Source of the DNA: a virus
Length of the DNA stretch: 29,661 nt
Direction: 5' to 3' (one strand)
IMG/VR virus record: IMGVR_UViG_3300020214_001555
Coordinates: 1 to 29,661 of that record
The notes below the pieces were generated by a model that did not search any database, had not been told where the DNA came from, and was given only the letters and a program-made list of their open reading frames with translations. Shown piece by piece: positions 1 through 29,661 of this stretch. Made by a program: the position numbers and the translations under genes. How positions within the stretch are numbered: the stretch's first letter is position 1; the number at the start of each line of letters is the position of its first letter.

Positions 1-1
1 T

Positions 2-148
2 GTAAGAACAGATATTGCACTCTTAATAGATGCTTGGGAGCATGCATGGAGTTTGGATTATCAAGCAGATAAAGATCAATATTTAGACAATATCTGGCGC
101 ATCATCAATTGGGAAATAGTTAATGAACGCATAGGAGTGATCTCATGA
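2..148 (+). CDS. sodB: Fe/Mn superoxide dismutase, C-terminal part (5' end outside window)
   Basis: The reading frame is open from the left edge to a TGA and gives 48 residues that match the C-terminal end of iron/manganese superoxide dismutases. The motif [11 protein letters not shown] at residues 10-20 carries the usual metal ligands, Asp10 and His14 of this fragment, and is followed by the family's typical [12 protein letters not shown] stretch. The enzyme converts superoxide to oxygen and hydrogen peroxide. Only the last quarter is visible, so an intact N-terminal half cannot be confirmed. Its stop codon overlaps the start of the next gene (ATGA), so the two are probably co-translated. 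The phage setting suggests an auxiliary gene protecting the infected host from oxidative damage; this is inference. Confidence 0.85.
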
Positions 149-474
149 CCATGCAAATGACAGAATCAGCCGTAAGCAGGCTTAAAAATATCCTGGCAGA
201 AGAGAAGAATCCCAGTCTAAAACTGCGGGTATTTGTGCAAGGAGGCGGATGTTCAGGTATGAAATACGGATTTACGCTGGACGAAGAACAAAATCAAGAT
301 GACTTTGATTTTGATTACAGCGGTGTAAAAGTATTGGTGGATTCAATGAGCTGGAATTACCTACAGGGATCTGAAATCGATTTTAAAAACGATGACATGG
401 GCGAAAGCTTTGTGATCAGCAATCCCAATGTTCAAACAACCTGTGGTTGCGGATCTAGTTTTAACCCCTATTAG
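145..474 (+). CDS. erpA: A-type iron-sulfur cluster carrier (ErpA/IscA/HesB family)
   Basis: This 109-residue protein has the three family cysteines: Cys36 in GGGCSG and Cys100 and Cys102 in TTCGCGSSF, spaced C-x63-C-x-C as in the A-type family. Length and sequence, including the [11 protein letters not shown] and ISNPN stretches, are closest to ErpA. The family carries Fe-S clusters from the ISC/SUF scaffold to target proteins in the cytoplasm. An AGGAG lies 7 bases before the ATG, which supports this start; inner Met codons at residues 3 and 5 are possible alternatives. It overlaps the superoxide dismutase stop by four bases. A-type carriers are known in aquatic T4-like phages. Here it may keep host or phage Fe-S enzymes working during infection (inference). 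Confidence 0.93.
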
Positions 475-488
475 CTGCTACCTTTCCG

Positions 489-497
489 GTAAATACT
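489..497 (+). promoter_or_regulatory. T4-like late promoter box (GTAAATACT)
   Basis: A TAAATA core at 490-495 sits 24 bases before the ATG at 520, with an AAGGA ribosome site in between (506-510). It resembles the TATAAATA late promoter element of T4. The same core precedes many other late-type genes in the window. Confidence 0.6.
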
Positions 498-516
498 GTG
501 ACCTTAAGGACACAGT
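495..516. repeat. 22-base imperfect palindrome between late promoter and start codon
   Basis: Arms ACTGTG (495-500) and CACAGT (511-516) flank the perfect palindrome CCTTAAGG (502-509); only the pair 501/510 fails to match. An outer perfect repeat, TTTCCGGT (483-490) and ACCGGAAA (529-536), encloses the promoter box, ribosome site and start codon. It could be an operator-like dyad or an mRNA hairpin. Confidence 0.6.
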
Positions 517-519
517 GAA

Positions 520-1038
520 ATGTCTTATACCGGAAATATCCAACAGGAGATTGGCTACGGAAGTGTCGCTAATGACGGAACGGGCGATCCTTTACGTACA
601 GCATTTGTAAAAACAGATGATAATTTTGATGCAATCTGGTATACAGGACCAGTGGGATCCAACGTGCGTATCCAAAACAACGTGGTTTCCACGATGCAAA
701 CTAATCAAGATCTGGTGCTTACTGCCAACGGCACTGCTAATGTTAAAATCAATAACAATATTGTACCCGGAACCAATAACACATACTATTTAGGCAACAA
801 CGCTAACCGTTGGTATGGTGCCTACATTGGCCCGGCCGGTATTGTAGTAAGTGGCAATGTCACGGGCAACAATGTCAATTCTACCACCAGTGTTAGACTT
901 CCTGTATTTGCCAACACCACGGTGAGAGATTCCTCTATAGCCAGCCCATTACCGGGCATGATTATTTTTGTCACAGGCACAGGACTACAGGTGCGTGGTG
1001 CTACTGCTTGGAACACAGTGTCAGGAACAGCAACCTAA
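520..1038 (+). CDS. Tail-fibre-like virion protein with GDPLRTAF N-terminal motif
   Basis: This is a 172-residue protein. Its N-terminus (NDGTGDPLRTAFVKTDDNF, residues about 18-36) is a motif seen at the start of many tail or fibre proteins in marine T4-like phages. The middle is rich in Asn, Gly, Thr and Val, with short repeats such as YLGNNANRWYGAYIG, typical of beta-structured fibre shafts. The C-terminal part (RDSSIASPLPGMIIFV) resembles the phage fibre tips found in the same proteins. Start choice is supported by AAGGA at 506-510. It begins a run of five structural genes sharing similar N-termini. The exact place in the virion cannot be assigned. Confidence 0.75.
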   Translation: MSYTGNIQQEIGYGSVANDGTGDPLRTAFVKTDDNFDAIWYTGPVGSNVRIQNNVVSTMQTNQDLVLTANGTANVKINNNIVPGTNNTYYLGNNANRWYGAYIGPAGIVVSGNVTGNNVNSTTSVRLPVFANTTVRDSSIASPLPGMIIFVTGTGLQVRGATAWNTVSGTAT

Positions 1039-1053
1039 GCCAAAGCAAAACTC

Positions 1054-1063
1054 GCTAAATACT
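1054..1063 (+). promoter_or_regulatory. T4-like late promoter box (GCTAAATACT)
   Basis: The TAAATA core at 1056-1061 lies 16 bases before the ATG at 1078. An inverted repeat, CTCGCT (1051-1056) and AGCGAG (1068-1073), brackets the box and includes part of the ribosome site GAGG. Confidence 0.55.
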
Positions 1064-1077
1064 CCAAAGCGAGGTAA

Positions 1078-1344
1078 ATGATGGCTATTCAAGTTATAAA
1101 CGTAGGTTTAAGCCCAAATGATGGCACGGGCGATTCCATACGTGCCGCATACCAGAAATGCAACACCAATTTCTCTCTGCTTAACAGTAGGTTTCGACCC
1201 AGCATACCAGATTCGCCACTAGGCAACCCTGGAGATACCGCTGGTATGTATGCAGCCACCGCTGAATATCTATACTACTGTTTCCAAGATTACGATGGAT
1301 CTAGTGAAATTTGGCGCCGAATTGCAGGGAGCTCGTTCGAATAA
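1078..1344 (+). CDS. Small tail-associated protein sharing the fibre N-terminal motif
   Basis: This 88-residue protein carries NDGTGDSIRAAYQKCNTNF at about residues 14-32, clearly related to the N-terminus of the preceding gene. It then has a short domain (residues about 40-88) ending in a Trp-containing strand. It looks like an N-terminal attachment domain with only a minimal head. Two Met codons stand in tandem at 1078 and 1081, either of which could be used; GAGG is at 1071-1074. Its stop shares one base with the next start (TAATG), so translation is probably coupled. Virion location and partner are unknown. Confidence 0.7.
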   Translation: MMAIQVINVGLSPNDGTGDSIRAAYQKCNTNFSLLNSRFRPSIPDSPLGNPGDTAGMYAATAEYLYYCFQDYDGSSEIWRRIAGSSFE

Positions 1345-4300
1345 TGGCACAACCACAATGGATCACTCCTGCAGGCGATCTTGGCACTGTGGCCGAAGGA
1401 TTGTTTTTCACCGTCCCAGTGGTGGCGGTTGATCCTGATGGTGGCCTAGTTAAATATAGACTGATTGCCGGCCGTCTGCCAGCAGGTGTGCAAGTAAAAG
1501 TGGATGGTTCAGTAGAAGGCGTACCATTGGCTTATGCCATTGTACGTGGCACACCCACGGAAGTATCAGAAAATATCACAAGTCGCTTTGCAGTGCGAGC
1601 ATACATTGAAGGACTCAATGGACAAGTACGACTGGCCGATCGCACATTTCAAATCACAGTTACTGGTCAAGACCTACCAAAGTTTGTTACTCCAGCTGGC
1701 AACATTGGTTTTTTTTATGATGGTGATCCTGTAAATTTCCAAATAAAGTTTACAGATGAAGATCCCGGCGACATAGCGACCGCAAGTTTAGAGGATGGCG
1801 AGTTGCCACCTGGCCTATCAATAAATGCAGCAGGATTGATTTCAGGATACATTGATCCAATAGCATCATTGCCCGACACTGCCATTGCGGGTTTTGATCG
1901 TACAGGCACTGCATGGGACCAATTTCCTTTTGATTTTTCTTCGCGTTCAGCCAGTAAAAATTATGAATTTACTGTACAGTTATCTGACGGAAAAGATAGA
2001 GTGCAACGAACTTTTACAATGTTTGTGGTATCTCGTGACAGTCTCAGTGCGGATCTAATAGAATTTTTTGCAGATAATCCATTTCTTACGGCCGATGTTA
2101 CGCCCACGCGCACACCGGTGTTACTAACACCGCCTGGAGATCTTGGTCGTGTGCGCGCCAATAATTTTTTTGCTTTTCGGTTTCGTGCCATAGACTTGGA
2201 TGGTGACCCTATCGAATTTAGTATCACCACTGGTGCTGGCGTTGGCTATGATGAAACCCCATTTGACGAATTAGGTATAGGATTTGACCGCGGAGCATTT
2301 AGTCTGCCGCCAGGTTTAACTATAAATCCTAACACTGGTATTTTCTCTGGTTACATACCAGATCAAGGTGCTACAGAATACACATATAAATTTGGCATCC
2401 AGGTCAAAAAAGCCAATGCACCCACGTTTATATCACCATTAACTTTCTTTACCATTACCATTATAGGTCAAGTTGACACTGAAGTGACCTGGCTAACTAA
2501 TCCTGATCTTGGAATTATACGCAATGGCGATCCATCAATCTTGTACGTGTCAGCTACCAACCGTGGTGGTCGTGTCTTGCAATATCGCTTGGCGTCTGGA
2601 ACAGACAGCAAATTACCCCAAGGACTGACCTTGCAGTCATCAGGCAATATCACGGGTCGTGTGAGTTTCAATACCTTTGCCATAGACAAAGGTCGCACAA
2701 CTTTTGATAAAAAAATACAGACCCGTTTGCAAAAGATTCCTACCACCTTTGATCTCAAGTTTAATTTTACAGTCAATGCCTTCAGCAGCGAGACTGAAGA
2801 AGTAGGGTATGGAGTTAGTACTATCTCGGTCATTAATGGTGGATCGGGATACAGCACACAACCCACCATAACAATTTCTGCACCGCCTAGCACTATCAAT
2901 GCCATGCAGGCCACGGCCGGTGTGGCCACCATAGTAAGTGGTGTGATTACGTCTATTGCTATAGGTAATCCAGGTCGTGGATACACATCTGCACCCACTG
3001 TGACTATTACCGGTGGTGGTGGCACCGGAGCCACGGCAACGACTCGGATTATAGAAGTTGAACTGTCCAACGCTGTGAGCGTGTTTCGTAGATTTACTGT
3101 GACTGTGGATCGTTACTTTAACGAACCCTATGAAAGTCTCTACATTCAGGCCATGCCCAAAGAAGAAGATCGTGCCTTGTTTAATAGTCTCATGCTAAAC
3201 CAAGACATCATGTCTGTAGATTTAATATATCGTGCTGATGATCCCAACTTTGGTCTAGCTCGTAACATCATATACCAGCATGCTCTTGGTTTGACCAGTT
3301 CCAGCCTAGAAAAGTATGTGGATGCTTTAGAACTTAATCATTTCCGCAAACAGCTGGTGTTAGGCGAAATAAAAGTGGCACAAGCACGTTTGACCACAAC
3401 TGGTCCAGTGGTTTACGAAGTGGTCTACAGTGAGATACAAGACAGTGGCGTGAATGAAAAAGGTCAAAGCCCACCGCAATCAGTGTCGGTGGCCTTTCCT
3501 TTTATTGATCAATCTGACGGTTCTTCGATGGTATCAAAGGTTTTTCCCAACAGTTTGATTAACATGCGCAATCAAGTGATTGACACTGTGGGTCAATATG
3601 ATCCAGCATTACCACTGTGGATGACCAGTAAACAAAATTCCGGTCAAATATTAGGTTTTACCAAGGCTTTTGTTTTGGCCTACTGTAAAGCTGGTAAAGG
3701 TGCACAGTTGGCCTATAATATTCACACCCGTTTCAACCAAAAATTAAATCTCATTAACTTTGAGGTTGATCGATTGATCTTGGATCGCCAACCCAGCAAG
3801 AACTGGAATCCAGTGACCAAATCATGGATTCCAAGTCCATCGCAGAGCACCAGTTTTGACCGTAATGCTCGACCCAGCAACATTGTGCTTAGAGGCAATG
3901 TGGATTATGCCACACAGCTGGCTTACAGCTCGATCAACAATCAAACATTGGATCGCATTGCTGCCTTGGGTGGCATTGATGGTGATATTGGTTTACAACT
4001 TGATAATCGCACAGTGATTTTTCAAAAACAGGAAGACTGGACTGAACCTGTATACCTAACTGAAGATGAAGCTTGGACCAGTTACACCAGCACCTATGAT
4101 CAAGAGCCTTGGGACGATACTGCACTGGATCCCAGCACCTTAATCACTGGCGCGGCCAATAGACTGGCACGATACAGGATGAACATTGTAAATGACCGTA
4201 TAACATTGACTTTGATAGAAACTTACACCACAAATGATTCATTGTTAGTTACCCGGGGCAATACATTTGCAAAGGCCGAACTGTATCTACCAGGAACACC

Positions 4301-4601
4301 TACTTTTGGTCTAACCAGGGTAACTTGGAGTACGATTCCGGAGCCAGCAGGAGCCGAAACATTCTTTGACGGTCGCAGCACAGTGTTTATTGTGCCTGCA
4401 GATGCCCCGGGATTTACCGATCAATACAACAAGTATCTACTGTTTCCCAAGATCAACATATTGGGTGGCGCACCACCTTCACCCGATCCTATACCACAAC
4501 CAGCTAGCGGAGTGCCGTGGATTAATACAGCTGGTGCCATTGTTCCATGGACAAATCAAGCGGGTGCGAACGTAAATTGGGTCAATCAAGGTACCCCATA
4601 A
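1344..4601 (+). CDS. Large multi-domain tail/baseplate-associated protein with He_PIG-type Ig repeats
   Basis: This is a 1085-residue protein. Four putative Ig-like (He_PIG type) modules start near residues 4, 113, 259 and 382. Each opens with a PAGDLG-like motif and most end in a LPPGL...GxxxGY pattern. Residues about 488-570 hold two glycine-rich units (NGGSGYSTQPTITI and PGRGYTSAPTVTI), a repeat common in phage virion proteins. A long unique region follows, and the end (residues 1055-1085) has three short Trp repeats (PWINTAGA, PWTNQAGA, NWVNQG). The start at 1344 is chosen because it couples to the previous stop; an upstream ATG at 1311 would overlap by 34 bases. The protein probably sits at the baseplate or fibre. 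T4 gp numbering cannot be assigned. Confidence 0.75.
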   Translation: MAQPQWITPAGDLGTVAEGLFFTVPVVAVDPDGGLVKYRLIAGRLPAGVQVKVDGSVEGVPLAYAIVRGTPTEVSENITSRFAVRAYIEGLNGQVRLADRTFQITVTGQDLPKFVTPAGNIGFFYDGDPVNFQIKFTDEDPGDIATASLEDGELPPGLSINAAGLISGYIDPIASLPDTAIAGFDRTGTAWDQFPFDFSSRSASKNYEFTVQLSDGKDRVQRTFTMFVVSRDSLSADLIEFFADNPFLTADVTPTRTPVLLTPPGDLGRVRANNFFAFRFRAIDLDGDPIEFSITTGAGVGYDETPFDELGIGFDRGAFSLPPGLTINPNTGIFSGYIPDQGATEYTYKFGIQVKKANAPTFISPLTFFTITIIGQVDTEVTWLTNPDLGIIRNGDPSILYVSATNRGGRVLQYRLASGTDSKLPQGLTLQSSGNITGRVSFNTFAIDKGRTTFDKKIQTRLQKIPTTFDLKFNFTVNAFSSETEEVGYGVSTISVINGGSGYSTQPTITISAPPSTINAMQATAGVATIVSGVITSIAIGNPGRGYTSAPTVTITGGGGTGATATTRIIEVELSNAVSVFRRFTVTVDRYFNEPYESLYIQAMPKEEDRALFNSLMLNQDIMSVDLIYRADDPNFGLARNIIYQHALGLTSSSLEKYVDALELNHFRKQLVLGEIKVAQARLTTTGPVVYEVVYSEIQDSGVNEKGQSPPQSVSVAFPFIDQSDGSSMVSKVFPNSLINMRNQVIDTVGQYDPALPLWMTSKQNSGQILGFTKAFVLAYCKAGKGAQLAYNIHTRFNQKLNLINFEVDRLILDRQPSKNWNPVTKSWIPSPSQSTSFDRNARPSNIVLRGNVDYATQLAYSSINNQTLDRIAALGGIDGDIGLQLDNRTVIFQKQEDWTEPVYLTEDEAWTSYTSTYDQEPWDDTALDPSTLITGAANRLARYRMNIVNDRITLTLIETYTTNDSLLVTRGNTFAKAELYLPGTPTFGLTRVTWSTIPEPAGAETFFDGRSTVFIVPADAPGFTDQYNKYLLFPKINILGGAPPSPDPIPQPASGVPWINTAGAIVPWTNQAGANVNWVNQGTP

Positions 4602-4604
4602 ATA
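4598..4604 (+). promoter_or_regulatory. T4-like late promoter box (ATAAATA)
   Basis: The box overlaps the stop codon of the 1085-residue protein and lies 18 bases before the ATG at 4623. Only a weak ribosome site (GAG) stands between them. Confidence 0.5.
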
Positions 4605-4622
4605 TAACAATCGAGAACAAAC

Positions 4623-6029
4623 ATGTCCGTACCCCATCAATTTGCCAATGCCACAGGAAATATTAATCTAGTTAAACTGGATCAAAACTTCGATGCCTTG
4701 GGCAATTTCAGTCAAACCGCACAGACAGTGATTGCCAATGCCCAACCCAATGTTGCCAGTGTGGGCACTTTGGTCAAACTCGATGTCACGGGAAATATAC
4801 GCAGTCTGAGCGGTTATATCCTAGGTGATGGACGTTATCTTACCAACTTACCCACGGCCAACATTAACTATGGCGATGCCAATGTTCTAGCCCTCTTGCC
4901 CGCTTACGTAGGCAATCTAAATCCCAGCATAATCACGGCCGGCAATGTGAATGGTGGCAATCTCACAATCCAGAACACAACAACTCTTGTTGGCCCAGTA
5001 ACAGCACAGCAAATGCTAACGGTATATGCCAATGTCAACAGCTACGGTATTGTAGTTGGAAAAGATTTTATAACCGCGACCGGTAATGCAAATGTTGTCA
5101 ACGTCAATGCCACTAATGTTTCAACAACGAGTTTGTCTGCTACAGGTTTGGTTACCGTGGGTACATTGGTTCCCAATGTGATCACAGGCAATGGCAACAT
5201 ATTTGCCCATTCAATCACCGCCAATGCCAATCTTGCTGTGGGCGGCCGTATCACTTGTAACAATGTTGTTATAGCCAATCAAGGGTTCAGCACCAATGCT
5301 AACCTCATTGCTGGCAATGCAGCCGTAGCTGGAAACACTACTTCGGCCAACGTAACTGCCAGTGGCAATGTTAGTGGTATAGGAGCAGTGTTTTCGGGAA
5401 ATGTTTCGGCCAACTATTTTATAGGCGATGGCAGCAAACTTATTAACATTGGAGAAGCCAGCTATGGTAATTCCAATGTGCGAGCTTTGGGCAATGCCGG
5501 CTGGGGAGGCAACATTATTCCTGCTGCCGATTCTGTGTACAGTTTGGGCAATGTTGACATGACCTGGAGCAGTCTCTCTGTGCAAAGCATCACATGCAAC
5601 GGGTCGATGTCAACAGACACTATTAATCTAGGTACGCAGGGCACTATTAGCCTATTTAACATAGGCGGCGATTTGGCATATGACGCATTTCCCAGTAATT
5701 TTCGCCCCATGAACCATGAAATGAATGATTTGGGAACCATTTTTTCGCGTTGGCGAAACATATGGGGCAAAACGTTCAGGGGAGATCATGCATTATTTAC
5801 GAGCGACTTAACTACTGGTACCATGATTGCAACTCAAATCAGTGCCACAGGCAATATCGCAGCGCAGTATTTACAAGTAACTACTAAAACTATTGCCGAT
5901 GCCAGAGGTATAGCGGGTCAAGCCGGACAAATGATTTCACTGAGTGACAGCGTTCCAAACGGTAAGTTTGCATATTGGGATACTACAAACAATCGCTGGA
6001 GTTATTTTAAAGATGATTCTGCAGTGTAA
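4623..6029 (+). CDS. Repetitive tail-fibre protein
   Basis: This 468-residue protein is very rich in Asn, Gly, Ala, Thr and Val, with recurring units such as GNxxS, NANL and two copies of a GDGxxLxN motif (GDGRYLTNL near residue 73 and GDGSKLINI near residue 270). These occur in many phage fibre proteins. The N-terminus (INLVKLDQNFDAL) is a diverged form of the motif opening the neighbouring fibre genes. A YSLGNVDMTWSSL segment near residue 305 resembles one in the 172-residue fibre gene upstream (YLGNNANRW). A role in receptor binding is plausible but is inferred only from this composition and context. Confidence 0.75.
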   Translation: MSVPHQFANATGNINLVKLDQNFDALGNFSQTAQTVIANAQPNVASVGTLVKLDVTGNIRSLSGYILGDGRYLTNLPTANINYGDANVLALLPAYVGNLNPSIITAGNVNGGNLTIQNTTTLVGPVTAQQMLTVYANVNSYGIVVGKDFITATGNANVVNVNATNVSTTSLSATGLVTVGTLVPNVITGNGNIFAHSITANANLAVGGRITCNNVVIANQGFSTNANLIAGNAAVAGNTTSANVTASGNVSGIGAVFSGNVSANYFIGDGSKLINIGEASYGNSNVRALGNAGWGGNIIPAADSVYSLGNVDMTWSSLSVQSITCNGSMSTDTINLGTQGTISLFNIGGDLAYDAFPSNFRPMNHEMNDLGTIFSRWRNIWGKTFRGDHALFTSDLTTGTMIATQISATGNIAAQYLQVTTKTIADARGIAGQAGQMISLSDSVPNGKFAYWDTTNNRWSYFKDDSAV

Positions 6030-6035
6030 CCCTAA

Positions 6036-6058
6036 GCTAAATACACCTATTAAATAGG
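6036..6058 (+). promoter_or_regulatory. T4-like late promoter box with adjacent dyad
   Basis: GCTAAATACA has its TAAATA core at 6038-6043, 23 bases before the ATG at 6067. A perfect dyad, CCTATT/AATAGG (6046-6058), follows the box immediately and contains a second TAAATA. A ribosome site (AGGACGG) leads to the start. Confidence 0.55.
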
Positions 6059-6066
6059 ACGGAAAG

Positions 6067-6978
6067 ATGGCATCCAATATAAACCCAAACAACATTGATA
6101 CAACGTACCCGGTAGCTGGTCAAGACAACGATTCGCAGGGTTTCCGCGACAACTTTACCAATATTAAAAACAACTTTCAGTTTGCAGAAACGGAAATTGA
6201 TGATCTGCAGGCCAAAGCCATTTTTAAAGCGGCGCTCACGGGCACTACACTGAACAACGACATGAGTGGTGCATTGTTGGTCAATGCCAAACTGCAAGGC
6301 ACACGTCACACACGCGATGTGCCTGCAACCACAACAGGTAATATCACAGTGGATTTTCCAACCGCAAATTACCACAAGATCAGCCAGCTCACTGGCAATA
6401 TCAACCTGGGTTTCTCCAACATTCCATCGGCTGGCAACTTTGCAGAGTGGACAGTGCAAATAGTGCAACCATCCTCACCTTACACTGTAACGCTTCCTTC
6501 GGCCGTGAGTATAGGTAATACCACGCTGCAAGGTTGCGATGCCAATAATGTGGTCAGCTACAGCACTGGCGGTACCTTTGGATTGAAATTTTCAACTTCA
6601 GATGGTGGCAGCACCATAGCAGTGGAAGATCTCAGCCGCAACACCACTGGCCTAACATTTCAAACAACCATTGACACACTGACCAGCAACGCCAACCTGA
6701 GCTTGGCCACAGCCACTTCGGTAATTAACAAAAGCGGTTCTTGGGTTGGTAATGTGGGCAATGCCACCGTAGGTCAAATCAAGACAGTGATATGTGCCAA
6801 TTCTGCACCGGGTACACAAGTGCTGACAGTACCAGCCGCGGGATGGAAAAATGGTGCTGCTGGCAATGTGACCTTTAACGGACAAGGTCAATCAATCGTA
6901 CTCAATTATGTGGCAAATGCTTGGTGGTGTACCGGCTTAGGAGCAGATGTCAGCGACAATCATCCTACATTGGCTTAA
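6067..6978 (+). CDS. Tail-fibre/virion protein, T4-like aquatic phage type
   Basis: This is a 303-residue protein. The N-terminal region (GFRDNFTNIKNNFQFAETEI, residues about 27-46) is another version of the attachment motif found in the genes at 520, 1078 and 4623. The following part (KISQLTGNINLGFSNIP and GNFAEWTVQIVQPS) resembles beta-sandwich domains common in virion proteins of marine T4-like phages. It ends with a Trp-rich strand (NAWWCTGLG). The ribosome site AGGACGG precedes the ATG. It closes the structural block; a sigma70-type promoter follows. The precise virion role is unknown. Confidence 0.72.
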   Translation: MASNINPNNIDTTYPVAGQDNDSQGFRDNFTNIKNNFQFAETEIDDLQAKAIFKAALTGTTLNNDMSGALLVNAKLQGTRHTRDVPATTTGNITVDFPTANYHKISQLTGNINLGFSNIPSAGNFAEWTVQIVQPSSPYTVTLPSAVSIGNTTLQGCDANNVVSYSTGGTFGLKFSTSDGGSTIAVEDLSRNTTGLTFQTTIDTLTSNANLSLATATSVINKSGSWVGNVGNATVGQIKTVICANSAPGTQVLTVPAAGWKNGAAGNVTFNGQGQSIVLNYVANAWWCTGLGADVSDNHPTLA

Positions 6979-6987
6979 CCAAATGTG

Positions 6988-7016
6988 TTGACAAGTGCGC
7001 TGCTCCGTGCTAACAT
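6988..7016 (+). promoter_or_regulatory. Sigma70-like promoter for the mazG operon
   Basis: A perfect -35 TTGACA (6988-6993), a 17-base spacer and a -10 TAACAT (7011-7016) place transcription start near 7023. This lies after the ATG at 7020 and so supports the start codon at 7038, which has AGGGA five bases upstream. Confidence 0.7.
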
Positions 7017-7037
7017 AGTATGGGGCATAGGGATTTT

Positions 7038-7454
7038 ATGTCAATCGATCTTAATCGATATCAAGATTTTGTAGCAAGAATTACCAGCAATGCCAGTAAT
7101 GAACTAACCACGTTCACGGATACCTGCGATAGGTTGGATTCCATGCGACATGGCCCCAAAATCAACGTACCATTGTTGTTGACGGGGGCCTTGGGTCTAG
7201 CTGCCGAATGCGGAGAATTCTGCGAGATACCAAAAAAGATTTTTTTTCAAGGCAAACCGCTAGATGAAGAATCTGTATTGCATATGAAACGTGAACTGGG
7301 TGATATTATTTGGTATTGGATCAACGCCTGTCGTGCCTTGAACCTTGATCCCAACGATGTAATCGCAGAAAATGTGCGCAAACTACAGAGCCGTTATCCC
7401 GGGGGCAGTTTTGATTTGCACCATTCAGAAAATAGACGACCTGGAGACCTCTAA
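7038..7454 (+). CDS. mazG: MazG-like nucleotide pyrophosphohydrolase
   Basis: This 138-residue protein has the metal-binding pattern of the all-alpha NTP pyrophosphohydrolases: Glu57-x-x-Glu60 in AAECGEF and Glu86-x-x-Asp89 in RELGDII, followed by the family's WYWINACRALNLDPNDVI and LQSRYPGG stretches. Family members hydrolyse nucleoside triphosphates to monophosphates. In phages they are suggested to clean or rebalance the nucleotide pool or (p)ppGpp signals; which substrate applies here cannot be told. The start at 7038 is chosen over an in-frame ATG at 7020 because of the promoter position and the AGGGA site. Its stop overlaps the next start (TAATG). Confidence 0.88.
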   Translation: MSIDLNRYQDFVARITSNASNELTTFTDTCDRLDSMRHGPKINVPLLLTGALGLAAECGEFCEIPKKIFFQGKPLDEESVLHMKRELGDIIWYWINACRALNLDPNDVIAENVRKLQSRYPGGSFDLHHSENRRPGDL

Positions 7455-7687
7455 TGGAACATCCATTGATAGGTAAAATTGATAATCTCACGGCCGAACA
7501 GCTCACTGATAACATTAACAAACTGTATAAAAAACTTGCCATAGCCATTAGAACCAACAACAATGGTTACCTGTGCCATCAAATACGCATGGCCATTGAA
7601 AGCTACGCCAACAAGCTAAAGGAGTTACAGACCAAGGCATGGGAAGAATCCACACAAAATTTCAAAGATAAAATCAATATTTCATGA
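7454..7687 (+). CDS. Conserved small phage protein, function unknown
   Basis: This 77-residue, charged, helix-rich protein has a recognisable core (NLTAEQLTDNINKLYKKLAI and CHQIRMAIESYANK) like small proteins found in T4-type cyanophages; that likeness is from memory, not a search. It has no membrane segment or signal peptide. It is tightly coupled: one base is shared with the mazG stop and four bases (ATGA) with the next gene. Function unknown. Confidence 0.75.
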   Translation: MEHPLIGKIDNLTAEQLTDNINKLYKKLAIAIRTNNNGYLCHQIRMAIESYANKLKELQTKAWEESTQNFKDKINIS

Positions 7688-8277
7688 ATGTAAAATTAGA
7701 ATATCCAGGAGATTTTTTGGCCGCAAGCTATCACAATGACAAAGTGCTGATGAATTCTTATACAGTGCGATGTGAGATGATGACCAATACTCGGAGCAGT
7801 CGTGAACAAAACATTGCACTGGAAAGACTAAAATATATTTTGTATATGCAAATGCAAAATTCTGTGTTTGTGGATCACAAGGAAAAAGTTGCTACAAAAC
7901 GTCTAGAAGTTGCAGGTTTTCGTCCCATCATTGTTCCCGCACCACCGGTTGACCAAATCATTGGTATGATGCTGTACTCCAAATTAGATGCTGTGATGGA
8001 GGACAGGATCAACGTGACACAACTGAGACTAAATTCTCTGTTGGGTGAAAACATGATTTACTTCCAAAAAGAAAGCGAAACCTTGGGCCCGTTTCAACAA
8101 AAAGGTTGGTGGAACAGTCCTGATCCTGTGTGCAGTGACAATAAAAGTGGTGGCAAAGTAGTCAGTATCCGAGGCACAACAACTTGGCAACTGCTGGAAC
8201 TAGATTGGGATGATCCCAAACCCGATCCACAAAAAGGCAATACAGTGGTAGCATTTCGCAAAGATGAAGACAAATAA
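7684..8277 (+). CDS. Conserved phage protein, function unknown
   Basis: This is a 197-residue soluble protein with no recognised enzymatic motif. Segments such as NSYTVRCEMMTNTRSSREQN, SVFVDHKE and DQIIGMMLYSKLDAVMEDRI resemble a conserved protein of T4-like aquatic phages. It contains a GPFQQKGWWNSPDP motif near residue 138 with paired tryptophans. It lies in the same operon as mazG, overlapping the gene before by four bases and the gene after by 14. Genes in such positions are often conserved as a block; the function is not known. Confidence 0.7.
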   Translation: MNVKLEYPGDFLAASYHNDKVLMNSYTVRCEMMTNTRSSREQNIALERLKYILYMQMQNSVFVDHKEKVATKRLEVAGFRPIIVPAPPVDQIIGMMLYSKLDAVMEDRINVTQLRLNSLLGENMIYFQKESETLGPFQQKGWWNSPDPVCSDNKSGGKVVSIRGTTTWQLLELDWDDPKPDPQKGNTVVAFRKDEDK

Positions 8278-8782
8278 GTTTGGTGAACAGATATACAGTC
8301 AAGATGATGTGTGCGATCTCTTGATGCAAGGACACAATCATGCAGTGTTTGAAGGCATGTTGGTGGACAAAATCAATGTTGAAAACATGGCACAAATCTT
8401 GGAACAGGTTCCGGCTTTTGTTGAATATGATACTGCGGCTCGCGAGGATCTCACACAAGAAACCTTTGATCATCGTTGTCAAGCAGTTTGGCACATGCCA
8501 GTCGAATACCAACAGTTGGACATAGCAGCACATGTGTTATCGTTATGTCATACCGATGATGAACTGCAAAGAGTGGGCCAAGAGCTTTTGCAGTATCAAG
8601 AACGCAATTTGTTCAATTTGCTGCGATACTTGAAATACTTGGTGGATGTCATGCGAAAAAACCATGTGATTTGGGGGGTGGGTCGTGGATCCTCAGTGGC
8701 CAGTTATGTGCTGTATCTATTGGGAGTGCATCGCATAGATTCTATCTACTATGATTTAGACCTTAGAGAGTTTTTGCGTTAA
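8264..8782 (+). CDS. Stand-alone fragment resembling DNA polymerase III alpha (DnaE/PolC) palm region
   Basis: This is a 172-residue protein. The last 35 residues (138-172), beginning GVGRGSSVASY and ending YDLDLREFLR, match the GRGS-containing nucleotide-binding segment of bacterial replicative polymerase alpha subunits, where it is followed by a phenylalanine- and leucine-rich helix. The protein stops right there, so the catalytic aspartates that follow in real polymerases are absent. Residues 1-137 are helical and hard to assign. It cannot be an active polymerase alone; it could be a decoy, a binding module or a diverged relic kept for another task. It overlaps the upstream gene by 14 bases and lacks a clear ribosome site. 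Confidence 0.6.
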   Translation: MKTNKFGEQIYSQDDVCDLLMQGHNHAVFEGMLVDKINVENMAQILEQVPAFVEYDTAAREDLTQETFDHRCQAVWHMPVEYQQLDIAAHVLSLCHTDDELQRVGQELLQYQERNLFNLLRYLKYLVDVMRKNHVIWGVGRGSSVASYVLYLLGVHRIDSIYYDLDLREFLR

Positions 8783-8785
8783 ATA
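8779..8785 (+). promoter_or_regulatory. T4-like late promoter box (TTAAATA)
   Basis: The box overlaps the stop codon of the upstream gene and lies 20 bases before the ATG at 8806. A good ribosome site, AGGAGTG (8794-8800), is in between. Confidence 0.5.
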
Positions 8786-8805
8786 AACAAAATAGGAGTG
8801 TCGAT

Positions 8806-9249
8806 ATGACCAAAAAAATTTATAGAACAGCTATGGGTAAAATGGTTGATCTTGGAGCCATTCAATTGCAAAACGAAAATGTGCGGGCAGTTGGTAACAT
8901 GAAAGTCAATGCTCGTGGAGATTTAGTGGATCACACAAACAATCCTGTAGTTCGAAGAAATACGCAGGTAGCCAAACAATACAGTCGTCAAATTACCAAT
9001 GTCAGTGATGAACCAGTTGGTACCGGCCGCCACCATGTACAAGCTAAGACCGGTAAGGTGCAGCCTGTAACTGAACCTGTGGTAGAAACAGCATCAGTTG
9101 AGCCCGCGGCTCCAGCAACTGTGGCCAGCGAACATAGCAATGAGGGTGGTTTGGCTGCTGCTATTGCCAAAGCTCGACAAGTCAAACAAGAGCTGGCAAA
9201 AACACCTAGACAGCAGATCCAAGACACACCGGGAGTGGTCAAAATCTAA
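8806..9249 (+). CDS. Conserved T4-like phage protein, probably virion-associated, function unknown
   Basis: This is a 147-residue protein. Its N-terminal half carries NENVRAVGNMKVNARGDLVD (residues about 24-43), a stretch I recognise from a conserved protein of T4-like cyanophages. The C-terminal half is low in complexity, rich in Pro, Val, Ala, Glu and Gln, and ends in a helix with many Lys and Gln. It looks like a small ordered domain with a flexible tail. A late promoter box and AGGAGTG stand upstream, which fits late expression. It directly abuts the GroES-like gene. Function unknown. Confidence 0.72.
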   Translation: MTKKIYRTAMGKMVDLGAIQLQNENVRAVGNMKVNARGDLVDHTNNPVVRRNTQVAKQYSRQITNVSDEPVGTGRHHVQAKTGKVQPVTEPVVETASVEPAAPATVASEHSNEGGLAAAIAKARQVKQELAKTPRQQIQDTPGVVKI

Positions 9250-9624
9250 ATGGAAACTAAAACTGCATTTACACCCAAACGAATCCACAGTATCAAGGCC
9301 CTGCGAGATTCGGTTATCGTTTGTGACATGAAGTTTACAGGTCGCCAACTCAGCAGTGGCATTGCTTTGCTGGATGATAACGGCAAAGCAGATGGTATTA
9401 GACCTCGTTGGGGTCAGGTGTATGAAGTCGGTCCCAAACAACAGGATGTCAAACCTGGTCAGTGGGTGTGCGTGGCCCATGGTCGTTGGACCCGAGGGCT
9501 AGAAATTGAAGATGATGAGGGTACCAAAACCATACGCAAGATTGATCCCAAAGATATCCTGCTGGTCAGTGACCAATATCCGGGATTAGATGATACAATT
9601 TCAGATGCCATCAGCGGCAGCTAA
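9250..9624 (+). CDS. 31: GroES/gp31-like co-chaperonin
   Basis: This 124-residue protein has features of a GroES-fold co-chaperonin. A flexible mobile loop (residues about 30-42, GRQLSSGIALL) holds a hydrophobic tripeptide like the IVL that docks on GroEL. It is followed by the RPRWGQVYEVGP strand, VKPGQWVCVAHGRW and a C-terminal IDPKDILLVSD. T4 gp31 replaces GroES on host GroEL so that the large capsid protein can fold; the same job is likely here. It begins at the base after the preceding stop. It is longer than GroES (about 97 residues) and close to gp31 (111). Identification rests on pattern recognition of the phage family and is fairly secure. Confidence 0.82.
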   Translation: METKTAFTPKRIHSIKALRDSVIVCDMKFTGRQLSSGIALLDDNGKADGIRPRWGQVYEVGPKQQDVKPGQWVCVAHGRWTRGLEIEDDEGTKTIRKIDPKDILLVSDQYPGLDDTISDAISGS

Positions 9625-9629
9625 TTGTA

Positions 9630-9821
9630 ATGTCACGCAAAATAACCACTGAAAGCATAGAAAAAACACAACGCTGGTCAGAGATTATCGCTCCCACACT
9701 GCCTGAAACTCTACGCAGATTGCGAGAGCTGCAACGACGGGAAGAAGAATTGCAGGTTCAAGCCTGTCTCAAAAACGAATATTACGATCTTGATGATGAG
9801 CAAGAGTGGGATTTGAGTTGA
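9630..9821 (+). CDS. Small charged helical protein, function unknown
   Basis: This 63-residue protein is dominated by charged residues. A probable amphipathic helix or short coiled coil spans residues about 27-45 (TLRRLRELQRREEELQVQA), and the tail is acidic (DLDDEQEWDLS). I do not recognise the family. It follows the GroES-like gene with a five-base gap and precedes a strong promoter, so it is probably the last gene of its operon. No clear ribosome site stands upstream. Confidence 0.55.
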   Translation: MSRKITTESIEKTQRWSEIIAPTLPETLRRLRELQRREEELQVQACLKNEYYDLDDEQEWDLS

Positions 9822-9838
9822 TCAACACAAGATAAAAA

Positions 9839-9867
9839 TTGACACTCCGTTTTAAATCTGTTATACT
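9839..9867 (+). promoter_or_regulatory. Sigma70-like promoter for the clamp-loader gene
   Basis: TTGACA (9839-9844), a 17-base spacer and TATACT (9862-9867) form a near-consensus promoter. The expected transcription start (about 9874) falls at most two bases before the ATG at 9876, implying a leaderless message. Confidence 0.8.
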
Positions 9868-9875
9868 GCAAATAT

Positions 9876-10802
9876 ATGAAAAAATTATGGGCTGAGGCAT
9901 ATCGTCCAACCCAACTTGCAGACTATGTGTTCTGCGATTCGGCGCAACAACAACAAGTACAGGCCTGGATTGACAGTGGCGCCATACCACATCTATTGTT
10001 TTCTGGGGCACCGGGGGTGGGTAAGACCACTCTAGCTCGAATTCTTATTTCGGCTCTGAAGATTGACAATTATGATGTGCTGGAAATCAACGCCAGCAGA
10101 GAAAACTCTGTAGATAACATCCGTGATCGTATTACTGGATTTGCGCAAACCATACCATTTGGTGAGTTCAAGGTGATTCTACTGGATGAGGCAGATTATA
10201 TTTCGCACCAAGGACAAGCAGCTTTACGTGGTGTAATGGAGACTTATCATACCACAGCGAGATTTATCTTGACCTGCAACTATCCCAATCGTGTGATCCC
10301 AGCATTGCACAGTAGATGCCAAGGTTTTCATATCGACAAAGTAGATGTGACAGAATTTACTGCCCGAATGGCCACGGTACTAGTTGCTGAAGATGTTAAA
10401 TTTGATCTTGACACCCTTGATACCTATGTAAAAGCCACCTATCCTGACCTGCGCAAGTGTTTGAACATGTGTCAAATGAATTCAGTGTCTGGCACACTGA
10501 TTACCCCCAAGGGCGATGAAGGTGGGGTCAGAGAATGGAAATTAAACGTGGTACAGTTGTTCAAGGCCGGGCAGGTGGAGGACGCGCGGCGACTGCTGTG
10601 TGCCAATGTTCGACCCGACGAGATGGAAGCAGTGTTTCGCTGGATGTATGACAATTTAGATCTTTGGCACACAGACGTCAACAAACAAGATCAAGCCATC
10701 GTGATAATTCGAGACGGCATAGCCAGAATTCCACTGGTAGCTGATCAAGAAATCAATCTCTCTGCTACACTCATTGAACTGGCTAATTTAAATTGTGACT
10801 GA
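9876..10802 (+). CDS. 44: Sliding-clamp loader ATPase subunit (T4 gp44-like)
   Basis: This 308-residue AAA+ protein of the clamp-loader family begins with the typical WAEAYRP stretch (residues 5-11). It has Walker A GAPGVGKTT (44-52), Walker B LLDEAD (102-107), sensor 1 TCNYP (133-137) and the SRC arginine-finger motif (146-148). These subunits use ATP to open the sliding clamp and place it on primed DNA for the phage polymerase. Length fits T4 gp44 (319). The start codon is fixed by the conserved N-terminus and by the promoter directly upstream; no ribosome site is visible. The small partner gp62 was not recognised in this window, although it often follows gp44 in T4 relatives. Confidence 0.93.
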   Translation: MKKLWAEAYRPTQLADYVFCDSAQQQQVQAWIDSGAIPHLLFSGAPGVGKTTLARILISALKIDNYDVLEINASRENSVDNIRDRITGFAQTIPFGEFKVILLDEADYISHQGQAALRGVMETYHTTARFILTCNYPNRVIPALHSRCQGFHIDKVDVTEFTARMATVLVAEDVKFDLDTLDTYVKATYPDLRKCLNMCQMNSVSGTLITPKGDEGGVREWKLNVVQLFKAGQVEDARRLLCANVRPDEMEAVFRWMYDNLDLWHTDVNKQDQAIVIIRDGIARIPLVADQEINLSATLIELANLNCD

Positions 10803-10853
10803 TTTTAACAGTTCTAAATCGCACAAAAAATCGCATAACCGTAAAAATAAATT

Positions 10854-11144
10854 ATGAGATATTTCATTGTGTATTATTTTCAAAAAGCCAATGGCAAGTT
10901 AGATGAAAATGCCACTATAGCCAAACAGGTAAAAACTAGAGATATACAATCAGCGGCCGTGATCTTAGATTTCAAAGAATGCAAAGTGGTCAAGGCCAGC
11001 CTAAGAGATACAGTGGTACCTCGAGATTTCCAGCGCATTGCAAAGTTTTATCATAAACACTATCCTCACATTATTGAAAGTTTGTTCAAAGAAAACGGTT
11101 ATGAAGTCACGGTGGAAAAACCTAAATCGCCTGATCCTAGTTGA
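10854..11144 (+). CDS. Conserved small phage protein, function unknown
   Basis: This 96-residue protein has a recognisable phage-conserved pattern: MRYFIVYYFQKANGKLDE at the start, then SAAVILDFKECKVVKASL and VPRDFQRIAKFYHKHYPHII. It appears to be a small alpha/beta domain with several aromatic residues and no catalytic signature. Similar proteins occur near replication genes in T4-like phages, as here after the clamp loader. The 51 bases before it hold a short direct repeat (AAATCGCA at 10817 and again near 10830) and no clear promoter or ribosome site. Its end overlaps the next gene. Confidence 0.7.
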   Translation: MRYFIVYYFQKANGKLDENATIAKQVKTRDIQSAAVILDFKECKVVKASLRDTVVPRDFQRIAKFYHKHYPHIIESLFKENGYEVTVEKPKSPDPS

Positions 11145-11709
11145 TTGTGATGGGGTGCTCCTGGACTGGGAGTGGGCATTCAATGTGTGGATACAACAAC
11201 ATGGATTTGAACCACGGTCTGATGCCAAGCTGCATTATGACATGGGCATACGGTATGGTGTATCCAAAGAGCAAATACGCAAGCTCATAAAAATATTCAA
11301 TGAATCAGCGTCAATTGGATTCCTTCCAGCTTTAAGAGATTCGGTATATTATGCCAAACGCTTGCACGAAGAACATGGGTACAGGTTTCATTGCATTACC
11401 AGTCTCAGCCGAGATGAGAATGCTCAAAAACTACGCGAGATGAATCTGCACAAGATCTATGGCGCCACGGCATTTGAACGCATAGTGTGTTTGGACACCG
11501 GCGCCAACAAAGATGAAGCCTTAGAAGAATATGAAGGCACCGGATGCTGGTGGATCGAGGATAAACCTGAAAATGTTCTAGCGGGATGGCGCTTGGGATT
11601 ACGTCCCATGTTGCTGGAACATGGACACAACATGAACTATGTTCATCCCGATGTATACCTAGCTAAAAATTGGAAAGATATTTTTTATAAAATTACCGGA
11701 GATTCTTAA
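11101..11709 (+). CDS. HAD-superfamily hydrolase/phosphatase
   Basis: This 202-residue protein has HAD motif I, LILVDCDGVL, with the nucleophile Asp15 and general acid Asp17; motif II ITSLS; and a C-terminal motif WIEDKPENVLAG. The cap insertion between motifs I and II is helical. HAD enzymes of this size often remove phosphate from nucleotides or sugars; the substrate cannot be read from sequence. The start at 11101 overlaps the upstream gene by 44 bases; it is chosen as the nearest ATG before motif I, and an upstream start at 11038 would lie entirely inside the earlier gene. Its stop overlaps the convergent methyltransferase stop by four bases. Confidence 0.82.
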   Translation: MKSRWKNLNRLILVDCDGVLLDWEWAFNVWIQQHGFEPRSDAKLHYDMGIRYGVSKEQIRKLIKIFNESASIGFLPALRDSVYYAKRLHEEHGYRFHCITSLSRDENAQKLREMNLHKIYGATAFERIVCLDTGANKDEALEEYEGTGCWWIEDKPENVLAGWRLGLRPMLLEHGHNMNYVHPDVYLAKNWKDIFYKITGDS

Positions 11710-12239
11710 CGGATCCACTCAGCGTAGAGCCGTACCACTTTATTATTGGTCTCAGTTTGTGGATTGATTTGTCTAAAATCGTAACGCTCTGCATAGTTTT
11801 CCAATATCCTATGGCTCCAAGGAAAAAATGGTATTCCTTGGCATTTCTCTGATGCATGATCTCTACGGCCCGGGTTGAGACGCCAATAAACTCTGCTATG
11901 GGGTTTCAAACAAGATACTATTTTGTCTATTTGCCGGGTTATGACCTCTTCTGTACCAAAATTGATGCTGCCTAGACAAGTGGCCACATCAAACAATTTT
12001 GTTGGTTGGAATTCTTCTATGGTACATACTATGTCGGCTTCATCCATGGCTGGATCTACTCCGATCACATTCTTTACAAGTCCTTTGAAGGGATTGTGAC
12101 CACAACCGACGTCTAACAACCACTCATGCGGTTGTATTTTTGCTGCTATTATTTTGTATCCGCTATGTGTATACGCATCAAGGCTGGGTTTCCAGTAATT
12201 TCTAAAATAATCATTGAGGTATTGTTGATCATGAAACAT
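11706..12239 (-). CDS. Class I SAM-dependent methyltransferase
   Basis: This 177-residue protein has motif I LLDVGCGHNPFKG (residues about 41-53) followed by VIGVDPA, the acidic strand that binds the ribose of S-adenosylmethionine. Later strands (FDVATCLGSINFG and RVYWRLNPG) fit a small Rossmann-type methyltransferase. Substrate unknown: candidates are surface sugars or lipids, or small molecules. The start at 12239 leaves only a nine-base overlap with the divergent gene at 12231; an in-frame ATG at 12302 would overlap that gene by 72 bases. No ribosome site supports either. It is one of two reverse-strand genes, and they bound the accessory island up to 16974. Confidence 0.78.
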   Translation of the reverse strand: MFHDQQYLNDYFRNYWKPSLDAYTHSGYKIIAAKIQPHEWLLDVGCGHNPFKGLVKNVIGVDPAMDEADIVCTIEEFQPTKLFDVATCLGSINFGTEEVITRQIDKIVSCLKPHSRVYWRLNPGRRDHASEKCQGIPFFPWSHRILENYAERYDFRQINPQTETNNKVVRLYAEWIR

Positions 12240-12461
12240 GATATCGTAGTTTATGTGAAATGGTTTAGTGCAGTAATAATACTTATAGCCATGATACTCC
12301 ATGTGCTAGGAATCACACCATGGAATTCTCTATTACAGCTGATAGGTGCAGCTGGCTGGGTTTATGTAGGATGGAAATGGAACGAAAAAGCCATCATCTT
12401 GAATTTTCTTCCACAGTTCGCTATAATAATACCGGGTTTGATATATCTTTATTTGAAATAG
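12231..12461 (+). CDS. Small two-pass membrane protein
   Basis: This 76-residue protein has two hydrophobic segments at about residues 9-27 and 54-74, separated by a short loop with GWKWNEKA. It resembles small membrane proteins of unknown function found in alphaproteobacteria and some phages (possibly the DUF6552 type; from memory). It starts at an ATG after a GAGG at a long distance and overlaps the start of the reverse-strand methyltransferase. A function cannot be given. Confidence 0.6.
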   Translation: MKHDIVVYVKWFSAVIILIAMILHVLGITPWNSLLQLIGAAGWVYVGWKWNEKAIILNFLPQFAIIIPGLIYLYLK

Positions 12462-12469
12462 GACTAAAA

Positions 12470-13054
12470 ATGCTACCAGACAAAATATTCATGATTGGTG
12501 CCCCAGGATCTCGGTGGTCAGGGATCGCACAAAATATCGAAGACAATATCGCAGGATTCAATGTCAGCGACCGATCTCCTGATAGAACTTATGTACATCA
12601 TAACTTTAGTGGACATGTGGGTACCTATTTTGGCACAGGTTGGGAATACAGCACAGACCTCAATGAATCAAATATCAATGCTCCTTATCCAGATTTATCT
12701 GGTACTCGAATACTGAAAAGTCACGAATGGGCATATTGTCTCGATGACATCAAAGAAAAGTATCCGACTTCTTGGATTTTTTTAGTTTTTCGCCCTGATA
12801 TGAGCTGTTACAGTTGGTGGCACGAAGCAGGAGGGTTTACCATCAAATATCCCGATTATATTCCTTATTATCGAGACAGTGCCAATATGTTATGTGAAAT
12901 AGTAAAACAGAATCAAGCCATCATGAAATTTGCACAAAAATATGATCTTTCTTGGCGACACATTTCCGGGACTTGGATACAAGAAAATTTTGGTCAATAT
13001 GTAGAGCCTAGCCGTCGTGATCCTGACACACTTGTAACTATATTCAAACCATGA
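12470..13054 (+). CDS. Sulfotransferase-like P-loop protein
   Basis: This is a 194-residue protein. The N-terminus KIFMIGAPGSRWSGIA (residues 5-20) resembles the phosphosulfate-binding loop of sulfotransferases. The centre, ILKSHEWAYCLDDIKEKYP followed by LVFRPDMSCYSWWHEAGGF, resembles their 3'-phosphate-binding Arg/Ser region. True sulfotransferases have a more standard P-loop, so the activity is uncertain; it may use another activated donor or have lost catalysis. Related proteins occur in marine T4-like phages. The start at 12470 has AGGA (12463-12466) upstream; longer forms run into the previous gene. Its stop overlaps tctA (ATGA). Confidence 0.6.
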   Translation: MLPDKIFMIGAPGSRWSGIAQNIEDNIAGFNVSDRSPDRTYVHHNFSGHVGTYFGTGWEYSTDLNESNINAPYPDLSGTRILKSHEWAYCLDDIKEKYPTSWIFLVFRPDMSCYSWWHEAGGFTIKYPDYIPYYRDSANMLCEIVKQNQAIMKFAQKYDLSWRHISGTWIQENFGQYVEPSRRDPDTLVTIFKP

Positions 13055-14493
13055 TAGAATACGCAGTCTGGTGCCTGCTGGGCACGTTCTATGGAGTACT
13101 GATAGGCATCGTGCCCATGGCCGGCGCTACCACTGGTCTCCTCACGGTTTTCGGGCTGGCAGATCAGTTCCTGGGTAATCCCTATCTCGGTATTGTCTTC
13201 ATGACCAGCCTCGTGGCAGCTACCAGCACGGCAGATTCTTTTACTTCCATACTCACGGGCATACCGGGATCTAACACCACTGCCGCATCGGTGATTGACG
13301 GATATCCTATGGCCAAGCAAGGTGAGGCTGGACGTGCCATCGGTATCGCTCTCATGGACAGTACCATCAACGGCTTGTTCTGGGGTGCAGTGGCTTTTGG
13401 ATTGATGCCTTTCTACAGCAAACTAGTCATGGTCTTTGGCATACCTGAGTTCATGGCATTCATGATCTTGAGCCTAGCCTGCGTGGGTTTCGTGGCTTCC
13501 AAGAACCCCACACTGTCAGTGATCAGCATAGGCATAGGTATATTCATTGGTCTCATAGGACAGGATCCAGCCACAGGTGCGCATAGATTGACATTTGGCT
13601 GGGATTATCTGGCCGCGGGTGTCAACATGATTCCGCTCATAGCTGGACTGTTCGCCGTGCCAGAACTGGTCAATGGGTTGACCAAACCCGTGGGTCGCCC
13701 TATGCCCATAGATGACTACTGGAACCAGCTGCGCCAGGGTTTCCGCGATTGCTGGCGCTATCGCCGAGACATGTTCCGTGGAGGCGCCATTGGATTTTTC
13801 ACTGGACTTTTGCCCGGCATCGGTGGCACCATCGGGGACATAATGGCCTATGGCGCCACAGTGGCCAGATATCCCCAAGAGCGTTTTGGCAATGGTAACA
13901 TCAAGGGACTGCTAGGCTGCGAAGGAGCTAACAATGCACAGAAACCGGCCAGCCTCATACCCACGGTGCTGTTTGGCATACCTGGTGCACCATTTGCCGC
14001 TATCATGATGGCAGTGTGCATGTATTTTGGCATGGAACTGGGTTCGCCACAACTGCTCAACGATTCTGCCTTTGCCTGGAGTTTAGGAGCATCGTTCCTG
14101 GTAGCCACCGTGATCTGTTTCGTGGTATGCATGTTTACCACACGCTGGATCGTCAGGATCCTGGAACTTCCATATTGGATCTATGCGATGCTTATCTTCT
14201 CAGTGATCGTCTGGAGCTGCCTGCAGTATTCAGGAACCTGGAATGATATCTACATCTTGGTCATTTGCAGTGCTCTGGGCCTGATCTGTACGCACTGGAA
14301 GTTTTCTCGACCGGCTATCTTGATCGCATATATATTGGCAGAGAAGTTGGAAAACTATTCTCAGCAAGCCTTGACACTCTATTCTTGGAGTGATCTACTG
14401 GGGAGACCCGTCTTTGTAGTGCTCATCACTGCGAGCGTCCTTGTCATATCTTGGAGCCTGCTACGCAAAAATCGTGGTATAGAATACACATAA
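13051..14493 (+). CDS. tctA: Tripartite tricarboxylate transporter, large membrane subunit (TctA family)
   Basis: This 480-residue integral membrane protein has roughly ten to twelve hydrophobic segments. Family hallmarks are visible: LIGIVPMAGATTG near residue 18, TSILTGIPGSNTTAASVIDG near residue 66, YPMAKQGEAGRAIG, and the mirrored second-half loops LLPGIGGTIGDIMAYG and LFGIPGAPFAAI. The TctA subunit forms the sodium-driven channel that takes a carboxylate from the periplasmic protein TctC. It lacks the first hydrophobic stretch typical of bacterial homologues (usually about 500 residues). It is co-directional with the binding protein downstream, but no tctB is visible. Base use appears more GC-rich than in the neighbours, suggesting a later acquisition. 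It overlaps the previous stop by four bases. Confidence 0.9.
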   Translation: MIEYAVWCLLGTFYGVLIGIVPMAGATTGLLTVFGLADQFLGNPYLGIVFMTSLVAATSTADSFTSILTGIPGSNTTAASVIDGYPMAKQGEAGRAIGIALMDSTINGLFWGAVAFGLMPFYSKLVMVFGIPEFMAFMILSLACVGFVASKNPTLSVISIGIGIFIGLIGQDPATGAHRLTFGWDYLAAGVNMIPLIAGLFAVPELVNGLTKPVGRPMPIDDYWNQLRQGFRDCWRYRRDMFRGGAIGFFTGLLPGIGGTIGDIMAYGATVARYPQERFGNGNIKGLLGCEGANNAQKPASLIPTVLFGIPGAPFAAIMMAVCMYFGMELGSPQLLNDSAFAWSLGASFLVATVICFVVCMFTTRWIVRILELPYWIYAMLIFSVIVWSCLQYSGTWNDIYILVICSALGLICTHWKFSRPAILIAYILAEKLENYSQQALTLYSWSDLLGRPVFVVLITASVLVISWSLLRKNRGIEYT

Positions 14494-14509
14494 TTTATAG
14501 GAGAAACAA

Positions 14510-15574
14510 ATGAAAAAGTTTATCGCACTCGTTGCGACTTGTCTGACCATGGCCACGGCACAGGCCGAGTATCGCATGATAGTGCCACAGGAAGCCGGTA
14601 ACGGCACAGCAGTTTGGGCTGCCATCATAGCCCGGCATCTGGAAAAACAGCTAGGCGAACCCATCGTGATCCAGCATATCCCAGGAGCCAAGGACATACC
14701 AGGCTTCAATGAGTTCCATAACAAACTGCGCAATGATCCTAAGACCATCATGGTCAGCCACGGAGGTAATGGCATCGGTTATCTGGTAGACCGCGTGGAC
14801 TACGATTACAAGTTTTATGATAGCATCGGAATGATGAATCTCAACATCGTGGTGGGCAAACACATAGGTAATCCCGCTGATGGAAAAGAACGCAAGGTAC
14901 GGATCGCGGGTGCTTCAGGACAAGAAACCGATGGCATGGCCATCGCTATGTTGTTGTGCGGTAACCTCCCTACCATGCAGGCATATCTCGATTGTTGGAA
15001 TCAAAAAGCAGTCTGGGTCAATGGCGTCAAAGGATCCGAGCGTCGGTTGGGATTCATGCGTAAAGAATTTGACGTGGCTAGAGAATCTGTGGTATCGTGG
15101 TTCAAATACTACACTGATCCCAAGGCCGGTGCAGAGATCTGGTTCCATCACGGTGTGTACGATCTCAAAACACGCCAACAGAAAGAAGATCCTAATTTTC
15201 CTGCTGGGTTGAGATTCGAACAACAATTCCGCAAGATACACGGCACAGAACCTGTCGGACCTTTGTATGAGGCCTACACATTGAGTCGCAACTTCCGCGA
15301 TGTATTACAAAAAGCTCTGTGGGTCAACAAGGGCAATCCCAACACTGAAAAACTGCGTGCAGCTCTGGCCAAGATGATCACCGATCCAGAAGCGGCCAAG
15401 GCTCTAGAAGCTGATACTGGACGTTACGAGTGGATCATCGGTGATGCAGGCAACCAAGTGGTAGATCGCCTACGCGGTAATATCACAGAAAAGAAACTGC
15501 AAAACATGGTATGGTGGCACGAAAATGCCTACAAGTTTCCCAGTGTATACAAACCACACCTAGTGATCAAATAA
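14510..15574 (+). CDS. tctC: Periplasmic solute-binding protein of the TctC/Bug family
   Basis: This 354-residue protein has a clear signal peptide: basic start MKKF, a hydrophobic core and an AQA cleavage site after residue 19. The mature part begins YRMIVPQEAGNGTAVWAAI, a diverged form of the family's opening strand, then ARHLEKQLGEPIVIQHIPGAKDIPG, where family members place the loop that contacts the ligand carboxylate. It delivers a carboxylate to TctA. The glycine-rich ligand loop is altered (EAGNGT), so the ligand could differ from citrate. AGGAG precedes the start in the 16-base gap after tctA. Its stop shares one base with the next gene. Confidence 0.85.
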   Translation: MKKFIALVATCLTMATAQAEYRMIVPQEAGNGTAVWAAIIARHLEKQLGEPIVIQHIPGAKDIPGFNEFHNKLRNDPKTIMVSHGGNGIGYLVDRVDYDYKFYDSIGMMNLNIVVGKHIGNPADGKERKVRIAGASGQETDGMAIAMLLCGNLPTMQAYLDCWNQKAVWVNGVKGSERRLGFMRKEFDVARESVVSWFKYYTDPKAGAEIWFHHGVYDLKTRQQKEDPNFPAGLRFEQQFRKIHGTEPVGPLYEAYTLSRNFRDVLQKALWVNKGNPNTEKLRAALAKMITDPEAAKALEADTGRYEWIIGDAGNQVVDRLRGNITEKKLQNMVWWHENAYKFPSVYKPHLVIK

Positions 15575-16245
15575 TGTCACTGAGTTCTTGGGAAAATTCT
15601 AAGGAAAAAAGTCAGTATCATTTTGATACTGACTTTATAGATCCTCGTTGGGATACGGCCATAGTGCTTGGCAGATTTGTGGGCGATTGGCATCAAGAAT
15701 TACTACAGACTATGATTCAGAGCAAGCCTGTCAACTGGGAAACACGTGGGCATCGTAAAGATATGCCGGTCTGGGTCCAGCCCGATTTGATACAAGAAGA
15801 ATATGATATCGAACACGCGGGTGCTAATCCAAAAATGACATTGGGACATTTGAACTATGATTTGCCTCCAGTATTCCAACGCATGGTGGATCTCTTTGCT
15901 TTAGATCATGTCATGAGTAGATTGCATGTACAGACGCTGGGCCAGGTATGGAACCTGCACATTGACAAATTAGAGAAATGGTGCCCGGAACATCCTGAGA
16001 AAGTTTTACGGGTTTTTATCCAACTCCAAGATTGGAAACCGGGACAGTTTTGGGAGTTTGGAAATTTTCATTGGAACCAATGGAAAGCAGGGGACATTGT
16101 CACCTTTGATTGGCAAAATGTTCCCCATTGTACTGCCAATGCTGGGTATGATCCAAGATGCACTTTGCAAGTCACTGGAGTCAGGACACCAGACACTGAG
16201 CATTTTTTACAGATGCTCAGTGTCTCTCGGGAGTATAAAGTTTAG
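15574..16245 (+). CDS. 2-oxoglutarate/Fe(II)-dependent oxygenase (aspartyl beta-hydroxylase-like)
   Basis: This 223-residue protein has the iron triad: His129-x-Asp131 in WNLHIDKL and His185 in NVPHCTANAG. Arg195 in DPRCTLQVTG is placed to bind 2-oxoglutarate. The layout fits a cupin-fold oxygenase, closest in feel to the aspartyl/asparaginyl hydroxylase group. Such enzymes are frequent in T4-like aquatic phages, with unknown targets. The start is the ATG sharing a base with the tctC stop; longer forms lie inside tctC. The coding sequence contains a perfect 13-bp hairpin near each end (15608-15636 and 16191-16225). It meets phoH tail to tail with no gap. Confidence 0.82.
   Translation: MSLSSWENSKEKSQYHFDTDFIDPRWDTAIVLGRFVGDWHQELLQTMIQSKPVNWETRGHRKDMPVWVQPDLIQEEYDIEHAGANPKMTLGHLNYDLPPVFQRMVDLFALDHVMSRLHVQTLGQVWNLHIDKLEKWCPEHPEKVLRVFIQLQDWKPGQFWEFGNFHWNQWKAGDIVTFDWQNVPHCTANAGYDPRCTLQVTGVRTPDTEHFLQMLSVSREYKV
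15608..15636. repeat. Perfect 13-bp inverted repeat just after the transporter genes
   Basis: AAAGTCAGTATCA (15608-15620) and TGATACTGACTTT (15624-15636) are perfect complements around a three-base TTT loop. It lies 34 bases after the tctC stop, inside the start of the oxygenase gene. As RNA it would form a stable hairpin ending in U residues, so it could attenuate transcription after tctA-tctC. Confidence 0.75.
16191..16225. repeat. Perfect 13-bp inverted repeat at convergent gene ends
   Basis: AGACACTGAGCAT (16191-16203) and ATGCTCAGTGTCT (16213-16225) are perfect complements with a nine-base loop (16204-16212). It lies 20 bases before the junction between the oxygenase and the reverse-strand phoH. 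There is no T-run after it on either strand, so it is not a textbook terminator. Confidence 0.75.
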
Positions 16246-16974
16246 TTATTCTTTATATAATTCTAGCACCGTATCAATGATTGGGTGACGTTGTATGTCC
16301 CGATTTCCCAATGCGCATACAGCTAGGCCATTTGCTGGTTTGACTTTCAGTCTCTCATAGAGATCCAGTAGGCCATTGTCACGCTTGTTTCGATCGGTCT
16401 GTTCAACGTCACCCGTTACCACTATTTTTGAACCCATGCCTATGCGGCTCAAAAGCATCTTCATCTGTCCTGGAGTGGCATTTTGCATCTCATCTCCAAT
16501 GATCCAACTAGATTTGAAAGTACGTCCCCGCATGAAAGCCAAGGGGGAGATTTCTATGATCTGGTCTTCAATCATTTTGGCGATGTCTCGAGGTCCATAA
16601 TATTCACGTAACACATCCAACAATGGCCTGGTCCAAGGCTCCATTTTTGAGATTAAATCTCCGGGCAGGAATCCATGGCGTTCATCCTCCACACCCACCG
16701 CAGGACGGGTTAAAATTATCCGTTCGCATTGACCTTGTTTGAGAGCCTTGATTGCGGCCAGCATGGCCAAATAGGTCTTGCCCGTTCCAGCAGGACCTAC
16801 AACCACCACTATGTGTTGGCTGGGATCTAACAAGTTCACTACTAGGGTTTCTTGGTTGCGGCTTCTTGGCACCAGTTCTATGTGCCTACTTTGTTTGAGT
16901 GCTTGATTGAAGTTGATGGTATTTTCTTGGATATGATAACGTTTTTGTGCTTTCATTCCTCGTGCTCTGCTCAA
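16246..16974 (-). CDS. phoH: PhoH-like P-loop ATPase
   Basis: This 242-residue protein has Walker A GPAGTGKT (residues 60-67), followed by the family stretches ILTRPAVGVEDERHGFLPGD and KMEPWTRPLLDVL, Walker B IIGDEMQNA (Asp161, Glu162) and VVTGDVEQTD. PhoH is an ATPase of the PIN/PhoH and phosphate-stress context and is widespread in aquatic phages; its action there is unresolved. The TTG at 16974 is preferred because AAGGAG (16988-16983) lies eight bases upstream; ATG at 16956 is an alternative. An in-frame ATG at 17040 would lie upstream of the late-type promoter box at 17024-17016, so it is unlikely. It is read against the flanking genes. Confidence 0.92.
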   Translation of the reverse strand: MSRARGMKAQKRYHIQENTINFNQALKQSRHIELVPRSRNQETLVVNLLDPSQHIVVVVGPAGTGKTYLAMLAAIKALKQGQCERIILTRPAVGVEDERHGFLPGDLISKMEPWTRPLLDVLREYYGPRDIAKMIEDQIIEISPLAFMRGRTFKSSWIIGDEMQNATPGQMKMLLSRIGMGSKIVVTGDVEQTDRNKRDNGLLDLYERLKVKPANGLAVCALGNRDIQRHPIIDTVLELYKE

Positions 16975-17015
16975 TGTAATTTCTCCTTTGTAAATGATGT
17001 GAAGTATCTCACGCA

Positions 17016-17024
17016 AATATTTAG
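17016..17024 (-). promoter_or_regulatory. T4-like late promoter box for phoH (CTAAATATT on the reverse strand)
   Basis: The reverse strand reads CTAAATATT, identical to the boxes before the endolysin and the glycosyltransferase. It lies about 42 bases upstream of the TTG start with AAGGAG in between. It is the only such box that serves a reverse-strand gene. Confidence 0.5.
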
Positions 17025-17127
17025 GTGTCTGTACAAACACATATCACAACATACATTGAGCATTTTTCCGGTATAAGTATTAAGTTCCAGTGGTGTGCAG
17101 CGTTCTTGCCAATGAGCCTTCTCAACC

Positions 17128-17134
17128 ATAAATA
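17128..17134 (+). promoter_or_regulatory. T4-like late promoter box (ATAAATA), 7 bases before ATG
   Basis: The box ends seven bases before the ATG at 17142 and there is no Shine-Dalgarno. If used, transcription would begin at or next to the start codon. The rest of the 101 bases between the phoH box and this one shows no other clear signal. Confidence 0.45.
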
Positions 17135-17141
17135 AATCAAC

Positions 17142-17738
17142 ATGGATGAAAAACTGTTTAAAAACAATCAAGATTACTGGATGGTAGCAGACAACATCCG
17201 TGATATCTATATGTCCGAAAACAGTCTGGCAAATCTCATGGATTTTGAGCGTGTGCTGGACGAACTAGATATCTACGCTTTTAAGAACTGGGATCTTGGC
17301 GAATTAGTGGACGGCCCTGACATAGGCAAATACACAGTGGCCTGCACATTCCTATGGCCTGAAAAACTCATGCCCGATCCCCGTGGCGGGGCAAGGCTGT
17401 TGCCTTTTGATTGCGATGTCAAATACAAAAAGACCAAAATGACAATTCCTGTCAAAATTAGCCAACCCGCTGATTTTAGGCCAGGTACACACAAGGCCAA
17501 GCTTGTTGAGAAAAACATATGGTTGGTAGAAATAGTTATACCCAAGCACTTGATGAATGACATCAAGACCGGTCATGTGGAATTGCTAGATCAAACAATT
17601 GATTTAGAAGAATTGGATCGAGCCTACGATCAAGATCTTGATAAACAACAGTATCAAAGTTTGGCCACCGCACAACAGTCTCAAGAACAAATGCAAGCAC
17701 CCACACCAGGAGGTCCGCCCAGTGCCCCAGCTGTCTGA
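17142..17738 (+). CDS. Phage protein of unknown function, possibly virion-associated
   Basis: This is a 198-residue protein. Residues about 1-160 form a mixed alpha/beta domain (DFERVLDELDIYAFKNWDLGEL, then VACTFLWPEKLMPDPRGGARL). The tail from residue about 165 is disordered: Gln-rich, then Pro/Gly-rich (QAPTPGGPPSAPAV). No enzymatic motif was recognised. It has no ribosome site but has a late-type box seven bases before the ATG. The Pro/Gly-rich end encodes the strong ribosome site of the next gene, so the two are expressed together and may form a complex (inference). Confidence 0.65.
   Translation: MDEKLFKNNQDYWMVADNIRDIYMSENSLANLMDFERVLDELDIYAFKNWDLGELVDGPDIGKYTVACTFLWPEKLMPDPRGGARLLPFDCDVKYKKTKMTIPVKISQPADFRPGTHKAKLVEKNIWLVEIVIPKHLMNDIKTGHVELLDQTIDLEELDRAYDQDLDKQQYQSLATAQQSQEQMQAPTPGGPPSAPAV
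17708..17724 (+). promoter_or_regulatory. Strong ribosome site AGGAGGT fixing a GTG start
   Basis: A near-perfect Shine-Dalgarno, AGGAGGT (17708-17714), stands seven bases before a GTG (17722). The next in-frame ATG (17761) has no ribosome site. The signal lies inside the coding end of the upstream gene, where it encodes the PGGPP region. Confidence 0.7.
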
Positions 17739-18261
17739 AGGTCTACAATATAAAGATCTCATGGGCATGATGAAGCCCACCATACACATCGATGAGTTTT
17801 CCAGCAAAATGGGCGATGATGATGAAATCTTGGTGGCATCTTTTTTTGTGCGTGATAAACAAGCTGCCACAGATATCATGAATTGGTTTGAAAAAGGCTA
17901 TGATTGGGTGATAGATGCAGACGTTAGCCCGGGAGAGATCAAGCCCAATCGATACCTGGTGTATGTGGAAATGAAGCGTCGATCCAACGTCGGGCACAAA
18001 ATCGATAAAATGCTCAATGACTTTTCTACACTTACCGAGTACGAAGATTCAGGTAGATGGATCATGCGATATCGTGACCAAGACACACCGTGGTCGGTAG
18101 AAGCATTTGACAGTCAAGTCCCCCGCTCACCAGCAGAATACCGTAAGAGCCTGGATCAAGATCTCAATGAAATGCGAACTGCTTCGGGACTGCCAACCAA
18201 ACAGATCTATGAGCGCGAACCCGACATCAAAACAATACAAAGTGCAGCCGGCCTAATTTAA
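17722..18261 (+). CDS. Phage protein of unknown function
   Basis: This 179-residue protein is read from a GTG that overlaps the previous gene by 17 bases. The recognisable part (DEILVASFFVRDKQAATDI, then KPNRYLVYVEMKRRSNVGHK) looks like a compact alpha/beta domain. A linker and a helical tail with EYRKSLDQDLNEMRTASGLP follow. No known catalytic motif is present. It is probably co-expressed and perhaps complexed with the preceding protein, given the translational coupling. I do not recognise the family. Confidence 0.65.
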   Translation: MPQLSEGLQYKDLMGMMKPTIHIDEFSSKMGDDDEILVASFFVRDKQAATDIMNWFEKGYDWVIDADVSPGEIKPNRYLVYVEMKRRSNVGHKIDKMLNDFSTLTEYEDSGRWIMRYRDQDTPWSVEAFDSQVPRSPAEYRKSLDQDLNEMRTASGLPTKQIYEREPDIKTIQSAAGLI

Positions 18262-18277
18262 TCTGCTACATACTCAC

Positions 18278-18907
18278 ATGTATACGAATATAGTGAGTTG
18301 TGGCGACAGTTTTTTTTACGGCAGCGATTTAAAAGATCCTGCGCACACCTGGCCCGCACTGATAGCTTGTGATTTGCAGAAATCCTATCAGTGCTATGCA
18401 CAAGGTGGCGTAGGCAATCTTCACATACTCTGGCAGATTATAATGGCTCGGGCTAGGTATGAGAAAAATGCTGTGTATCTCATAAACTGGACATGGATAG
18501 ATCGTTTTGATTATGAATACCGCATAATTGATAACTCTTGGCACACTGTACGCCCCAGTTTGGACAATACAGAGCATGATCATTTATACTATAAGCATTT
18601 CCACAACCAAGTAGTAGATCAGTTTCGTAATCTAATCTATGTATCTCAAGCCATTGAGTTGCTGGCCGGACATCGTTACATCATGACTTACATGGATCCT
18701 TTGTTGCTGGATACCGGGTATAATATACCTTTTTTTATTCGTGTGATACGGGATCGAGTAAAAGATAAATTAGCAACATTTCAAGGACAGACATTTCTTG
18801 AATGGAGCAAATCAAATCATCACGCTGTGAGTGAACATTGGCATCCATTGGAATCAGCGCATGCTGCAGCCAAAGATTATTGGCTAGAAAAGGTCAAACA
18901 ATTGTGA
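18278..18907 (+). CDS. SGNH/GDSL-like hydrolase, T4-like phage type
   Basis: This is a 209-residue protein. The start IVSCGDSFFYGSDL carries the GDS block with nucleophile Ser11. AQGGVGNLHILW supplies a block II-like glycine, and the end SEHWHPLESAHAAA has the position of the catalytic His. The layout matches lipase/esterase-like SGNH proteins in marine T4 relatives. It might modify a surface or sugar O-acyl group; substrate unknown. The asparagine of the canonical block III was not clearly located, so activity is uncertain. There is a 16-base gap before it and no ribosome site. Confidence 0.65.
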   Translation: MYTNIVSCGDSFFYGSDLKDPAHTWPALIACDLQKSYQCYAQGGVGNLHILWQIIMARARYEKNAVYLINWTWIDRFDYEYRIIDNSWHTVRPSLDNTEHDHLYYKHFHNQVVDQFRNLIYVSQAIELLAGHRYIMTYMDPLLLDTGYNIPFFIRVIRDRVKDKLATFQGQTFLEWSKSNHHAVSEHWHPLESAHAAAKDYWLEKVKQL

Positions 18908-18999
18908 TCCACGGTCTCGATCTTTGGCTCATTCAATACAACCCTATATAAAGATCTGCAGCGCAAACAAACCAGCTGTTGGGCCTGCACGTATTTTGT

Positions 19000-19009
19000 G
19001 CTAAATATT
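19000..19009 (+). promoter_or_regulatory. T4-like late promoter box (GCTAAATATT) for the lysis cassette
   Basis: The TAAATA core at 19002-19007 is flanked by a perfect inverted repeat, TTGTGC (18996-19001) and GCACAA (19010-19015). It lies 18 bases before the ATG at 19026, with AAGGA (19014-19018) between. The remaining 90 bases after the SGNH gene show nothing else I can name. Confidence 0.6.
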
Positions 19010-19025
19010 GCACAAGGAACATTGT

Positions 19026-19643
19026 ATGACTACGATTACCAAAGAACAATTGGCCCAACTAATCCCGGGCAATTCTTATCTTGATCAATGGTGTGATGCA
19101 CTGAACAAAATCTTGCCTGACTATGGTATTGATACACCTCGGCGCGTGGCAGCATTTATTGCCCAGTGTGCCCATGAATCAGGCAATTTTCGATTTCTTA
19201 AAGAAAATCTCAACTATCGTGCAGCAAGTTTGCGTAAAACTTTTCCCAAATATTTTCTTGATGATGCGGTGGCAGCTACCTATGCCAACAAGCCTGAGAT
19301 GATAGCCAATCGTGTGTATGCCAACAGGATGGGCAATGGTGACGAGGCATCCGGAGATGGTTGGCGCTACTGTGGACGCGGACTGATACAGCTCACAGGT
19401 CACGACAACTATGCTTTTTTTGCCGGCAGTCTAGACATGCCCATTGAAGAAGCTTCGCAGTATTTAGAAACCTTTGAAGGAGCCGTGCAAGGTGCATGCT
19501 TTTTCTGGGAATCCAACAATCTTAACCAGTGGGCCGATTGTGATGACATCGTCACCTTGACCAAACGTATCAATGGTGGAACCATTGGTTTAGAAGATCG
19601 TAAAAAACACTATGAACATGCCAAGCATGTGTTAAATGGCTGA
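19026..19643 (+). CDS. GH19-type endolysin (chitinase-like lysozyme)
   Basis: This 205-residue protein of glycoside hydrolase family 19 has QCAHESGNF with the probable acid catalyst Glu51, LKENLNY, then NRVYANRMGNGDEASGDGW with a second acidic group near Glu107, and YCGRGLIQLTGHDNY. GH19 phage enzymes cut the peptidoglycan glycan strand. No signal peptide is seen, so it needs the holin to reach the cell wall. The ATG at 19026 has AAGGA seven bases upstream; an earlier TTG at 19008 would overlap the promoter box. It begins the lysis cassette and is followed after two bases by the i-spanin. Confidence 0.92.
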   Translation: MTTITKEQLAQLIPGNSYLDQWCDALNKILPDYGIDTPRRVAAFIAQCAHESGNFRFLKENLNYRAASLRKTFPKYFLDDAVAATYANKPEMIANRVYANRMGNGDEASGDGWRYCGRGLIQLTGHDNYAFFAGSLDMPIEEASQYLETFEGAVQGACFFWESNNLNQWADCDDIVTLTKRINGGTIGLEDRKKHYEHAKHVLNG

Positions 19644-19645
19644 TT

Positions 19646-20113
19646 ATGTGGCAAACTATGTGGCTGTTTAATCTCATACCAGACGCTGCCATGGTCTGGT
19701 TTATCAACATCTTGCTGATCAGCGGTGTGCTGGGCACAGTGGCAGGATTTTTTATCAAAATAATTCCTTTTGTCAATCGTTATCGTTTGCCGGTACAGAT
19801 CATCAGTATCTGCGTGTTGGTGTTGGGAGTGTGGCTCAAGGGTGGACAAAGCGAACGTTTGATATGGCAGGCACGAGTGGCCGAAATGCAAGAAAAAATT
19901 GCAGCCGCAGAAGCCGAAGCCAAAAAAGTCACTGTCAAAGTAGAAACTAAAATCGTTGAGCGTATCCGCACAATAAAAGGAGAGACACAGACCATCGTGA
20001 AAGAAGTTCCCACAATTATCACCCGAGAAGTTGACGCCAAATGTGAAATTCCCCCTGGTGCCATTGAGTTGTTTAATCGTGCTGCCCGCGGCGCCAAGGA
20101 GCCAAACAAATGA
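19646..20113 (+). CDS. Inner-membrane spanin-like lysis protein (Rz-like)
   Basis: This 155-residue protein has two or three hydrophobic segments at about residues 15-38 and 47-65. A long charged coiled coil follows (residues about 70-130, with AAAEAEAKKVTVKVETKIVER), and the tail holds a single-Cys motif (DAKCEIPPGAIELFNRAA). In spanin pairs the inner-membrane partner sends such a coiled coil through the periplasm to the outer-membrane lipoprotein. The next gene overlaps it by four bases (ATGA) and encodes a lipoprotein, supporting this role. It has more than one membrane segment, unlike classic Rz, so it may combine functions. Confidence 0.72.
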   Translation: MWQTMWLFNLIPDAAMVWFINILLISGVLGTVAGFFIKIIPFVNRYRLPVQIISICVLVLGVWLKGGQSERLIWQARVAEMQEKIAAAEAEAKKVTVKVETKIVERIRTIKGETQTIVKEVPTIITREVDAKCEIPPGAIELFNRAARGAKEPNK

Positions 20114-20370
20114 AAACCATGGTGCTAGTTTTTACAATGGTATTCTTGGCAGGCTGTTCGCTGACTGTGCCGGTCAAACGGAATTTTCCCGAAGCACCGC
20201 CGACCTTGATGCAACCTGCAGACCCATTGAAAACTTTAGATCCCAATGATCCAAAACTCAGCAACGTCATTGAAACTTCTGTGGAAAACATGGGCACCTA
20301 TCATGAGTTAGTTGAAAAATACAATGCTTGGCAAGAATGGTACCGGGCACAAAAAAAGATTTTTCAATAA
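20110..20370 (+). CDS. Outer-membrane spanin-like lipoprotein (Rz1-like)
   Basis: This 86-residue protein has a lipoprotein signal peptide: MKTM, a hydrophobic core and a lipobox LAGC with the lipidated Cys16. The mature part is Pro-rich at first (FPEAPPTLMQPADPLKTL), then helical, ending NAWQEWYRAQKKIFQ. This fits an o-spanin that meets the coiled coil of the upstream membrane protein and fuses the inner and outer membranes after wall breakdown. The overlapping start with that gene fits a spanin pair. Confidence 0.78.
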   Translation: MKTMVLVFTMVFLAGCSLTVPVKRNFPEAPPTLMQPADPLKTLDPNDPKLSNVIETSVENMGTYHELVEKYNAWQEWYRAQKKIFQ

Positions 20371-20383
20371 AAGGAATGTAAAC

Positions 20384-20872
20384 TTGCAAAAAACAACGGC
20401 AAAAATAAAAACAGAAGATTGGATGAATTCAAAGTGGCGACCCATGATGGGTTGGATGTACATGTTGGTGTGCATCTCCGACTTTGTGATATTTCCTGTG
20501 CTATGGAGTATCGTGCAAGTAATAGCCGGTGGGGAGGTCAAAAGTCAATGGAATCCTATAACCTTGCAAGGTGCCGGTCTGTTTCACATGGCCATGGGTG
20601 CTGTGTTGGGTTTGACTGCTTGGGGACGCACACAAGAAAAGATGACCGGCGCCAACAATGGTGGACTGGCGTTGTCAAATCCAACAGTTGGTGCATCGAT
20701 TCACAGTTTTGGGTCAGTATCATCGGGAAGTACTACAATGAACCCTGTATCAAATTTGGACACAACCACAGTGGCTGTATCAAGACCCATGCCCAGCTTG
20801 GGGGGTTCAACACCGGTTGCCAGCGCCACAGGTAAACCAATGCCTGTACAGCCCACACAGCCGGAACTTTAA
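20384..20872 (+). CDS. Holin of the 3-transmembrane (GTA-type) family
   Basis: This 162-residue protein opens with KWRPMMGWMYML, then has hydrophobic segments around residues 23-48 and 62-80 with the family signature NPITLQGAGLFHMAMGAVLG and AWGRTQEK. The C-terminal half is disordered and Ser/Thr/Pro-rich. Holins make the holes that let the endolysin reach the wall and set the time of lysis. The start is a TTG with AAAGGA (20370-20375) eight bases upstream; ATG starts further up lie inside the o-spanin gene. It directly follows the o-spanin with 13 bases between. Confidence 0.78.
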   Translation: MQKTTAKIKTEDWMNSKWRPMMGWMYMLVCISDFVIFPVLWSIVQVIAGGEVKSQWNPITLQGAGLFHMAMGAVLGLTAWGRTQEKMTGANNGGLALSNPTVGASIHSFGSVSSGSTTMNPVSNLDTTTVAVSRPMPSLGGSTPVASATGKPMPVQPTQPEL

Positions 20873-20886
20873 AAAAGGAGAAAACC

Positions 20887-21000
20887 ATGTTAGAAACTTT
20901 ATTTTGGTTATTGCTTGGAGCATTTATCGGTTGGAATTTCCCTCAACCAGACTTTGCCAAAACTCTCCAGGCCAAAATCATGTCTGTATTCAAAAGGTAA
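20887..21000 (+). CDS. Tiny membrane protein (37 residues)
   Basis: A 37-residue reading frame has one membrane-spanning helix (residues about 4-16, TLFWLLLGAFIGW) and a basic C-terminal tail ending FKR. It has a strong ribosome site, AAAGGAG, at 20875-20881, six bases before the ATG. It sits 14 bases after the holin, so an antiholin or small lysis helper is possible, but nothing in the sequence proves it. Confidence 0.65.
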   Translation: MLETLFWLLLGAFIGWNFPQPDFAKTLQAKIMSVFKR

Positions 21001-21005
21001 AAATT

Positions 21006-21227
21006 ATGAATGTCGTTATATTTGTGGCAGGCTTGGCATTGTCGGCAGCATATCCAACCTATGCAGCTGAAGAAAAAAAGGTTCAGACCAAAAAAGTTTG
21101 TGTAAATGTCAAAGACAAACAAGGCAAGGTTGTGAAAGATTCCAAAACCGGTAAAGCCAAGCAGAATTGTCGTGTAGTCAAACAACACAACAAGCACAAA
21201 GGGACCAAAGTTCCTGAAAAGAAATAG
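21006..21227 (+). CDS. Small secreted basic protein with two cysteines
   Basis: This 73-residue protein has a signal peptide (hydrophobic core at residues 3-15, cleavage probably after Ala20 in TYA). The mature chain is very Lys-rich with two cysteines (VCVNVKDKQGKV and KQNCRVV) that could form a disulfide in the periplasm. It ends in a basic tail (HNKHKGTKVPEKK). No family is recognised. The start lies five bases after the previous stop with no clear ribosome site. A terminator follows. A periplasmic or lysis-linked role is a guess. Confidence 0.65.
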   Translation: MNVVIFVAGLALSAAYPTYAAEEKKVQTKKVCVNVKDKQGKVVKDSKTGKAKQNCRVVKQHNKHKGTKVPEKK

Positions 21228-21228
21228 C

Positions 21229-21257
21229 TTGCAACGAATGTAAAAAGGCAGTATAAT
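21229..21257 (+). promoter_or_regulatory. Sigma70-like promoter for dnaJ, nested in a terminator
   Basis: TTGCAA (21229-21234), a 17-base spacer and a perfect -10 TATAAT (21252-21257) give a start site near 21264, some 20 bases before the ATG at 21284. The -10 box lies on the rising arm of the terminator hairpin. Confidence 0.65.
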
Positions 21258-21276
21258 TAAGTTATATTGCCTTTTT
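21242..21276. terminator. Rho-independent terminator after the lysis cassette
   Basis: AAAAAGGCAGTATAA (21242-21256) pairs with TTATATTGCCTTTTT (21262-21276): 15 pairs including one G-U, with a five-base loop. It ends in a T-run followed by CTTT. The symmetric A/T flanks mean it could work from both sides. Confidence 0.82.
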
Positions 21277-21283
21277 CTTTGTC

Positions 21284-22078
21284 ATGACGGACTATTATCA
21301 AACACTGGGCATACCACGCAACGCCAGCGATGATGACATAAAACGTGCATATCGCAAAAAAGCCATGAAACATCACCCTGATCGCGGTGGTGACCAAGCA
21401 CAATTTCAAGAATTGCAACAGGCCTATGCCATATTGGGGGATCCTGATAAGCGAAAGCAGTATGACAATCCCCAACCGCATGTGCGTATCAATATTAATG
21501 GCGATTCGTTCCATGCACAAGGTGCGCCATTTGATTTTAACAGCATCTTTGAAATGTTTGGCCAGCGCATGGGTCCAAAACAACAGAGAAATCAGCGCAT
21601 CAGCATTTGGATTTCTCTAGACGCAGCAGTGTTGGGCGGTGCTAGAACCATAGCAGTGGGCACACCAAATGGAAACTCTACCATACAGATTAACATTCCA
21701 AAGGGCATACATGACAACGAAAATGTGCGTTATCAAGGGTTAGCACCTGGGGGCACGGATCTTGTAATAAACTTCCGTGTGCATTTGCATCCAGTCTGGC
21801 ACAGAGAAGGACTGGATTTATGGTGCGAACAACAAGTGAATTTTTGGCAACTAATCACAGGTGATAGCATCACAGTCATTGACATCCTAGGCAATTCCCT
21901 GCAATTAAATGTACCTCCACGTTGTCGTCCGGGCACTGTGCTTAGAGCACGTGGGCGTGGCATAGCCAGGGATGGGCATAACACAGGTGATTTGCTGATA
22001 AGGCTGCAGGCCACCATGCCCGATGAAATACCACAGGAAATACTCGAAATTTTAGAGCAAAAACGTCAAAATAAATAA
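21284..22078 (+). CDS. dnaJ: DnaJ/CbpA-type co-chaperone (J domain, no zinc finger)
   Basis: This 264-residue protein has an N-terminal J domain (residues 1-66) with the HPD motif at 31-33, which stimulates the ATPase of DnaK. A short linker follows, with no Gly/Phe-rich region of normal length and no CxxCxGxG zinc repeats. The C-terminal substrate-binding domain resembles CbpA-type DnaJ (VRYQGLAPGGTDLVI and DLLIRLQATMP). It likely recruits host DnaK during infection. Its own sigma70-like promoter stands directly upstream, with a short leader lacking a ribosome site. It leads the proteostasis cluster with peptide deformylase and ClpA. Confidence 0.9.
   Translation: MTDYYQTLGIPRNASDDDIKRAYRKKAMKHHPDRGGDQAQFQELQQAYAILGDPDKRKQYDNPQPHVRININGDSFHAQGAPFDFNSIFEMFGQRMGPKQQRNQRISIWISLDAAVLGGARTIAVGTPNGNSTIQINIPKGIHDNENVRYQGLAPGGTDLVINFRVHLHPVWHREGLDLWCEQQVNFWQLITGDSITVIDILGNSLQLNVPPRCRPGTVLRARGRGIARDGHNTGDLLIRLQATMPDEIPQEILEILEQKRQNK
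22071..22077 (+). promoter_or_regulatory. Possible late promoter box (ATAAATA), 5 bases before ATG
   Basis: The box overlaps the dnaJ stop codon and ends five bases before the peptide deformylase ATG, which has no ribosome site. It could arise simply from AAT AAA TAA coding and stop codons. Confidence 0.3.
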
Positions 22079-22082
22079 TACA

Positions 22083-22532
22083 ATGAAACTCACAAACAAA
22101 GTGCTCTATAGACCAGCAAAGGTTTTTGAGGATTTTGACCAAACAACCAAGAATTCTTTCATGGTTGATCAAATGATTGTTTTCATGAAAAAGAATCATG
22201 GTATTGGACTAGCTGCACCACAGATTGGTCTAAGTCGTAGACTATTTGTTATGGAAATAGACGGTGTGAAACGAGTATGTTTCAATCCCGAAATTTTGGA
22301 ATCAAGCGCAGATTTGGCCTTGTTGACTGAAAGATGCTTGAGTTTTCCCGGAGATGAGTGTATAATTAATAGACCCATTAGTGTAATGGCGCGTTATCAA
22401 ACAATCACAGGCAATTGGGTGGAGGAAGCTTTGCAAGGTTTGACCGCAAGATGTTATCAACACGAATTAGACCATCTCAATGGTATTACCATGCACGATA
22501 GAACCAAGGAACAATATGCAACAGAATCCTGA
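22083..22532 (+). CDS. def: Peptide deformylase
   Basis: This 149-residue metalloenzyme has the three family motifs: GIGLAAPQ (40-47), ERCLS (83-87, normally EGCLS) and QHELDH (126-131). Cys85, His127 and His131 would bind the iron and Glu128 is the catalytic base. It removes formyl groups from new proteins. Peptide deformylases are well known in T4-like cyanophages. The Gly to Arg change in motif 2 lies next to the metal-binding Cys and may change substrate choice. It is shorter than bacterial enzymes (about 170), without the usual C-terminal helix, as in phage forms. It overlaps clpA by 17 bases. Confidence 0.93.
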   Translation: MKLTNKVLYRPAKVFEDFDQTTKNSFMVDQMIVFMKKNHGIGLAAPQIGLSRRLFVMEIDGVKRVCFNPEILESSADLALLTERCLSFPGDECIINRPISVMARYQTITGNWVEEALQGLTARCYQHELDHLNGITMHDRTKEQYATES

Positions 22533-24792
22533 AATTGACCAAATTTTATTGGCAGCGCAAAAGTTGGCCCGTGCCAAACAACACGAATATATCACGCTTG
22601 AGCATCTTGCACTGGCCTTGATTAAGCATGCGCCTTTCAATGCTGTGTTGATAAAGTTTGGCGTGATGACATCAGTTTTGGAAATTGATCTTGAAGCTTA
22701 TATTGATTCCATGGTCCATCTCAAACTGGACAAAGACGCTGACCCCAAAAAGACCCAGGCACTGGAACGTGTGTTCAACCGTGCATTGACCCAGGTCATG
22801 TTCACCGGTCGCCGGCAGATTACCACAATAGATCTTTGGTTGGCCATAATGAATGAAACCAACAGTCATGCACAGTACTACTTCCTCAAATATGGTATAG
22901 AAAAGAAAACATTCATTGAATTTTGGCAAAACAACTATACCACCAAAGGCGGTTTGCTCAATGATGAACAGGCCAATGAAATACTGGAAACACACTGTAT
23001 CAATCTGTCAGCAAAGGCCAGAGAAAACAAGCTGGAGCCATTGATTGGTCGTGACACCGAACTCAAAGAAATCATCACTGTGCTGGCCAAAAAGTTCAAA
23101 AGCAATGTGCTCATGGTAGGCGATCCCGGAGTAGGCAAAACTGCCATTGCTGAAGGCTTGGCCACAATGATACAGCAAGGTCATACTCCCGAATTCCTCA
23201 AGGATCATGAGGTATGGAGTTTGGAAATTGGTTCTTTGCTGGCAGGATCCAAATACCGCGGTGAGTTTGAAGAAAAGCTCAAAGAAGTAATCACTGCCCT
23301 AGAACAAAAGAAAAAAGTGGTACTGTTCATTGACGAAGCGCACACCATGCGTGGTGCAGGTGCCAGCACATCCAGTTCGCTGGATTTTGCCAACATGATC
23401 AAACCAGCTATTACCAGAGGCATACTCAAAGTGGTTGCTTCTACTACTTGGGAAGAATATTATGAAAGTTTCGAAAAAGACCGCGCACTGATGCGACGTT
23501 TTTATCGTGTGAACATCGACGAACCCGATGCTGTTACCACTGTGCGCATCCTGCAAGGATTGCAACCAAGATTGGAACAGTTCCATGGTACCAAGATAGA
23601 ATCTACAGCCATAGATCGTGCCGTGGAATTGAGTACGCGCTATCTGCATGACAAAAAGAATCCTGACAAATCAATCGATTTAGTTGATGCCAGTTGTGCT
23701 CGCGAACGAATCAAAGACATTGATGGCGTGGTAGTCACAGCAGAAATGATACAGGCGGAAGTTGGAAGAGTGGCCAACATACCTGTGGATCGTGTGAAGA
23801 ACGATGTCAGTGTCAAGGTTATGGAATTGGAATCCAACATCAAACAACGACTGTATGGTCAAGATCAAGTGGTAGACGCAGTGTTGGAACGGATTTATGT
23901 GAATTATGCGGGCATCGCTAACCAACGTCGCCCTGTGGGTTGTTTCTTGTTCTTGGGACCCACGGGCACAGGCAAAACTGAAATGGCCAAACTTTTGGCA
24001 GAGAATTTGGACATGCATCTGCTGCGCTACGACATGAGCGAATATCAGGATCGCCACACTGTGAGCTCGCTGTTGGGTGCGCCACCTGGATTCGTGGGCT
24101 ACGATGACAGCCAGTTGGGTGGTGGCAAATTGATCAATGATCTCAGCAAACATCCATTCTCGGTATTGTTGTTTGATGAGGTGGAAAAGGCACATCCCGA
24201 TGTGGCCAACATTTTTCTGCAGATGATGGATGAAGGAACCATCACTGGTTCAAACGGCAAAAATGTAAATGTCAAAAACTGCATCATCATCATGACTTCT
24301 AATTTGGGTTCTCGAGACAACGAAAACAATAATATTGGTTTTGGACAAAGTTTGATGAAGTCGGGTGAAGAAGACCGGGCTGTGAAAGATTACTTCCGCC
24401 CTGAACTGCGCAACCGCTTGGACATGATTTGCAAGTTCAATTCATTGGACATGCTGAGCATCAAGAAAGTGGTGGTCAAATTCATCGACGAGCTCAAACA
24501 CAATTTGGTAGAAAAGAACATCCGTGTGAGTTGTACCGAAGCCTTGATCGATCATTTGGCCACTGTGGGTTATGATCCCAAAATGGGTGCGCGACCCCTG
24601 GCTCGCAAGATCGATGAATTGGTCAAAGTACCTCTGAGCAAAAAGATTTTGTTCGAGCGACTGCGTGATTGTGACGTCACTGTGAATTGGACAGAGCAAA
24701 CAGTGACTTTTGAGCATGTCACTGCCACTCCCGGTAATGCTGCTGTGAACTCCAATGGGATAATCGTACTTGATCAAACCACTGAACAATAG
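22516..24792 (+). CDS. clpA: ClpA-type AAA+ unfoldase with ClpP-docking loop
   Basis: This 758-residue protein is full length, equal to bacterial ClpA. The N-domain (residues about 1-140) has EYITLEHLALALI. D1 has Walker A GDPGVGKTA (202-210) and Walker B with Asp273-Glu274. D2 has Walker A GPTGTGKTE (481-489) and Walker B with Asp554-Glu555. An IGF tripeptide (607-609) lies at the position of the ClpP-binding IGL/IGF loop. The arginine-finger regions (RALMRRF and FRPELRNRLD) look intact. It unfolds proteins and feeds them to ClpP; no clpP is visible here, so the host's would be used. Start at 22516 has AAGGA five bases upstream and replaces a longer form lying inside the deformylase gene. 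Confidence 0.93.
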   Translation: MQQNPEIDQILLAAQKLARAKQHEYITLEHLALALIKHAPFNAVLIKFGVMTSVLEIDLEAYIDSMVHLKLDKDADPKKTQALERVFNRALTQVMFTGRRQITTIDLWLAIMNETNSHAQYYFLKYGIEKKTFIEFWQNNYTTKGGLLNDEQANEILETHCINLSAKARENKLEPLIGRDTELKEIITVLAKKFKSNVLMVGDPGVGKTAIAEGLATMIQQGHTPEFLKDHEVWSLEIGSLLAGSKYRGEFEEKLKEVITALEQKKKVVLFIDEAHTMRGAGASTSSSLDFANMIKPAITRGILKVVASTTWEEYYESFEKDRALMRRFYRVNIDEPDAVTTVRILQGLQPRLEQFHGTKIESTAIDRAVELSTRYLHDKKNPDKSIDLVDASCARERIKDIDGVVVTAEMIQAEVGRVANIPVDRVKNDVSVKVMELESNIKQRLYGQDQVVDAVLERIYVNYAGIANQRRPVGCFLFLGPTGTGKTEMAKLLAENLDMHLLRYDMSEYQDRHTVSSLLGAPPGFVGYDDSQLGGGKLINDLSKHPFSVLLFDEVEKAHPDVANIFLQMMDEGTITGSNGKNVNVKNCIIIMTSNLGSRDNENNNIGFGQSLMKSGEEDRAVKDYFRPELRNRLDMICKFNSLDMLSIKKVVVKFIDELKHNLVEKNIRVSCTEALIDHLATVGYDPKMGARPLARKIDELVKVPLSKKILFERLRDCDVTVNWTEQTVTFEHVTATPGNAAVNSNGIIVLDQTTEQ

Positions 24793-24850
24793 ATCTGAAT
24801 CTAGAGATCGATTATATTACAATCTCTATCAGTACTGTTTTATTTTTAAA

Positions 24851-25444
24851 ATGCTGGAAATCAGTGCATTGCGGCAATTAGATCATGCATTAATCAATAA
24901 GGTGTTGGATAAACGTGATTTTTACAGACGTTCTTCCAACTACAGTGGCCGTTGGCGTGGTCATGACCAGGCAATCACTGGTGAGATTCGAGAAAATTGC
25001 CACAGCATGTGTGATTTCCTGCAAGCTCAAAAAGACTACAAAATAATGTTGATCCAAGATTGGGGTTACTTATACACCAACAATCTTGAACTGGTACGAA
25101 GCATGGAACGACTGGCTTACATAACTCCCAGGGAATTAAAACAAGTTTCAGTGGATCTTGCTAGAGATACCATGTTAATCCGCAACAGCACACACCAATA
25201 CCGTTCATACTTTCGTACAGCCAAAATCAACAGTGATCAAAAAAACAAACTGTGTAATTTTTTGCTCAATCAAGACAACATACGCATGAGTCCCATGTTG
25301 AACAAATGGCCAAAAAATACCAAACATTACTACATAGAATATATCTTTTTTATAGACCATGACAACATAAGCTTACCTACCATGTTATCCTTGATACAGC
25401 CCGATTGTATTAGAAAAACCGTTAGACTTGTACGCTATAAATAG
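24851..25444 (+). CDS. Conserved T4-like phage protein, function unknown
   Basis: This 197-residue basic protein has a run of conserved-looking segments: LEISALRQLDHALINKVL, RDTMLIRNSTHQYRSYF, SDQKNKLCNFLLNQDNIRMS and ending MLSLIQPDCIRKT. These resemble a conserved protein of T4-type aquatic phages, and the part around YFRTAKINSDQK may bind nucleic acid, though no defined fold was recognised. The ATG at 24851 is preferred to a TTG at 24770 that overlaps clpA; neither has a clear ribosome site. The 58 bases between clpA and it are AT-rich and hold no clear promoter. Confidence 0.62.
   Translation: MLEISALRQLDHALINKVLDKRDFYRRSSNYSGRWRGHDQAITGEIRENCHSMCDFLQAQKDYKIMLIQDWGYLYTNNLELVRSMERLAYITPRELKQVSVDLARDTMLIRNSTHQYRSYFRTAKINSDQKNKLCNFLLNQDNIRMSPMLNKWPKNTKHYYIEYIFFIDHDNISLPTMLSLIQPDCIRKTVRLVRYK
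25436..25443 (+). promoter_or_regulatory. Perfect T4 late promoter box (TATAAATA), 7 bases before ATG
   Basis: This is the only exact match to the T4 late consensus in the set. It lies within a near-palindrome, ACGCTAT-AA-ATAGTGT (25432-25447, one mismatch). It ends seven bases before the ATG at 25451, with no ribosome site. Confidence 0.65.
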
Positions 25445-25450
25445 TGTATT

Positions 25451-25624
25451 ATGGCAAAAATACACGAAGAGATTATTGTTACCAAATTTAGCAAATTGGT
25501 CAAAGACACAGAGAACGCGGGTTCAGTGCAAATTTGCAATACCGACATCATTGAAGCCATGACCACAGTGGCACAGGAACTGGTAGGAACTGGGGTCATT
25601 GTGGAAGTTGAAATTGCGAAATGA
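25451..25624 (+). CDS. Short conserved phage protein (57 residues)
   Basis: A complete 57-residue frame begins MAKIHEEIIVTKFSKLVKD and ends LVGTGVIVEVEIAK. The strand-helix-strand pattern and the ending look like a small conserved protein of T4-like cyanophages. It overlaps the next gene by four bases (ATGA), supporting a true gene. A TATAAATA box stands seven bases before the start. Function unknown. Confidence 0.72.
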   Translation: MAKIHEEIIVTKFSKLVKDTENAGSVQICNTDIIEAMTTVAQELVGTGVIVEVEIAK

Positions 25625-25989
25625 AAACCCAAAATCTTGAATTGTTGCCGAGCACTGTGTACGGAACTCCATCGGGCAATTACGATGGTTCATCAACAGA
25701 GTTTTCGGGTAATCGTCAAAAAGCCGTGGGTTACTATCGCCAATTGAGTGGAGTACAGAGTGTGCTGTTCAACATCGACGATTTCATTGGTGATATTGTG
25801 ATACAGGCCACGCTTGATGCTGATCCTGATCAAGATAGTAATTGGTTTGATGTATACACTTTTCCTGATGATTCATCGCGCACTTCCGCAAATACCAGCG
25901 TGGCTCTCACAGGTAATTTTACCTGGATTCGGGCTCATGTCACAGGGTTTACCGGGGGAACCATTAACTCAATTTCAGTGACGTACTGA
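25621..25989 (+). CDS. Beta-rich protein, probably virion-associated
   Basis: This 122-residue protein has an all-beta look (SVLFNIDDFIGDIVIQATLD and NFTWIRAHVTGF), with a discoidin- or jelly-roll-like feel similar to small carbohydrate-binding domains of phage tails. No catalytic residues are evident. It overlaps its neighbours by a few bases on both sides, so it is co-translated with the 57-residue and 144-residue proteins. Confidence 0.62.
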   Translation: MKTQNLELLPSTVYGTPSGNYDGSSTEFSGNRQKAVGYYRQLSGVQSVLFNIDDFIGDIVIQATLDADPDQDSNWFDVYTFPDDSSRTSANTSVALTGNFTWIRAHVTGFTGGTINSISVTY

Positions 25990-26423
25990 TGGACACTACG
26001 CAAATCAGTTTGGACCTGTCTAATAAATCTCAACACACCGATCTAGGTATAGAACTATGGCTAGATCAATACAAGTTTTTTGACCATGTGATCGGTACAG
26101 GATCACACCATGTTGTGCATGAATTTGAGGAACAAGATGGCCCGCATGCGTTGCACATAGTATTGAAAAACAAACTGGCTACACACACTCAAATTGATGA
26201 TCAAGGCCATATAATTTCGGATGCTGTGATTAATGTTAACAATATCAAAATAGATGGAATTGATATCACACAAATAGTGTACCAACTCAGTCAATATATT
26301 CATGATACCAATGGTAAAAACACCATGGCTGTGCATCAATTCTATGGTGACATGGGCTGTAATGGCAAGGTAGAATTGAATTTCACTGCTCCAGTTTACC
26401 TCTGGATACTGGAAAACATGTAG
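25989..26423 (+). CDS. Conserved T4-like phage protein, probably virion-associated
   Basis: This 144-residue protein has segments (THTQIDDQGHIISDAVINVNN, cut here to its core QIDDQGHIISDA, and QFYGDMGCNGKVELNF) and an ending (PVYLWILENM) that I recognise as typical of a conserved protein in T4-like aquatic phages. It is beta-rich and has no known enzyme motif. Its start overlaps the previous gene by one base. A structural role is likely but the position is unknown. Confidence 0.66.
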   Translation: MDTTQISLDLSNKSQHTDLGIELWLDQYKFFDHVIGTGSHHVVHEFEEQDGPHALHIVLKNKLATHTQIDDQGHIISDAVINVNNIKIDGIDITQIVYQLSQYIHDTNGKNTMAVHQFYGDMGCNGKVELNFTAPVYLWILENM

Positions 26424-26426
26424 TGC

Positions 26427-26435
26427 GGTAAATAT
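26427..26435 (+). promoter_or_regulatory. T4-like late promoter box (GGTAAATAT), 5 bases before ATG
   Basis: The core TAAATA (26429-26434) ends five bases before the ATG at 26440. No ribosome site is visible. It is one of five boxes that would give a leaderless message. Confidence 0.45.
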
Positions 26436-26439
26436 TGGT

Positions 26440-27699
26440 ATGAAAAAATTGGTGATCGTACCGGGTGGATATCACCCTTATCATGCTGGACATCGTGCTC
26501 TTTTTAATGCCGCTCGTGAAAGATTTCCTTCGGCAGAAATCTACGTGGCTGCCACTGATGATGTATCAGATCGTCCATTTCCTTTCAGAATAAAGAAATT
26601 TCTAGCACAACAAGCTGGCATACCGGGCAACAGATTTATGCAAGTTAAATCACCTTTCAGTGCAGAAGAAATAACCCAACATTTTGATCCAAATGACACA
26701 CAGTTAATTTTTGTTCGTAGCGACAAAGATCGCAATCAAAATCCACAACCTGGCAGTGCTGATCAGATTGTCACTCGAGGCACCCGCAAAGGTCAGGCGC
26801 CCTATCTGCAGCTCTACAGACGCAACGGTCTGCAGCCCATGAAAGATCATGCCTACATCATTTATCTGCGCACGGAGCTGTTTGGTCCAGGCATGTCATC
26901 GGCCACCGAAGTTCGGGCCAAATGGCCTGGTATGAGCGAAGAAGAAAAGACCAGCCTAGTAACTGAAATGTATCCCTTGGCCGATACTGATGCCAAAGTA
27001 GCTAAGATAGTTGAGATATTCGATACTATTCTAGGTAAAAAACCAATCACGGAAGAATTGTTTAATAAACAATCAGATTATATTCGCATGTCCACAGGAC
27101 AATTTATCTATGTTGATTACAGGACTACAGCGCAGAACCTAAATCCCATGGATCCTCATATTACACATGTCGAGATGCGTTGGGTGCCCGATCACGAAGC
27201 CAAAGCATTGGGCTTGGAAAAAAAGGTGCAGGACACCAGTCGACGCATGAATGGAACAAATGTGTTCAATTTAGATTCGGACCTTGTTCCAAAAGGAGTC
27301 AAGAAAAAAATCGAGCAGTGGATTAAGACCAATCCCGCCCCCACCAACAGTGCCACTCCTGCCACCACAGAAGCCAGGTTGGTCAATGATCCTGATGCTG
27401 GACATCAAATTATACCTGATGGTGGCATGGGCACGTGGAATGAAGCCAGTATAGTATCAAGGCTTGCTGAAAAATTCAAAGGCATGGTTGATCTGGTCAA
27501 AGACAAAAATTACGTTAACCTGCAATATGTGTTATACAGAAATCCTGTGGTCAAGAGTCTGGTGGATGCCTTGGCCGAATACGAACGGTTTATGGAAAAA
27601 CAAGGACGTAGACCCATTGCCAAAGGCCGTGAAATAAACATGGGCATCCCACCTGTCAATGAAAATCCCGATTACGTTAATGAAGGCAAAATGAAATAA
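26440..27699 (+). CDS. Cytidylyltransferase-like nucleotidyltransferase (HxGH) with C-terminal extension
   Basis: This is a 419-residue protein. Residues 1-190 form a nucleotidyltransferase domain with GGYHPYHAGH, the HxGH nucleotide-binding motif (His15-Ala-Gly-His18), and a possible second motif MSSATEVRAKWPG, the counterpart of ISSTxxR. Such enzymes transfer a nucleotidyl group to a phosphate of a small molecule. Residues about 190-419 form a second domain of unknown type, with a Pro/Thr/Ala-rich linker (TNPAPTNSATPATTEARL) near residue 293 and a helix-rich end. Similar long forms are seen in T4-like aquatic phages. The late-type box lies five bases upstream. Confidence 0.78.
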   Translation: MKKLVIVPGGYHPYHAGHRALFNAARERFPSAEIYVAATDDVSDRPFPFRIKKFLAQQAGIPGNRFMQVKSPFSAEEITQHFDPNDTQLIFVRSDKDRNQNPQPGSADQIVTRGTRKGQAPYLQLYRRNGLQPMKDHAYIIYLRTELFGPGMSSATEVRAKWPGMSEEEKTSLVTEMYPLADTDAKVAKIVEIFDTILGKKPITEELFNKQSDYIRMSTGQFIYVDYRTTAQNLNPMDPHITHVEMRWVPDHEAKALGLEKKVQDTSRRMNGTNVFNLDSDLVPKGVKKKIEQWIKTNPAPTNSATPATTEARLVNDPDAGHQIIPDGGMGTWNEASIVSRLAEKFKGMVDLVKDKNYVNLQYVLYRNPVVKSLVDALAEYERFMEKQGRRPIAKGREINMGIPPVNENPDYVNEGKMK

Positions 27700-27717
27700 T
27701 CTGATTTATAATGGCGT

Positions 27718-27726
27718 ACTAAATAT
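27718..27726 (+). promoter_or_regulatory. T4-like late promoter box (ACTAAATAT)
   Basis: The core at 27720-27725 lies 25 bases before the ATG at 27751, with a good ribosome site, AGAGGGAG, directly before the start. Confidence 0.55.
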
Positions 27727-27750
27727 TCGCATATTATTTCAGAGGGAGTC

Positions 27751-28794
27751 ATGTCAGAACAACCTACCACGCAACAGTCAGAGCAACCAACGCAGTCAGT
27801 GCAACTAGAACAACCAGTGCAACCAGCACAACCAGCACAACCAGCACAACCAGAACAGCCACTTCAACCCGGCCAGATACAGATCCAAGTCAATGTTGAT
27901 TTCCTTCGTAAACAACGTGTGCATATCTGCATGCCTTGTTATGGTGGGCAGCTTACAGAAAGCACTTTCATGAGTTTCATCAAATGGTCCAACACTTGCC
28001 GACAGTTGGGATTGGATTGGACCATTGAAACTATGACCAATGAATCCTTGATTTCACGAGCCCGCAATACTTTGGTTTCTAAGTTTCTTAACACACCCAC
28101 GTCAACACATCTCATGTTCATTGATGCAGACATTGGTTGGGAGCCTTGGCATCTATTGGTACTGATCAATGCCGACAAAGATGTCATAGGCGGTCTGTAT
28201 CCCATGAAGGCCATGCCCGTTAAGTGGGTGGTCAATGGATTTGTTGGCGCCAAAGAAGAAGGACCGTTGCAGGAAGTGTCTAAGACTGGCACCGGTTTCA
28301 TGTTAATCAAACGTCATGTGTTTGAAAAACTGTCTCGACATCCATCTGTTAAATCATTTGCCAATGACATTGGATTGCCCAAAGAATTAGATACGCACAT
28401 GAAGACTTACTTTGATACAGCAGTGCGTGAAAATCGCTATTACAGTGAAGACTGGACTTTCTGTGAAAATTGGAGAGACTTTGGTGGAGAAGTCTGGATT
28501 GACAAACGTGTGTTGCTCAAGCACGTAGGTACCCATGTATTTGACTTTGCTTCACAACCAGCACTGTACGAAGCATTAAAACGCGAACATGACGCGGGAC
28601 AGATGGTATTGGCCACACAACAGTCCCAGTCTCAACCTCAGCCTCAGGGCAACAGCATGGGCAGCGATTATTCACAATATGAAAAAATACCTACCCCCAC
28701 TGCCCCCACTGCCCCCACTGCCCCCACTACCGCCATTGCTACAGTAGTGGCTCGTACTAACATCAAAGCAAAAAAGTCTAAAAATAAATCCTAA
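27751..28794 (+). CDS. Glycosyltransferase (GT-A fold, DxD) with low-complexity ends
   Basis: This is a 347-residue protein. The core (residues about 50-285) resembles a family-2-type glycosyltransferase: RVHICMPCYGGQ, NESLISRARNTLVSKFL and FIDADIGWEPWHL with Asp125-Ala-Asp127 as the metal/sugar-nucleotide DxD. A later acidic site is SEDWTFCENW. It should transfer a sugar from a nucleotide sugar, either to host surface sugars, a phage protein or modified DNA. The N-terminus is Gln/Pro-rich and the C-terminus Thr/Ala/Pro-rich, both built of 9-base tandem repeats. The tail ends in Lys/Asn. AGAGGGAG precedes the ATG. Confidence 0.82.
   Translation: MSEQPTTQQSEQPTQSVQLEQPVQPAQPAQPAQPEQPLQPGQIQIQVNVDFLRKQRVHICMPCYGGQLTESTFMSFIKWSNTCRQLGLDWTIETMTNESLISRARNTLVSKFLNTPTSTHLMFIDADIGWEPWHLLVLINADKDVIGGLYPMKAMPVKWVVNGFVGAKEEGPLQEVSKTGTGFMLIKRHVFEKLSRHPSVKSFANDIGLPKELDTHMKTYFDTAVRENRYYSEDWTFCENWRDFGGEVWIDKRVLLKHVGTHVFDFASQPALYEALKREHDAGQMVLATQQSQSQPQPQGNSMGSDYSQYEKIPTPTAPTAPTAPTTAIATVVARTNIKAKKSKNKS
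27811..27855 (+). repeat. 9-base tandem repeat (CAACCAGCA), five units
   Basis: There are three perfect CAACCAGCA units with one variant unit on each side (CAACCAGTG first, CAACCAGAA last). They encode the Gln-Pro-Ala part of the glycosyltransferase N-terminus. Units keep the reading frame, so copy number can change without truncation. Confidence 0.85.
28694..28729 (+). repeat. 9-base tandem repeat (CCCCCACTG), four units
   Basis: There are three perfect units and one ending in A. They encode Pro-Thr-Ala repeats in the C-terminal tail of the glycosyltransferase. They keep the reading frame like the N-terminal set. Confidence 0.85.
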
Positions 28795-28800
28795 TAAATA
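28793..28800 (+). promoter_or_regulatory. T4-like late promoter box (AATAAATA), 8 bases before ATG
   Basis: The box overlaps the glycosyltransferase stop codon and ends eight bases before the ATG at 28809, with no ribosome site. Confidence 0.4.
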
Positions 28801-28808
28801 GATGTGCA

Positions 28809-29661
28809 ATGAACATCTATGAATTAGACAATTACCGCTTGTCCGATGCGGTAAAGTTTCATACAGATCTAAATCCTGCTATTTGGTTAGATAATACCAT
28901 GCGTCCAGAAGTGCGTAAAGCCTTGCTGGATATAGCTAGAAATTTCTGTGAGTTCATGGGTATTGCAGATCTTGCTGTGGAAGACATCACTGTGTCGGGC
29001 TCCAATGCTGCTTTTTCTTACACTCCGCAATCAGATATTGATTTACACTTACTGGTTGACTACAACAAACTCAATCCTGACGAGGTTTACCAAGAACTGT
29101 TCAATGCCAAAAAATATCAATACAATGATCAGCATGACATCAAAATTAGAGGTTACGATGTTGAACTTTATGTGCAAGATGCCAACAAGCAAATGCGTAG
29201 CCTTGGTGAATATTCCTTGGTTAAAAACGACTGGATCCGTATACCTGTGCAGAGGCGCAGCAATTTAGATGAAAAATCCACGCATGCAAAATATGAAAAG
29301 TTAAAAGCATTGATTGAGCTTGCAATAAACAGCAAAAAACTAGAATCAGTAACTGCTGTCACAGACACCATAAAGAAATATCGCCAGGCTGGTCTCGATG
29401 AGCATGGTGAGTTTGGACCCGAAAACTTGGCCTATAAAATCTTGCGCAATCAAGGTTATATCACAAAGCTGTACAAACATCGAGATGATTTGCAAGATGC
29501 CCGACTCAGTTTGGATGAACGAGGAAAAAAGAAAAAGTTATTTCGTTATGGTAACTTTGGTGGCATGTATTTTCCTGGATACAATTACTATGGACAGACC
29601 GACGCTGCAGCAGATGGAGGCAACGGTGGAGAAAGCATACAAGAACAAGCCGAATCACAGG
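28809..29661 (+). CDS. Nucleotidyltransferase of the polymerase-beta (MNT-like) fold, C-terminus outside window
   Basis: The frame runs open from ATG through 284 residues to the right edge, so the gene is cut by the window. Gly64-Ser65 (SGSNAAF) followed by Asp76-x-Asp78 (SDIDLHLLVD) is the classic pattern of this nucleotidyltransferase fold, with YDVELYV (about residue 115) as the third acidic strand, though the acid is Glu. Members add nucleotides to proteins, RNA, antibiotics or sugars. Later residues are Lys-rich, then have Tyr/Gly-rich GNFGGMYFPGYNYYG. Similar proteins occur in T4-like aquatic phages. Substrate unknown. Confidence 0.75.
   Translation, partial: MNIYELDNYRLSDAVKFHTDLNPAIWLDNTMRPEVRKALLDIARNFCEFMGIADLAVEDITVSGSNAAFSYTPQSDIDLHLLVDYNKLNPDEVYQELFNAKKYQYNDQHDIKIRGYDVELYVQDANKQMRSLGEYSLVKNDWIRIPVQRRSNLDEKSTHAKYEKLKALIELAINSKKLESVTAVTDTIKKYRQAGLDEHGEFGPENLAYKILRNQGYITKLYKHRDDLQDARLSLDERGKKKKLFRYGNFGGMYFPGYNYYGQTDAAADGGNGGESIQEQAESQ

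Follow-up and report, generated by a model that had tools for sequence, protein, structure and literature searches.

What does a phage do with two parts of a transporter that usually has three? Transporters of the tricarboxylate transporter family (TTT) are normally three-part systems. The window analysed here, a 29.7-kb viral fragment (29,661 nt, IMGVR_UViG_3300020214_001555), encodes on its plus strand a 480-aa TctA-type membrane subunit lacking a C-terminal TctB domain (13051–14493; assigned by PF01970, model and tree) followed by a protein whose predicted fold is that of a TctC/Bug-type periplasmic binding protein (354 aa, 14510–15574), with an N-terminal hydrophobic signal-like segment and altered ligand loops. 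A sequence-only reading of this DNA had described the pair as TctA and a TctC-type protein without TctB, borne by a phage operon. Several lines of evidence lead us to a similar view, in which the pair is most likely a B-less importer, still putative, of a small carboxylate.

The pair and its setting in the window

Both open reading frames are intact and form part of a same-strand block. The stop of the upstream gene (12470–13054, plus strand) shares four bases with the TctA ATG, 16 bases separate TctA from TctC, whose start is preceded by GGAG, and the TctC stop codon coincides with the start point of the downstream gene (15574–16245, plus strand). Genes typical of phages lie on both sides of the pair (clamp loader, PhoH, phage ATP-dependent protease, endolysin, peptide deformylase and MazG), and together with the tight overlaps and short gaps they bear out the placement of the pair inside a phage gene block. 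Neither immediate neighbour has a Pfam match; by eye only, the upstream product has a P-loop-like N terminus and resembles sulfotransferases, and the downstream product shows an HxD...H...R pattern like that of 2-oxoglutarate/Fe(II) oxygenases. Farther upstream are a gene for a 76-aa small hydrophobic DUF6552 protein (12231–12461, plus strand; PF20189, 50 bits) and, on the minus strand, a methyltransferase-like gene (11706–12302; PF13489 below cut-off, E 0.012). Elsewhere in this phage, the product of 145–474 resembles by eye an IscA/ErpA-type iron-sulphur carrier (C...CGCG) and falls in a PHROG of unknown function, and the products of 9250–9624 and 20312–20872 comprise a GroES-like/head-morphogenesis protein and a gene-transfer-agent-type holin match.

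Profile comparison clearly assigns the first protein of the pair to TctA, with PF01970 matching at 310.6 bits (cut-off 28.9, E 1.8e-92) over profile positions 2–422 of 423. The hallmark of TctA is a repeated G-x3-G-x3-G-x2-PG-x-G motif in TM1 and TM7 (PMC5812351). The TM7 copy is complete in the window protein (G244–G258) and the TM1 copy keeps G11, G15, G19, P22 and G25, with M or I in place of G23 in most viral sequences. An earlier suggestion that this TctA is missing its first hydrophobic stretch is not borne out: an AF2 model (pLDDT 87) places the first helix at residues 2–20, which carry the G-x3-G-x3-G-x2-P core, and only the short N-terminal lead of bacterial homologues is absent, the PF01970 match beginning at residue 6 here versus residues 18–28 in bacterial proteins. 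Moreover, of 36 TctA columns that 95% or more of bacterial homologues conserve, 29 are retained in 90% or more of the viral homologues. Placing the TctA fold by structure search was set aside; Foldseek returned no match at E <0.001, and the aligner's hits to yellow-stripe and IT-superfamily carriers (INDY, NaCT, SiaM) were too weak to use at Z 7–9. A sequence search of solved structures found no TctA relative.

The second protein is harder to name from its sequence. PF03401 (TctC) found no match above cut-off in it or in any of 40 related records, NCBIfam has no name for it or for TctA, and PHROGs has no family for either. An AlphaFold2 model based on an alignment (A1) of 44 viral homologues reached pLDDT 91, and its 11 best PDB matches were all TctC/Bug structures (among them Bug27, Rpa4515, BugD, TphC, TBP, MatC, 2dvz and 4x9t; Z 20.0–22.0 over 267–277 residues), the next family scoring 13.2. 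The A1 profile searched against the PDB also reached BugD, at E 0.013. On the combined strength of the model confidence, the structural matches and the BugD hit, the protein is, by its predicted fold, a strongly diverged TctC/Bug protein; the label TctC thus holds for the fold and not for plain family membership by sequence. The changed ligand loop noted previously is confirmed, as the acidic residue of the first loop (GGxxD), D in bacterial partners, is replaced by A, S, T or Q in viral proteins, and the second loop is unlike that of bacterial homologues. Because of these changes the substrate may not be a carboxylate.

Absence of TctB and kinship with fused TctAB proteins

Of the 40 viral records selected through their C or A gene, all carry PF01970 and none matches PF07331 (TctB); nor does the window record. 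In 79 fetched loci the viral TctA is 474–506 aa long, a length that rules out a fused B domain. A profile built from the B domain of bacterial fusions found nothing at E <10 among viral ORFs by default, and its best value with filters off was 0.15. Within 1 kb of the viral TctA, an adjacent gene for a protein with 3–5 hydrophobic segments was found in 0 of the 79 loci; run as a control on 31 bacterial loci with unfused TctA, the same script found such a gene, for a protein of 143–209 aa, next to TctA in 28. Four related records of 147–167 kb yielded neither TctB nor a small multi-helix gene beside the pair, which bears on a TctB encoded elsewhere in the phage. Together with the tree described below, the negative profile search in the window, the 79 loci and the positive control uphold the claim of a TctA and a TctC-type protein without TctB, and they support its interpretation as a reduced two-part system with putative transport activity. 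Since TctB is poorly conserved and most of the records searched are fragments, a very divergent B far from the pair could be missed.

Might an unrelated small membrane protein encoded by the phage have replaced TctB? We consider this quite improbable. The DUF6552 protein adjoins the pair in the window and in several relatives, and a 116-aa protein with three segments lies 1.1–1.4 kb from TctA in 7 of the 79 loci. DUF6552, however, is encoded by only 17 of 40 pair-bearing records, often well away from the pair, and was not found in the four records of 147–167 kb, so a part as an obligate stand-in is not supported; three of these four (G002, G012 and G016) gave no homologue of the 116-aa protein either, and the other (G020) has the 116-aa protein only. 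The DUF6552 protein is 70–83% identical across distant pair-bearing phages and is more conserved than the transporter. The other small protein (116–117 aa, three hydrophobic segments) recurs near the pair in one phage sub-group (L276, ~1.4 kb after TctA; L247, L286, L293 and L299).

In many phages the pair sits amid the same set of neighbours in varying order, a recurrent cassette with a methyltransferase-like gene, a P-loop gene (sulfotransferase-like by eye) and an oxygenase-like gene. Within 2.6 kb of TctA at 55 loci, homologues of the oxygenase-like gene occur in 45, of the methyltransferase-like gene in 37 and of the upstream P-loop-like gene in 21. These neighbours are not part of the machine, because the pair also occurs without them (G002).

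The most reasonable source of a phage TctA without TctB may be a protein in which the two were joined. In samples of two bacterial classes, the best bacterial matches to the viral TctA are open frames of 625–727 aa consisting of TctA and a five-helix tail; one of these tails matched PF07331 at 7.4e-6, just below cut-off. In a careful mixture-model tree, viral TctA forms one clade (100/100) on a long branch (1.84) that is sister to fused TctAB (95/91), the two being joined at 99/98; the other side has further fused proteins at its base, and the unfused bacterial TctA all fall in one group (100/95). A quick tree, in which some long branches among bacterial rows were flagged, gave the same placement, and the exact attachment of the viral clade could suffer long-branch effects because its own branch is long. 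The non-phage proteins that best match the C profile are encoded next to fused TctAB, and A and C therefore probably came together. As the nearest bacterial TctA is fused and paired with the nearest bacterial TctC, the simplest reading of this sequence evidence is that the phage proteins descend from a fused TctAB and most likely shed its B domain in the viral line.

Fused TctAB of 625–727 aa is common in the two bacterial classes sampled (L130–L140, L177–L196, L207–L210), and most of the B tails escape the Pfam TctB model. The TctA-TctB fusion, called rare in a 2018 review (PMC5812351), is frequent in our samples.

Spread, base composition and selection

Scanning with the TctC-like protein turned up 238 viral stretches, and an alignment scan with TctA found at least 540 that encode it. 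A TctC-like gene lies alongside TctA in 77 of the 79 fetched loci, with no more than 24 bases between the two in 74; 46 loci are arranged C-A and 31 A-C, many of them being close relatives so that the counts are not independent. The A-C order that the sequence-only reading had set against the usual C-B-A is thus real in the window but no fixed trait of the phage pair. The records reach 342 kb, and Gp23 (T4-type capsid protein) was found in six of the virus records searched. A 316-kb viral record also encodes a second, more distant TctA (G029:C1:55511–56755, E 1.7e-70).

The two genes have partly separate histories. At two loci (L007 and L011) C is 80–81% identical to the window C and A only 64%, suggesting from sequence comparison that A and C have been exchanged separately between phages. 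At another locus (L028:3168–9053) one TctA is accompanied by two TctC-like genes that differ from each other (62% and 53% identity to the window TctC), which suggests a single channel served by two binding proteins; bacteria also add binding proteins to one channel. The doubled TctC and the separate histories of A and C fit a transporter with varying substrates.

Values of dN/dS are mostly 0.03–0.15 for A and 0.04–0.19 for C, with one close C pair at 0.37 and several dS values near saturation. Such purifying selection and the 29 conserved positions argue for working proteins.

The pair is indeed GC-richer than its neighbours, as had been noticed, with fourfold-site GC of 0.57 (TctA) and 0.52 (TctC) versus 0.26–0.53 in other window genes. 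This excess is what could be cited for a bacterial contaminant or a freshly captured bacterial fragment, an origin that we regard as barely credible. The translational overlap of the pair with genes of the phage block, the viral-only TctA clade and the presence of the pair in records of 98–316 kb that carry the Gp23 capsid gene all stand against it; the tree and the gene context refute contamination. A scan of the cellular genomes of ~85,000 species with the C profile likewise returned 2 MAG contigs only. The phage-type pairs at L116 and L117 are on contigs binned to bacterial MAGs (marine bacterium B5-7 and Pelagibacter), and because these pairs have the phage form, both are probably phage contigs that strayed into the bins. 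The recent transfer that had been read from the GC content also fails, as synonymous-site GC in relatives follows each phage's own composition (0.13–0.61) and viral TctA is one old clade. Nor is there support for a recent bacterial source, because the two nearest relatives (TctA 77–79% identical) live in GC-richer phages, in contigs of 50–51% GC; exchange of the pair between related phages is possible.

Putative function and comparison with known systems

The computed results comprise the identity of A, the fold of C, the conservation and close linkage of the pair, the lack of B in the available DNA, the kinship with fused TctAB and purifying selection. The explanation that best accommodates them, to which we assign a probability of roughly 0.58, is a phage version of the TTT that shed its small membrane subunit, derived from fused TctAB and importing a small organic anion. 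The exported TctC-type protein would bind the anion in the periplasm and pass it to TctA, which would import it into the infected cell driven by an ion gradient. The ancestors would have been bacterial systems with TctA and TctB as one fused protein and TctC encoded alongside; after loss of the B domain, the A-C pair would have become widespread and diverse in tailed phages, some of them T4-like. Transport itself, its operation without any TctB, its direction, the coupling ion and a carboxylate substrate are the parts that we infer. That TctA and TctC form a two-protein, binding-protein-dependent secondary transporter, kept after TctB loss in a large clade of tailed phages, we judge to have an even chance.

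Counting against a B-less transporter is the one bacterial system tested for this, terephthalate uptake in Comamonas, which needed both TctA and TctB according to the passage of PMC5812351 that cites Hosaka 2013. The phage proteins might instead assemble with a TctB made by the host, or with the B domain of a host fused TctAB; this would agree with the need for TctB in Comamonas and with the many TTT systems in bacterial genomes of the sampled class, of which 97 of 289 have a strong TctA match. We hold this hybrid to be unlikely, though a serious contender, since B is part of the A protein in the nearest bacterial relatives, an ancestry that implies no free B partner, and since B is absent over a clade of hundreds of phage contigs, so that a compatible B would be required in every host. 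A role other than transport, such as blocking superinfection, changing the envelope, or acting as a sensor or a sink for a ligand, draws on the altered ligand loops, the PM or PI form of the TM1 PG motif, the modification-enzyme-like genes that often neighbour the pair and the ability of TctC homologues to signal (BctC, PMC5812351). We think it improbable, because A and C stay side by side, their genes overlapping or separated by short gaps, although a sensor or an exclusion factor could do without one of them, and because most of the conserved TctA positions survive.

The B-less importer, if real, would make carboxylate-type import a common means for environmental phages to feed the cells they infect, beyond phosphate uptake or photosynthesis. 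PMC5812351 lists the role of TctB as unknown, and a natural, long-lived and selected clade without it lets that role be addressed directly.

Viral genes of this kind have appeared in passing. SUP05 viruses were reported to carry a tctA domain match of unknown role as a possible auxiliary metabolic gene (PMC4164917), and tricarboxylate-transport genes near viral norB/nirK were likewise listed as possible auxiliary metabolic genes (PMC8115048). These, like the genes studied here, are TTT genes on viral contigs, and the available excerpts of the two papers describe no TctC pairing, TctB absence or origin; across the open literature, of which coverage was incomplete, we found no report that describes the pair, its lack of TctB or where it came from. 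The Bug fold of the window C recurs in phage proteins of the BFVD (A0A6J5L7K0 and others from uncultured Caudovirales, annotated 'PBP2_Bug_TTT'), which are 13–14% identical to it and so belong to a different branch.

With the tctCBA system of Salmonella and the bctCBA system of Bordetella, the phage pair shares a PF01970 TctA with the TM1/TM7 glycine-proline repeat largely kept, a TctC/Bug-fold protein and adjacent genes; it differs in having no TctB, a C protein below the Pfam TctC threshold, C-A or A-C order and a phage carrier. Closer still are fused TctAB proteins with an adjacent TctC, reported for Paraburkholderia caribensis (PMC5812351) and found here in many proteobacterial genomes. 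They form the nearest TctA clade, and the loop tryptophan (GGG[ST]xVWA) of their C partners is common to the phage C proteins; the phage TctA ends where their B domain would begin and is ~165–200 aa shorter. The phage TTT without TctB is an unusual, widespread variant of an ordinary kind of transporter.
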